Assembly: GCA_947454255.1 (NCBI GenBank)
Contig: CANGIU010000001.1
Span: 53,742 to 117,741, forward strand
Origin: Micrococcales bacterium
Lineage (GTDB): Bacteria; Actinomycetota; Actinomycetes; Actinomycetales; Microbacteriaceae
Direction of reading: 5' to 3'
DNA: 64,000 nucleotides
Shown here in pieces: positions 1-64,000 of the stretch. Each line of letters opens with the position of its first letter. The first letter of the stretch is position 1. The notes beneath the pieces are model-generated. The model ran no database searches. It was not told where the DNA came from and saw only the letters and a program-made list of their open reading frames with translations. Both the position numbers and the translations under genes were made by a program.

Positions 1-712
1 TTTGTTGCACTCCTTGGAACCTGACGCCAGTTTTGAAGTTGATGCCGCGCTTTCTATAGGCACGTTCCATTGCTTTGGAAACGGAAGCGTCTTCGTTTGG
101 AACAAGTGTTGGAAGACCTTCGATGATGGTGACGTCAGTTCCGAATGACTTCCAAATAGATGCAAACTCAACTCCGATAACACCACCACCAAGAATAATT
201 ACCTTGTTTGGGACAAAGTCAAGTTGCAGTGCCTGTTCAGAGGTTATAACTCTTCCAGCAATTTCTAGACCTGGCAAAGTTTTGCTGTATGAACCTGTTG
301 CTAGAACCAAGTTCTTTCCGGTGTAAGTATCGCTATTGACTGAAATGGACTTCTGGCCAACCATGCGGCCTTCACCAGCAACAACAGTGATCGGTTTGGA
401 TGCAACCAATCCAGTGAGGCCTTTGAAAAGTCGATCCACAATCCCATCGCGATATTTGTTGACTGCAGGCATGTCTACACCCTGGAGTGTTGCGTTAATT
501 CCGACTGTTGCAGCTTCACGAGTGACATCGGCAACTTCGGCTGAGTGAAGTAGAGCTTTAGTTGGAATACAGCCTCGGTGAAGACATGTACCACCTAGCT
601 TGTCTCTCTCGATAAGTGCAACTGATAAGCCCAGCTGAGCGCTACGCAGTGCGGCTGCATAACCGCCACTTCCGCCACCTAGGATTACTACGTCAAAGTT
701 GTGCTCAGCCAA
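1..712 (-). CDS. lpd: dihydrolipoyl dehydrogenase, C-terminus truncated by window edge
   Basis: Reverse-strand translation from TTG at 712: LAEHNFDVVILGGGSGGYAAALRSAQLGLSVALIERDKLGGTCLHRGCIPTKALLHSAE; FAD-binding GGGSGGYAAA and redox-active GGTCLHRGCIP motif. Not in ORF track because it runs off the edge. Confidence 0.93.
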   Translation of the reverse strand, partial: MAEHNFDVVILGGGSGGYAAALRSAQLGLSVALIERDKLGGTCLHRGCIPTKALLHSAEVADVTREAATVGINATLQGVDMPAVNKYRDGIVDRLFKGLTGLVASKPITVVAGEGRMVGQKSISVNSDTYTGKNLVLATGSYSKTLPGLEIAGRVITSEQALQLDFVPNKVIILGGGVIGVEFASIWKSFGTDVTIIEGLPTLVPNEDASVSKAMERAYRKRGINFKTGVRFQGVQQ

Positions 713-767
713 TTTTTCTCCTCTTGAGAGTTTTTGTAAGGGTTTACTAGTAAAGATTACTAGAAGA

Positions 768-2258
768 CTATTTCTTAGGTTTAGTTCCCAGTTGTTCTGC
801 TAGTGCCACTAGGGTTCGAATCATCGATCCGGTGGCACCTTTAACGGTGGAACCATAAGGGGCCAGGTCATTATTGGCCGCTGTAGCGAAATCAAGGTGA
901 GCCCAATTCAGGCGAGTCTTATCCTTTGAACTCTTGCTACCAACGAATTCCCTTAGGAAAAGACCCCCAACGAGCATTGAGCCCGAAGTATTGCCTACTC
1001 GTGAATTCATCATGTCAGCAACATCTGATTTCAGGAGTTCTAATAGTTCCTCAGGTAGTGGCATATGCCAAACCAGCTCACCGGCTTTAGCTGCAGCGCT
1101 CTGAAGCGCAGGGACGGAGTCATCGTCACCCATTAGCCCGGTGTATCGGTTACCGAGAGCTATCGAAGCTGCTCCAGTCAATGTTGCTAAATCAACAATC
1201 AAATCAGGCTTTAGTTCGCTGGCGAGGATTAGACCGTCCGCTAACACAATTCGACCTTCGGCATCAGTGTTGGTTATTTCAATTGTCTTGCCATTACGGA
1301 AAGTCACAACGTCATTAGGTCGAGTAGCGGAACCTGAAGGCATGTTCTCTGCAATACAGAGAAACGCTGTTACTTTGATTGGAAGCCCCAAGCGCGCGAT
1401 TGCAATAGTTGCCTCGCCAACAGTGGCAGCACCTGCCATGTCGTATTTCATGCCTAAAATTCCAGTCTTCGGTTTTAGAGAGATACCACCTGTGTCAAAA
1501 GTGATTCCTTTGCCGACTAGAGCTAGGTGAGTTTTGGCGTTTGGGGGACTGTATGAAATCTTTACTAGGCGCGGTCCTCTTACTGATCCTTGCCCTACTG
1601 CCAAGATGCCGTGACATTTTTCCTTAGCCAGTCGCCTCTCATCCCATACTTCAACTTTCACATTTGGAAGTTTGGCCTGAGCGGCAACAAGTTCGGCAAG
1701 CTTTGCAGGGAAAAGATCGTTTCCAGGAGTGTTCACTAGATCACGAGTTGCATCCATAGCCTCGGTAAGAACCTTTATGCGTTTTAGTTCATTTGCTTGG
1801 ATCTTAATATCTGTTATGACCGTCACTTCTGAAGTTTGAATCGTGTTTGAAAAGGATGACTTGTATTTAGTGAATTCATATTGCACAAATGAAATACCTT
1901 CGATAAGCGCAAGTACTTCTTCGACACTGGCAAGAGGGATGTCTACAGTGAATGCCTTCTGATCTTTGAATGCACGGCCGATCGCTCCGCCAATGTTCCT
2001 AGCATCAGCTGGAGATTTGATGCCTGATCCTGTGCCGATAATGCCGATGACCCCTGCGGACGAGTTTGTTCTAGTCGAAGTCTCAGCGTTGCCGGAGAAG
2101 TTGAGTGCTTTCAGATCGAGCTGCTTGAACGCTGGGTGCTTTGATTGATCTCCAATCAGTTTTGCTGCTTTATCATCCTTTTGAGCAGCTAGAACCAAGA
2201 GTCCAGCAGTTTTAGATTTGGTACCAGAATTTGCGATTTTGAATGTGATTGAGGTCAT
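768..2258 (-). CDS. pepA: leucyl aminopeptidase (M17)
   Basis: ORF 768..2297; NTDAEGRIVLADGL and GKGITFDTGGISLKP motifs. Start placed at MTSITFKIAN (2258). Confidence 0.93.
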   Translation of the reverse strand: MTSITFKIANSGTKSKTAGLLVLAAQKDDKAAKLIGDQSKHPAFKQLDLKALNFSGNAETSTRTNSSAGVIGIIGTGSGIKSPADARNIGGAIGRAFKDQKAFTVDIPLASVEEVLALIEGISFVQYEFTKYKSSFSNTIQTSEVTVITDIKIQANELKRIKVLTEAMDATRDLVNTPGNDLFPAKLAELVAAQAKLPNVKVEVWDERRLAKEKCHGILAVGQGSVRGPRLVKISYSPPNAKTHLALVGKGITFDTGGISLKPKTGILGMKYDMAGAATVGEATIAIARLGLPIKVTAFLCIAENMPSGSATRPNDVVTFRNGKTIEITNTDAEGRIVLADGLILASELKPDLIVDLATLTGAASIALGNRYTGLMGDDDSVPALQSAAAKAGELVWHMPLPEELLELLKSDVADMMNSRVGNTSGSMLVGGLFLREFVGSKSSKDKTRLNWAHLDFATAANNDLAPYGSTVKGATGSMIRTLVALAEQLGTKPKK

Positions 2259-2295
2259 ATGAACCATGCTACTTAGTCGAAAGTAGAATGAAGTC

Positions 2296-3225
2296 ATGCC
2301 ACAGCAGAATCAGCTATTCACCCTCGTAAATACGGACGTCGTTGTCCCAGAGGGCTTGCACATGCTCGCAGCGATTTCAGGCTTTACCGACGCTGGTTCG
2401 GCTATGCAACAAGTTTCAGAACACATCTTGGGCAACCTGGAATACACAACAGTGGCCGTATTCGATAATGATCAATTGCTTGACTACAGATCACGAAGAC
2501 CGGTCATGTATTTTGAGCAAGATCACATCGAGGATTACCAGCCAGCAAGCCTTTCAATTCAACTAGTCAAGGACGAAGTAGGTAACCAGTTCCTATTCTT
2601 GAATGGCTATGAGCCGGACTTTAAGTGGGAATCCTTCGCTAGCGCAATCGAAACCATTTTTGCTCTTTTCGCAGTACAGGATCTGACTTGGCTGCATGCC
2701 ATCCCTTTTCCTATTCCACACACTCGTCCCGTCGGTGTTACCGTTTCAGGAAACCAGGCCGATGTAATTGCCAAATTCTCTGAATGGAAGCCACGCACAC
2801 AGGTTCCGGGAAACATAATGCACTTACTTGAATTCCGTCTAAGTCAAGCGGGTCTTCCAACAACTGGATTCGTACTACTAGTTCCACATTATTTATCTGA
2901 CTCCGAGTACCCTCAGGCAGCTGTATCTGGGCTCGAATTGATAAGCGGTCATCTCGGCTTGGTATTCCCAACCGATGATCTCAGAGATGAAGGTGTGGAG
3001 TTCGTTCGAAGACTGAGCAAGCAAATGTCAGAGAACCCGGATCTCTCAGGACTAGTAGCGAATCTCGAGATGAGCTTCAAAAGCGATCGGGCGAACTCAG
3101 CTATGGGGTCAGTTAAATCTCCCGAGCGAGAGATTCCGGACGCTGATCAAATCGCAGCTGAGCTCGAAGGCTATTTGGCAAGTCACCAGAAAAACAAACT
3201 CGAGAACGATGAGGACCAAGACTGA
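2296..3225 (+). CDS. PAC2 family protein (proteasome assembly chaperone-like)
   Basis: ORF translation resembles actinobacterial PAC2 proteins (GFTDAGSAMQQVSEHIL..., YQPASLSIQLVKDEVG). Confidence 0.8.
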   Translation: MPQQNQLFTLVNTDVVVPEGLHMLAAISGFTDAGSAMQQVSEHILGNLEYTTVAVFDNDQLLDYRSRRPVMYFEQDHIEDYQPASLSIQLVKDEVGNQFLFLNGYEPDFKWESFASAIETIFALFAVQDLTWLHAIPFPIPHTRPVGVTVSGNQADVIAKFSEWKPRTQVPGNIMHLLEFRLSQAGLPTTGFVLLVPHYLSDSEYPQAAVSGLELISGHLGLVFPTDDLRDEGVEFVRRLSKQMSENPDLSGLVANLEMSFKSDRANSAMGSVKSPEREIPDADQIAAELEGYLASHQKNKLENDEDQD

Positions 3226-4472
3226 AACGTTCTCCTACCCTCGTACTAATAATTGCGGGATTCGCATATTTCATAGCTGTTACTCAACGCTCTAGCCTCG
3301 GTGTTGCAACGCTGATTGCGAGCGAGCGATTTGATACCAATGCTCAACAGCTGGCAACTCTCGCAGTTTTTCAATTGGTTGTCTACGCTGCCATGCAGAT
3401 GCCTGTTGGCATTTTGCTTGATCGTTTTGGTTCAAAGAAACTTTTGGTAACCGGTGCACTTGTCATGGCCCTGGGCTCATTCACCGTTTCACTGGCACCT
3501 AATCTTTCTGTTGCTGTAATCGGGAGAATGCTCGTCGGCATGGGCGACAGCTTCACTTTCATCTCAATGATTCGCATGATTAATGGTTGGTATCAAAGCT
3601 CTAAAGCATCAAGGGTCCAACAGAATGTGGCAACTGTTGGTCAGCTCGGACAATTCATGTCGGCTGTTCCTTTTTGGTTTTTGCTCGAAAGATACGGCTG
3701 GAGCTGGTCGTTTTCACTTATTTCTCTGGTGAGCCTTTTGGTCGTTATTTTGCTAATTGCTTTCACAGCAGATGAAGATGCTAAAGAACATCATGCTAGA
3801 CACAAGCCGGCAAGCATCAAGGTAGCTGCAAGTCAACTTGTTGAGAACATAAGGAATCCAGGGATCAGAATGGCTTTCTGGACCCATTTCGTTACGCAAC
3901 CAACAACAACTTCCGTTGCTTTGCTTTGGGCGGTCCCCTTTCTCGTAAGCGCTGAAGGTCAATCACACGATTTCGCTTCATTAACCTTGACGGCGATGGT
4001 TCTATTTGGATTGATTACTGGACCACTAATCGGATATCTATGCTCTAAGCATCCTTTGAAAAGAGCTTTGCTTGTCTATAGCGTTGTTGCTTTGACTTCG
4101 CTTACTTGGATAACACTTCTTGCCATCCCAGAAAAGTCTCCTAGTTGGCTTCTCTTTACATGTTTTTTGCTAATTTCCATTGGTGGTCCAGCCTCAATGG
4201 TCGCTTTTGATTTCACCAAGGATATAGCGCCTCGAGTTCGGCTAGGCTCTGCCAATGGATTCGCTAACGTTGGTGGCTTTCTGGCAAGTTTCGTGATGAT
4301 GTATTTGACCGGTTTAGTCATAGACATTGTTCAAAATATAGGTGGATCTAGTGAACGCTTCACTTTAGAGGGTTTTCGTTGGGGATTTGCTAGTCAGTTG
4401 CTAGTGGTGGCTGTTGGTGTGGTCTATTTCACCGTCGAACGCCGTAAATACCTAAAGATGGCTGTCATTTAG
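3222..4472 (+). CDS. MFS transporter, probable CTG start
   Basis: Frame is open from 3213; CTG at 3222 overlaps the upstream stop (CTGA) and is preceded by GAGGA (3211-3215). Upstream codons encode KRSPTLVLIIAGFAYFIAVTQRSSLGVATLIASERF, which continues into the ORF-track protein (DRFGSKK loop motif). Confidence 0.8.
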   Translation: MKRSPTLVLIIAGFAYFIAVTQRSSLGVATLIASERFDTNAQQLATLAVFQLVVYAAMQMPVGILLDRFGSKKLLVTGALVMALGSFTVSLAPNLSVAVIGRMLVGMGDSFTFISMIRMINGWYQSSKASRVQQNVATVGQLGQFMSAVPFWFLLERYGWSWSFSLISLVSLLVVILLIAFTADEDAKEHHARHKPASIKVAASQLVENIRNPGIRMAFWTHFVTQPTTTSVALLWAVPFLVSAEGQSHDFASLTLTAMVLFGLITGPLIGYLCSKHPLKRALLVYSVVALTSLTWITLLAIPEKSPSWLLFTCFLLISIGGPASMVAFDFTKDIAPRVRLGSANGFANVGGFLASFVMMYLTGLVIDIVQNIGGSSERFTLEGFRWGFASQLLVVAVGVVYFTVERRKYLKMAVI

Positions 4473-4499
4473 GGGAATAGTTCAGGCCCCATTGAGGTT
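4473..4499 (+). promoter_or_regulatory. candidate ECF (SigR/SigH-type) promoter upstream of rpoD
   Basis: GGGAAT (4473-4478) - exactly 18 nt - GTT (4497-4499), matching the GGAAT-N18-GTT consensus known for actinobacterial SigR/SigH. Confidence 0.45.
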
Positions 4500-4661
4500 T
4501 ATAGCCTTGACCACAACCACAATCTTGGCCAGCTTCACGAGATAGCTACCAGGACGTGGCATAATGGCATCAAGACCCAGTCAAGCCTCACGGATTTGAC
4601 ATGGGTCTTCGTAATGCTCGGATTTTGGGATAGGTCGTCCCATTAGAAGCTGAAGGGCCCC

Positions 4662-6299
4662 ATGGCTAATAAACCAAAGAAGGAATCTGCTAAAGCAGTT
4701 TCGAAAGCTGCACCTAAGGGCAGTAAGGCCGCTACAACCGCGAAAAAGACCCTGAAAAATTTGGTCGCTAAAGGAAAAACAATTAAATCTGCAACCCCAG
4801 CAAAAAAGACTGAGACCAAGACTTCAGTTAAGGCCGTGGCTAAACCTGCCAAATCCACAGCAAAGGTGGTCGCTAAACCGGCCACAAAAACAGTTGCAAA
4901 GAGTGCCACTAAAACTTCGAGCAAGAGTGTAAAGCCGGTAGCCAAAACTGCCTCAAAGAGTGCTGCCAAAGTTGTTGCCAAACCGGTTGCCAAGACCACG
5001 GTCAAGGTTGCCAAGAAGCCTGCGACAAAGGTCGTTGCAAAGCCAGTAAAAAAAGTTGATGCCAAGGTTGCTGTTAAGAAAGCGTCAAAGTCGATTGAAG
5101 TTGCTAAACCAGCGGCGAAGGGGAAAGTTGCTCCAGTCAAGAAGCTAAAACCTACAAAGGGTTCAGCAGATGACGATCTAGAAATTGATGATGAAGATGA
5201 CATTGACCCAGAAGAGCTACTCACCGAAGCCGCAGTTGATGTAATCGTTGCCGCTGTTGAAGAAGTAGCTCCAGAGCCAGAAGTTGAAGATGAGGATGAC
5301 AAGCCTGTTGTTCCAGAAGGCGCACTCATCATTTCAAGCAAAGAAGACGATGACATTCCCGCTCAGACTACGACTATCACCGGTGCGACAGCAGACCCAG
5401 TAAAGGACTATCTAAAGCAAATCGGTAAAGTTGCTTTGCTTAATGCTGAGCTTGAAGTTGAGCTTGCAAAGCGAATTGAAGCCGGTCTATTTGCAGAAGA
5501 AAAACTTGCTACAGACAAGAAGCTAAGTCGCGACATGGCTCGCGATCTTAAGTGGGTCGTTAAAGATGGTCAACGTGCCAAGAGTCACTTGCTTGAGGCA
5601 AACCTTCGTCTCGTAGTTTCGTTGGCAAAGCGTTACACCGGAAGAGGAATGCAATTCCTAGATCTAATTCAAGAAGGAAACCTAGGTCTTATTAGGGCCG
5701 TTGAGAAATTCGACTACACCAAGGGCTATAAGTTCTCGACTTATGCAACCTGGTGGATTCGTCAGGCAATCACTCGAGCAATGGCTGACCAAGCGAGAAC
5801 CATTCGTATCCCGGTCCACATGGTGGAAGTTATTAATAAGCTTTCTAGAGTTCAACGACAACTTCTTCAGGATCTTGGTCGCGAACCGACTCCGGAAGAG
5901 TTGGCGCGCGAATTAGACATGACACCTGAGAAGGTTGTTGAAGTTCAAAAGTATGGTCGTGAGCCGATTTCTCTATCAACTCCTCTGGGTGAAGATGGTG
6001 ACTCTGAATTCGGTGATCTTATTGAAGACACCGAAGCTGTTCAACCGGCTGACGCAGTGGCTTTTAGAATTATGCAGCGAGAGATTGAGCGCCTTCTCGA
6101 TACTTTGACACCACGTGAGGCAGCAGTTATTCGCAGTCGTTACGGAATTGGAGACGGTGTTATGAAGACACTTGACCAGATCGGTGAAGAGCACGGCGTT
6201 ACTCGCGAAAGAATTCGTCAGATTGAGGCCAAGACTATGTCCAAGCTAAAGCACCCTTCCCGAGCTCAGTGGCTCAGAGACTTCATCAAAGAGAACTAG
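4662..6299 (+). CDS. rpoD: principal RNA polymerase sigma factor with long Lys/Ala-rich N-terminal extension
   Basis: Regions 2-4 intact ([64 protein letters not shown]). Confidence 0.97.
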
Positions 6300-6302
6300 T
6301 TC

Positions 6303-7571
6303 GTGCGCTACTTAGCAGCAATCCTCATCGGACGCTTGATTAGAGTTGCCGTAAGGTTTGTAAGACCTGGTGGTGGTTCAGCCTTGCCTGGGCTTGTGGT
6401 TTCAAAGCTTGCACCTAATTTGGTTTTCAAAACTCTGAGTTCATTTCCCTCAGGGTACGTTGCCATCACTGGCACCGCTGGTAAATCAACTACAACCAAA
6501 ATGGTCGTTGCCATAGTAAGAGCTCATGGCGTCGAAGTTTTTACAAACCCCTCAACTGCAAACATCGAGCAGGGCTTTTTCAGCACCATTGTGCGAACAG
6601 GCAATCTCTTTGGGCAAGTTCCTGGAACCATTGCCATCCTTGAGATGGATGAAGCTCACGCCGCTAATGTTTCCAAAGAAGTACAACCAAGAACTTCAGT
6701 GATTCTCAATGTGCTTGAAGATCAATTAGATAGATTCGTAGATCCAGCTCTTGTGCGTAAGACTCTAACTACTGTTGCGACGAACACATCGGGAAAAGTA
6801 TTGCTAAATGCAGACGATCAGAATTGCTTACAGATAGCAAAAGATGTTGCTAAGTCATCAACAAATACATGGTTCGGATTTTCAGATAAAGAATTTGCAA
6901 GCTCGAACCTGCAATATGCCCCAACATATTTACCAGACTTAGCTAGACCAGCGGCGAGTGTGGTTCTGGAGAGTCAGAAGGATAGAGAAGTTGTCGTCCT
7001 CATAGATTCTCAAAGTGTTGCTTTCCAACTACCAAGTCGCGGGGCGCACTTTGCTTTGGACGCCATAGCTGCGGTTGCCGCTGCCAAAGAGATTCTTGGA
7101 GCAGCCTTTGATGCAGAACTTTCAGCCAGAGTCCTCAATGAACTACCTCCTGTCTTTTCAAGGGGTGAGGTACGCGAAGTTGACGGTGAAGACATTGAAT
7201 TCATTCTTGTTCAAAACCCAGCCAGCATGCAGCTCAATTTGGATAACCTGCAAGGCAATCCAGATCAAGTGATGTTTGCAATTGGGCGGGATGTTCATGA
7301 CCCATCTTGGCTATGGACAGTCGACTACAAAAGTTTGAAAGAAGTGAAAGTTGTCAGTGGGTTCAATTTTGCGGACGCAGCTCTTGCCCTTAAATACAAC
7401 GAAGTCTCGGTTGAGAAAGTTGAGGCTGAATACTTTAAAGCTATCGATGATTTCTTGGCCTTACCAAAACCCGAGCGCGGTGTGAAAACCGTTCTTTACA
7501 GCGCTGATGCGATGAGAAGGCTCAGACGTTATAAAGGTTTTACAGATCCTGAGGATGTCAATCGTGCCTAA
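6303..7571 (+). CDS. MurT-like Mur ligase (DUF1727), divergent
   Basis: Mur ligase P-loop ITGTAGKSTTTKM, LNVLEDQLDRF, DUF1727-like SRGEVREVDGEDIEFILVQNPAS and PSWLWTVDYK; Cys4 zinc ribbon not present. Confidence 0.85.
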   Translation: MRYLAAILIGRLIRVAVRFVRPGGGSALPGLVVSKLAPNLVFKTLSSFPSGYVAITGTAGKSTTTKMVVAIVRAHGVEVFTNPSTANIEQGFFSTIVRTGNLFGQVPGTIAILEMDEAHAANVSKEVQPRTSVILNVLEDQLDRFVDPALVRKTLTTVATNTSGKVLLNADDQNCLQIAKDVAKSSTNTWFGFSDKEFASSNLQYAPTYLPDLARPAASVVLESQKDREVVVLIDSQSVAFQLPSRGAHFALDAIAAVAAAKEILGAAFDAELSARVLNELPPVFSRGEVREVDGEDIEFILVQNPASMQLNLDNLQGNPDQVMFAIGRDVHDPSWLWTVDYKSLKEVKVVSGFNFADAALALKYNEVSVEKVEAEYFKAIDDFLALPKPERGVKTVLYSADAMRRLRRYKGFTDPEDVNRA

Positions 7572-8151
7572 GGTGATTAAATTCGGTGCAGTGTCACCTC
7601 GCCATCTCAACCTCAACGGGGATGTGGGTAATTTACTTGTCCTCAAGAAGCGACTGGCTTGGCGAGGTGTAGAAAGTTCAACAGTCGAGATTCAAGGTTC
7701 TGAAGATTTGTCAAATTTCGATTTCATACTTTTGGGGCATGGATCTTCTGCTGCGTGGGCTCAGTTGCTTACCTCTCAACCAAACTTGTTGTTCAATTTG
7801 GTTTCATTCATAAAAAATGGAGGCTCAGTTCTTGCTGTTGCCTCAGCTGCTGATCTCTTGCATCCATTGCTTTCAGGGCTGCCTGTGAATAGGGGTAAGT
7901 GGGAAAGCAAGTTCGTTCAAGAGGATTCGGTTGTGGGTTATGTGAATACGACCAGCGAGGGAAAATATCTTGTCTGGATTGAGAATGCATTGCTTACTCA
8001 AATGCATGGACCGGTTCTAGCTAAGAATCCTGAACTTGCGGATGTAATAATTTCCAAAAATGGTTGGGCCGATACTTCTATCGTGAATTCAGATATTGAA
8101 GAGGTTGACAACCTAGCAGCGCAATCAAGAAAGATTGCATTCGAGCACTAG
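7555..8151 (+). CDS. GatD-like (CobB/CobQ-type amidotransferase fold) lacking the catalytic Cys
   Basis: Position after MurT; LNLNGDVGNLLVLKKRL and TQMHGPVLAKNPELAD match the GatD pattern; nucleophile segment reads GGSVLAVASAADLLH with no Cys. Confidence 0.78.
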   Translation: MSIVPKVIKFGAVSPRHLNLNGDVGNLLVLKKRLAWRGVESSTVEIQGSEDLSNFDFILLGHGSSAAWAQLLTSQPNLLFNLVSFIKNGGSVLAVASAADLLHPLLSGLPVNRGKWESKFVQEDSVVGYVNTTSEGKYLVWIENALLTQMHGPVLAKNPELADVIISKNGWADTSIVNSDIEEVDNLAAQSRKIAFEH

Positions 8152-8372
8152 TTGGAGAGTTTGTCTGTCTCGTCTTGCCAACTTATTGCTATCGGCTTTA
8201 GCTTGTCTTTATTGGCAGTTCCATGGTGGCCGCAGAAAACTAGATCACCTGAGCTAAGCACTACTCGAATAAACGCTTGCGCTCCACAGATATCGCATCG
8301 ATCTGCAGCGGTAAGCGCCGGTAATTCTGCGACAGCTTCTGTTGATTCTGGTGTCTCTTGTGTCTGATCCAT
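8148..8372 (-). CDS. small zinc-ribbon-like protein (DUF7455-type)
   Basis: MDQTQETPES...CDICGAQAFIRVVLSSGDLVFCGHHG; start at 8372 preceded by GGAGG SD rather than the ORF-track start at 8411. Confidence 0.75.
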   Translation of the reverse strand: MDQTQETPESTEAVAELPALTAADRCDICGAQAFIRVVLSSGDLVFCGHHGTANKDKLKPIAISWQDETDKLSN

Positions 8373-8511
8373 TAGTTCCTCCATACCTAGATAAACACAC
8401 AACTGTCCCATAATCTTCCTCTTTCATCTTCATTTCGCTATCTGCGAATAGTTTTCCTAGATATGAGTGTCTGAAGGCTTGCTTTCACTAGTGCTTGCTT
8501 AGGCTTTAGAG

Positions 8512-10593
8512 GTGCCTACAAATGACTATTCAGCCAGACATCTCTCTGTATTAGAGGGCCTTGAAGCCGTACGCAAACGGCCTGGTATGTATATCGGTTC
8601 TACAGACAGCAGAGGCTTAATGCACTGCATCTGGGAGATCATCGACAACTCGGTCGATGAAGCCTTGGCAGGCCACGGAAAGCTCATAAACATCACCCTG
8701 CATAAAGACTCGAGTATTGAGGTCACTGACGTCGCTAGAGGCATACCCGTCGATATCGAACCCAAGACTGGCCTTAGTGGTGTCGAAGTTGTTTTTACGA
8801 AGTTGCATGCAGGTGGCAAGTTTGGTTCTGGTTCCTATGCAGCTTCAGGTGGTTTGCATGGAGTTGGCGCTTCGGTGGTCAACGCGCTGTCTGAACGCTT
8901 AGAGGTTGAAGTTGACCGAGATGGCAAAACCTGGGCGATGTCTTTCCACAGGGGAGAACCTGGAACTTTTGATGACAAAAAGGAACTTTCCCCAAAAAAC
9001 GCCTTCAAACCTTTCAAAGATAAAAGCGTCCTTCGGGAAGTTGGCAAAGTTGCCAAGGGTAAAACAGGTTCTCGAATTAGATTTTGGGCTGACCCACAGA
9101 TCTTCATCAAAGACGCAGTAATTTCACTTGAAGATCTGCTATCTCGTGCAAGACAAACCGCATTCCTGGTACCTGGTCTGAAATTAGTTGTTTCAGATCA
9201 GCGCACTGGTAAAGCAGATAATCATGAATTTCTTTTCAATGGTGGAATCACAGAGTTTGCTGATTTTCTAGCCAAGGACGCTCCCTTGAGTAACATCTGG
9301 AGACTTAGTGGATCTGGAACATACTCTGAAACTGTGCCGGTTCTCAATGCGGCTGGCAACATGGAATCGAAAGAAGTGCAACGCAGCTGTGACGTGGACG
9401 TGGTTGTTCGATGGGGAACAGACTACGACACTGAAATTAGAAGCTTCGTAAACATCATCGCAACGCCAAAGGGTGGAACACATCTTCAAGGTTTCGAGCA
9501 GGCTTTACTAAAAGTCTTCAGGGGGCAGGCAGAAGCCAACTCTAGAAAATTCAAACTTGGGTCAGAGAAGATTGAAAAAGAGGACGTGTCGGCTGGTTTG
9601 ACGGCCGTGGTGACAGTTCGCTTGCCTGAGCCTCAATTTGAAGGACAGACTAAAGAAATACTTGGAACACCTGCGATTAAGAACATCGTGGCGACAGTAG
9701 TGACTAAGGCTCTAACGGATAGGTTTAATAGCTCCAAACGCGAAGACAAGGCGCAGAGCGCTCTCGTTTTGGAAAAAGTTGTAAACGAGATGAAGTCTAG
9801 AATCTCAGCTAGAACTCATAAGGAAACTCAACGTCGCAAAACGGCTCTCGAATCATCCTCTTTACCGACCAAGCTCGTTGACTGTCGAACTCAGGACACC
9901 ATTGATTCAGAGCTCATTATCGTTGAGGGTGAGTCTGCGCTTGGAACTGCAAAATTGGCTCGCAATTCTGAATTCCAAGCGTTGCTTCCCATTCGCGGAA
10001 AGATTCTGAATGTTCAGAAGGCAGCAATCACAGACATGCTAAACAATGCTGAGTGCGCCTCGATTATTCAAGTTATTGGCGCTGGTTCGGGTAGGAGTTT
10101 TGACATTAACTCAGCACGTTACGGCAAAGTAATTCTCATGAGCGATGCGGATGTTGACGGCGCTCACATCCGAACATTGCTGCTAACACTTTTCTATAAA
10201 TACATGCGTCCACTTGTCGAAGATGGAAGGGTATTCGCTGCAGTTCCTCCGCTCCACCGAGTGATGGTTATAAACCCAGGCTCTAAAGCCAACGAGGCAA
10301 TATACACATACTCACAGGCAGAACTTGAAGCCCTGCTAGCGAAGCTCGCCAAAGCGGGAAAGAAGTACCAAGAACCAATTCAGCGCTATAAAGGCCTAGG
10401 TGAGATGGATGCAGACCAACTAGCGGAAACCACCATGGATCGAAAATCTAGAAGTTTACGTCGAGTAACGGTTGAAGATCTTCAAAAAGCTGAGGACATG
10501 TTTGAACTATTGATGGGAAATGAAGTTGCACCTCGACGCGACTTTATCGTGGATAAAGCCGACACTTTCGAAAGAGATCGAATCGACGCCTAG
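8512..10593 (+). CDS. parE: DNA topoisomerase IV / gyrase subunit B-like
   Basis: GHKL motifs (EIIDNSVDEALAG, GGLHGVGASVVNALS), TOPRIM EGESALG and MSDADVDGAHI. GTG start. Confidence 0.9.
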   Translation: MPTNDYSARHLSVLEGLEAVRKRPGMYIGSTDSRGLMHCIWEIIDNSVDEALAGHGKLINITLHKDSSIEVTDVARGIPVDIEPKTGLSGVEVVFTKLHAGGKFGSGSYAASGGLHGVGASVVNALSERLEVEVDRDGKTWAMSFHRGEPGTFDDKKELSPKNAFKPFKDKSVLREVGKVAKGKTGSRIRFWADPQIFIKDAVISLEDLLSRARQTAFLVPGLKLVVSDQRTGKADNHEFLFNGGITEFADFLAKDAPLSNIWRLSGSGTYSETVPVLNAAGNMESKEVQRSCDVDVVVRWGTDYDTEIRSFVNIIATPKGGTHLQGFEQALLKVFRGQAEANSRKFKLGSEKIEKEDVSAGLTAVVTVRLPEPQFEGQTKEILGTPAIKNIVATVVTKALTDRFNSSKREDKAQSALVLEKVVNEMKSRISARTHKETQRRKTALESSSLPTKLVDCRTQDTIDSELIIVEGESALGTAKLARNSEFQALLPIRGKILNVQKAAITDMLNNAECASIIQVIGAGSGRSFDINSARYGKVILMSDADVDGAHIRTLLLTLFYKYMRPLVEDGRVFAAVPPLHRVMVINPGSKANEAIYTYSQAELEALLAKLAKAGKKYQEPIQRYKGLGEMDADQLAETTMDRKSRSLRRVTVEDLQKAEDMFELLMGNEVAPRRDFIVDKADTFERDRIDA

Positions 10594-13016
10594 GCGTTTC
10601 CGGCTGAGATTATCGTTGCGCTAAGAGGGGTTCCCGAGGCGTCTCGCTTAGCCAATGTTGTTTCAACTTCTAAAGGCTTGCCAGAAGAGGATGCCGTCAG
10701 TATTGGGCTGTTACCAACGTATGCAAAGTAAAGCTGATTCTCATCTCTAATGAACTTGTGAGCTCTAACACCCCCTGTTGCTCGGCCTTTAGCTGGGAAT
10801 TCAGTAAGCAAGGTTATTTTGGAACTTCCTGAGTCAACTGCTCCCAGGGAATCACTATTGTTAGCCGCAGTTAGAACTTGGGTGGCCTTAGTCGGCGAAA
10901 TCGATGTGAAGTATATTGCCTTCGCGCCGTCAGCAAGCTTGATTCCTGCCATACCGGCAGCCCCGCGTCCTTGTGCTCGAACAGTTTCAGCACTGAATCT
11001 AAGAAGTTGGGCGTCATCGCTCACAAAAATCAGTTCGTCCTTGTCAGTACTTAGCTCTGCACCAACCAATTGGTCGCCAGGCTTTAGGGAGATTATGTCG
11101 AATTCCGATTTTGGAAGCCAATCTCCTGTGATGCGTTTGACGCTACCTTGTTGAGTTCCGACAGCGATAGTTGTCTTCTCTGACAACTCAAAAGCGCCTA
11201 GCACCTTTACGTTTTTGGCTAGCCCTAGGAACTCTGCTACAGAGAGGCTGCTTCCAGGATCGAAACTTCCCTCAATTCCAGGAATGTCACTGGCATGAAC
11301 GCGATGCATCACGCCATCTGTCGAGAGAAATCCGATATCACTTCTTGTTGTCGTTGAAACTAGATGCCGGACAGCGTCGTGCTTTTTACGTTTAGTTCCG
11401 GTGCTGGCTAGTTCACTTGTTCTAAGAACCTGCCCGCTTGAGGTAAGGATTATGTGGCAAGGCGAGTCTGCCAATTGAGCATCAATGGCTGAAGCCTTTG
11501 CAGCGCTTACTGGCTTTATTTCAGTGATTCCATCAGAGATGGTTGTCCTTCTGTCATCGCCATACTTATCCGACACTTCTTGAAGCTCCCGTGAAACTAC
11601 TTCTTTCAAGTTCTTTTCACTGGATAAAATCTTTCGCAGATCAGCGATCTCTTTCTCAAGTGTTTTCGATTCGTTCTCGAGCTCTAACTTAGAAAACTTG
11701 GTAAGTCTTCTGAGCTTCAGCTCGAGAATATATTCAGCTTGAATCTCCGAGAGTGTAAATCGCTTCATTAGTTTTGTTCTGGCATCATCAACTTCATCAG
11801 CTGCGCGAATAATCTTGATAACCTCATCAATACTGAGAATGGCTTTTAGTAAGCCTTCTACCAAGTGCAAGCGAGCAAGCTTTTTCCCAAGTCTGTTTTC
11901 ACTTCTACGTTTTGTCACAACAATTCGATGAGCTAGGTAGACTCCGAGCATTTCCCTAAGTCCGAGGGTTTCAGGTCGGCCTTCAACAAGTGAAACGTTA
12001 TTGATGCTAAATGATTCCTCTAGCGGGGTGAATCTGTAGAGGAGATCCAGGACAACGTTTGGATCAAAGCCAGTCTTCAGTTCGATCACTAGTTTCAACC
12101 CGTTGGCCCGATCTGTCAGATCGATCACATCTGAGATGCCCTGCAACTTCTTTGAACCAACACCATCCTTAATCTTTTCAATTACGCGCTCTGGCCCAAC
12201 TAAATAGGGAAGTTCCGTCACGACCAAAGCCAATTTTCTTGGAGATACTGATTCGATGCTGACTCTAGCGCGGGTCTTAAAACTTCCTCTACCGGTTTCG
12301 TAGGCTTCTTTGATGCCATCAGTACCCATGATGATTCCACCGGTGGGGAGGTCAGGTCCTGGGATGTATTTCATAAGATCAATAGATTCAAGTTTGGTGT
12401 TGTTCAGTAGCGCAATAGCTCCAGCAATCACCTCACGCATGTTGTGTGGAGCCATGTTTGTAGCCATACCAACAGCGATACCTGCTGATCCATTTACAAG
12501 CAAATTAGGGAAAGCAGCTGGAAGAACTTCAGGTTCGGATAGCTGCGCGTCGTAGTTTGGTTTGAAATCGACAACATCCTCATCCAAGCCCTCATTCATA
12601 AGAAGTGCTGCGGGCGCAAGCCTGGTTTCTGTATAACGAGCAGCTGCAGGTCCATCATCCAAAGAACCGAAGTTTCCATGGCCATCAATTAGTGGAACCC
12701 TAAGCGTGAATGGCTGAGCCATGCGAACCATTGCATCGTAAATAGCTCCGTCACCATGGGGGTGAAGCTTGCCCATAACTTCTCCACTAACGCGGGCAGA
12801 TTTCACGTGACCTCGGTCTGGCCTGAGGCCCATTTCTCCCATTTGGAAAATAATTCTTCGCTGAACAGGCTTTAGACCATCTCGGGCATCTGGTAACGCA
12901 CGGGCATAAATTACTGAGTAGGAGTATTCAAGAAAAGAATCACTGAGCTCTTGAATTAGCTCTATATCAACAATTCGCTCTTCAGGGAATCGCTCTCCAG
13001 GCTTTTGCTCGGTCAT
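10590..13016 (-). CDS. parC: DNA topoisomerase IV / gyrase subunit A-like
   Basis: Catalytic Tyr region AARYTETRLAPAA; DARDGLKPVQRRI. Confidence 0.9.
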   Translation of the reverse strand: MTEQKPGERFPEERIVDIELIQELSDSFLEYSYSVIYARALPDARDGLKPVQRRIIFQMGEMGLRPDRGHVKSARVSGEVMGKLHPHGDGAIYDAMVRMAQPFTLRVPLIDGHGNFGSLDDGPAAARYTETRLAPAALLMNEGLDEDVVDFKPNYDAQLSEPEVLPAAFPNLLVNGSAGIAVGMATNMAPHNMREVIAGAIALLNNTKLESIDLMKYIPGPDLPTGGIIMGTDGIKEAYETGRGSFKTRARVSIESVSPRKLALVVTELPYLVGPERVIEKIKDGVGSKKLQGISDVIDLTDRANGLKLVIELKTGFDPNVVLDLLYRFTPLEESFSINNVSLVEGRPETLGLREMLGVYLAHRIVVTKRRSENRLGKKLARLHLVEGLLKAILSIDEVIKIIRAADEVDDARTKLMKRFTLSEIQAEYILELKLRRLTKFSKLELENESKTLEKEIADLRKILSSEKNLKEVVSRELQEVSDKYGDDRRTTISDGITEIKPVSAAKASAIDAQLADSPCHIILTSSGQVLRTSELASTGTKRKKHDAVRHLVSTTTRSDIGFLSTDGVMHRVHASDIPGIEGSFDPGSSLSVAEFLGLAKNVKVLGAFELSEKTTIAVGTQQGSVKRITGDWLPKSEFDIISLKPGDQLVGAELSTDKDELIFVSDDAQLLRFSAETVRAQGRGAAGMAGIKLADGAKAIYFTSISPTKATQVLTAANNSDSLGAVDSGSSKITLLTEFPAKGRATGGVRAHKFIRDENQLYFAYVGNSPILTASSSGKPLEVETTLAKRDASGTPLSATIISAGNA

Positions 13017-13027
13017 AGTCTTTCGTC

Positions 13028-14179
13028 TTGAATTCGCTGCGCTATGGCAGACTGGTTCGGATGCTTACGATGCTACCTTCAGCCCCCAAATCATTGGGGA
13101 GGCTTGGCGATGTGTTGATAAGCGCCCTTAATTCAGTAATTGGCGTGGATAACCCCCTAGCACTAGCGTCTAAGCGCTCTGTTTGCGTGATTCTGATTGA
13201 CGGCCTCGGTGCCCACAACCTTAAAGGGGCTGGAGCACATGCCAGTTTCATGAATTCAATGCCCTCAGAGCCAGCGATGTGCTGGTTTCCAGCCACTACT
13301 GCAACATCCATTACTTCATTTGCCACATCCAGTTCACCTTGGTCGAATGGCTTCCTCGGCTACCAAGTGCTGGATAGAAGCAATAGCAAACAAATGAACC
13401 TACTTTCCGGATGGTCTGATTTTGCCTCTGGCCAGGAGTATCAAAAACTTCCCACTGTTGCAGAACAAGCACTTAGCAGCAACGTGTTATTTCATACCAT
13501 CGCGCCCGCCGCATACGAACGCTCTGGATTCACTGGAGCAACCATGCGAGGTGGTTCCTTCCATGGGGTTAACGGCATTGAGGATCGCTTCAACAGGGCT
13601 AAGCAATTGCTCAGCGATACAACTTCAAAAGTCATTTATTTATACATTCCCGAACTCGATCAGATAGCCCATTCCCAAGGTTGTGGATCAACAGCCTGGC
13701 TCAATCAATTGGAACAAGTCGATTCGCTCGTTCGAGTGCTTTCTGGAAATTTAGCGAAGACAGCTGGATTAGTTGTTACTGCAGACCATGGTGTTGTTGA
13801 TGTTCCAAAAGAGAGTCACATATATCTGGATGAAATAGTTTCAGGAGATCATTTCGAATTCGTCGGGGGAGACACTAGAGCTTTGTATCTTTACCTCAAA
13901 GATCCATCCAACGTATCAAAAATCAGAACACTACTAGAAGAGAAGCTGGGGGACACTTGCTACATAACCACCACAGAAGAACTCACCAGTGCGGGATATT
14001 GGCAGTCGCTTGATCCAATCTCAATGAATGTATCTCCAGACCTTATGGTCCTTGCCAAGAAGAAGGTAGCACTGTATCACCGAGATTTTGCTAAGTCGAA
14101 ATCGATGCAAATGGTTGGCCACCACGGTTCAATCTCAAGTGAAGAGCTTGCCATACCGCTAATTAAAATTGGCTTTTAG
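13028..14179 (+). CDS. alkaline phosphatase superfamily / nucleotide pyrophosphatase-like protein
   Basis: VILIDGLGAHNLKG, FPATTATSITSFATSSSPWSNGFLGY, TADHGVVDVP metal-site motifs. Start may be downstream (13061 or 13070). Confidence 0.82.
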   Translation: MNSLRYGRLVRMLTMLPSAPKSLGRLGDVLISALNSVIGVDNPLALASKRSVCVILIDGLGAHNLKGAGAHASFMNSMPSEPAMCWFPATTATSITSFATSSSPWSNGFLGYQVLDRSNSKQMNLLSGWSDFASGQEYQKLPTVAEQALSSNVLFHTIAPAAYERSGFTGATMRGGSFHGVNGIEDRFNRAKQLLSDTTSKVIYLYIPELDQIAHSQGCGSTAWLNQLEQVDSLVRVLSGNLAKTAGLVVTADHGVVDVPKESHIYLDEIVSGDHFEFVGGDTRALYLYLKDPSNVSKIRTLLEEKLGDTCYITTTEELTSAGYWQSLDPISMNVSPDLMVLAKKKVALYHRDFAKSKSMQMVGHHGSISSEELAIPLIKIGF

Positions 14180-15147
14180 AATTCTTCTTCATCATCTTGC
14201 TTTGAACCAAACAAAACTTCTGCCCAACGACTAGTTGCAGCCGGAGGAGTTACAGGTTCAGCTATCTCTTCTACCGGAATTTCTTGGACCTCAAGAGGTT
14301 CTTCTTCCAAATCTTCGTCGATAACTTCATCGCCATTGTCTAGAGGTTCGTCCAAGTAAGTGGACTCAAAAATGCTCTCAGGCTCTTCTGGCATGATTCT
14401 CAGAATCGGGCGACTTGATGTATCTTCCTGAACGGGTAAAACTTCAGTCTGTGGTTCATCAACAATTTCAGGAACTACTGAGAGAGATGTTTGTGTTTCT
14501 ACAACTTCAGCGACTTCCATAACAGGGTGAACAAAACTGCTCGCAATAGCCTCCTGTGTAGCTGGTGAAGAGTCATTAGTCCTCGAGAGGTTAAGCGTCA
14601 TGCCATTGGAAAGTTGAATTGCTGTTTGATTCTCAGGAGTCAAGAGCAAAAGTTTAGGGTTGAATGACCAAGTAGCAGCACCTTGAGTCCCAGAGATTTC
14701 GAAGTTGACTGTTACAAGCCACTGTCCATCGACCGATTTCTTTGAGAACCAGTTCAGCAGGCTTGCATTGTTGGTCCTGAGACGATCATCCATGACCAAC
14801 CCGAACTCGATATGAGCGGGATCAGCGAACCTATCAGTTGCAAGATTCAGTCGAACGTTTCTAGCCAAACTAACGACGTGGTTGAGTTCTGAAACTATTG
14901 GCGCGCCAAACTTTCGGATTGAATCTTCATCTCCTGGGTTGCTTAGTAGCAATTGTTCGATTGTGGTGCCGAGCCGGATTTGCTCCTGAATTTCCCTTGG
15001 AGTCAGGGCTTGGCCAGACGAGGCTGGTTTTCTGCTCTTAAGAGCTTTTAGCAAATCCTCTGTTATCTCAAGGTTGTGCTTAGTGCCATCCTGAGCCTCG
15101 AGTTCGAGATGGCTGGTAGTGACACCTGTGATGCGTAAATCGGCCAT
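14176..15147 (-). CDS. sepH: SepH-like septation protein (DUF3071)
   Basis: MADLRITGVTTSHLELEAQDGTKHNLEITEDL; ALTPREIQEQIRLGTTIEQL; GAAGGAGGG SD before 15147. Confidence 0.82.
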   Translation of the reverse strand: MADLRITGVTTSHLELEAQDGTKHNLEITEDLLKALKSRKPASSGQALTPREIQEQIRLGTTIEQLLLSNPGDEDSIRKFGAPIVSELNHVVSLARNVRLNLATDRFADPAHIEFGLVMDDRLRTNNASLLNWFSKKSVDGQWLVTVNFEISGTQGAATWSFNPKLLLLTPENQTAIQLSNGMTLNLSRTNDSSPATQEAIASSFVHPVMEVAEVVETQTSLSVVPEIVDEPQTEVLPVQEDTSSRPILRIMPEEPESIFESTYLDEPLDNGDEVIDEDLEEEPLEVQEIPVEEIAEPVTPPAATSRWAEVLFGSKQDDEEEF

Positions 15148-15334
15148 TATGCCCTCCTTCGGATAGTTTCGCACCATTTTGAGGCATTAACTGGTTCATT
15201 ACTAGTGTGCCGCGACACGCCAAAAGGTTCGATTACCTGAGAACTTGCTGATTATGGTCTCTAATGTATTTGCATTATCGGTTTCGATGCGTGAGACTTC
15301 CTGCGCCGAACCATTTTGTTTGAAAGGAAAGTAA

Positions 15335-15625
15335 TTGGCTACCGATTACGACGCCCCCCGCAAGAACGACGACGATACAGAGTCGCTGGAGGCAATCAAA
15401 GACCGTATTCCTGAGGGAACCACGGCAAGTTCAGATGTCGATGACGCCGATCATTCAGACTCATTCGCTATCCCTGAGGTTGCCAATGAGGAACTTGATG
15501 TTGTCGTGGTTCCGAAGCAGGAGGACGAGTTCACTTGCAGTGAGTGTTTCATTGTTAAGCACCATTCACAAAAAGCACGTAAAGACGGTCAATATGGGCC
15601 AGTCTGTGTTGATTGTTTCAACTAG
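15335..15625 (+). CDS. DUF4193 family protein
   Basis: MATDYDAPRKNDDDTESLEAIKDR ... CSECFIVKHHSQKARKDGQYGPVCVDC; TTG start with GAAAGGAAA SD. Confidence 0.85.
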   Translation: MATDYDAPRKNDDDTESLEAIKDRIPEGTTASSDVDDADHSDSFAIPEVANEELDVVVVPKQEDEFTCSECFIVKHHSQKARKDGQYGPVCVDCFN

Positions 15626-16076
15626 CACCAATAGTTAGGGCTTCGGCTAGCTGTTTAGGCTTTCTGGTTGAAAGAAGCCAATACGGGGTTGGATCATTAG
15701 CATCCTGTATTTCGATTTTTAGTAATCCTTTTATTCCTACTTGAAAACGTACAAATGCTTTGGGATTTAGTTTTGGTCCGCGTTCAGAAAATGCTTCCTT
15801 AGTTTCGATAACTGCTACTGCTCCTAAGAATGACTTAGGAACCTGAGCTCTACCGACAATAAGAGAAGTTTTTGACACTTTGATGGTTGTTGCCGTAATC
15901 ACACTTAGACCAACAATGAGTAGTTCAGATGCAATCATCGTAAATAGTGCCCAAAAACTATCAAAGGCAAGAACCACAAGGAAAAGAGCAATTGGGACAA
16001 ATAGCGATCCTAGGTAAAACGACGGTCCTGGAACTAGTCGCTCTCTGTATAGGGTTCCCGACTGAATTTTGTCCAT
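15618..16076 (-). CDS. DUF3093 family membrane protein
   Basis: Two N-terminal hydrophobic segments; position opposite dut as in many actinobacteria. Confidence 0.75.
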   Translation of the reverse strand: MDKIQSGTLYRERLVPGPSFYLGSLFVPIALFLVVLAFDSFWALFTMIASELLIVGLSVITATTIKVSKTSLIVGRAQVPKSFLGAVAVIETKEAFSERGPKLNPKAFVRFQVGIKGLLKIEIQDANDPTPYWLLSTRKPKQLAEALTIGAS

Positions 16077-16093
16077 GCGTTTAGAATACGCTC
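16077..16093. promoter_or_regulatory. candidate bidirectional leaderless promoter (DUF3093 / dut)
   Basis: GCGTTTAGAATACGCTC: +strand TAGAAT (16082-16087) N6 ATG(16094); -strand TATTCT (16088-16083) N6 ATG(16076). Confidence 0.6.
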
Positions 16094-16528
16094 ATGACAA
16101 CTTTTGAGGTGCTAATTACCTGTACTGAGGAATTCATGCCAAGCATGGGAAACCCAGGTGATGCCGGTTACGACCTTAGAAGCACTTTGGACTTAGTTCT
16201 AAAACCGGGACAAAGGTCTCTTATCCCAACTGGAGTGAGCATTGCTCTGCCAGAAGGATACGTTGGCTTAGTCCACCCCCGCAGTGGCTTAGCTGCAAAG
16301 CATGGGGTCACAGTTCTAAATGCACCAGGAACAGTTGATGCTGGTTATCGAGGTGAGATTGCTGTGACTCTTATAAATCATGGTGACACAGACTTCGCAA
16401 TTGCTAAAGGTGATCGCATTGCACAAATAGTTTTTCAGAAGTTTGAAGTTGCAAGCTTTGTTCAAGTGAGTCAATTGCCTGGATCGATGCGCGGGGCTGC
16501 TGGTTTTGGGTCTACGGGTGTCAAATAA
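16094..16528 (+). CDS. dut: dUTP diphosphatase
   Basis: GDAGYDLRS, PRSGLAAKHGVTVLNAPGTVDAGYRGEI, RGAAGFGSTG motifs. Confidence 0.97.
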   Translation: MTTFEVLITCTEEFMPSMGNPGDAGYDLRSTLDLVLKPGQRSLIPTGVSIALPEGYVGLVHPRSGLAAKHGVTVLNAPGTVDAGYRGEIAVTLINHGDTDFAIAKGDRIAQIVFQKFEVASFVQVSQLPGSMRGAAGFGSTGVK

Positions 16529-17100
16529 TGAATGAAAATCAAGCACCGGTAAACGGAAGCAAACTTGCCGGACCATTTGACGAATCTGAATTCGTTGATT
16601 CAACGGATCTAGCAGAATTTGGATCTATCGCTTTTATTCCAAACCCAAGAGTTAGTGTCCGAGCTGAAATTGAAGAAGGCACCGGAAGAATGGTGGCGCT
16701 TTCCTTTGATTTCAAAGACAGCTCACTACAGGTGCAAGCTTTTGCAAGCCCAAAGGGAGAGAACCTTTGGGAAGAGGTGTTGAACGATATCGTTGCAAGT
16801 CTTGAGTCGCAGGGCGTTTCGCTCGAACGTCATAGTGGCCCATTCGGAAGTGAAGTTCATGCTCAGATGCCCATGAGCGCGAGTGAGACTAAGACCGTGC
16901 GTATGTTTGGTTTCTCAGGGGATCGTTGGTTGCTACGGGGAGTAATTTCTGGGCCTGCTGTCAACGAGCTAGAAAGTCGTACCGAACTTGAGAATGTGTT
17001 TAGGGGGATAGTGGTAAGGCGTGGGGAAGTTCCTCTTCCACCTAGAGAGTTATTACCACTTTCTTTACCCGAAGGTGCAATTGTTCCTAAGGCGAACTAA
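16528..17100 (+). CDS. DUF3710 family protein
   Basis: GPFDESEFVD..., RMVALSFDFKDSSLQVQAFASPKGENLWEEV; neighbour of dut/DUF3159. Confidence 0.85.
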   Translation: MNENQAPVNGSKLAGPFDESEFVDSTDLAEFGSIAFIPNPRVSVRAEIEEGTGRMVALSFDFKDSSLQVQAFASPKGENLWEEVLNDIVASLESQGVSLERHSGPFGSEVHAQMPMSASETKTVRMFGFSGDRWLLRGVISGPAVNELESRTELENVFRGIVVRRGEVPLPPRELLPLSLPEGAIVPKAN

Positions 17101-17774
17101 TGACCCAAGAAGAGAAGGTTTCAAAATACGGATTACGTAAGACCGCCGACGGATATCAAGTTGATGCAAAGAGTTTGCTAGCAAGTGTTGGTGGTGTTCA
17201 AGGGTTAATCGAGACTACGTTACCTGGCTTTCTCTATGTGCTTAGTTATTCCATTTTTCGAAACCTTAGCGTTTCTATAACAGTTGTTGTCTGCGCAGTG
17301 CTAGCTTTGACCATTCGCCACCTAGTCAAGAAGAGGCCCTGGACTCAGCTGGTTGGATCTCTCGCAGGACTTGGGGTTGCTGTCTACTTGACTCTTCGTC
17401 CCGGTGGTCAAGCCGCAGATTATTACCTTAAGGATTTTTGGATAAACGGTGCATATGGATCTGCTCTGTTACTGAGCGTAATTGTTAGGGTTCCAATCGT
17501 GGGTCTTCTTGTTGGGCTGCTAACAAACCAAGGGTTGAGCTGGCGTAAAGTTCAGAGGAAAGTCCGATACTTTGATCTGGTAACCCTCCTGTGGGTTGGA
17601 CTTTTTGCCACACGGCTAGCTGTCGAGTTACCGCTCTATTTGGCCGGAAATGTAGTGATATTGGGCTTTGTAAAGATAGTTCTCGGCCTACCGTTCTATC
17701 TGACGATGATTTGGGTTTCTTGGCTTCTGCTAAGACGGGTCGTTAGAGCCGAACTAGATGGTAATTTGGAATAA
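17100..17774 (+). CDS. DUF3159 family membrane protein
   Basis: Multiple TM segments; [23 protein letters not shown] motif; TAATG coupling. Confidence 0.83.
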
Positions 17775-17806
17775 GAGTATTCAGTTTTGCTTATAGGAGT
17801 TGGCTT

Positions 17807-20485
17807 TTGTCCAAGATAAATAGTTTTAGTGCGCGTTCTGTATTGGATGTCAACGGGAAGCAGTACGTCGTCTACAAATTAGACAGTGTCCTTAAGGGGA
17901 AGCTGCCATACTCCCTCAAGATTTTGCTTGAAAATCTCTTGAGAACTGAAGATGGCGCAAACATCACTGCTGAGCACATCAAGGCAATCGCCAACTGGGA
18001 TCCGACTGCTGAACCAGATACCGAAATTCAGTTCAGTCCAGCTCGCGTCATCATGCAGGATTTCACCGGTGTTCCATGCATCGTGGACCTAGCAACAATG
18101 CGTGAAGCGGTAGCTGCATTGGGTGGAGACCCAAAGAAGGTCAATCCTCTAGCCCCCGCAGAACTTGTTATCGACCACTCCGTGGTTATTGACGTTGCAG
18201 GAAGTCCTGATGCATTCGAACGAAACGTTGCATATGAATACGAACGCAACGGGGAAAGATATCAGTTCCTTCGTTGGGGTCAAAGCGCTTTCAATGATTT
18301 CAAAGTTGTTCCTCCTGGCACAGGAATCGTGCACCAGGTAAACATTGAGTACCTAGCAAGAGCGATCATGACGCGAGAGGTAGGCGGCGAATTAGTTGCT
18401 TACCCAGATAGCTGTGTTGGAACAGATTCTCACACCACCATGGTTAACGGACTCGGAGTACTTGGTTGGGGAGTTGGCGGCATTGAGGCTGAAGCCGCAA
18501 TGTTGGGTCAGCCAGTTTCTATGCTTATCCCTAAGGTGGTTGGCTTCAAGCTAACCGGGTCTATCCCAGTTGGCGCTACTGCAACCGATGTGGTTCTCAC
18601 GATCACAGAGAAACTCCGCAAGCATGGCGTCGTAGGGAAATTTGTTGAATTCTATGGGGCAGGCGTCGCAGCTGTGCCATTGGCAAATAGAGCCACAATT
18701 GGAAACATGAGCCCTGAGTTCGGTTCTACCGTTGCGATTTTCCCTATCGATCAAGTGACCATCGACTACCTTCGGGGCACTGGTAGATCTGAAGATCAGA
18801 TTGCGCTGGTTGAAAAGTACAGCAAAGAGCAAGGTTTGTGGCACGACGAGAAGAACGAAGCAGACTACAGCGAGTATCTAGAACTTGATCTTGCAACTGT
18901 TGTCCCATCTATTGCAGGACCAAAGCGCCCTCAGGATCGAATCGAATTGCATAAGGCCAAAGAGCATTACGCAGAGGACATCAAAACATACAGCCCTGAA
19001 GTGTCCAAGCCTCAGCAGGTACTCGAAGCCGATTTTTCAATAGACAATGGAATCGTTGCAATTGCGTCGATTACTTCTTGTACCAACACTTCAAACCCTT
19101 CTGTGATGATGGCAGCAGGCTTGCTGGCACGTAAGGCAGTGGCACGTGGAATCAAGAGCAAGCCTTGGGTTAAGACTTCATTAGCCCCTGGATCAAAAGT
19201 TGTTACAGAATACTTTGATAAGGCAGGGCTTACTGGAGATCTAAACAGTTTGGGATTTGATCTCGTTGGCTATGGCTGCACAACCTGTATTGGAAACTCA
19301 GGACCATTGGATTCAAACATCTCAGCAGCTATCAATGAGCATGACTTGGCTGTTACAGCAGTTCTTTCAGGGAACCGAAACTTTGAAGGACGTATCAATC
19401 CAGATGTGAAAATGAATTACCTGGCTTCGCCTCCGCTCGTGGTTGCTTACGCACTTGCTGGAACCATGGACTTTGATTTCGAAACTGAATCTCTTGGCAC
19501 TGATAATCAAGGTAATCCTGTGTATCTAAGTGAGATTTGGCCGAGTCCCGACGAAGTTCAAAAGACGATTGATGAAACTATCAATTCTGATATGTTCACT
19601 AAACAATATGCAGGTGTCTTTGATGGTGATTCGAAGTGGCAATCACTGCCGACTCCAACAGGCGCTACTTTCAGTTGGGACCCTTCGAGCACTTACGTTA
19701 GGAAGCCGCCATATTTTGATGGCATGACTATGCAGCCTAAACCTGTTGTTGATGTTATTAGCGCAAGAGTGCTTGCCAAGCTTGGTGACTCCGTTACAAC
19801 AGATCACATTTCGCCCGCCGGTTCAATAAAGGCGGATTCTCCTGCAGGAAAGTATCTAACTGACCATGGGGTTTCTAGAGTTGACTTCAACTCTTATGGA
19901 TCAAGACGTGGTAACCACGAAGTGATGATTCGTGGAACATTTGCCAACATCAGATTGCGTAACCAATTGCTCACCGATGTTGAAGGTGGATACACCAGAG
20001 ATTTCACAACCGAAGATGGTCAGCAATCGTTCATCTACGATGCGTCAAACAATTACCAGAAGCAGGGCGTCCCGCTCGTAATCCTTGCAGGTAAGGAATA
20101 TGGATCTGGTTCGTCTAGAGACTGGGCAGCGAAGGGAACTGCACTTCTCGGTGTCAAGGCTGTAATTGCGGAAAGCTTCGAAAGAATTCACCGTAGCAAC
20201 CTAATCGGCATGGGAGTTTTGCCTTTGCAATTTGCCGCTGGTGTAACTGCCGCAACCTTGGGTTTAGACGGCACAGAATCTTTCTCGATCGAAGGTGTTA
20301 CTGAGCTCAACCTAGGGACTACTCCAAAGTTACTTAGGGTGACTGCAAGCCCAACACAGCACAGCGCTGCCGATAAGGGTGTTGCTCATTTTGATGCGAT
20401 TCTGAGGATCGACACACCTGGTGAGGCGGATTACTTCCGACACGGAGGGATTTTGCAATATGTGCTTAGAAGCTTGGTTGGTTAG
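17807..20485 (+). CDS. acnA: aconitate hydratase
   Basis: [44 protein letters not shown] motifs. Confidence 0.97.
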
Positions 20486-20493
20486 ATAGTTTC

Positions 20494-22428
20494 ATGAGCA
20501 TTCTTGAAGGGATTTCCAAACCAAGTGACTTGCGGAACCTAGCTGATTCTCAACTCACTGAACTCGCTCAAGAAATTCGTGAATATCTGATTGCAACAAT
20601 CACTTCAACTGGTGGACATTTGGGGCCAAATCTTGGAGTTGTTGAGCTCACTCTTGCAATCCATAAGGTTTTTGATTCGCCTCACGATCGAATTATTTTC
20701 GATACCGGTCACCAGAGCTATGTTCATAAGTTATTAACAGGAAGATCTGACCTATCAAAAATCAGAACTAAAGGTGGCATTGCCGGTTATCCGCAAAGAA
20801 TTGAATCTGAACACGACGTTGTTGAATCTTCGCACGCCTCATCATCGTTGTCTTGGGCTGATGGTATTTCACGAGCTTACAAATTAACAGGGCAAACAGA
20901 TAGGGCTGTCGTTGCAGTAATCGGCGATGGGGCTTTAACCGGTGGTATGGCTTGGGAAGCTCTGAATAACATCACTGATGATAACGACCGCAAGCTAATC
21001 ATCGTTGTGAATGACAACGGTCGATCATATGCTCCGACAATTGGTGGTTTAGCTAGATATCTAAATAATGTAAGAACTGAGCCAATGTATCGCAAGATGT
21101 ATCGAAGCTCCAGAAAGTTCTTTTCAAAGTTTGGATTACCTGGCCGGATGCTGTTCTCAACTGTCCGTGGTGCGGGTAAGGGGTTGCTTGGCACGTTTGC
21201 ACCAAAGAGCATGTTCCCTAACCTTGATATCAAATACATCGGCCCAATAGATGGACACGATTTGGAAGCGATGGAACAGGCGCTAAGGCAGGCTGAGAAA
21301 TATGCTGCACCCGTAATTGTTCACGCAGTGACTCAAAAGGGCAGGGGATTTAACCTCGCCGAAGAAGATACCGAAGATCAGTTTCACGCAGTAGGTCAAA
21401 TTGACCCAATCACCGGTAAATCTCTGGAGAGTAGCAGCGGTCCAACCTGGACATCCGTCTTCTCCGATGAAGTTTTGAAGCTAGCGAGTGCTGATCAGAG
21501 AATTGTTGGCATAACCGGGGCCATGCTTATTCCAGTGGGTCTCAAACGCTTTGCAGATGTCTACCCAGAGCGCGTGTTTGATGTGGGTATTGCTGAACAG
21601 CATGCAGTCGCATCTGCAGCTGGTTTAGCCTTTGGTGGGCTTCATCCTGTTGTCGCTATCTATGCGACATTTATGAATCGCGCGTTCGATCAGGTTCTGA
21701 TGGACGTCGCTCTTCACAAGGCTGGAGTTACCTTTGTGCTTGATAGAGCAGGTGTGACTGGCCCAGATGGGGCAAGTCACCATGGAATGTGGGATCTCGC
21801 TCTGCTGCAGATTGTTCCAGGAATTCAAATTGCCGCTCCAAGAGATGCGCAAACTCTTCGGGAAGAATTGGCTGAGGCAATCGCTGTGTCTGACCGGCCT
21901 ACTGTTTTACGTTTCCCGAAGGGCTCTATTCCAATCGACATTCCTGCTGTTCGGAAGATGGAAGACGGAGTTGAAGTTCTTAGTGAATCACCAAGTAAAG
22001 ACGTTCTCATCGTGGCAATTGGTGCAATGGCTAACGTTGCACTAAAGGTTGCTGATCTTCTTTCCGCGCAAGGAATAGGAAGCACTGTTATCGACCCACG
22101 CTGGGTAGTGCCGGTTCGTAAGAGTGTTATTGATTTAGCAAACAACCACCGCTTAGTAGTCACAATTGAAGATGGTGTGCGCGTTGGCGGAATTGGAACA
22201 AGGATTAGACAGGACCTGCGTGCAGCGCAAGTGGACACAGCGCTAAGCGAATTGGGTCTGCCTGATGAATTCCTAGAGCACGCTTCTCGGTCTGAAATTC
22301 TCGAACGAGTTGGACTCACAGCGCAAAGTATTGCTCAGGAAATTGTGGCGCAGGTTGTTGGTGCAAGAGTTCCTCACGCTCGTCAAATTGACGAAATGCC
22401 TACTCAGAAACCTCAGGCGTCTCTTTAG
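20494..22428 (+). CDS. dxs: 1-deoxy-D-xylulose-5-phosphate synthase
   Basis: GHLGPNLGVVELTLAIH, VIGDGALTGGMAWEALNN, DRAGVTGPDGASHHGMWDLALL. Confidence 0.97.
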   Translation: MSILEGISKPSDLRNLADSQLTELAQEIREYLIATITSTGGHLGPNLGVVELTLAIHKVFDSPHDRIIFDTGHQSYVHKLLTGRSDLSKIRTKGGIAGYPQRIESEHDVVESSHASSSLSWADGISRAYKLTGQTDRAVVAVIGDGALTGGMAWEALNNITDDNDRKLIIVVNDNGRSYAPTIGGLARYLNNVRTEPMYRKMYRSSRKFFSKFGLPGRMLFSTVRGAGKGLLGTFAPKSMFPNLDIKYIGPIDGHDLEAMEQALRQAEKYAAPVIVHAVTQKGRGFNLAEEDTEDQFHAVGQIDPITGKSLESSSGPTWTSVFSDEVLKLASADQRIVGITGAMLIPVGLKRFADVYPERVFDVGIAEQHAVASAAGLAFGGLHPVVAIYATFMNRAFDQVLMDVALHKAGVTFVLDRAGVTGPDGASHHGMWDLALLQIVPGIQIAAPRDAQTLREELAEAIAVSDRPTVLRFPKGSIPIDIPAVRKMEDGVEVLSESPSKDVLIVAIGAMANVALKVADLLSAQGIGSTVIDPRWVVPVRKSVIDLANNHRLVVTIEDGVRVGGIGTRIRQDLRAAQVDTALSELGLPDEFLEHASRSEILERVGLTAQSIAQEIVAQVVGARVPHARQIDEMPTQKPQASL

Positions 22429-23656
22429 CTTTGGCTTGAAGGCTGTCTAAGAGTACCGGTGTCAGTAAAGCAATTTGCCAATTCCTCGCATGCTTTGATC
22501 GCAAAACATTACCTAGTTCATCGGCGGTAAATACTCCAGGCGGCTCAAAGCAGATTGCTCGAAGAGTGTCTGGACTTAGTAGATTCTCGGGCGGAATCTT
22601 TTGACTTTCGGACAATTCCGCAATAGCGGCTTTGCTTGCGAGCAATCTCGCGTTCGCATCAGGGAATTTCAGTGGCCAATTGCGGTGGTTGGGGATTCCA
22701 GTTGTCTTAAGCCTTAGTTCAACCAAATTCTTTGTTGTGTTGCCCGAGCTGAACGCTTCCCACCAAGTGTCGATGTATGTTCTGCTAGCTCGGCCGCTAA
22801 AGGTTTTTAGAGTTGCAAGCTCTGACTTGCTCTTAGGCATTGCTTTTACAGCTGCAACAATAGCTATATCTGGAATGAGCCTTCCTGGTGCAATGTCCTT
22901 AGATATTGCAAGATCTTCTCTTGCGTCCCATATTGATTTTGCGATGGTTAGAGACCTTGCATCTTTCAGCTCGTGCAGTCCTGTTATTGAGCGCCAGCGA
23001 TCTAGCTTTGGAGGTTTTGGTGGTTGTGCGATGAGTGCGTCAAATTCTTCTATTGCTATGCCCATTTTTGAATTCGCTGCAAGGTCTTTTGAGACTTCAT
23101 TCCAAAGTTCATGCAAGACATCAACGTCAAGGGCGGCGTACTCGAGCCATTCAGGTCGCAGCGGTCTCTCACTCCAGTCAACTGCTGAATGTTCTTTGGC
23201 AAGCCTTAGGAGGAGGTAGTGCTCAGTGATAGTACCGAGGCTCACTCTGGGTAAACCTAAGATCCTGGAACCAAGTTCGGTATCTAAAATCTGTTTTGGC
23301 TTTATGCCAATTTCAGCCAAGCAGGGGATGTCTTGACTAGCTGCGTGAATGATCCAGGCTTTCGATGAGAGAGCTGCACTAAACGAAGCCCAAAGTTCTG
23401 GAGAGAAGTTGGCAACAGGGTCAATGAGATATATAACTTTGTTGTTGATTCCTACTTGAACTAAATAAGCTCTTTGTCCGTATCTAAACCCGCTGGCTCG
23501 TTCAGCGTCGATGGCCAATGGCTCATCGGTTTCTAGGCAGTCGGTTAGAACAGACTGCAACATTGTGTCGCTGTCGACTAAAAGGTATGGCAATCGAGAC
23601 TTAACTAATGGCGTTGATTCCGGTTCAGCTATTGCTTCAGCTGATTCTTCAATCAT
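22400..23656 (-). CDS. rnd: ribonuclease D family 3'-5' exonuclease with HRDC-like C-terminus
   Basis: AIDAERASGFRYGQRAYLVQVG, DVLHELW exonuclease motifs. Confidence 0.87.
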   Translation of the reverse strand: MIEESAEAIAEPESTPLVKSRLPYLLVDSDTMLQSVLTDCLETDEPLAIDAERASGFRYGQRAYLVQVGINNKVIYLIDPVANFSPELWASFSAALSSKAWIIHAASQDIPCLAEIGIKPKQILDTELGSRILGLPRVSLGTITEHYLLLRLAKEHSAVDWSERPLRPEWLEYAALDVDVLHELWNEVSKDLAANSKMGIAIEEFDALIAQPPKPPKLDRWRSITGLHELKDARSLTIAKSIWDAREDLAISKDIAPGRLIPDIAIVAAVKAMPKSKSELATLKTFSGRASRTYIDTWWEAFSSGNTTKNLVELRLKTTGIPNHRNWPLKFPDANARLLASKAAIAELSESQKIPPENLLSPDTLRAICFEPPGVFTADELGNVLRSKHARNWQIALLTPVLLDSLQAKAKETPEVSE

Positions 23657-24234
23657 TTAGCTCTCGCCATTTTGACTACGTCTTCACCACCAATGTGGAA
23701 ACCTGCCATGTCTGCGATGAGATCTTGCCAAGCTGCAAAATGAGGAGCTAGGTTGTCTTCTGTTGGAGACCAAGAAGCCCTAAGTTCGATTTCCGTATGC
23801 ACTGGCTCGTTAGCTAATCCGCCAACTCCAGTTGAAATCATTTTCGTAATAGTTCCAGCGCTATGTGAAAACAAGGCACCATGCTTCTGGAGAGCAAGTT
23901 CTAGAGTTCCCCACCAATAGTTCGCGTAGTCGTTGTCTTCAACAACATCTGACTCGAGGGGGGACTTGCCATAAGCAATTACTCTCATGTTGGAACCCCA
24001 AGTTTCGAATTGGGATGGGTCAAATAGAAAGACGATACGTCCAGCTGCTCTGTTATTTGGAGTGTCTGCTGGGTTTGGCTTATGAGTTGAGAATGCCAAC
24101 GCGTGGTCAGCGATGTTCGCTGGGGATGGAATCTGGTGAGTCTCCAATTCGGAGCGCATTAGCTCTGAACTTAGACCGAGAGCCGCGCTGGCAAACTGTG
24201 CCGGCACGTCTTTTTCAAATTCATATATTGACAT
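23653..24234 (-). CDS. DUF3000 family protein
   Basis: GRIVFLFDPSQFETWGSNMRVIAYGKSPLE; upstream of rnd as in other actinobacteria. Confidence 0.82.
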   Translation of the reverse strand: MSIYEFEKDVPAQFASAALGLSSELMRSELETHQIPSPANIADHALAFSTHKPNPADTPNNRAAGRIVFLFDPSQFETWGSNMRVIAYGKSPLESDVVEDNDYANYWWGTLELALQKHGALFSHSAGTITKMISTGVGGLANEPVHTEIELRASWSPTEDNLAPHFAAWQDLIADMAGFHIGGEDVVKMARAK

Positions 24235-24248
24235 CTGTTCTAGGCTAA
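24235..24248. promoter_or_regulatory. candidate bidirectional promoter (DUF3000 / hydrolase)
   Basis: TAGGCTA at 24241-24247: -strand TAGCCT N7 ATG(24234); +strand TAGGCT at 24241-24246. Confidence 0.5.
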
Positions 24249-25376
24249 ATGCGGGAGGGTCTAGTTAGCCCTTGCCACGCCGCTCATGGAGGTCAGTTGC
24301 TGAGGTTTATTGCTAAGTATGTAGCTGCCTTTAGGCTGCTCTGGATTACGGAAAGAGTAAAGGGTGATTTCAAGATCCTTAGGGTGTCGGAGACTAATGG
24401 CGTAACCCGTATCCTCTTGCCGCATAACGCCGACACAGCTGCGCCTGGTACGCAGTCCCTATTCTGGGCCTCACGTAAAGGTCACGCGCTAGTAGAGCCA
24501 GCAGAAAGCGTCAGCGAGGGTCGCTGGTTCAAGGTTTTGCGCAATTTTGGAAAGCCTCCAAAATCTACCAAAGGAGCTTGGCTTTCTGGTTGGTTAGGTG
24601 AGCTTCTAGAGCATTTCGGTTCATTGAAGTACGAGAATGTTCAACTTCCAAACGGAACTCTTGCAACTAGGACCTCGAATAGCTCAACCCATTGGGTAAT
24701 CCACGTGCATGGACGCAAAGCCTCAATCGGAGAGACGCTACGAAATTTTTCGCTGTTCGATGATCTTGGCTTCAATCAGATAGCCATTTCTCATGAAACT
24801 GACCCAAAACCTCTAGGGCTTGGTGCCCAACGCTCTTTCTTGGGCTCTCGAGAATGGAAGCAGGTTGAAGACGCAGTCCGATATGCCCAGTCTGAAGGGG
24901 CCACCAAAGTATTACTGTTTGGTTGGTCACTTGGAGGAATGTTTGTTGGGCAATACCTAAACAGATCTAACTCGCAAAATGCTGTTGTTGGAGCGATCTT
25001 TGACTCGCCGATGTTTGATGTCCGCCACACACTTCGATTTCAAGCAACACTTGTTGGATATAACTCGCAGTTCGCCGATGAAGTGTGTGACTTGATTGGT
25101 TCGTCTAGGCTTCTGAGAATTTTTGGCTTCCCCAAACTTGATTTCGATTCTTTCTCGCTTTCAGCAAAGAAATTGGCAACCAACGTTCCATCTCTGGTCA
25201 TGTATTCAAAGAACGATGGCTACGTCGCCTATGAGGATGCTGAGACATTCTCTCAACTAAACGAAAACACCTATACGGTTGATTTTCCAGGGGCACGTCA
25301 TTGCAGATTGAAGAACTCAGATTCGCCGAAGTATGACAAGGCAATTACAGAGTTTGTTTCAACACTTCAAATCTAA
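24249..25376 (+). CDS. alpha/beta hydrolase
   Basis: Nucleophile elbow LLFGWSLGGMFVGQ, C-terminal catalytic His (PGARHCRL). True start uncertain (24249 or TTG 24297). Confidence 0.78.
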   Translation: MREGLVSPCHAAHGGQLLRFIAKYVAAFRLLWITERVKGDFKILRVSETNGVTRILLPHNADTAAPGTQSLFWASRKGHALVEPAESVSEGRWFKVLRNFGKPPKSTKGAWLSGWLGELLEHFGSLKYENVQLPNGTLATRTSNSSTHWVIHVHGRKASIGETLRNFSLFDDLGFNQIAISHETDPKPLGLGAQRSFLGSREWKQVEDAVRYAQSEGATKVLLFGWSLGGMFVGQYLNRSNSQNAVVGAIFDSPMFDVRHTLRFQATLVGYNSQFADEVCDLIGSSRLLRIFGFPKLDFDSFSLSAKKLATNVPSLVMYSKNDGYVAYEDAETFSQLNENTYTVDFPGARHCRLKNSDSPKYDKAITEFVSTLQI

Positions 25377-26040
25377 AGAAGAAGTTTTCATCGGCCTCTA
25401 AAACGTGAATCAATTCCGCTTTGCAATGCATTCCATTCAGGAATTCCTGCGCTAAAACCTTTGCATCAAATACAGAAACTTTGCCCGTAATGGTTAGGCA
25501 AATCTCATCAAGCAAATCCGCCCTACAGAGTTCCAGTGCTGTTGTGATACCTACCTCGAATAGGGGAGAGGCGCTCATTAGCTTTTCAGTTAGCTCGGCA
25601 AACGCACTCGGAGAATCCTTTGCCTCAATAGGTTCGAAAAGTAGATGGGAGTTTGGGTAACGCCTAGTCGGCTTCACTTGAGAAGCAATGATTACCGGAT
25701 TTGTGCTCTCATCCAAGGTTGCAGGAATATCTATTTCATCTGGCCTACTAGTAAAAATTGCTAGCGGAGCTAGCTTGGAGCTGCGTAGGTTCTCTGACCG
25801 CGCTGTTTTTCCTGTTGTGATGATTAGGTCGCTGGCCGATCTTATAGCCCTAAGGAAGTATCGATCTAATGGGCTAGATACATCATGGCTATTTTTACCC
25901 TGCTCAGTAGCAATTGAGATTACGTAGTTGAATCTTGAGCCCAATATTCTTGGATACCAAATCTTTGCTTCACTGAGTTCAGTGATATTTGGGTCAATGT
26001 CAAGAGATATATTGCCTGGGTAAAGTTCAACAACCTTCAC
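25345..26040 (-). CDS. RibD C-terminal / dihydrofolate reductase-like protein
   Basis: LRAIRSASDLIITTGKTARSENLR and EVGITTALELCRADLLDEICLTITGKV resemble the RibD_C fold. Confidence 0.65.
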   Translation of the reverse strand: MKVVELYPGNISLDIDPNITELSEAKIWYPRILGSRFNYVISIATEQGKNSHDVSSPLDRYFLRAIRSASDLIITTGKTARSENLRSSKLAPLAIFTSRPDEIDIPATLDESTNPVIIASQVKPTRRYPNSHLLFEPIEAKDSPSAFAELTEKLMSASPLFEVGITTALELCRADLLDEICLTITGKVSVFDAKVLAQEFLNGMHCKAELIHVLEADENFFFRFEVLKQTL

Positions 26041-26465
26041 TTGGTTTTCTCAGCAACCTGTCGCTTTATTCGGGCGAGCATGCCGTGCATGCCTCTAATT
26101 CGAAGGGGCGAAACCAATTCAGTCAGTTGAAGTTCGTTGATAAATTCATCGGAAAAATTTGCCACCACATCTATGGGTTGACCATTAAGAGCGATTTGCA
26201 GCAAGCTTGCGAAACCTCTGGTGGTTGGGGCCTCCAGAGGTGCAGTTAGGAAGATTTGTGCATTGCCATTTAGAACTTCAACAAAGAGAAATACCGGTGA
26301 TTGGCACTCTTCAACTCTTTCAAGCAATTCTGGATGATTGGAATAGCGATCAGGAAGTGGTGGAAGCGCATTTGCGTACTCAAGTAGAAGTTCAAGTCTT
26401 GAGGACTTCGGAACTTCGGCAAAGGCCTCAATTAGTTCTCTTGCGCTGTCTGGGTAGGTTGTCAA
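26037..26465 (-). CDS. SufE family Fe-S/sulfur-transfer protein
   Basis: EAFAEVPKSSRLELLLEYANALPPLPDRY; ECQSPVFLFVEV; TTRGFASLL; adjacent to sulfurtransferase. Confidence 0.87.
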   Translation of the reverse strand: MTTYPDSARELIEAFAEVPKSSRLELLLEYANALPPLPDRYSNHPELLERVEECQSPVFLFVEVLNGNAQIFLTAPLEAPTTRGFASLLQIALNGQPIDVVANFSDEFINELQLTELVSPLRIRGMHGMLARIKRQVAEKTK

Positions 26466-26467
26466 GA

Positions 26468-27370
26468 TTAGAACCAGACTGGAGCTGAACCTGGCTCAGT
26501 TCCCTTAACAATAGGTACCTGAACTGCAGAACCCCACTCAGTCCAACTGCCGTCATAGTTTCTTACTCGCTCAATTCCAAGAAGGTACTTGAGGACAAAC
26601 CACGTATGAGATGAGCGCTCACCAATACGGCAATACGCAATAACATCACTTGCTTCACCTAGACCGGCTTGATCGATGTAGAGGTGTTTGAGTTCATCGA
26701 TGCTCTTGAAGGTTTGGTCTTCATTTACAGATTTGGACCAGGGGACAGACGCTGCACTTGGTATATGCCCCCCACGAAGTGCTCCCTCATCAGGATAATT
26801 AGGCATGTGGGTGCGCTCACCCGAGTATTCCTCTGGAGATCTAACATCGATAAGTGGATTTCCAAAGTGCTGGAAGACATCTTCCTTGAAAGCGCGAAGC
26901 TCCAAATCATCACGCACAACTACTGGGTAATCAGTTTTGGTTCTTGAGGGCGCGGCAGTTGAGATTTGTCTTTCTTCTTCTATCCATTTGGCTCTACCAC
27001 CGTCAAGAATACGAACATCTTCGTGGCCAAATAGTTTCAGAATCCAGAACGCGTAAGTAGCCCACCAGTTACTTTTATCTCCATAGATAACTAGCGTGTC
27101 TGTTCTGGAGATGCCTTTCACACTAAAAAGCTCAGAGAGCGCTTGACCATTGAGAAAATCCCTCGTTATTGGGTCATTAAGTTCAGTGTGCCAGTCGAGT
27201 TTGATCGCGCCAGGAATGTGACCTGTTTCGAAAAGCAAAATGTCTTCGTCGCATTCAATGATTACAAGGCCAGGTGGATCCAAATTCTCAGCAAGCCATT
27301 CTGTCGAAACAAGGGCTTCGGGATGGCTGTAAGTCTGAAACTTAGGGCTTGGGTCAGTTGGATATGCCAA
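26468..27370 (-). CDS. thiosulfate/3-mercaptopyruvate sulfurtransferase (two rhodanese domains)
   Basis: VIAYCRIGERSSHTWFVLKYLLG active-site loop; HIPGAIKLDWHTELND. Start moved to TTG at 27370 with AAGGA SD; ORF extends to 27436. Confidence 0.88.
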   Translation of the reverse strand: MAYPTDPSPKFQTYSHPEALVSTEWLAENLDPPGLVIIECDEDILLFETGHIPGAIKLDWHTELNDPITRDFLNGQALSELFSVKGISRTDTLVIYGDKSNWWATYAFWILKLFGHEDVRILDGGRAKWIEEERQISTAAPSRTKTDYPVVVRDDLELRAFKEDVFQHFGNPLIDVRSPEEYSGERTHMPNYPDEGALRGGHIPSAASVPWSKSVNEDQTFKSIDELKHLYIDQAGLGEASDVIAYCRIGERSSHTWFVLKYLLGIERVRNYDGSWTEWGSAVQVPIVKGTEPGSAPVWF

Positions 27371-27455
27371 AAGTGGTCCTTGTCTGGATTTATGATGTTT
27401 ATGCGGTTCTTCTATTCTCCCAAAAAGAACGCTCAAATAGAATGGCCAATCGTAA

Positions 27456-28415
27456 ATGCGGGTAACAATAGGTGATTTGGATACTCAGGTATCAAATTCA
27501 GAGCTATTCGGAGAATTGGTGCCCCCTACCGAATTCGCTACTTCTACCTTTGATAACTACTTTCCTAATGCAAACTTCAAAAGCCAAGCAGAAGCAGCTA
27601 ATGCTGCAAAATCTTTCGCAAAGTCTCTTGGTAAAAAGAACTCAAGTTCCGTTGGCATCTACCTTGATGGTGGCTTTGGCGTTGGGAAGACACATCTCCT
27701 TGCTTCAATCTACGCCGAAGCCAATTGCAAAGCTCTCTTTGGAGCGTTTATCGCCTATACCAGCATGATTGGGTATTTGGGATTCCAAGAAGCCGTGAAG
27801 GCTTTCTCCAAATACGACCTACTCTGTATCGATGAGTTTGAACTGGATGACCCAGGGGACACCATGATCATGTCCAGATTCTTGAAGGAACTGAGTGCAA
27901 AAGGCGTTCGTTTCGCTGCTACTTCAAATACTCCACCGAGTGCTCTGGGGGAGGGGCGCTTCGCCGCTGATGGATTTCAAAGAGAGATTCAATCCGTTGC
28001 AGATCGTTTCACTATCTGTCGAATAGATGGGGATGACTATCGTCATCGCAAGGGTGATTTCTCCTTCACCCCGATTCGAGATTCCTCTGCAGAGTCGCTT
28101 ATAGAGTCAGATCTGCGTGTGCTTGCTGAAGACTTTAATGCAGTTTTGCGTTTCTTAGGCACCATTCATCAATCAAAATACGCCAAATTGGCCGAGCAGG
28201 TAGATGTCGTCATTCTCCAAAATGTGCACGAAATTGATGATCAATTCGAGGGTATTAGGTTTGTGAGTTTTATTGACCGCTGCTACGAAGCGGGAGTCGG
28301 GATAGCTTTCACAGGTACTGATTTGGCTCTTTTGTTTCGCAATGACCACGTCCAAGGTGCATACCGGAAGAAATACTTGAGATGTCTATCCAGACTTTCA
28401 GCTATGGCAATCTAA
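27456..28415 (+). CDS. zapE: ZapE/AFG1-like cell-division ATPase
   Basis: Walker A YLDGGFGVGKTHLLASIY, Walker B LLCIDEFELDDPGD. Confidence 0.88.
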   Translation: MRVTIGDLDTQVSNSELFGELVPPTEFATSTFDNYFPNANFKSQAEAANAAKSFAKSLGKKNSSSVGIYLDGGFGVGKTHLLASIYAEANCKALFGAFIAYTSMIGYLGFQEAVKAFSKYDLLCIDEFELDDPGDTMIMSRFLKELSAKGVRFAATSNTPPSALGEGRFAADGFQREIQSVADRFTICRIDGDDYRHRKGDFSFTPIRDSSAESLIESDLRVLAEDFNAVLRFLGTIHQSKYAKLAEQVDVVILQNVHEIDDQFEGIRFVSFIDRCYEAGVGIAFTGTDLALLFRNDHVQGAYRKKYLRCLSRLSAMAI

Positions 28416-28419
28416 ATCT

Positions 28420-28464
28420 TTAACATTCTGGAAACATTTCTAGGTGTTTCACGAAACATGTTTC
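28420..28464 (+). promoter_or_regulatory. candidate GlnR-like nitrogen box upstream of amt
   Basis: TTAAC-N6-GAAAC(28431-28435)-N6-AGGTG-N6-GAAAC(28453-28457); GAAAC motifs 22 nt apart; perfect palindrome GAAACATGTTTC (28453-28464). Confidence 0.45.
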
Positions 28465-28514
28465 ATACAAAGTAGTTACAACCCGGTGAGGGTTTTCACG
28501 CTTTGGAGGAAAAC

Positions 28515-29780
28515 ATGGATCAAGGAAACACCGCATTTGTACTAATCTGCGCAGCACTTGTGCTCTTAATGACACCAGGCTTAGCTTTCTTCTATGGAGG
28601 AATGGTTAAGGCCAAATCTGTAGTTAGCATGATGATGCTTTCTTGGGGCTCACTTGGGCTAGTAGGTGTGCTTTGGGTTCTTTATGGCTATGCAGTTAGC
28701 TTCACAAGTTCTGACAGTCCGACTTTTATTGGAATCCCTGGTTGGTTCGGTATTGACACAGCTTCTATTGGTCTAAACGCTCAGACTGCTAGCGCGCTAG
28801 GTGAGCAGACCGGAAATTATCCGAGCTTGGCTTTCGTTGCGTTCCAAGCAACGTTTGCAATCATTACCGTTGCCCTTATCTCAGGTGCTATCGCCGACCG
28901 AGCCAAATTTGGTGGCTGGCTAGTATTTGCAGGTATTTGGGTGACGCTTGTTTACTTCCCAGTAGCGAACTGGGTCTTCAACTACGGGGCCGCAGCTGAT
29001 CACCACGATGGCGGTTGGTTGGTAAAGCTTGGCGTAATTGACTTTGCGGGTGGAACTGCTGTTCACATCAACGCTGGTGCTGCTGGTCTTGCTCTCGCAC
29101 TTGTACTTGGTAAGAGATTCGGTTTCAGCAAGGGCATCACTCAGCCACACAACGTTCCACTAACTCTTTTAGGTGTTGCTCTTCTTTGGTTCGGTTGGTT
29201 TGGGTTCAATGCTGGAAGCGAATTAGCCGCTGATGGTATTGCATCTATTGCATTCATCAACACACTGTCAGCTCCAGCTGCGGCTATGGTCGGATGGATT
29301 ATTGTTGAAAAGATTCGCCACGGAAAGGCAACTTCTATTGGTGCTGGTTCAGGCGCGGTTGCTGGTCTAGTTGCTATTACTCCTGCTTGTGCTGCATTGG
29401 ACCCGATCTGGGGCATGGTCTTAGGTTTAATTGCTGGAGCACTTTGTGCGCTTGCAATTGATTTGAAGTTCGCACTTGGGTTCGATGACTCACTGGACGT
29501 GGTTGGTATTCACCTTGTCGGTGGAATCGTTGGAACCTTGTTCATCGGTGCCTTTGGCCGTGGAGTTGGTTTCGCCTTCGGTAATGACTTCTCACAACTT
29601 GGCAAGCAGGCAATCGGTGCTGGTGCTGTCCTCGTTTACTCATTCGTCATCGCCTATGTGATTGGTTTGATAATCGAAAAGACAGTTGGATTCCGTGTCA
29701 AGGCAGAGGATGAAATCGCTGGAATCGACACAGTTGTGCACGGCGAAGAGGCTTACGCTTTCGGAAACGACCGAGTCTAA
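28515..29780 (+). CDS. amt: ammonium transporter
   Basis: Multi-TM Amt protein; start ATG 28515 preceded by GGAGGAAA. Confidence 0.95.
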   Translation: MDQGNTAFVLICAALVLLMTPGLAFFYGGMVKAKSVVSMMMLSWGSLGLVGVLWVLYGYAVSFTSSDSPTFIGIPGWFGIDTASIGLNAQTASALGEQTGNYPSLAFVAFQATFAIITVALISGAIADRAKFGGWLVFAGIWVTLVYFPVANWVFNYGAAADHHDGGWLVKLGVIDFAGGTAVHINAGAAGLALALVLGKRFGFSKGITQPHNVPLTLLGVALLWFGWFGFNAGSELAADGIASIAFINTLSAPAAAMVGWIIVEKIRHGKATSIGAGSGAVAGLVAITPACAALDPIWGMVLGLIAGALCALAIDLKFALGFDDSLDVVGIHLVGGIVGTLFIGAFGRGVGFAFGNDFSQLGKQAIGAGAVLVYSFVIAYVIGLIIEKTVGFRVKAEDEIAGIDTVVHGEEAYAFGNDRV

Positions 29781-29797
29781 AGCCCTCAAAGTACTAA

Positions 29798-29830
29798 CCC
29801 CCACTGCGTTTTTGGCACAGTGGGGGTTTT
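29798..29830 (+). terminator. intrinsic terminator after amt
   Basis: CCCCCACTG - 11 nt loop - CAGTGGGGG followed by TTTT. Confidence 0.9.
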
Positions 29831-29833
29831 ACT

Positions 29834-29863
29834 TTGACTAAATTTACCTAAATCGGTTAGAGT
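29834..29863 (+). promoter_or_regulatory. candidate tRNA-cluster promoter
   Basis: TTGACT - 18 nt - TAGAGT immediately after the amt terminator and 23 nt before tRNA-Gly. Confidence 0.5.
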
Positions 29864-29886
29864 TCTACTTGTCTTGCAAGAGACAT

Positions 29887-29959
29887 GCGGATGTGGCTCA
29901 GTTGGTAGAGCACAACCTTGCCAAGGTTGGGGTCGCGAGTTCGAATCTCGTCATCCGCT
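29887..29959 (+). tRNA. tRNA-Gly(GCC)
   Basis: GCGGATG...CATCCGC acceptor stem, anticodon stem CAACCTTGCCAAGGTTG, TTCGAATC T-loop; no encoded CCA. Confidence 0.96.
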
Positions 29960-29992
29960 CGAAGCGGGCTCAGAATAGACTCGTGGAAACAT

Positions 29993-30070
29993 GGTGGAGT
30001 GGCTGAGCGGCCCAAAGCAGCAGCCTGCAAAGCTGTCAAACCACGGGTTCAAATCCCGTCTCCACCTCCA
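29993..30070 (+). tRNA. tRNA-Cys(GCA), CCA encoded
   Basis: GGTGGAG...CTCCACC acceptor, anticodon loop CTGCAAA, T-arm CGGGTTCAAATCCCG; T+CCA at 3' end. Confidence 0.95.
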
Positions 30071-30082
30071 AGTTATATACCT

Positions 30083-30157
30083 GGACGATTGGCGCAGCGG
30101 TAGCGCACTTCCTTGACATGGAAGGGGTCACTGGTTCGATCCCAGTATCGTCCACCA
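30083..30157 (+). tRNA. tRNA-Val(GAC), CCA encoded
   Basis: GGACGAT...ATCGTCC acceptor, anticodon loop TTGACAT, CTGGTTCGATCCCAG; ends ACCA. Confidence 0.95.
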
Positions 30158-30166
30158 GGAATTGTT

Positions 30167-30367
30167 ATGAAGAAAATAAAAAAGTACTTCAAGGTATACG
30201 GGGTTCCTCACGTCCCTAAACCTTTGCGAGAAGTCTTCCTTAAGACCTTTGAGACAAGAAATGAGGCGGATGTCTTCATCGCCTCCCTCCACCAACAGCA
30301 TGCAGACGGTAAGCCTCTATACAAGGAATACCGAATCAAAATTGGTGCATACCGCGGTGAGAAGTAG
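30167..30367 (+). CDS. 66-aa basic protein of unknown function
   Basis: MKKIKKYFKVYGVPHVPKPLREVFLKTFETRNEADVFIASLHQQHADGKPLYKEYRIKIGAYRGEK; AGGA SD (30157-30160) 6 nt before ATG. Confidence 0.65.
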   Translation: MKKIKKYFKVYGVPHVPKPLREVFLKTFETRNEADVFIASLHQQHADGKPLYKEYRIKIGAYRGEK

Positions 30368-30404
30368 CGGAGCTTAACATTTCTGCTTTTGCTAGTCTTT
30401 CGTT

Positions 30405-33020
30405 ATGAATAGGCGCGCATTGATTCAATTGGTGGCAATCGCCACATTGTTGTGCTCGCAACTCGTTTTCGCTCAAAATGCAGCCACGGCCGTAGTCCCG
30501 GTAAATATTGCCCCCATCTCATCAGGAGCATCTTCTACGTGCGCCATCCGATCATCAGATGATCTTTACTGTGTTGGAACTAATTCTTTTGGCCAACTGG
30601 GAAATGGCACCAACACTTCCACTTCAGATCCACAGAAGGTTGTGGGCATATCTAATGTTGTATCTGTTAGCGTCGGCAACACAACTGCGTGCGCAATAAA
30701 TCGTCTAGGTCAACTTTTCTGTTGGGGTGAGAATTCTGTTGGACAGTTAGGAATAGCTGACACGGTGAATAGGAATGTTGCGACTCGGATAACGGGTCTC
30801 AATAACGTGGTCAACGTAGCCGTTGGTCAAAATTTCGCATGCGCTTTGAACAGTTCTGGATCTGTCTATTGTTGGGGAGCAAACGAATTTGGTCAGCTTG
30901 GAACGGAATCCAAAATTGGCAGTAATGTTCCGGTTCTGATCACCTCTGCTCCATCTGGAATTTCTAAGTTAAGTGCAAATGGGAAAAGAGTCTGTGTTGT
31001 AGCGGATGAGGTCTATTGCTGGGGAGGCTTTGAATCCTTTGTTTTTCCTAACGAGTCAAGAAATTGGGTTCCTACAAAGGTGGCGGGTTCAGCAGGTGCA
31101 CTTGATGTCTCTTTAGGTGCAGATTTCGGCTGCCTCACATTCAGTACGAGCATCTCCTGTTGGGGTTCAAATGATCACGGACAACTAGGCAATGGCTCAA
31201 AAGTTCAATCCTCTTCATTGGTTTCAGTCAATGGCATTACGAACGTTTCTCAAATTGCAACTGGGGACCACTTTGCCTGCGCAACAGACACGAACAAAGA
31301 TACCTACTGCTGGGGCCAGAATTCTTCGGGGCAGTTGGGTATCGCAGCTGGGGTAGACCAGCCTACGCGTATTCCGAACGGCGCATCTTCGTCGCCATTT
31401 ATTGCTGCTGGGGCCAACAACCTATGTGCATTGAAGATCTCTGGTGATGTCATCTGTGTTGGAGATTCAAGCCAAGGACAGTCGGGGCTCATAGCTCAAA
31501 GTTCTGTCCCACTTACAAACGCTTCCGCTGCAAACCTCACTAAGGTTTCTGCTGGAGCAGATACTACATGTGCAATCAACAATGCTGGACTCTTGCAATG
31601 TTGGGGAGCGCTTGTACCGGTTCTCCTCGATGGCCTAAGTTTCAGTGATGTGTCAGTGGGCAACGTTAGTGCCTGTGCAGTTACAACCCTTCGAAAGGTT
31701 TTGTGTTGGGGTTCAAATAGCGCTGGACAGTTAGGTGATGATTCGAACAGGGCAGCGATCAGTCCTGTTCAGGTAGCGAACTCAACGGCAAATTTCATCA
31801 AAGTGTCTGTTGGTTATCGACACGCATGTGCAATTACAGCAGATGGGCTTGTTTACTGTTGGGGAGATAATTCTCATCAACAGTTAGGTTCGATAAGCGC
31901 TGACTCTAAAATTCCTAAAGTCGTGCCAGGCATTGCAAGCGCGACTGATCTTTCAGTTGGGGACTACCACAGTTGCGTAAAGCAAAGCGGAGGAAACCTT
32001 ACATGTTGGGGGGACAACTCGAAGAAGCAGATTAATAACTCTGCATCAAAGCTTCTAACTCCAATCGATTTAGTTCTTGCCTCACCAGTACTGAAATTTT
32101 CCCTTGGTGGCTACAACACCTGTGTGCTCTCTTCAGCTAAGGCTTTGCAATGCTTTGGTGATAATGCAAAGAAGCAATCTCCAGGCGCAGTATCTGGTAC
32201 GTATGATTCTGTGTCTTCTGGAAGTGGCACCGTATGTGCCTTGTCTACCGATTCGAAGATCTGGTGCTTAGGCTCAGCTGAGTCAGGGAAGCTTGGTTCG
32301 GTTGGAGTCAACACCTCCACTCCAACTCAAGCTTCTTCGACGCTTGCAGCATCAATTTCAGTAGGTGATATGCATGCCTGTGCTATCACTACCACTGGTT
32401 CTCTAGCATGTTGGGGGTCCAACGATTCAGGACAGCTTGCTTCAAGTTATGGATTCCCAGATGCCTTTGCAAAAGCCACCGTTGTTATAAGCGGAACAAC
32501 TGCGATCGGTGAATCGCTTACGACCTATGTAAGTGGAACAGAACCAGCAGTTTCGTTTACTTACCTTTGGAAGAGATCAGCTCAAGTCGATGGTGCCTAT
32601 GCAAGCCTCAGTTCTCAAACCAAGTCAACTCTTGAGCTGTCAAATACAGATTTTGGACGTTACTTCACTGTGGAAATTTGGCAGTCTAAGTGGGGGATTA
32701 CATCGGCCGGTTACCTAAGCAAACCTGTTGGTCCGGTTGGGTCAGCAATCCGTCTCCTAGTTACACCAACCCCACTGATAAGTGGGATCAATAAGGTTGG
32801 GAAATTGCTCACAGCAAGAGCTGGTCATTGGGATGCTGGAGTGAAACTTAGTTATCAGTGGTTTAGAGGTAAAACAGCAATAAAGTCGGCAACCAAAGTG
32901 ACTTACAAAATCGGTCCTCTGGATCTTGGTCAACAAATATCTGTTTCAGTAACAGGTTCAAAGAATTCTTTAGCAAAGGTGACGGTAAAGTCATCAAAAA
33001 CCGCAAAGGTTATTCGTTAG
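30405..33020 (+). CDS. secreted RCC1-repeat protein with C-terminal Ig-like/cell-surface repeats
   Basis: Signal peptide MNRRALIQLVAIATLLCSQLVFAQNA; many ACAI...xxCWGxNxxGQLG repeats; C-terminal ISGxxKVGKLLTARAGHWDAGVKLSYQWFRG repeat. Confidence 0.9.
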   Translation: MNRRALIQLVAIATLLCSQLVFAQNAATAVVPVNIAPISSGASSTCAIRSSDDLYCVGTNSFGQLGNGTNTSTSDPQKVVGISNVVSVSVGNTTACAINRLGQLFCWGENSVGQLGIADTVNRNVATRITGLNNVVNVAVGQNFACALNSSGSVYCWGANEFGQLGTESKIGSNVPVLITSAPSGISKLSANGKRVCVVADEVYCWGGFESFVFPNESRNWVPTKVAGSAGALDVSLGADFGCLTFSTSISCWGSNDHGQLGNGSKVQSSSLVSVNGITNVSQIATGDHFACATDTNKDTYCWGQNSSGQLGIAAGVDQPTRIPNGASSSPFIAAGANNLCALKISGDVICVGDSSQGQSGLIAQSSVPLTNASAANLTKVSAGADTTCAINNAGLLQCWGALVPVLLDGLSFSDVSVGNVSACAVTTLRKVLCWGSNSAGQLGDDSNRAAISPVQVANSTANFIKVSVGYRHACAITADGLVYCWGDNSHQQLGSISADSKIPKVVPGIASATDLSVGDYHSCVKQSGGNLTCWGDNSKKQINNSASKLLTPIDLVLASPVLKFSLGGYNTCVLSSAKALQCFGDNAKKQSPGAVSGTYDSVSSGSGTVCALSTDSKIWCLGSAESGKLGSVGVNTSTPTQASSTLAASISVGDMHACAITTTGSLACWGSNDSGQLASSYGFPDAFAKATVVISGTTAIGESLTTYVSGTEPAVSFTYLWKRSAQVDGAYASLSSQTKSTLELSNTDFGRYFTVEIWQSKWGITSAGYLSKPVGPVGSAIRLLVTPTPLISGINKVGKLLTARAGHWDAGVKLSYQWFRGKTAIKSATKVTYKIGPLDLGQQISVSVTGSKNSLAKVTVKSSKTAKVIR

Positions 33021-33778
33021 GCGACCAAGCTCGACCCAACCAGGTGACCAATGGCGTAGGTAATACCCATTGTCATTAAGCTCACAATAAGATTTCTAAC
33101 AATTCCACGGCCAGGCTTGGCACCACCAATTCTTGCTCCTACGTAGCCGGTCAGGATAAGCGCCAAAACTACGGAAGCGATGGTGGCTTGGATTCTGAAA
33201 TCCACCCATGGCCCGATTACTGCCAGCAGTGGCAGCAATCCGCCAATAGCAAATGCTACAAATGATGAAAGCGCTGCTTGTATTGGGCTAACGTGATGCT
33301 CTGAATCAATCCCTAACTCGGCCTCAGCGTGCGCTTTCAAAGCGTCTTGCTTGGTAAGTTCTTCAGCGACCTGGATAGCCAGTTTTGGAGATATACCTTT
33401 TTGCTCGTAGAACCATGCCAGTTCCCTAAGTTCACCTTCGGGATTGTTCTTCAGCTCTTCACGTTCCACTGCAATGGCAGCCTTTTCGCTATCGCGTTGA
33501 GCACTTACGGAAGTGTATTCACCTCCGGCCATAGAGATTGATCCTGCGACGACTGCAGCTACACCTGCAATCAGAATTGTTGAGGAACTAACACCTGGGG
33601 AGGCAGCGACCCCAAGGATAAGCCCAGAGGTTGACATGATTCCATCGTTTGCCCCTAAAACCCCAGCTCTGAGCCAATTTAGCTTGCTTGCCATTGTGTT
33701 TCGAGTGAACTCTAGAGAGGCGATTGTTGCGTCCGTAGCGGGATCATTTGGTTTGGTCATGACTTTAGAAAACACCAT
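33017..33778 (-). CDS. VIT1/CCC1 family iron/manganese transporter
   Basis: LRAGVLGANDGIMSTSGLILGVA, SMAGGEYTSVSAQRD; start 33778 preceded by AAGGA. Confidence 0.88.
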   Translation of the reverse strand: MVFSKVMTKPNDPATDATIASLEFTRNTMASKLNWLRAGVLGANDGIMSTSGLILGVAASPGVSSSTILIAGVAAVVAGSISMAGGEYTSVSAQRDSEKAAIAVEREELKNNPEGELRELAWFYEQKGISPKLAIQVAEELTKQDALKAHAEAELGIDSEHHVSPIQAALSSFVAFAIGGLLPLLAVIGPWVDFRIQATIASVVLALILTGYVGARIGGAKPGRGIVRNLIVSLMTMGITYAIGHLVGSSLVA

Positions 33779-33853
33779 AAAGTCCTTCTGCGCTAGCAAG
33801 GCACGCCTAACCACTGGTTTAGGATTTAGAGATAAGCGTAAACGGAGACTTTT

Positions 33854-35866
33854 TTGAACAGCAGTGCACAAATAACAGCCACAATTGATGGTGTTGAGCT
33901 CAGCATTCCTCAGGACTCAACTGGTTTCACGCTATTTACTGAAAAGTCAGTTGTCGCACTTCGAGTAAATGGTGAACTCAGAGATCTCTCATACACAATT
34001 AGTCAGGCAGACACAGTAGAACCTGTTCACTTAGAGAGTCCCGATGGCCTAAACATTCTTAGACACTCGGCAGCTCACGTGTTAGCGCAGGCAGTTCAAA
34101 CTTTGAACCCTGAAGCCAAACTCGGGATTGGTCCACCGATCAAGGACGGCTTCTACTACGACTTCGATGTCGATAAACCTTTTACTCCGGAGGACCTAAG
34201 GGCTCTTGAGAAAGAGATGGATCGCATTATCCGAAGTGGACAGCGCTTTGTCAGGCGGGTGACCAATGACGCTGAGGCCAGCATTGAATTAGCAAACGAG
34301 CCCTACAAAATTGAATTGATCGGGCTAAAGTCGTCCACTCAAGACGTTGGTGAGGCTTCTGCAGAGGTTGGTGCAGGTGAGTTAACAATCTATGACAATT
34401 TTGATGTCAAGGCAGATTCTGTTGTATGGAAAGACCTTTGCCGAGGACCTCATTTACCCAACACAAGAATGATTGGGAATGGATACGCCCTCACTAGAGT
34501 CGCCGCAGCTTACTGGCGCGGTAATCAAACCAATAAGCAACTGCAAAGAATTTACGGAACCGCCTGGCCAAGTAAAGAACAGCTTAGAGAACACCAAGTC
34601 CATCTTGAAGAGGCAGCCAAGCGTGACCACAGAAGAATTGGTGCAGAACTAGATTTGTTCTCTTTCCCGGAAGAAATCGGTTCTGGTCTTGCAGTATTCC
34701 ACCCCAAAGGCGGAATAATCCGTAAGGTTATGGAGGATTACTCCCGTGCAAGACATGAACAGAGTGGCTATGAATTTGTTTATAGCCCGCATGTAACAAA
34801 GGCGAATCTATTTGAAACTTCAGGACACCTTGAGTGGTACGCGGAGGGCATGTTTCCTCCGCTCAAGCTTGATGAAGAGCTTGATGAAGAAGGTAATGTA
34901 AAGCGACAGGCTCAGGATTACTACCTCAAGCCGATGAACTGTCCATTCCACTGTTTGATTTACAAGTCCCAAAACAGGTCATATCGTGATCTGCCTCTAA
35001 GAATGTTTGAGTTCGGAACCGTGTATCGCTATGAGAAGTCAGGAGTCTTGCACGGCATCACTCGCGCAAGAGGTTTTACGCAAGACGATGCCCACTTGTA
35101 CGTGGCAAGGGAAAGCATTGGTGTTGAACTTACGAATGTGCTGAACTTTGTTCTTGATCTACTTCGTGATTATGGTTTGACAGATTTCTACTTGGAACTT
35201 TCAACTAAAGAAGAGGGTAATCCAAAGTTCGTCGGATCCGATGAAATTTGGAAAGAGGCAACTGCTACTTTGGCTCAAGTTGCAACTGATTCTGGCCTTG
35301 AACTCGTTCCAGATCCAGGAGGGGCTGCCTTCTATGGTCCCAAAATCTCTGTGCAGGCAAAGGATGCCATTGGTAGAACTTGGCAAATGTCAACTATTCA
35401 GTTGGATTTCAACCTTCCAGAACGTTTTGATCTTGAATACACCGCACCGGACGGTTCGAAGCAACGTCCAGTGATGATTCACAGAGCTCTTTTTGGATCT
35501 ATCGAAAGATTCTTTGGTGTGTTAACCGAGCACTACGCCGGACATTTTCCACCATGGCTTTCTCCTGTGCAGGTTGTTGGAGTTCCTGTCGCTGATGAAT
35601 TTTCTTCGTACCTTCATGGCATAGCAACTGAACTAAGAAGCTCAGGAGTGCGTATCCAAATTGACGATAGCGATGAGCGGATGCAAAAGAAGATTCGCAA
35701 CCACACACTTTCTCGAGTTCCTTACATCTTGATTGCGGGTGCCGAAGACATAGCTAACGACGCTGTTTCATTTAGATTCAGGGATGGCTCTCAAATCAAC
35801 GGCGTTCCTCGTTCTGAAGCTATTGCAAGGATCCTCAAAGACATCGCAGAGAAAATACAGGTCTAA
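33854..35866 (+). CDS. thrS: threonyl-tRNA synthetase
   Basis: Class II motifs, [22 protein letters not shown] start. Confidence 0.97.
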
Positions 35867-36408
35867 TGACTGAGGCGTTTGAAAGTGGCAATGACCTCCA
35901 AGGTGTTCCAGATGCATTCCAGAGACTTTGGACTCCACATCGTCTGGTCTACATCCAAAATGGAACTCAACCCGCAGACGATCAGTGCCCATTTTGTCTA
36001 GGGCCTAATTTAACTGACGAGCAAGCACTAATTGTTCATCGCGGTCAAACCTGTTTTGTTCTTCTCAATTTGTATCCATACAACTCGGGGCATCTACTGG
36101 TGGTTCCTTACCGCCACATAGCCAACTACACCGAAGCTAATGAAGTGGAAGTTGCAGAGTACGGAGCCTTGACACAAAAGGCTATGCGGGTTCTTTCTTC
36201 AGTAGGTGGAGCCCATGGTTTTAATATTGGAATGAATCAAGGTGCGGTCGCTGGCGCTGGAATTGCAGCCCATTTGCATCAACACGTAGTTCCTCGCTGG
36301 CGGAATGATTCGAACTTCTTCCCGATAATCGCTCAAACCAAAGCCCTGCCTAAGCTTTTGGGCGATGTCCGTATTGAGATTGCAACTGCCTGGAGTCAAA
36401 TCTCGTAA
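35866..36408 (+). CDS. HIT domain protein
   Basis: Histidine triad HLHQHVVPRW. Confidence 0.93.
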   Translation: MTEAFESGNDLQGVPDAFQRLWTPHRLVYIQNGTQPADDQCPFCLGPNLTDEQALIVHRGQTCFVLLNLYPYNSGHLLVVPYRHIANYTEANEVEVAEYGALTQKAMRVLSSVGGAHGFNIGMNQGAVAGAGIAAHLHQHVVPRWRNDSNFFPIIAQTKALPKLLGDVRIEIATAWSQIS

Positions 36409-36450
36409 TCTTTGGATAAGACCCTAGACGCACTGGTTTAGACTGTACTT

Positions 36451-37350
36451 ATGTCTGAAAATACTCAACAAAAAAATTCAACCCCACTGGTAAAACGAGG
36501 TCTAGCAGAGATGCTCAAGGGCGGTGTCATCATGGATGTGGTGACTGCAGACCAAGCGAAAATTGCTGAGGATGCAGGTGCCGTCGCAGTTATGGCTCTT
36601 GAGCGAGTGCCTGCTGATATCCGTGCACAAGGTGGCGTCGCAAGAATGAGCGATCCAGATTTGATTGACCAGATTATTGCGTCAGTATCGATTCCAGTTA
36701 TGGCTAAAGCCCGTATCGGACATTTTGTTGAGGCCCAAATCCTGCAATCACTAAAAGTTGATTACATCGATGAATCTGAAGTTTTATCTCCAGCTGACTA
36801 TGTAAACCACATTGACAAGTGGAAGTTCAACGTTCCTTTTGTTTGTGGGGCAACAAACCTGGGCGAAGCTCTACGCAGAATCACTGAAGGTGCTGCCATG
36901 ATTCGATCTAAAGGCGAAGCTGGTACCGGCGATGTCAGTGAGGCGACCAAGCACATCAGAACAATTCTCGGTGAAGTTCGCACTCTAAGTGCAAAGACTG
37001 ATGACGAATTATATGTTGCAGCCAAAGAACTGCAGGCTCCTTTTGCTCTCGTGCAAGAGGTCGCTCGTACGGGTAAATTGCCCGTGGTATTGTTCACCGC
37101 CGGTGGTGTTGCTACACCTGCAGACGCTGCGCTGATGATGCAACTTGGAGCCGATGGGGTATTTGTTGGTTCAGGAATCTTCAAGTCTGGGAACCCGGCG
37201 GCTAGAGCCGCCGCAATCGTGAAGGCAACTACCTCCTACGATGACCCAGATGTTCTTGCTGAAGTTTCGCGTGGTCTAGGTGAGGCAATGGTTGGCATCA
37301 ACGTTGCGGATATCCCTGCGCCGCACCGTCTGGCTGATCGCGGCTGGTAA
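36451..37350 (+). CDS. pdxS: pyridoxal 5'-phosphate synthase subunit PdxS
   Basis: [46 protein letters not shown]. Confidence 0.98.
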
Positions 37351-37353
37351 TAA

Positions 37354-37947
37354 TTGGGTCCAATCGGAGTTCTTTGCCTCCAAGGAGACTTTAGAGAACA
37401 CTTAGCTGTGCTTCAAGAAATTGGAGCACCAAGTGTGCGTGTTCGGAAGCCTCAGGATTTGAATGGGATTTCTGGGCTCATTATTCCTGGTGGTGAAAGC
37501 ACTGTGATTGACAAGCTCAGCAAGATATACAAGCTTCGTGACCCGATTAGAGCGTTAATCGCTTCTGGTCTTCCTGTGTTCGGTACCTGCGCTGGACTTA
37601 TCATGCTTGCAAATGATTTCACTGGGGGACCCGATGATCAAGAGAGTTTCGGGGGACTTGACGTCACTGTTTCACGTAATGCGTTCGGCTCGCAAGCAGA
37701 CTCCTTCGAAACCAATCTCTCGATAGAAGGGATACCTGAAGAGATAAACGTGGCATTCATAAGAGCGCCGATTGTTACAAGAGCTGGTGCGGAAGTTTCA
37801 GTTCTTGCGAAACTCTCCGATGGAAGCATTGTTGCGGTCCGTCAGGGCAATCTACTGGGAATCAGCTTCCATCCAGAGGTTACTGGAGTGACTAGCGTGC
37901 ATAAGTACTTTGTGCAGATGTGCAAATCAGCAAATTTATCGGCTTAG
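37354..37947 (+). CDS. pdxT: pyridoxal 5'-phosphate synthase glutaminase subunit PdxT
   Basis: GVLCLQGDFREH, GGESTV, FGTCAGLI; intact glutaminase Cys. Confidence 0.97.
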   Translation: MGPIGVLCLQGDFREHLAVLQEIGAPSVRVRKPQDLNGISGLIIPGGESTVIDKLSKIYKLRDPIRALIASGLPVFGTCAGLIMLANDFTGGPDDQESFGGLDVTVSRNAFGSQADSFETNLSIEGIPEEINVAFIRAPIVTRAGAEVSVLAKLSDGSIVAVRQGNLLGISFHPEVTGVTSVHKYFVQMCKSANLSA

Positions 37948-37988
37948 AACTAAACTTTTCTGTGTCAGTAAGCATCTAGGAGATTTAC

Positions 37989-38747
37989 ATGTCCGGCCAT
38001 TCCAAATGGGCTACCACCAAGCACAAGAAAGCTGTCATCGACGGCAGACGAGCAAAACTTTTCGCGAAACTTATCAAGAACATTGAAGTTGCAGCGCGCA
38101 TGGGTGGAGCAGATCTTGATGGTAACCCAACACTTTATGACGCGGTCCAAAAAGGACGTAAGTCATCCTTGCCAAATGACAATATCGAACGCGCTATTAA
38201 GCGTGGAGCTGGACTTGACGGCGGTGCAGTTGAGTATCAAACAATCATGTACGAAGGCTATGGCCCTAACGGTGTTGCAATGTTGATTGAATGTCTTACT
38301 GACAATAAGAATCGAGCTGCAGCAGATGTCCGATTGGCTGTCACTAGAAATGGTGGAACCATGGCTGATCCTGGTTCTGTTTCTTATCAATTCAGTCGTA
38401 AGGGAGTCATCGTCGTAGAAGCTAACGATAAGGCGACAGAGGACTCAATTCTTGAGGCTGTCTTAGAAGTTGGTGTCGATGACATCCAAGACCGAGGGGA
38501 ACAGTTCATCGTCACTACTGATCCGAGTTTGATGGTTGAGGTTCGAACTGCTCTACAGTCAGCGGGAATTGACTATGAAAGTGCTGATGTTGAGTTTGTG
38601 TCTTCAATGTTGGTGCAAGTAGATATCGATACTGCTCGAAAAGTGATTGCTCTAATCGATGCACTTGAAGATTCTGATGAAGTGCAAAATGTCTATTCGA
38701 ATTTTGACATGAGTGCAGAAGTTGCTGCAGCGCTAGACGCAGAGTAA
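37989..38747 (+). CDS. yebC: YebC/PmpR family regulator
   Basis: [28 protein letters not shown]. Confidence 0.97.
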
Positions 38748-39317
38748 ATGTCTGAGACCATTCTCGGCATAGACCCCGGGCTCACCCGATGTGGTTATGG
38801 AGTTATTGCGAAAGACAAATCTCGCAAAGTTGACTTCGTTGCAGTTGGCGTTATCCAATCGCCTTCAACAATGGACCTGAGTGCAAGGCTTGCTCTAATT
38901 GGCGACGAGATTGCCAAGGTTCTTGATGTTCATAGGCCAAGCAGGGTCGCCATTGAACGAGTTTTCAGTCAGAAAAACCTGAACACCGTTATTGGAGTTG
39001 CACAGATTTCAGGCATCATTTCATACCTATGCCACCAACGCTCTATACCAGTTGTATTTCACACACCGACAGAGGTGAAAGCTGCTGTCACTGGTAGCGG
39101 AAGGGCAGCGAAAGATCAAGTTACCTTGATGGTTACGAAGATTCTAAAGTTGAAAGAACTCCCTAAGCCTGCGGATGCGGCGGATGCCCTTGCTATTGCG
39201 ATCACTTCTGCTTGGCGAGGCGATACCTCTAGCCTCTCTACTGATTTATCCACAGCTGAGACCGCAGCCCAGAAGAAATGGCGTCTAGCTATCGCTTCCT
39301 CCAAGCAATCAAAGTAA
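38748..39317 (+). CDS. ruvC: crossover junction endodeoxyribonuclease RuvC
   Basis: ILGIDPGLTRCGYGV; ADAADALAIAI. Confidence 0.97.
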   Translation: MSETILGIDPGLTRCGYGVIAKDKSRKVDFVAVGVIQSPSTMDLSARLALIGDEIAKVLDVHRPSRVAIERVFSQKNLNTVIGVAQISGIISYLCHQRSIPVVFHTPTEVKAAVTGSGRAAKDQVTLMVTKILKLKELPKPADAADALAIAITSAWRGDTSSLSTDLSTAETAAQKKWRLAIASSKQSK

Positions 39318-39337
39318 TCCGCGGTTATTCTTTACCT

Positions 39338-39937
39338 GTGATTGCCTCTATTTCTGGAACTGTATCCCGCGTCGGACTTGCCGACACAGTTATTGAAGTC
39401 GGTGGAATCGGATACTTCGTTAATGTCACTACAAAAACTGCCTTGGAACTAAAGCCAGGGTTAAACACTAAATTTCACACCGCGCACATTATTCGTGAGG
39501 ATTCGCAAGCACTCTTCGGTTTTCTCACTGAGGAGGAACTCGTTGCTTTTAGTTTGCTCTGTTCAGTTTCAGGGGTTGGGCCTAAGTCGGCACTAGCAGT
39601 TATCGGATCATTAGGAGTCGATGGACTTGCTCAAGCCGTAGGTTCTGCTGATGATGCCATGTTCAGGTCGGTTAGCGGGATTGGGCCAAAGACAGCAAAA
39701 CTCATAGTGCTATCACTCACTGGAAAATTGGTTTCACCGATTACTCAGTCAACACCGGCGCTATCACAGGTAACCAATGTGATAGCGGCTCTCGTAGGCC
39801 TTGGCTACCAAGAGCGTGCAGTTCGCAAAACGGTAGAGGATTCGGCGGCCACAAACCCAACCGCCACTGAACAAGAACTAATTCGATTTGCACTAAGTCA
39901 ACTATCTAATGCCAGAAAGATTGGCAACGATGAGTGA
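39338..39937 (+). CDS. ruvA: Holliday junction helicase subunit RuvA
   Basis: [13 protein letters not shown] start (GTG 39338), [24 protein letters not shown]. Confidence 0.96.
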
Positions 39938-40949
39938 TGAACTTCTAAGCAGTTCAGCGGAGGACAGTGATTTAGTTTTCGAATCTGCAATCAGGCCTCA
40001 GTCGCTAAGCGAATTTGTGGGTCAAGAGAAAGTTCGCAGTCAGATTCAGCTATTGATTGACGCGGCTGCTATCCAACAGCGAACCGCTGATCACATCTTG
40101 CTGGCTGGACCACCTGGACTTGGAAAGACCACGCTGGCAATGATTGTCGCAAGCGAATCAAATCGTCCGTTGCGGATGACGAGCGGCCCTGCAATTCAGC
40201 ACGCCGGTGATCTAGCAGCAGTGCTGTCTTCTCTGACTTCTGGTGAAGTTCTGTTCATCGATGAAATCCATCGGATGTCACGCTCTGCTGAAGAGATGCT
40301 CTATTTAGCCATGGAGGATTTTCGAGTCGACATCATGGTTGGAAAGGGTGCTGGGGCAACGAGCATCTCTCTAGATTTGGATCCATTCACTCTCGTTGGG
40401 GCCACCACGAGAAGCGGCCTACTACCTAATCCGCTTAGAGACAGATTTGGTTTTACTGCGAATCTAGATTTCTATTCAAATGAGGAGCTCGAACGAGTTG
40501 TCTCACGGGCAGCAAACTTGATGAAACTGGAAATCGATTCACATTCGCTTAGCTTGATAGCTTCAAGGTCCAGGGGTACTCCTCGAATAGCCAACCGCTT
40601 ATTGAGACGTGTTCGAGACTTTGCACTAGTTCATCATGAAGGTGCAGTTCAAAAGAGCACAGTTTCAGAGGCACTGGATCTATATGAAGTCGACGCCTTA
40701 GGGCTAGATCGTTTGGATAGGGCGGTCTTGGAGACTCTTATAGTCAAATTCGAAGGAAAGCCTGTTGGTTTGAACACTTTGAGCGTTGCTCTCGGCGAAG
40801 AGCATGAAACTATCGAGAGCGTAGTGGAGCCATTTTTGCTTAGAACTGGTCTTATAGCCCGCACTTCAAGGGGGAGACAGGCTACAGCTGCCGGTTACCG
40901 TCACATGGGGATTACCCCGCCAAAGCTTGAACCAGGTCTTTTCGACTAG
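39930..40949 (+). CDS. ruvB: Holliday junction helicase RuvB
   Basis: [22 protein letters not shown]. Confidence 0.97.
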
Positions 40950-41002
40950 TCTCTCGCCTATAATCGAGTAGTTATCGCAAACTTCTAGCTGATTGGTTCC
41001 AA

Positions 41003-41374
41003 ATGGACTTAACACTCGTAATTATCCTCGTCGTCTTTATGGGGTTCATCTTTTTGAGCAATCGACGCCGTAAGACCGCTACACAGCAATTGGAGAATTC
41101 AGTCAAAGTTGGCGCTAAGGCAGTCATGCTTGGCGGTATCACCGGAACTATCGTAGAGATCCGCGAAACCACGCTTGTTGTCGAAACCTTTCCTGGCACC
41201 AAAATTGAGTTTCTGAAAGCCGCTGTTCGATCAGTTGCTGCTCCTAGCTTGGATACCAAGCCTGCTGTTGCAAAGAAATCTCCTGCACCTAAGAAAGCCA
41301 CTCCAAAAGCTGCACCAGCTGCAGCCAAAAAGACTGCTGTGACAAAGCCAGCGGCTAAGAAATCAACAAAGTAA
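41003..41374 (+). CDS. yajC: preprotein translocase subunit YajC with Lys/Ala-rich tail
   Basis: N-terminal TM, GAKAVMLGGITGTIVEI; upstream of secDF. Confidence 0.9.
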   Translation: MDLTLVIILVVFMGFIFLSNRRRKTATQQLENSVKVGAKAVMLGGITGTIVEIRETTLVVETFPGTKIEFLKAAVRSVAAPSLDTKPAVAKKSPAPKKATPKAAPAAAKKTAVTKPAAKKSTK

Positions 41375-41403
41375 TCAGAGTTTAGAGAGAAGAAGGCACA
41401 ATC

Positions 41404-43098
41404 TTGTCTGAAAGAAATGGAATCGCGAAAGCTGCGACTAAGTCATTAGTTTGGCTGCTAGTCCTTCTATTTGGTATCGCCGGCATAATCGGACTCAGTA
41501 AATGGTCCGGCGAAGCTAAGGCTACATTTGTGCCAAACCTTGCACTGGACCTATCTGGTGGAACACAGATCATTTTGACACCTGTGGTGGCAGAAGGTGT
41601 TCAAGTTCAACCTGAACAGATCGCCCAGGCAGTGTCAATCATTCGTCAGCGTGTTGACTCAACCGGTGTGAGTGAATCTCAAATTAATACTTCAGGAAAC
41701 AACATTGTGGTTTCCATCCCAGGAATTCCAGACAAAAATACTTTGGCTCTAATCAAGAGCTCTGCAAAGTTGGAGTTCCGCTCAGTATTGGTTGCATCCG
41801 CAGGAGCAAAAACCAGCATTGGCAAGGATGGTTCAAAGCCCATCAAGACCTCAACAGCAAAGCCAACTGATAAGAGTGACCTAAATCAGGTTTCTGCAGC
41901 ACTGCAGAAAGCTTACGAGAACTTGGATTGTGCGAAGTCATTCCGCAAGCCTGGTCAAGTAGACCCTGCTAATCAACCACTGATCACCTGTAACAGAGAC
42001 CTAACTGAGAAATACATTCTTGGCCCTGTTGAACTTAACGGAACTGACCTATCGAACGCTGCAGCTGGAACAGTTAGCGGAGCGAACGGAACAACCACCA
42101 ACGAATGGGCCGTAAACCTATCGTTCAACGCTGCAGGTGGAGACACTTTCGGTAAAGTTACCGGTCGTCTATTCCCCCTTACGGATCCTAGAAACAGATT
42201 CGCTGTGACCATTGATGGCTACGTCATTACGGCTCCAGCTGCAAGATCTGTAATCACCGGCGGTACTGCACAAATCACTGGAAACTTCGATCAGAAGAGC
42301 GCCTCAGTGTTGGCCGATCAGTTGAAATACGGTTCGCTACCAATTTCCTTTACTGTTCAGTCTCAAGAGAACATTTCAGCAACTCTAGGCTCTGAGCAGC
42401 TACAGGCTGGCTTGCTTGCTGGCCTAATCGGTCTTCTACTTGTCGTTGGATATTCAATCTTCCAATACAGAGGATTGGCAATGCTGACTCTCGGTTCATT
42501 AGGAATCGCTGCAGTTTTGACTTACCTAATGATCGCCCTTCTCACTTGGCGCCAGGATTACCGTCTATCGCTCTCAGGAATAGCAGGTCTAATCGTAGCT
42601 ATTGGTATTACAGCCGATTCCTTCATTGTTTATTTTGAACGTGTTCGAGATGAACTGCGTGAAGGTAAAGCACTAAATGTTGCAGTTGAAGCTGGTTGGA
42701 ACAGAGCTAAGCGAACAATCATTGTTTCTGACGCGGTAAGCCTTCTAGCTGCAGGTACTCTTTTTGCACTAACTGTTGGTAACGTGAAGGGTTTTGCCTT
42801 CACACTAGGATTAACAACCTTGATTGACCTTGCAGTGGTTTGGTTATTCACTTACCCAACATTCAGACTTCTTGCTCAAACTAAGTTCTTCTCTTCTGGG
42901 CACAAATTCTCAGGCTTGGAACTTCGCGAGTCTTCTGGTTTCGGATATACAGGAAGAGGTCAATTCCGAGTTGCACCTCAAGTTTCTGGAGCCAAGGCCG
43001 CGAAATCATCTAAGGAAGCTGAGCGCAGACAAACTATTGCTGAACGCAAGGCTGCAACCGACAACACCAATTCTTCAAGCCAGGAGGAGACCAACTAA
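41404..43098 (+). CDS. secD: protein translocase subunit SecD
   Basis: LALDLSGGTQIILTP; GIAGLIVAIGITADSFIVYFERVRDE. Confidence 0.96.
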   Translation: MSERNGIAKAATKSLVWLLVLLFGIAGIIGLSKWSGEAKATFVPNLALDLSGGTQIILTPVVAEGVQVQPEQIAQAVSIIRQRVDSTGVSESQINTSGNNIVVSIPGIPDKNTLALIKSSAKLEFRSVLVASAGAKTSIGKDGSKPIKTSTAKPTDKSDLNQVSAALQKAYENLDCAKSFRKPGQVDPANQPLITCNRDLTEKYILGPVELNGTDLSNAAAGTVSGANGTTTNEWAVNLSFNAAGGDTFGKVTGRLFPLTDPRNRFAVTIDGYVITAPAARSVITGGTAQITGNFDQKSASVLADQLKYGSLPISFTVQSQENISATLGSEQLQAGLLAGLIGLLLVVGYSIFQYRGLAMLTLGSLGIAAVLTYLMIALLTWRQDYRLSLSGIAGLIVAIGITADSFIVYFERVRDELREGKALNVAVEAGWNRAKRTIIVSDAVSLLAAGTLFALTVGNVKGFAFTLGLTTLIDLAVVWLFTYPTFRLLAQTKFFSSGHKFSGLELRESSGFGYTGRGQFRVAPQVSGAKAAKSSKEAERRQTIAERKAATDNTNSSSQEETN

Positions 43099-44072
43099 TG
43101 TCTCGTTTTAATGACTTCGGTAATCAGCTATACAGCGGTGAGCGATCAATCAATTTCATTGGTAAGCGCAAGATCTTCTATGTAGTAGCGCTAGTAATGC
43201 TTGCACTATCAATCCTTCTCCCTATTTCTAGAGGTGGGTTCAACTTCGGTATCGAATTCCGTGGAGGGTCAGAATATCGCGTTTCTGCAAGCAAGGTTGA
43301 ATCAACCATTGCCGCTGAAAATGCAGTGCACGCAGTAAAGCCTGGTGTTCAGGTGAACACAACAAAAATTGGAAACAACACCATTCGTGTTCAGACTCCG
43401 CAACTAACAGATACAGAGTCAGAAAGCGTTCGTCTTGCTTTGGCAAAGGCATACAAAGTCAAAGATTCAAATGTTGCCAGCTCATTCATTGGACCTAACT
43501 GGGGAACTGATATCACCTCTAAGGCGATTTCAGGTTTGGTAACTTTCGTTATCTTGGCCGCCATTCTTATGGCACTTTACTTTAGAACTCTCAAGATGAG
43601 TGCGGCAGCTTTATTAGCCTTGCTCCATGACTTGGTGATCACGGCTGGTGTTTATGGTGCTCTTGGTTTTGAAGTTACACCAGCTGCCGTTATCGGTTTT
43701 CTAACCATTCTTGGTTACTCGCTTTATGACACAGTGGTTGTCTTCGACAAGATTCGTGAGAACACTCTTGAGGTTGAATTCAGCGAGACTGCTACATTTG
43801 CCGAAAGAGTGAACCTTGCTATCAACCAAACCCTTGTACGTTCTATCAACACGTCTGTGGTTGCAGTTCTTCCTGTAGCAGCAATTCTATTCATCGGGGC
43901 GTTTGTGCTTGGTGCTGGAACTCTTAGAGACATCTCCCTCGCTTTGTTCATTGGAATTATCGTGGGAACTTACTCAACAATCTTCATCGCAGCTCCTTTC
44001 TATTCACACTTGCGCGAAGGCGAAGCGAAATACGTGAAGGCTGCCAAGAAGGTTCAAGCAAAGCGCGCATAG
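43098..44072 (+). CDS. secF: protein translocase subunit SecF
   Basis: FNFGIEFRGGSEYRV; GYSLYDTVVVFDKIREN. Confidence 0.96.
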   Translation: MSRFNDFGNQLYSGERSINFIGKRKIFYVVALVMLALSILLPISRGGFNFGIEFRGGSEYRVSASKVESTIAAENAVHAVKPGVQVNTTKIGNNTIRVQTPQLTDTESESVRLALAKAYKVKDSNVASSFIGPNWGTDITSKAISGLVTFVILAAILMALYFRTLKMSAAALLALLHDLVITAGVYGALGFEVTPAAVIGFLTILGYSLYDTVVVFDKIRENTLEVEFSETATFAERVNLAINQTLVRSINTSVVAVLPVAAILFIGAFVLGAGTLRDISLALFIGIIVGTYSTIFIAAPFYSHLREGEAKYVKAAKKVQAKRA

Positions 44073-44126
44073 TAGTTACTGTTTTGCCAGAGTAACCTTT
44101 ATAGATAAATGGCAAAGAGGTAAGAG

Positions 44127-46367
44127 ATGACGGATATATCCTCAGGTGGAGCACTAGCGGCTCTGCGCTCTAGATTGCCTAGAATATTCACCCGCCCAGT
44201 TGAGGGCTCAGGCATCGCTGATGTAATTAGATCTGCCAAAGTGTCTCACCCTAAGGCAGACTTCGCCATTGTCGAAAAGGCCTTTGTTGCTGCTGAGAAG
44301 GCTCATTTAGGTCAGACCCGTAAGAGTGGTGACCCATACATTACTCATCCCGTAGCGGTCGCTCAGCTGTTGGCGGACCTTGGCATCGGCCCTGCGGGCT
44401 TGGCAGCGGCATTGCTTCATGACACTGTCGAAGATACTGACTATTCATTGGATCAGCTCCGAGCCGACTTTGGGGATGAAATAGCAATGCTGGTCGATGG
44501 CGTTACAAAACTAGACAAAGTGAAGTTCGGTGACACAGCCCAGGCAGAAACTGTTCGCAAGATGGTAGTAGCCATGTCAAAGGACATCAGAGTCCTAGTG
44601 ATCAAACTCGCTGACCGGCTTCACAACGCGAGAACCTGGGGATTCGTCGCAGAAGAAAAGGCTAGATACAAGGCTCAGGAAACCCTGGAAATCTACGCCC
44701 CACTTGCTCACCGCTTAGGTATCTCTACGTTCAAGTGGGAACTCGAGGACATTTCCTTTTCAGTTCTCTACCCAAAGGTTTATGACGAGATAGTCAACTT
44801 AGTAAAGCAACGCTCACCTAAGCGAGATGAGTTCATCCAAGGAGTTATTTCCTCGATTGACTCTGATCTAAAAGACAACAAAATCAAGGGTAACGTAGCC
44901 GGTAGACCGAAGCAGTATTACTCGATATATCAAAAGATGGTCGTTCGAGGCCGTGAGTTCGACGACATTTACGATCTTGTCGGAATTCGCGTCATAGTTC
45001 CTGAGGTGAGGGATTGCTACGCAATTCTTGGCTCAATTCACGCACGATGGAATCCTGTTCCAGGTCGTTTCAAAGATTACATTGCAATGCCTAAATTTAA
45101 TCTGTACCAGTCTCTTCACACAACGGTAATTGGGCCTAGCGGGCGACCTGTTGAGATTCAAATTAGAACTCAGGAAATGCATAACAGAGCTGAGTTTGGT
45201 GTTGCTGCTCACTGGAAATACAAAGAAGGATCTGCAGACGGAAAGATCAGTAATGACGATGATCTTGTTTGGCTCAAGCACCTATCTGACTGGCAACATG
45301 AGACAGCTGATCCAAGTGAATTCCTTGATGCTTTGAGATTTGAAATCGGTGCCAAGGAAGTTTATGCATTTACTCCAAAGGGCCGAGTGATAGGGCTATC
45401 AACCGGCTCAACAGCAGTTGACTTCGCTTACGCCGTACATACCGAGGTGGGGCACCGAACCATGGGTGCCAAGGTGAATGGTCGATTAGTTCCACTAGAA
45501 ACTCCATTACATTCAGGTGATGTCGTTGAAATTCTCACATCCAAGTCTCAAGATGCAGGACCAAGTCAAGACTGGCTGCAATTTGCGCAAAGCCAGCGCG
45601 CAAGATCGAAGATCAAGGCTTGGTTCTCAGCCGAGCGAAAAGACGACGCTATCGAACGCGGCAAGGACCTTCTGGCGAAAGCTCTTCGAAAGCAGAACCT
45701 ACCTATTCAAAGAGCCTTAGCGACAGACAGCCTACTAAAGATTACTAGCGACCTTAGGTATGCAGACCCAGCTGATTTGTATGCGGCGATTGGCGATAAC
45801 CACATTTCCGCTCAGTCAGTTGTAGAGAAGATGTCAGCAGCACTGTCACTTGATGAGGATGCCGAAGAGGCTGTATTCGAGCTTCCTAACAAGCCCGCAA
45901 CTAAATTGCGTAATAGTGACTCTGGAGTTCTTGTAAGAGGCGATACTGACGTCATGGTCAAACTGGCCAGATGTTGCACCCCAGTGCCAGGGGATGAGAT
46001 TCTTGGATTCATTACCCGCGCAACAGGTGTCTCGGTTCACAGAAGTGATTGCAAGAATGCTGATGATCTTCGTAATCAGCCTGAGCGATTGATAGAAGTG
46101 TCTTGGGATATCAATGCGAAGTCACTGTTCTTGGTTCAGATTCAAATCGAGGCTCTTGATCGTGGGGGACTGCTAAGTGACGTTACTCGAGTGTTGAGCG
46201 AACACCATGTGAATATTCTTTCGGCTTCAGTATCAACCAGAGCGGACAGAGTTGCGTTGAGCAGGTTTGTTTTTGAAATGAGTAACCCAGCAGCGTTGGA
46301 CGCATTGCTAAATGCGGTTAGAAGAATTGATAACGTCTACGACGTATACCGAGTTAGCAATTCTTAG
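44127..46367 (+). CDS. rel: bifunctional (p)ppGpp synthetase/hydrolase
   Basis: HD motif LLHDTVEDTDYS, synthetase KFNLYQSLHTTVIGP, TGS and ACT domains. Confidence 0.97.
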   Translation: MTDISSGGALAALRSRLPRIFTRPVEGSGIADVIRSAKVSHPKADFAIVEKAFVAAEKAHLGQTRKSGDPYITHPVAVAQLLADLGIGPAGLAAALLHDTVEDTDYSLDQLRADFGDEIAMLVDGVTKLDKVKFGDTAQAETVRKMVVAMSKDIRVLVIKLADRLHNARTWGFVAEEKARYKAQETLEIYAPLAHRLGISTFKWELEDISFSVLYPKVYDEIVNLVKQRSPKRDEFIQGVISSIDSDLKDNKIKGNVAGRPKQYYSIYQKMVVRGREFDDIYDLVGIRVIVPEVRDCYAILGSIHARWNPVPGRFKDYIAMPKFNLYQSLHTTVIGPSGRPVEIQIRTQEMHNRAEFGVAAHWKYKEGSADGKISNDDDLVWLKHLSDWQHETADPSEFLDALRFEIGAKEVYAFTPKGRVIGLSTGSTAVDFAYAVHTEVGHRTMGAKVNGRLVPLETPLHSGDVVEILTSKSQDAGPSQDWLQFAQSQRARSKIKAWFSAERKDDAIERGKDLLAKALRKQNLPIQRALATDSLLKITSDLRYADPADLYAAIGDNHISAQSVVEKMSAALSLDEDAEEAVFELPNKPATKLRNSDSGVLVRGDTDVMVKLARCCTPVPGDEILGFITRATGVSVHRSDCKNADDLRNQPERLIEVSWDINAKSLFLVQIQIEALDRGGLLSDVTRVLSEHHVNILSASVSTRADRVALSRFVFEMSNPAALDALLNAVRRIDNVYDVYRVSNS

Positions 46368-47599
46368 CTGTTAGCAAGAACAACTTCAAGCCAGGTCTTT
46401 TTTGTCTCTAGTGCTTCCTGAGCCTTTGCTATCTTGTTGGCGCCACCACTTGCTTTAGCCTCTTCGAGATCAGCTTCCAATTTTGAAATCTGTGTCTCAA
46501 GTTGCGAACGAAGGGAATTTGTGCGGTCGATAGTAGCAGGATCACTCTTGCGCCATAGCTCTTCTTCAACTTTGCGAATCTTTGCTTCAACTGCTTTCAA
46601 GCGATCTTCGGTAGGGCGAATCTGGTCGCGAGGGACCTTTCCTGCCTTTTCCCACCTTGAGTTGATAGATTTCATCGCTGCTTTTGCGGCATCTAAGTTT
46701 GCGTTTGGATCAATCTTTTCGGCTTCTTCTAGAAGAGCAAGCTTGCCCGCCAAATTGCCGGCATACTCGACATCGTCAGCTGCAGATTTGATGCTCTTTG
46801 CAGCATAAATTGCGTCCCCTGCCGCTTTGAATCTAGCCCAGTGCGCGTCGTCTGTCTTAAGTTTGGCCTTTGGCAAGGCCTTCCAAGCAGTGAGCAAGTC
46901 TTTGTATTCGTTAACTGCATCAGCGCCTTTGGCAACCAAAGCTTCTGCCTTTACTACTAGGTCAAGTTTGGCTTGCTTGCCTACCTTCGCAGCAGCGTCA
47001 GCGGCAGCAAAGTATGAGCGCTTGTGTGAGTCGAAAGTGTTTCTGGCCTTAGAGAAGCGGTGCCAAAGCTCATCTGCTTTGCTCTTTGGAAGTTTGACCG
47101 AATTCTTTTGCATCTCTTGCCATGTTGTGAAGAGTTCAAGCATCTTTGCACTTGAACTCTTGTAGTTGATCTTCTGAGGATCTAGAGCAGCAATTGTTTC
47201 TGCTTCAAGGACGATGGCTTCCCTCGCGATAAGCGCAGCAGCAACCTCTTCAGCATATTTCGCAGCCGATTCTGCAAGTGCTTCTGTCAGTGATGCCTTG
47301 ACGGTAGCAACTCGATTACGCAGAGCAGATAAATCTCCAAGAGCGGAAGGAGTAGCTAAATCAGTTAGTAGCTTGTCAGCTGATTTTGATATTGATTTAG
47401 GGTCAGCTTTCGCCTTTACTCTCTGTTCAAGAATTCTCACTTGATCGGCAAGATCCTGGAATCGCTTTGTATAAAGAGCGACTGCTTGCTCAATAGTCAT
47501 CTCAGGTTGAGAACCAATTAATCGTTCGACTCCACCATCAATGACGAAGACGTTTCCGCTTTCATCGACTCTGCCGAAACTTGCCTCAACTGTTGACAC
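46364..47599 (-). CDS. DUF349 domain protein
   Basis: Repeated ...W..LPKAKLKTDDAHWARFKAAGDAIYAAK and coiled-coil segments. Confidence 0.88.
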   Translation of the reverse strand: MSTVEASFGRVDESGNVFVIDGGVERLIGSQPEMTIEQAVALYTKRFQDLADQVRILEQRVKAKADPKSISKSADKLLTDLATPSALGDLSALRNRVATVKASLTEALAESAAKYAEEVAAALIAREAIVLEAETIAALDPQKINYKSSSAKMLELFTTWQEMQKNSVKLPKSKADELWHRFSKARNTFDSHKRSYFAAADAAAKVGKQAKLDLVVKAEALVAKGADAVNEYKDLLTAWKALPKAKLKTDDAHWARFKAAGDAIYAAKSIKSAADDVEYAGNLAGKLALLEEAEKIDPNANLDAAKAAMKSINSRWEKAGKVPRDQIRPTEDRLKAVEAKIRKVEEELWRKSDPATIDRTNSLRSQLETQISKLEADLEEAKASGGANKIAKAQEALETKKTWLEVVLANS

Positions 47600-47622
47600 T
47601 GATTGCTCCCTGGGTGATCTTG

Positions 47623-48429
47623 CTATTTGAGTGTAATGGTATTGATGCTGGTAGAAACCTTTGGTGCACCGTCGCCGCTACCATCTTTGGTGCCAGCCTT
47701 GATGATCGGATCTAGACCCGAAAGACCACTGGTAACTTCTCCAAAGACAGTGTATCCACCTGCAACATCGTCTGGAATTTGAGAGTCCTTGTAGACGATG
47801 AAGAACTGGCTTCCCATAGAAGTACCACTGTTCTTTGTTCTAGCCATCGCAAGCCATCCCTTTTTGTATGTCGGGACAGTACCTTTTGCAGCAGTTGGAG
47901 CATTCTCGATTGGTCCAAATGAATAGCCAGGGCCACCAGAACCGTTTCCTTGAGGGTCACCACATTGCAACACATAGATACCTGAAGTGGTGAGTCTGTG
48001 ACAAGAGATGCCAGTGTAGAAACCAGACGTTTGTGCAAGATAAACAAAATTACCAACAGCCTGTGGTGCCTTCGCTCCATAGAGCTTTACATCGAGTGCC
48101 TTTTTGTTAACGAGAATTTGACCTGTCCAGTCGCGACATTCAGAAATACCTGAATCAGGAATCTGAGCGGGATTTGGTTTGCCGCTAATAGATGGAATTG
48201 GGGTTTGAGTGACTTTGATACATGAGTCTGCAGACATTCCAGGACCAGCATTGAAATATACGAACTGAGATATTGACGCGAACACAATGACTGCTGCTGT
48301 AATAATCACTGCTAGTCGGTTATCGCGGGCGCGTACTTTAACCTTGTGATCGATTACAACCTGCTTAGCTTCGAAGTTCTTTAAGCTCTTCTTTGCTGAG
48401 TCCAATGTGCTCTTGCTGCTCTTAGCCAA
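47623..48429 (-). CDS. membrane-anchored cyclophilin-type peptidyl-prolyl isomerase
   Basis: N-terminal TM; NFVYLAQTSGFYTGISCHR; MGSQFFIVYKDS; YTVFGEVTSGL. Confidence 0.92.
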   Translation of the reverse strand: MAKSSKSTLDSAKKSLKNFEAKQVVIDHKVKVRARDNRLAVIITAAVIVFASISQFVYFNAGPGMSADSCIKVTQTPIPSISGKPNPAQIPDSGISECRDWTGQILVNKKALDVKLYGAKAPQAVGNFVYLAQTSGFYTGISCHRLTTSGIYVLQCGDPQGNGSGGPGYSFGPIENAPTAAKGTVPTYKKGWLAMARTKNSGTSMGSQFFIVYKDSQIPDDVAGGYTVFGEVTSGLSGLDPIIKAGTKDGSGDGAPKVSTSINTITLK

Positions 48430-48496
48430 TTTTGCCTCCGTAAAATTCTTTCTTGTTTGATTTTAGAGCAGTCTCCCAGTGGTTTAACCTTGAATA

Positions 48497-49804
48497 GTGG
48501 ATACTGATGACCTTTTCGATTTTCCGATTGGCATGCCCCTGGCTGCCAGGATGCGCCCACGTAACCTGAGTGAGGTTTATGGCCAGCAAAGCGTTCTAGG
48601 TCCTAATGGCCAAATAGGGCAGCTATTACAGGCGGCAAGTGAGTCCCAGAACCTCGTACCCTCTTTGATCCTCTATGGCCCGCCTGGCACAGGTAAGACC
48701 ACAATTGCTCGTCTACTAGCTAGGCAAAACAATCGTCGGTTCATCGAAGTGAGCGCGATTAACAGCTCAATTGCTGATCTAAGAACTGCAATGCAGACCT
48801 CAAAAACCGATATTCAAAATGGGCTCGCTGCCGCAATCGTATTTATCGACGAAATTCACCGATTCTCTAAGGTTCAGCAAGAATCACTCCTAAAAGCCGT
48901 TGAAGAAGGTGAGATTGTGCTCTTGGGTGCGACCACTGAGAATCCTGGCTTTGCGTTGACTTCAGCAGTGCTCTCTAGAGCATCAGTTATTGAGTTATCG
49001 ACTCTTTCGGTCGAGGATTTGGTTTCCATTCTTAGATTGGCTCTAACTGATGAGAGAGGACTTCACGGCTCCATTACTGCCACTGACGAAGCTCTCCGGT
49101 TGATAGCGACTCTCTCTGGTGGAGACGCTCGCAAGGCGCTGACAGTCCTTGAGACGGCGGCTGTTGCTGCTGAGCGAACAGGAACCAAATCAATAGCAGT
49201 TGGGGAAGTTGAGTCAGCGATCAGTAAGGCCCTGAACCGTTACGACAGCACCGGTGACCAGCACTATGACATTATTAGTGCCTTTATCAAGTCAGTTAGG
49301 GGTTCGGATGCTGATTCTGCCCTACATTGGCTTGCCAGAATGATTGTCGGCGGAGAAGACCCAAGGTTTATCGCCCGAAGGCTCGTAATTCTGGCAGCTG
49401 AAGATATAGGTCTGGCTGATCCAAACGCCATCGTCATAGCAAACTCGGCAATGCAGATTGTGTCTCAAATTGGCATGCCTGAAGGTCGAATACCTCTGGC
49501 CTCAACAACTATCTACTTGGCTCTAGCACCTAAGTCCAATCGCGCCTACCAAGCGATAAATGAGGCAATAGCCGATGTTGAGGCCGGCCTGACCCCAAGT
49601 GTGCCCAGACACTTGCGTTCCGCTGCTATCGGTAAAGACCCAGGTTACGTCTACCCGCATGATTTAGAGGGCGGTATCTCAGACCAGAGCTACATTCCGA
49701 CAGATTCGGCTAGGTCCTATTACCAACCAAAGGAGATTGGCTTCGAAGCCACACTCGCTGAAAGATTTAGACGCATTTTGACGGCTCTTAGGAGAAAACG
49801 CTAG
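48497..49804 (+). CDS. rarA: replication-associated recombination ATPase RarA/MgsA
   Basis: LYGPPGTGKTTIARLLA, FIDEIHRF, VPRHLRSA. GTG start. Confidence 0.93.
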   Translation: MDTDDLFDFPIGMPLAARMRPRNLSEVYGQQSVLGPNGQIGQLLQAASESQNLVPSLILYGPPGTGKTTIARLLARQNNRRFIEVSAINSSIADLRTAMQTSKTDIQNGLAAAIVFIDEIHRFSKVQQESLLKAVEEGEIVLLGATTENPGFALTSAVLSRASVIELSTLSVEDLVSILRLALTDERGLHGSITATDEALRLIATLSGGDARKALTVLETAAVAAERTGTKSIAVGEVESAISKALNRYDSTGDQHYDIISAFIKSVRGSDADSALHWLARMIVGGEDPRFIARRLVILAAEDIGLADPNAIVIANSAMQIVSQIGMPEGRIPLASTTIYLALAPKSNRAYQAINEAIADVEAGLTPSVPRHLRSAAIGKDPGYVYPHDLEGGISDQSYIPTDSARSYYQPKEIGFEATLAERFRRILTALRRKR

Positions 49805-49807
49805 TCC

Positions 49808-49837
49808 TTGGCTACAGAAGTGATTGCCTGATAAGAT
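49808..49837 (+). promoter_or_regulatory. candidate rpsD promoter
   Basis: TTGGCT - 18 nt - TAAGAT, followed by a ~120-nt leader before rpsD. Confidence 0.4.
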
Positions 49838-49963
49838 TTACAGGTTGCCGACCTGAACCTAACTCATGGCTGCGAGTAGTTCAAACGGTGAGTGTTTCTT
49901 ATTTAGCCAAGAGATACCAGGCACAAAATTTAGCTAATTAATTTGATTTCCCGAAAGGAAAAT

Positions 49964-50593
49964 GTGTCTAAAACCACACGTACCAGAAGCAAGACCCGTT
50001 TGTCTCGTGCATTGGGCATTGCCCTAACTCCAAAAGCAGCAAAGTATCTAGAGAAGCGTCCATACGCTCCAGGTCAGCACGGCCGCACCAAGCGTAAGGC
50101 TGATAGCGACTTCGCAGTCCGTCTTCGTGAGAAGCAGCGTCTTCGTGCGCAATATGGAATCCGTGAAGCACAGCTTCGCAAGACTTTTAACGATGCTAAG
50201 CGTCAAGAAGGTCTAACTGGTGAAAACCTTGTTGAACTTCTAGAAATGAGACTTGACTCATTGGTTCTACGCTCAGGTTTCGCTAGAACTATGGCTCAGG
50301 CTCGTCAGATGGTTGTGCACCGCCACATCTTGATTGATGGTCTACGCGTTGACCGCCCATCAGCTCGAGTGAAGGTTGGACAGATGATCCACGTTCACGA
50401 GAAGAGCGAATCAACTGAGCCTTTCCAGGTTGCAGCTGCCGGTGGACACGTTGATGTTCTTCCTCCAGTTCCTGGCTACCTTTCAGTTGAACTAGACAAG
50501 CTACAAGCAACTCTTCTTCGCCGCCCAAAGCGTGCAGAAGTCCCAATCACATGTGAAGTTCAGCTTGTGGTTGAGTATTACGCTGCTCGCTAG
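49964..50593 (+). CDS. rpsD: 30S ribosomal protein S4
   Basis: SKTTRTRSKTRLSRALGIALTPKAAKYLEKRPYAPGQHGR; GTG start after GAAAGGAAA. Confidence 0.96.
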   Translation: MSKTTRTRSKTRLSRALGIALTPKAAKYLEKRPYAPGQHGRTKRKADSDFAVRLREKQRLRAQYGIREAQLRKTFNDAKRQEGLTGENLVELLEMRLDSLVLRSGFARTMAQARQMVVHRHILIDGLRVDRPSARVKVGQMIHVHEKSESTEPFQVAAAGGHVDVLPPVPGYLSVELDKLQATLLRRPKRAEVPITCEVQLVVEYYAAR

Positions 50594-50611
50594 TAAAGAG
50601 AGATCCCAATC

Positions 50612-50962
50612 ATGAGTGGTGCAGATCAAGCAGCGATTATTTGTGCAATTGCCATTTCGGTTCTAGTTGTTGCCCTAGTGGTAGTTCTAGTGAAGGTTGC
50701 ACGAGTAGTCGATGTTGCATCTGCAACCATTCGTGAAACAGGGGACAGTCTCGTTCCTCTACTTGATGAATTAACTGAGGCAACACAGTCTGCGAACCGA
50801 CAACTCGAGAAGATTGACGTTATTACAGACAGCGTTGTTGAAACTACCACCAACATCTCATCGTTAATCTCCACTCTTACTGACACCATTGGAGGACCTC
50901 TCCTGCGTGTTGGAGAAATTGTTCGGGGAATTACAGGTCTATTAGGTAGGAAAAAGAAGTAG
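50612..50962 (+). CDS. DUF948 domain protein
   Basis: N-terminal TM followed by helical repeats; between rpsD and alaS. Confidence 0.8.
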   Translation: MSGADQAAIICAIAISVLVVALVVVLVKVARVVDVASATIRETGDSLVPLLDELTEATQSANRQLEKIDVITDSVVETTTNISSLISTLTDTIGGPLLRVGEIVRGITGLLGRKKK

Positions 50963-50964
50963 CT

Positions 50965-51204
50965 ATGCGCAAGTCAGCATTTCTTATTGCAGGTATTGCT
51001 ATTGGCGTGTTTCTGTCTAAGCAGATCGAATCTAATCCCGAGACGAAAAAGGCATTGGATAACGCAACTTCTAAGGTTAAAGAGTTCGCGAACGCCGTCT
51101 CTGTTGGCTACCGAGACCAAGAAGCAAAAGCTGCAAATGCGTCGAAGAAGACTAAGACATCAACTTCCAAGAGTTCTCCTTCAACAGCTAAATCTGCGAG
51201 GTAG
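50965..51204 (+). CDS. small membrane-associated hypothetical protein with Lys/Ser tail
   Basis: MRKSAFLIAGIAIGVFLSKQIESNPETKKALD...; conserved position before alaS. Confidence 0.75.
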   Translation: MRKSAFLIAGIAIGVFLSKQIESNPETKKALDNATSKVKEFANAVSVGYRDQEAKAANASKKTKTSTSKSSPSTAKSAR

Positions 51205-51207
51205 ATT

Positions 51208-53862
51208 TTGAAGACCGCTGAAATCCAAAGGCGCTGGCTCAAGTTCTTCGAGAGCAAAGACCATGTCATTGTGCCAAGTGCTTCACTTATAAGTGAAGAT
51301 CCATCATTGCTATTCACTGTTGCAGGAATGGTTCCTTTCATTCCCTATATGACTGGTTTGATTCCGGCTCCATACAAGCGTGCAACTAGCGTTCAGAAAT
51401 GTGTGCGCACACTGGACATTGAAGAAGTGGGTAAGACCACTCGTCACGGAACTTTCTTCCAAATGAATGGAAATTTTTCTTTTGGTGATTATTTCAAGCG
51501 TGAAGCGATTGCTTACGCTTGGGAGTTCCTAACTTCTCCTACAGCTGATGGTGGACTCGGGCTAGCTAAAGAGTTGTTGTGGGTAACAGTTTTTAGAGAC
51601 GACGAAGAGTCAATTGGCATCTGGCGTGAAGTTGCTGATATCCCACTCGAAAGAATTCAAAAGCGGGGAATGAAAGACAATTACTGGTCTACTGGCCAGC
51701 CAGGCCCTGCTGGTCCTTGCAGTGAAATCTATTATGACCGCGGTCCTGAATATGGAATCGAAGGTGGTCCTGAAGCCGACGAAGATCGCTACATCGAGAT
51801 CTGGAATCTTGTGTTCATGCAGTATGAACGCGGTCAAGGCGGGGGCAAAGAAGATTTTGAGATTCTTGGCGAACTTCCTAAAAAGAACATTGACACCGGT
51901 ATGGGCTTGGAGCGCGTCGCATTCCTAATGCAGGGAGTCGAGAACCTATATGAAATAGACCAAGTTAGACCAGTGCTTGATCTTGCAGCGGAACTCTCTG
52001 GAAAAGTCTACGGAGCTAACGAAGAGGATGACGTACGTCTCCGGGTAGTTGCCGACCACGTTCGCAGTGCGCTAATGCTTATCTCAGATGGAGTGAGCCC
52101 CGGCAATGATGGACGTGGTTATGTCCTAAGAAGATTGCTTCGAAGAACAGTTAGAGCCATGCGTCTTCTGGGAGTAAATGAACCAGTGTTCGCAAAGCTA
52201 TTTGAAACATCAAAGAACGCTATGGTCGATGCTTATCCAGATCTCAACGACCAATACACTCGAATTGATAAGACAGTACGTGCTGAAGAAGAAGCGTTCC
52301 TTAGAACACTCGTATCTGGAACCGCTGTGCTTGACATCGCTATTCAAGACGCAAAAGCAAAAGCAACTACAGAACTAGACGGCGCAACGACATTCTTACT
52401 TCACGACACCTATGGCTTTCCTATAGATCTGACTGTTGAAATCGCCGAAGAGTCTGGCTTAGCAGTTAATCGAGAAGCATTCACTGCTTTGATGCTCGAA
52501 CAAAAGACTCGAGCTAAAGCTGACGCAAAGATGAAGAAATCTGGCGCTACTGATCTCTCTGTTTATGGTGAATTTAGAACTCTTGGACTAACAAATTTCA
52601 CTGGTTATGAATCATTGAATTCCGAAGGAAAAGTTTTAGGAATCATTCAAGATGGTTCACCAGTTAAGGAAGCCAGCCAAGGAGACGTTGTTGAGGTAAT
52701 CCTGGACTCCACAAGTTTCTATGCTGAATCCGGTGGTCAAATTGCGGACGTTGGTCTAATCCTTGGAAATGGATTTGAACTAGAGGTACTTGATGTGCAG
52801 AAACCTGTTAAGGGTTTGATTTCACACAAGGTTCTAATCAAATCAGGTGGCGTTTCAGTGAACAGCGTGGCTCAGACAAAAGTTGATAGTAACTGGCGAC
52901 TGGGTGCAGCTCAGGCTCACTCTGGTACTCACGTGGTTCACGCAGCCTTACGGCAAGTGCTTGGCCCAACCGCTTTGCAATCTGGTTCGTACAACAAGCC
53001 TGGCTATTTGCGCTTGGACTTCTCTTGGAATGCCGCACTTTCATCAGAGACAAGATCTGAAATTGAAGAGATTAGCAATCTAGCGATTAGGCAGGACCTT
53101 GCTGTTAGCGCTCAACTAATGTCACTTCCAGATGCTAAAACTTGGGGAGCGGTTGCTCTGTTTGGTGAAACATATGAAGAGAGTGTCAGGGTTATCGAAA
53201 TTGGTGGACCATGGTCCCGAGAACTATGTGGTGGAACACACGTTTCTCGTAGTTCCCAAATCGGTTTGGTATCTATAACCAATGAATCTTCGGTTGGATC
53301 TGGTTCGAGAAGACTAGAAGCCCTGGTTGGTTTTGAGGCTTTGACTTCACTCAACAGAGATCGGCTGCTTTTGCAGCAGATTTCGGAGAGCTTGAAAGTT
53401 ACTCCAGCAAATGCATCGGAGCGACTCGCAATTGTCCTCCAAGAATTGAAAGATTCGCAGCGTCAGCTTAATGCACTCCAGGCTGCTTCATTAGGTTCCA
53501 AAATTCCTGAGCTAATTGCATCCGGTAAAGATCTTTCAAAAGCATTCGTGGTTGCAACGAACGTTTGGGAACTTCCAAGTGTTGATGTTTTGCGTGATCT
53601 CGGGGTCAAAATGCGCGACCAGCTTTCAGATCGATCTGCTGTGATTGCGCTCTTCGCAGTTATCGACGCTAAGCCAAGCGTTCTTGTCGTGGCTAATGAC
53701 TTAGCACAGTCAAAGGGAATCAATGCGGGGGACTTGGTAAAGGTAGCCAGCTCCGTACTAGGAGGCGGTGGAGGTGGTAAGGCTGATATCGCTCAAGGTG
53801 GAGGCGTTGCAATTACTGAGATTCCAAACGCAATCGCAGCAATTGTTGAGAGTTTGAGCTAA
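51208..53862 (+). CDS. alaS: alanyl-tRNA synthetase
   Basis: TRHGTFFQMNGNFSFGDYFK, AHSGTHVVHAALR, RELCGGTHVSRS. Confidence 0.98.
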   Translation: MKTAEIQRRWLKFFESKDHVIVPSASLISEDPSLLFTVAGMVPFIPYMTGLIPAPYKRATSVQKCVRTLDIEEVGKTTRHGTFFQMNGNFSFGDYFKREAIAYAWEFLTSPTADGGLGLAKELLWVTVFRDDEESIGIWREVADIPLERIQKRGMKDNYWSTGQPGPAGPCSEIYYDRGPEYGIEGGPEADEDRYIEIWNLVFMQYERGQGGGKEDFEILGELPKKNIDTGMGLERVAFLMQGVENLYEIDQVRPVLDLAAELSGKVYGANEEDDVRLRVVADHVRSALMLISDGVSPGNDGRGYVLRRLLRRTVRAMRLLGVNEPVFAKLFETSKNAMVDAYPDLNDQYTRIDKTVRAEEEAFLRTLVSGTAVLDIAIQDAKAKATTELDGATTFLLHDTYGFPIDLTVEIAEESGLAVNREAFTALMLEQKTRAKADAKMKKSGATDLSVYGEFRTLGLTNFTGYESLNSEGKVLGIIQDGSPVKEASQGDVVEVILDSTSFYAESGGQIADVGLILGNGFELEVLDVQKPVKGLISHKVLIKSGGVSVNSVAQTKVDSNWRLGAAQAHSGTHVVHAALRQVLGPTALQSGSYNKPGYLRLDFSWNAALSSETRSEIEEISNLAIRQDLAVSAQLMSLPDAKTWGAVALFGETYEESVRVIEIGGPWSRELCGGTHVSRSSQIGLVSITNESSVGSGSRRLEALVGFEALTSLNRDRLLLQQISESLKVTPANASERLAIVLQELKDSQRQLNALQAASLGSKIPELIASGKDLSKAFVVATNVWELPSVDVLRDLGVKMRDQLSDRSAVIALFAVIDAKPSVLVVANDLAQSKGINAGDLVKVASSVLGGGGGGKADIAQGGGVAITEIPNAIAAIVESLS

Positions 53863-53865
53863 TTA

Positions 53866-54342
53866 GTGCGATCTGGTCGAAGACTGGCAATAGATGTTGG
53901 CAAGGCAAGAGTTGGGCTAGCAATCTCTGATCAACACGCTATCCTTGCATCTCCTTTAGCCACCATTGACCGAAACCAACTTGGTACAGATTTTGGGGAT
54001 CTATTCGAAGCCATCTCTGACCCAACAAACTTGTTGGAGATTTACGTCGGTTTGCCACTAAACATGAAGGGAAACAGCACCCAATCAACTGAGGATGCGG
54101 TTGAATTCGCAAAGATTTTGGGGGATCTTGTTTCTGTTCCGGTATTACTCGTTGACGAGAGGCTAACAACCGCAATTTCAAATAGGCAGCTACAAAACGT
54201 TAGCAAATCTCAAAAGGACGCTAGAAGCACAATAGATCAGATGGCCGCAGTCGCAATACTCGAATACGCTTTTCTAGTAGAGAGAAATTCAGGTGCTCGA
54301 CCTGGACTTAGCTTAGAAGAGTGGAGTGCAGCCAATGACTGA
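53866..54342 (+). CDS. ruvX: Holliday junction resolvase-like RuvX/YqgF
   Basis: LAIDVGKARVGLAISD; VDERLTT. Confidence 0.95.
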   Translation: MRSGRRLAIDVGKARVGLAISDQHAILASPLATIDRNQLGTDFGDLFEAISDPTNLLEIYVGLPLNMKGNSTQSTEDAVEFAKILGDLVSVPVLLVDERLTTAISNRQLQNVSKSQKDARSTIDQMAAVAILEYAFLVERNSGARPGLSLEEWSAAND

Positions 54343-55411
54343 TAACTCCAACCATTCGGACAGGAATCCTAATCGTAGAAAACTGACTCTGCGCTGGCTA
54401 GCAATTGGCCTAAGCCTGATGATGCTTCTTGGAATTGGATATTTGAACCGTGGATCTATCAGAGGGGTAATTGATCAATACTCAGGGCAAGAGTTTTCTG
54501 GGAATGGGACCGGGTCAATCTCTTTCACAATCACTAAAGGTGATTCGGGTTCAATTGTCGCCAAGCACTTAACTGAGCAGGGAATCACCAAGAATTATGG
54601 CTCAACCTTTAGACACATACTTTCTACGAACCCTACTTTCTTCCCTGGTACATACACTCTGCCGAAAAGTATTAGTAGTGACAGAGCTATTGCATTGCTT
54701 ACCGACCCTAGCAATCAAGTAACTAACAAGGTCACTATTCCTGAGGGTCTTCGACTCGTTGACATCTATAAGAGGCTCTCTACATCGACTGGGATCCCAA
54801 TTTCAAAATTTGAATCTGCAGCCAAGGATCTGTCTAAGTTTGGAATTCCAAAGAGGGCACCTTCATTGGAGGGTTACCTTTTTCCAGCAACATATAGCTT
54901 TGACCCATCACTAAACGCTGGAGAAATTTTGACTGTTATGGTCAATAGAATGAAGGACGAACTTAGGTCCTTCGGTTTGGCGAAGAAGGAATGGCAGGAC
55001 ACTCTTACTCTTGCCTCAATTGTTCAGCGCGAAGCGCGATTGCATGATGACTTCTATAAGGTTTCTCGCGTCTTTAAGAATCGCTTGGCAATTAACATGC
55101 CACTGCAATCTTGTGCGACTGCATCTTATGGCGTCGGTTCGTTTTCGATTATCGTCACCAACAAAATTCTGAATGATGACAATCCATACAACACATATAA
55201 GTACGCGGGATTGCCTTTAGGACCCATCGCTGCACCAGGATCGCTTGCTATAGACGCTGTGCTTCATCCCGCTGAAGGAACTTGGTTGTATTTTGTGACT
55301 TGGAATTTGGCAACAGGCGAGACCATCTTTAGCAACACCTATGCTGAACACCAGGCTGGCATCGCTAGATGGGATAAATGGATGGCTGAAAATCCGGGTT
55401 GGGATGGCTAG
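54335..55411 (+). CDS. mltG: endolytic transglycosylase MltG
   Basis: EGYLFPATYSF, LASIVQREAR, NTYKYAGLPLGPIAAPG. Confidence 0.95.
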   Translation: MTDNSNHSDRNPNRRKLTLRWLAIGLSLMMLLGIGYLNRGSIRGVIDQYSGQEFSGNGTGSISFTITKGDSGSIVAKHLTEQGITKNYGSTFRHILSTNPTFFPGTYTLPKSISSDRAIALLTDPSNQVTNKVTIPEGLRLVDIYKRLSTSTGIPISKFESAAKDLSKFGIPKRAPSLEGYLFPATYSFDPSLNAGEILTVMVNRMKDELRSFGLAKKEWQDTLTLASIVQREARLHDDFYKVSRVFKNRLAINMPLQSCATASYGVGSFSIIVTNKILNDDNPYNTYKYAGLPLGPIAAPGSLAIDAVLHPAEGTWLYFVTWNLATGETIFSNTYAEHQAGIARWDKWMAENPGWDG

Positions 55412-56204
55412 CAAAGCTTTCGCGGTCCTAGGCGATCCAATTTCCCACAGTTTGAGCCCAAGAATTCATCTTGCTGCCTATAACCATCTCGGCTTGAATT
55501 ACAGCTACGAAGCAATTCAGGTGCCTGCCGGTGGCCTTAGACATTTCATTGAAAATGCTGATGAATCCTTTAGCGGATTCTCAATAACCATGCCCCTAAA
55601 ATTCGAAGCTGCAGCTATAGCGACCTCATCTTTCCTATTCGGTACAAATGTCGCTAACACATTGGTGCGATCAGAATCTGATTGGGCCGGATACAACACC
55701 GATATTGCCGGCATTGCTTTTGCTCTTCGCAGATGTTTCGAAACTAGACCAGCCAGGGTAGCCATTCTTGGAGCAGGAGCAACAGCAAGGTCGGCTCTTG
55801 TCGCCATTTGCAACGGAGGGTACAAGGAGGCGACGATCTATGCTCGTGACTTAGCTAAAACCGAGGAAATCGTTAATTTCGCTAGGGAACTAGGCATGAC
55901 GCTGACTCTTAGGGAGTTGAGCGAATTTGGCTTGCAACAAGATCTGACAATCAACACACTGCCCAGTGGCGTTGCAGAGAATTTCCGTGTGAATGGGAAG
56001 CAATCGGGTTGGATGTTCGCAGCCAACTACGCGAATCAAGACAAAAGCTTCTCGGATTCTTTTGCAGCTGACAAAAGAATTGATGGTCTGGAGATGCTAC
56101 TAGGCCAGGCACTTGAGCAAATCAAACTCTTTACTGCGGGAGATATCGACTTCTCGCAAGTGGATTCAAAGGACCTTGTTGAGGTAATGCGCTCAGGTCT
56201 TTAG
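55404..56204 (+). CDS. aroE: shikimate dehydrogenase
   Basis: [29 protein letters not shown]. Confidence 0.95.
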
Positions 56205-56236
56205 TTTTGGTTCCGCAATTATGCGAGAATAGAGCT

Positions 56237-57436
56237 ATGTTACGTTGGCTTACCGCAGGTGAATCTCATGGTCCGCAGTTAACTGCTGTCCTGGAGGGGC
56301 TTCCAGCGGGGGTTCCACTGACAACAATCAACATTCAAGAAGCGCTAGCGAGAAGACGTCTTGGCTATGGACGTGGCGCTCGAATGAAACTTGAGCAGGA
56401 CCAAGCAACAATCACTGGTGGTGTTCGCCATGGTTTGACCATGGGTGGCCCAATTGCCATCAACATCGCAAACACTGAATGGCCTAAATGGGAGCAGATC
56501 ATGTCTGCTGATCCAGTTGATGAATCGTTACTGTCAGGTGCTAGAGCAGAAGCACTAACTAGACCAAGACCTGGGCATGCGGATTTCACCGGAATGCAAA
56601 AATACGGGTTTATGGATAGTAGACCTGTCTTAGAACGAGCTTCAGCACGCGAGACGGCAGCGAGGGTAGCTCTCGGAGAGGTCGCTTCTGCTTTCCTTAG
56701 AACGCTTGGAATTCGACTGGTGACTCACACTGTGGCTATCGGAACTGTAATTGCGGATGGGACGATGGCTTTACCTAAGCCAGATGATGTTGAGCGCATT
56801 GACAGTGATCCAATCAGAGCTTTCAACACTGAACTCAGTGAAGCCATGATCGCTGAAGTTGATTCCGCCCATAAGGATGGTGACACCCTAGGTGGAGTAA
56901 TTGAAGTGCTCATTTATGGAATGCCACCTGGTGTGGGATCCTTTGTGCACTGGGACAGAAGACTAGATAGTCAATTGGCTGGAGCACTTATGGGTATTCA
57001 GGCAATTAAAGGTGTTGAAGTTGGCGATGGTTTTGAAACAGCCAGACGCCGCGGTAGCGAAGCTCATGACGAGATAGCAGTTGGTGAGAGCGGGTTAGTC
57101 GAGCGACTTACTGATAGAGCCGGAGGCATCGAAGGCGGAATGAGTAACGGCGAAATCATTCGTGTTCGTGCTGCGATGAAACCGATATCAACGGTTCCAA
57201 GAGCTCTTAGAACTATTGATGTTGCAACTGGAGATGAAGCTAAGGCTCACCACCAGAGGTCCGACGTTTGTGCTGTTCCTGCCGCGGGAGTTGTGGCTGA
57301 GGCAATGGTTGCTCTAACGATCGCAAACGCAGTTCTTGAGAAATTTGGTGGGGATTCAGTCGCGGAAACTGCGCGCAATCTGGAGTCCTATCTAGCTCAC
57401 ATTCCTGAAACTCTGCGTTCCAATATCGCACGCTAG
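56237..57436 (+). CDS. aroC: chorismate synthase
   Basis: [31 protein letters not shown]. Confidence 0.98.
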
Positions 57437-57440
57437 AACC

Positions 57441-57938
57441 ATGTTAGAGAAACCGGTTGTCCTAATTGGCCCCATGGGTGTTGGCAAAACAACTATCGGA
57501 AAAAAACTTGCCCGGAAGCTGGGCGTTTCTTTTGTTGATACAGATCAACTCGTAACTAAACAGTACGGACCGATCCCCAAAATTTTTGAGACTGCTGGTG
57601 AAGCGTTGTTTCGTCGATATGAGGAACACGCAGTTGCAGAAGCACTAAAGGAAGTTCAGGTAATTGCAACAGGCGGGGGAGCTGTTCTCAGTGGTGTTAA
57701 TCAAAGAAGCATTGAAAAAGCTATCGTAATCTACCTGTCGACAAATGGGCTGCACATGAAATCTCGCTTGTCTAAGGGAAATAGGCCGCTTTTAGAAAAC
57801 GGCATCTCGGATTGGAAGAGAATTTACGACGAGCGTAAACCGTTATACGAAGCACTGTGTGACTTCGAAGTGGATTGTTCCGCGGCGAGTTTGTCTATAA
57901 CTATTGATACTATTTGCACGAAACTTGAGACATTATGA
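57441..57938 (+). CDS. aroK: shikimate kinase
   Basis: LIGPMGVGKTTIGKKLA; FVDTDQLV. Confidence 0.96.
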   Translation: MLEKPVVLIGPMGVGKTTIGKKLARKLGVSFVDTDQLVTKQYGPIPKIFETAGEALFRRYEEHAVAEALKEVQVIATGGGAVLSGVNQRSIEKAIVIYLSTNGLHMKSRLSKGNRPLLENGISDWKRIYDERKPLYEALCDFEVDCSAASLSITIDTICTKLETL

Positions 57939-59011
57939 GTTTTCTAACCATCAAGGCGCAAGGTCAACCTGGCTATGAAATTCTTTTAGGTAGAGGACTA
58001 CTAGATGAATTATCTGAGGCACTTGGATCAGGCGTTCGAAAAGCGTTAATTGTCTATCCAGAAGCATTAGAAAATAGCGCAACTCTAATCGCTGAAAGAC
58101 TTCGATCAAGCTCAAGAGAGATTTGGCTGTTTCCTGTCGCAGACGGAGAAGCTGCAAAAACGGACCAGTGGTTAGCGGCCGCCTGGTCATATTTAGGTCA
58201 AGCTGAGTTCTCTAGATCTGATGCTGTGATTGGGATAGGCGGAGGGGCAACTACTGACTTAGCTGGCTTTATTGCAGCAACATGGTTACGTGGAATCGCT
58301 GTTATTCAAGTTCCCACAACATTACTTGGAATGGTTGACGCGGCAATTGGCGGTAAGACCGGCATCAACACACTAGAGGGTAAGAATTTAGTAGGAGCCT
58401 TCCACGAGCCAAAAGCAGTTTTAGCAGATCTGGACACCTTGGAGAGTTTGCCGAAGATAGAGCTGATTTCCGGCTTCGGTGAAATTGTAAAGTATGGGTT
58501 TATCGCCGATGAAAAGATCCTTCAACTGATTGAAGAAGACGTCGATGATGCTAGGGACACAAAATCCGAGCGATTCGCGGAACTCGTTAAGAGGTCAATC
58601 GCTATTAAGGCCGAAGTTGTTGCAGCAGATTTCAAAGAGAGCTCAAAGCGGGAAGTACTGAACTATGGCCATACCCTTGGCCACTCAATCGAATTAGCTG
58701 AACACTACAAATGGCGTCATGGACATGCAGTTTCTGTCGGACTTGTTTTCGCTGCTGAATTAGGTCGACTATCTGGAAGACTAGACGACGCTACAGCAGA
58801 CAGACATAGAAGTATTTTGGAGCTCTTACAGTTACCAACCTCTTACCCGGGAGATCGTTGGGAGAAACTCTTCACTGGTATGCAAGTAGATAAGAAGAGC
58901 AGAGGTGGAATTCTTAGGTTCGTTGTTCTTGATGGCCTCAATAAACCAGGAATACTAGAAGCCCCAACAAAAGACCTTCTTTTCGCTGCCTATGCTGAAA
59001 TCTCTTCATAG
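57935..59011 (+). CDS. aroB: 3-dehydroquinate synthase
   Basis: VIGIGGGATTDLAGFIAATWLRGI; VPTTLLGMVDAAIGGKTGIN. Confidence 0.98.
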   Translation: MSFLTIKAQGQPGYEILLGRGLLDELSEALGSGVRKALIVYPEALENSATLIAERLRSSSREIWLFPVADGEAAKTDQWLAAAWSYLGQAEFSRSDAVIGIGGGATTDLAGFIAATWLRGIAVIQVPTTLLGMVDAAIGGKTGINTLEGKNLVGAFHEPKAVLADLDTLESLPKIELISGFGEIVKYGFIADEKILQLIEEDVDDARDTKSERFAELVKRSIAIKAEVVAADFKESSKREVLNYGHTLGHSIELAEHYKWRHGHAVSVGLVFAAELGRLSGRLDDATADRHRSILELLQLPTSYPGDRWEKLFTGMQVDKKSRGGILRFVVLDGLNKPGILEAPTKDLLFAAYAEISS

Positions 59012-59027
59012 CAAGTAGATTTGAACA

Positions 59028-59462
59028 ATGAAGAATATCCTTGTGCTCAATGGACCGAATCTTAACAGATTAGGCTCTCGAGAGCCTGATGTCTATGGCA
59101 GCGCTACATATGAAGACTTGGTGGCAGGTCTAATTTCTTTGGCAAGTGAGCTTGGTGTCGCTGTTGAGGTAAAGCAGACCAACGATGAAGCAGAACTTAT
59201 CGAATGGCTACACAACGCGGCTGACAACAAACTGGATGTGATCCTGAACCCTGCAGCATTTACTCACTATTCATATGCACTGAGGGATGCCTGCGCAATA
59301 GTTACCTCAGCGGGTATGAAACTCATTGAGGTTCACATTTCAAATCCTCATTCAAGAGAAGAATTTAGACACAAATCAGTGATATCTGCCGTGGCAACTG
59401 GAGTTATTGCTGGCTTTGGTCAAGATTCCTATGCCTTAGCACTGCGCCAACTCGCACACTGA
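59028..59462 (+). CDS. aroQ: type II 3-dehydroquinate dehydratase
   Basis: [37 protein letters not shown]. Confidence 0.97.
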
Positions 59463-59513
59463 TAAACTGTCTACGGCCGTTTGGCCACCAAATAATCCCA
59501 GCGAGGCTGAAAA

Positions 59514-60077
59514 ATGGCAACTAGTAACGACCTTAAGAACGGCATGGTTCTTAGCATGGACAACCAACTTTGGGCTGTGATTGAGTTCCAGCACGTAAAG
59601 CCAGGTAAAGGGCCAGCGTTCGTGCGCACCAAGCTCAAGAACGTTATCTCAGGTAAAGTCATCGACCGCACCCTAAATGCCGGTGTGAAGATTGACATAG
59701 CAACCGTTGATAAGCGTGAAATGCAGTATCTATACAGCGATGGTGATGGTTTCGTGTTCATGGATACGACTGATTACAACCAGATCACACTTTCCAACGC
59801 TTTAGTTGGAGATGCCGCAAACTATTTACTCGAGAACCAACAGGCTGTTGTTGCTATTCACGAAGGCAACCCAATCTACGTTGAACTCCCTGCGTCGGTT
59901 GTCTTGGAGATTACTTTCACAGAGCCTGGTCTTCAGGGAGATCGCTCAAGTGGAGGAACAAAGCCTGCAACTGTCGAAACCGGACTTCAAATTCAAGTTC
60001 CTCTCTTTGTTGAGCAGGGAACAAAAGTCAAAGTTGACACCAGAACTGGTGACTACCTTGGCCGAGTAACTGACTAA
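59514..60077 (+). CDS. efp: elongation factor P
   Basis: [22 protein letters not shown]. Confidence 0.98.
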
Positions 60078-60079
60078 CC

Positions 60080-60496
60080 TTGAGCGCAAGATCTAAGGCA
60101 AGAAAGCGCGCTGTTGACGCGCTTTACGCTGCCGAACTCCGTGACGGAATGGCAACAGAGCTGCTTGCTGAAACCAAAACACAGGTTGAAGATAGGCAAA
60201 ACCAGGAAGAGATTTTTGATTTCGCACTTGAACTGGTCACTGGAGTGCTAGCTAATCAAATCGAAATTGATGAAACCATAAGCTCGATGGCTCAGAACTG
60301 GTCCATAGACCGCATGCCAGCTGTTGATCGTGCCATTTTGCGACTTGCTATCTATGAAATCTCCTTCGCGAACTTAGAACCCGCCGTGGCTATAAGCGAG
60401 GCTGTAGCCCTAGCGAATGAACTGAGCACTGACGATTCTGGAACGTTTGTAAATGGAATCCTTGCTGCAGTGGCTGCAACTCGCAAGCCAATCTAG
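60080..60496 (+). CDS. nusB: transcription antitermination factor NusB
   Basis: [36 protein letters not shown] start. Confidence 0.95.
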
Positions 60497-60523
60497 TCAA
60501 AGAGCAACCCTTTACGCTAGACT
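60494..60523 (+). promoter_or_regulatory. candidate pyr operon promoter
   Basis: TAGTCA - 18 nt - TAGACT directly before the PyrR-type hairpin. Confidence 0.4.
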
Positions 60524-60535
60524 CTTAGAAATTCA

Positions 60536-60570
60536 TCCTTTAAAGGCGTCCTGTGAGGCGCAGAAGGAGG
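60536..60570 (+). promoter_or_regulatory. candidate PyrR-binding RNA hairpin overlapping the pyrR Shine-Dalgarno
   Basis: Loop TCCTGTGAGG (60549-60558) fits the UCCNGNGAGG PyrR consensus; closing GCG/CGC and TCCTT/AAGGA pair across it; AAGGA is part of the SD AAGGAGG. Confidence 0.7.
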
Positions 60571-60575
60571 TGGGC

Positions 60576-61115
60576 GTGACAACACGCACCGTCTTAGACG
60601 CTCAAGATATAGAGCGCGCGATTATTCGTATTTCTCATGAAATCGTTGAGGCAAATCAAGGTATTGAAAACCTGATACTCCTTGGCATACCAACCAGAGG
60701 TGTCTTTCTAGCTGAACGGATCGGCAAAGCAATAGGCAAGAACTACCCAGAGTTCGACATCTCAAATGGGGTTGGCAGGCTCGATGTCACAATGCACAGA
60801 GATGACCTATCAAGGAATCCTGGTAAAGCAATTACCCCAACACACATTCCAGTTGGCGACATATCTTCAAGCACAGTGGTTTTAGTTGATGACGTGCTCT
60901 TTAGCGGAAGAACAATTCGAGCAGCGCTCGACGCATTGGTTTCTATTGGGCGACCGAAAGTAGTTCGACTTGCAGTTCTTATTGATCGAGGTCATAGAGA
61001 ACTTCCAATCAGGGCAGACTACGTTGGAAAGAATCTGCCAACAAATTTCTCTGAGCGAATCAGCGTAAGACTAAGTGAATCCGATGGTGAGCAATCGGTG
61101 GTGATTGAGCAATGA
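60576..61115 (+). CDS. pyrR: bifunctional pyr operon regulator / uracil phosphoribosyltransferase
   Basis: [42 protein letters not shown] start with AAGGAGG SD (ORF-track start 60453 lies within nusB). Confidence 0.96.
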
Positions 61116-62062
61116 AGCATTTACTGAGCATTAACGACCTAGGTAAGGAAGATGCATTAGAGCTCTTGAACCTAGCAATTGAAATGCAGAATGTTAACTC
61201 CCGAGATGTGAAGAAGTTGCCTGCTTTGAACGGAAGAACTGTCGCGAATCTGTTCTTCGAAGATTCCACACGAACAAGAATCTCGTTTGAGTTGGCAGCA
61301 AAGAGACTCTCTGCTGATGTGATTAACTTCACTGCAAAAGGTTCTTCTGTTAGTAAGGGGGAATCACTCAAAGACACGGTACAAACACTTGAGGCGATGG
61401 GTGTTGAAGCTCTTATCGTGCGCCATAATCACAGCGGGGCAGTAAACACCATTGCAAATGCTGATTGGTCCAAAGCATCTGTTATCAATGCCGGTGACGG
61501 AACACACGAACATCCGACACAAGCTCTCTTAGACGCTCTGACCATACGACAACGGTTATTGGGTAAGGACCATCTTGGAGACCTAACCGGTCTAGCTGTT
61601 CTCATTGTTGGCGACATTTTGCACTCAAGAGTTGCGCGTTCAAACATGCTACTGCTGAGAAAGCTAGGCGCACGTGTTGCAATCTGCGGGCCGGCAACGC
61701 TCATTCCAGAAGGAATCGAAGGATTGAGCGATCAAGTTTTCTACAATCTAGATGAAGCCCTTCAACATGGTTTTGACGCGGTGATGATGCTACGTATACA
61801 GGCAGAGCGAATGAACTCTGCTTTTATGCCAAATGGGGCGGAATATGCCAGCGGTTGGGGTCTTGGAGATTCTAGATTTTCAAAGTTGGGAACTAAGACG
61901 CTTATTTTGCATCCTGGACCGATGAACCGCGGCTTGGAGATATCTTCATCAGCAGCTGATTCAGAACAATCAGCAATTCTTGACCAAGTCACCAATGGCG
62001 TCGCAGTTCGGATGGCTGTTCTTTACAAACTATTAGCACAGGAGCAAAGCAATGTCAGATAA
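61112..62062 (+). CDS. pyrB: aspartate carbamoyltransferase catalytic subunit
   Basis: [32 protein letters not shown]. Confidence 0.97.
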
Positions 62063-63353
62063 CTTGATGATTTTTAGAGGCGCAACGCTTTCAAACGGAG
62101 ACGTTATCGACATAGCTGTAGAGGGCAATTCAATCATCCAAGTTGGGACAAATCTCATACTGGAAGGCACAGATATTGATTGTTCTGGACTCATTGCATT
62201 GCAGGGCTTTGTTGATCTACACACACACCTTAGAGAACCAGGTTTTGAACAAAGCGAAACCATCTTGACTGGTTCTAGAGCTGCAGCAATGGGTGGCTTT
62301 ACAGCTGTTCACGCCATGGCGAATACTTCTCCAGTGGCGGACAACGCAGCCGTAGTGGAGCAAGTTCATGCGCTGGGGGAATCAGCAGGTTACGTGTATG
62401 TCCAGCCAATTGGAGCGGTAACCAAGAATTTGGAAGGAAGTGCACTCGCAGATCTCTTGAAGATGAACCAATCACGAGCTCAAGTCACAGTTTTCAGTGA
62501 TGACGGTAAGTGTGTTTCAGACTCATTGATAATGAGAAGGGCGCTTGAGTATGTCAAAGCATTCGGTGGAGTTATTGCTCAGCACGCACAAGATCCACAT
62601 CTCACCATTGACGCTCAGATGAATGAAAGTCCAGTTGCTTTCGAGCTCGGTTTAGCCGGTTGGCCGAGCGTTGCTGAAGAGGCGATAATTGCGCGAGATG
62701 TTCTTTTGACAGAGCACGTTGGCTCCAGGCTTCACATTTGTCACGTTTCAACCGCAGGTTCAGTGGAAATCATTCGCTGGGCTAAAGCCAGAGGAATCAA
62801 TGTCACTGCAGAAGTGACACCACATCACCTATTGCTAACTGAGGAACTTGTCAGAGATTACAACCCAGTATTCAAAGTTAACCCTCCGCTTAGATCAGAT
62901 TCTGATGTGTTAGCACTGAGAGCCGCGGTAGCGGACGGCACGATCGATATCATCGCTACAGATCACGCACCTCACACAGCGGACAGTAAAGATTGCGAGT
63001 GGGGCCAAGCTGCCTTTGGAATGATTGGGCTAGAAACAGCTTTCAGCGTTGCTCAAACTACTCTTATCGAAACTGGAATGATTGATTGGGTTCGACTTGA
63101 ACAATTGCTATCTACGAATCCAGCGAACATTAGTGGACTAGAACGCCATGGCAAAGCCATCCAAGCTGGTCACGCTGCAAACATTACATTCATCAATTCG
63201 AAGAGACAAGCTGTAGTTACTGGGACTACGCAAAGCAAGAGTACTAACAACCCATACATTGGGATGGAACTCTTTGGAGAAATTGTTCACACACTCTACG
63301 AAGGTGTATTAACCGTGAAACATGGACAGATTCAGGAGCTAAAGAATGCCTAG
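62052..63353 (+). CDS. pyrC: dihydroorotase
   Basis: [39 protein letters not shown]. Confidence 0.97.
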
Positions 63354-64000
63354 GTACGAAAAGAACGCGATTCTGGTACTAGAGGATGGTAAATCATTTA
63401 CCGGACACTCGTTTGGTTCTTCTTCCACGACTCTAGGCGAAATTGTTTTCGCTACCGGAATGTCTGGCTACCAGGAGACGCTGACTGACCCTTCCTACGC
63501 TGGGCAGATAGTAGTTCAGACGGCGCCACACATCGGCAACACCGGAATGAATTCGAGAGATGAGGAATCTTCGAAGATCTGGGTTTCTGGATATGTGGTT
63601 AGGGATTTGAGCCGAGTTGTTTCAAACCATAGAAGTGAACGCAGCCTCGAAACTGATCTAGCTAAGGACGCTATTACAGGGATTTCCGGATTGGACACCC
63701 GCGCACTAACTCTGCACCTTCGTGATCGCGGTGTTATGCGGGCTGGAATCTTCACGGGAGAAGAAGCCCAAAAGCCCGTTAGCGAATTAATCGAAACAAT
63801 AAAAGCCTCAGCAGAAATGAAGGGTAGATCACTAAGCAATACAGTTTCCACAACTAGCAGCTACGTTGTGCCTAACGAAGGTAAACGTATCGGTAAAGTC
63901 GCAATTCTAGATCTTGGAATTAAGCGCTCAACGATTGAGAACATGGTTGGACGTGGACTCGAGGTTGAAGTTTTGCCTGCAACATCAAGTTTTGAAGAGC
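63346..64000 (+). CDS. carA: carbamoyl-phosphate synthase small subunit, truncated by window edge
   Basis: [59 protein letters not shown]. Confidence 0.96.
   Translation, partial: MPRYEKNAILVLEDGKSFTGHSFGSSSTTLGEIVFATGMSGYQETLTDPSYAGQIVVQTAPHIGNTGMNSRDEESSKIWVSGYVVRDLSRVVSNHRSERSLETDLAKDAITGISGLDTRALTLHLRDRGVMRAGIFTGEEAQKPVSELIETIKASAEMKGRSLSNTVSTTSSYVVPNEGKRIGKVAILDLGIKRSTIENMVGRGLEVEVLPATSSFEE

Follow-up and report, generated by a model that had tools for sequence, protein, structure and literature searches.

A 17-bp spacer between divergent DUF3093 and dut genes as a probable bidirectional promoter of two leaderless mRNAs

Background

How can two divergent genes both be transcribed when only 17 bp lie between their start codons? 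The question is raised by a stretch of 64,000 nucleotides from a bacterium of the Microbacteriaceae (the window, whose coordinates are used below unless another locus is named), in which the gene of a DUF3093 membrane protein faces away from dut, encoding dUTPase, the enzyme that prevents uracil from entering DNA. What is known of bidirectional promoters comes mostly from enterobacteria in which start sites were mapped. In the present case the predicted start sites are given by the start codons themselves, so that sequence comparison is enough to show which positions either direction requires, that an element has been kept both ways, and how one class of spacing turns into another. The spacer is also a compact, 17-bp test bed for whether one polymerase-binding element can couple two genes.

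We hold it to be quite likely that positions 16077-16093 constitute a minimal bidirectional promoter of the housekeeping-sigma type, in which one TANNNTA would serve two leaderless mRNAs, and that it derives from a layout with start sites 23 bp apart.

Results

The spacer and its genes

The features on which the argument depends are the following.

15618..16076, minus strand: DUF3093 membrane protein gene (open reading frame; PF11292, E 3.8e-34), predicted leaderless from the ATG at 16076
16077..16093, no strand: 17-bp intergenic spacer, the entire predicted bidirectional promoter region; the strict pattern occurs once in the genome
16082..16088, no strand: TAGAATA (TANNNTA), shared heptamer and putative common -10, in 13/13 members of the 18-bp clade
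16082..16087, plus strand: TAGAAT, putative -10 hexamer of dut, 6 nt before the ATG
16083..16088, minus strand: TATTCT, putative -10 hexamer of DUF3093, 6 nt before the ATG
16087..16092, plus strand: TACGCT, probable relic of the dut -10 of the 23-bp layout, found throughout the 23-bp class (56/56 spacers) and in 9/13 of the 18-bp clade
16094..16528, plus strand: dut (dUTPase; open reading frame; PF00692, E 8.7e-37), predicted leaderless from the ATG at 16094
16528..17100, plus strand: DUF3710 gene (PF12502), whose frame overlaps the stop of dut; probably second in the dut mRNA
17100..17774, plus strand: DUF3159 gene (PF11361), whose frame overlaps the stop of DUF3710; probably third in the dut mRNA

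The sequence reads CAT (16074-16076), GCGTTTAGAATACGCTC and ATG (16094), and a recheck confirmed the coordinates, the two hexamers, the 6-nt offsets and the 17-bp gap of the original prediction. Neither open reading frame has an in-frame upstream start ahead of a stop, and no Shine-Dalgarno-like run is present within 20 nt of either ATG. The best -35 matches at the two starts reach only 3/6 and 2/6, and a sigma-70 promoter scan, which demands a -35 and for that reason is blank here, predicted no site overlapping the spacer. The overlapping reading frames make cotranscription of dut, DUF3710 and DUF3159 probable. At its other end, DUF3093 overlaps a DUF4193 gene tail to tail by 8 bp (15618-15625).

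The two hexamers have one TANNNTA heptamer in common and overlap with an offset of 1 bp, so that the -11A of each pairs with the -7T of the other, and TAGAATA carries these shared positions on both strands. Each predicted +1 falls on the A of an ATG, and the predicted start sites of DUF3093 and dut lie 18 bp apart on opposite strands; the +1 of either promoter therefore gives the other its T at -18, and this T is present for both. A T at -18 is said to help binding (PMC10268837).

The leaderless signature

Genome statistics were drawn from about 400 kb of the organism's own sequence (398 kb for the TANNNT peak) and from pattern searches. Upstream of candidate start codons TANNNT was found 50 times at 6 nt and 23 times at 7 nt, against a background of about 9 at other offsets; in the genome of a relative (G006) the counts were 51 and 25 against about 7. 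The consensus among the matches of the peak is TAGNCTT. This sharp peak 6 nt before start codons indicates, as far as such a signature can be trusted, that leaderless transcription is common in this genome. DUF3093 and dut both carry TANNNT at the modal offset of 6 nt, each of their hexamers, TATTCT and TAGAAT, lacking parts of the local consensus. A TANNNT 6-9 nt ahead of dut is also found in many other actinobacteria. Nothing useful was found in print about leaderless dUTPase genes or the start sites of Rv2697c/Rv2698.

Two further observations belong here. In three Microbacteriaceae loci that lack the shared element (L107, L117 and L133), TCGAAT stands 6 nt ahead of DUF3093 and is possibly a leaderless -10 of non-TANNNT type. 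The window itself holds a second divergent pair at 2258-2296, a leucyl-aminopeptidase-like gene (minus strand, probable ATG 2258) and a PAC2-like gene (plus strand, ATG 2296), both named from sequence reading only; TAGCAT and TAGAAT lie 6-7 nt before the starts as separate -10s, with predicted start sites 38 bp apart.

Conservation of the core

A search for DUF3093 in 58 genomes, the present one included, gave a match in 49, and DUF3093 and dut were divergent in every locus where both were located. The comparison set, 67 genomes of the genus plus samples of the family, rendered 69 orthologous spacers, 64 of them from this Microbacteriaceae genus and 5 from near neighbours, with a few near-duplicates among the rows. 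Five genus loci were left unpaired because the DUF3093 alignment or the contig was cut, and four of these show the 23-bp layout by eye. A search of orthologous dut spacers, which had been proposed together with the original prediction, thus found the core TAGANTACG with zero mismatches in 69/69 by a loose scan, and the exact 18-bp layout in 13. In pairwise comparison these loci are on average 93% identical over the 11-bp core and 29-33% identical over the coding stretches on either side.

Some invariant positions of the heptamer are needed by one direction only, namely A7 (-12T of the minus-strand promoter) and T1 (-12T of the plus-strand promoter). That positions required by either direction have been conserved lends indirect support to the predicted output both ways. 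Two invariances are not fully accounted for by the two-hexamer model, that of T1 in the 23-bp class, where it holds too, and that of C8-G9, which are invariant everywhere. A further constraint is therefore possible; TAGATT possibly adds to dut transcription in the species of the 23-bp class.

Such a constraint could be that of an operator, the conserved core being bound by a regulator common to both genes, with the promoters elsewhere or coincident with it by accident. In the 18-bp layout no -10 requires C8-G9, and the window's copy lies within a partial inverted repeat, GCGT (16077-16080) and ACGC (16088-16091), which the original prediction had pointed out. This repeat is not conserved even within the 18-bp clade, where the left arm reads GCGTT, GCATT, GGAAT, ACATT, ACGCT or ATGCT, and we reject it as a functional part. 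Elsewhere in the genomes the core is no commoner than a reversed-pattern control; no regulon is thus seen, and the motif was discarded as a regulon-wide operator. The invariant positions fit the requirements of -10 elements, with start codons at fixed offsets from them, and the decay of TACGCT is confined to species whose dut start has shifted. An operator is thus quite unlikely as the reason for the conservation.

It is very improbable that the core has been kept as coding sequence for an N-terminal extension of dut, with LDYAL codons following an in-frame ATG 27 nt upstream. Several relatives do have that ATG, but it is an artefact, created where the CAT of the DUF3093 start is followed by G, and the extension was rejected. 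At this place an in-frame start is missing from other relatives, the frame is closed by a TAG stop in the window, and third codon positions vary as little as the first and second.

From composition one would expect the bare pattern CATN5TANNNTAN5ATG about 1.7 times per genome, and it was found once, at this spacer; being not improbable, it is not counted as evidence, and it would allow a one-sided leaderless promoter that merely looks symmetrical. What exceeds chance is that each ATG begins a real gene, that TANNNT peaks at the same offset in the genome, and that the core is invariant in the 69 spacers. Retention of the symmetry throughout the 18-bp clade, and in related form in the 56 other spacers, while the flanks are saturated, makes an accident hardly credible.

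Two layouts and the step between them

The exact arrangement CATN5TAGAATAN5ATG, with predicted start sites 18 bp apart, was found in 13 species including that of the window, in all of which both offsets are 6 nt and both start codons ATG. The remaining 56 spacers read TAGA[T/C/A]TACGCT, the heptamer being TAGATTA, TAGACTA or TAGAATA, and show a second layout. In them DUF3093 keeps its minus-strand hexamer and starts, with few exceptions, 6-7 nt from it (TAATCT or TAGTCT; one TATTCT), and dut would use TACGCT, located 5 bp downstream of TAGATT and mostly 6-8 nt before an ATG or GTG. These two hexamers have only the self-complementary TA in common, which places the start sites 23 bp apart, or slightly more where a start codon has drifted. 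In some relatives the dut start is 8-10 nt from TACGCT, so that a few may have a very short leader. This layout with a second dut -10 is the majority state among relatives and was missed by the original prediction. Among divergent reading frames with both -10s at exactly 6 nt, only distances of 18 or 23 bp occurred within the range 8-40 in two 400-kb samples. A second candidate of the 23-bp class, CACAAAACAAACTTAGACTGAAACCATG, was noticed in G006 (L189, plus-strand start 9201), between reading frames of 231 and 74 codons.

The 23-bp layout also bears on whether the element works in one direction only, probably that of DUF3093, while dut, with a leader, is transcribed from a promoter within DUF3093, or vice versa. 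In most of the genus TAGATT is 11 nt from the dut start, off the leaderless offset, which would suit such an arrangement. In those same species, however, TACGCT is present in 56/56 spacers, mostly 6-8 nt ahead of the dut start, and in most of the other Microbacteriaceae sampled a TANNNT precedes dut by 6-8 nt and is not shared with DUF3093. Neither start, moreover, is preceded by a Shine-Dalgarno-like sequence. We regard one-directional use as unlikely. The notion that the 11-nt gap implies a leader of 4-5 nt in most relatives was likewise dropped once TACGCT was seen at 6 nt.

The history of the element can be traced in a tree of the dut and DUF3093 proteins rooted on other Microbacteriaceae, in which the 18-bp class forms one clade (SH-aLRT 98) within the 23-bp class. 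The surrounding supports are 81-85, and a single switch from 23 to 18 bp is therefore likely, not certain, as is its direction. TACGCT has decayed in 4/13 of the 18-bp clade (TACGAC, TACGTC) against 0/56 elsewhere (Fisher p 8e-4, without correction for relatedness), as expected if the task of serving dut had passed to TAGAAT. In the window TACGCT is 1 nt from the dut ATG and so cannot serve a start at that codon. In the ancestral element, TAGATTACGCT, dut would have been served by TACGCT, with start sites about 23 bp apart; a shortening of about 5 nt between the core and the dut start would then have brought the dut start codon to 6 nt from TAGAAT.

The same layout at other divergent pairs

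The 18-bp layout is not unique to the dut/DUF3093 spacer. Across the 67 genomes of the genus there are 133 occurrences of the relaxed pattern CAYN5TANNNTAN5RTG and 60 of its reversed control, orthologous sites not being independent. One pair with this layout, of enolase-superfamily and enoyl-CoA hydratase-family genes, is found in 42/67 genus genomes, including that of the window. From sequence features and family membership the two are probably menC and menB, respectively. The sites are the following.

G000:C8:43888-43910 (L325:1501-1523): second 18-bp shared-heptamer site of the window's own genome, between menB-like and menC-like genes
Other divergent pair joined by the pattern: GNAT acetyltransferase and 5-formyltetrahydrofolate cyclo-ligase
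Other divergent pair joined by the pattern: FMN oxidoreductase and NAD(P)H-hydrate dehydratase
Other divergent pair joined by the pattern: haemolysin-III family protein and undecaprenyl diphosphate synthase

The menB/menC case suggests a more general habit. We put forward tentatively, as a proposal that we could as readily see fail, that 'zero-leader' bidirectional promoters (a single TANNNTA, a 17-bp gap and no other regulatory DNA) are used again and again by the small-genome members of the Microbacteriaceae in this genus, holding pairs such as dut/DUF3093 and menB/menC in long-term transcriptional coupling, and that the three overlapping -10 hexamers of the ancestral element would have allowed the hop of about 5 nt with neither transcript lost.

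Discussion

The mechanism that best fits these observations is one in which RNA polymerase with the housekeeping sigma factor would engage the TANNNTA heptamer in either orientation and each transcript would begin with the A of its gene's ATG. The two start sites would lie 18 bp from each other on opposite strands and yield two leaderless mRNAs, that of DUF3093 leftward and that of dut rightward, the latter probably with DUF3710 and DUF3159. The comparative results favour three elements of the original prediction: a single TANNNTA acting as -10 both ways, through the core in 69/69 spacers and the exact layout in 13/13 clade members; the two leaderless mRNAs, through the genome-wide 6-nt peak and the lack of a Shine-Dalgarno sequence; and the predicted 18-bp distance, through the 6-nt offsets and the same peak.

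Its further proposal, that the two directions are mutually exclusive, may apply at most to single events of polymerase binding, as both orientations cannot be occupied simultaneously. It should not be extended to a regulatory switch. In five out of five E. coli bidirectional promoters tested, basal activity was too low for mutual depression (PMC12825309), and with so little competition in those examples an either/or switch is not to be assumed.

The spacer is well supported as a further variant of known bidirectional promoters and would not represent a new principle. With the bacterial bidirectional promoters with a symmetrical -10 described by Warman, Grainger, Wade and colleagues (PMC12825309, PMC10268837) it shares a common -10 between divergent genes, the reciprocal pairing of -7T and -11A, and a +1 A that gives -18T on the other strand. 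The predicted spacings, 18 bp in the window's clade and about 23 bp in most relatives, are both published classes, 18 bp being the commonest and 23 bp another common spacing (PMC12825309, PMC10268837), with 10 bp also common (PMC12825309). It differs from them in that both mRNAs are predicted to be leaderless, the start codons doubling as +1 and as the partner's -18T; in that the whole intergenic region is 17 bp and the -10 is of the actinobacterial TAGNCT/TANNNT type; and in that it has been kept across a genus, with a traceable switch of spacing class, its start sites being predicted only. With the leaderless promoters of actinobacteria, such as those of Mycobacterium tuberculosis (PMC3898074), it has in common TANNNT 6 nt before ATG or GTG, with neither a -35 nor a Shine-Dalgarno sequence. 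For M. tuberculosis that source reports divergent promoters lying close together and, in prpD/Rv1129c, two divergent genes that are both leaderless, in passages that describe no shared heptamer, whereas here one element would serve two genes.
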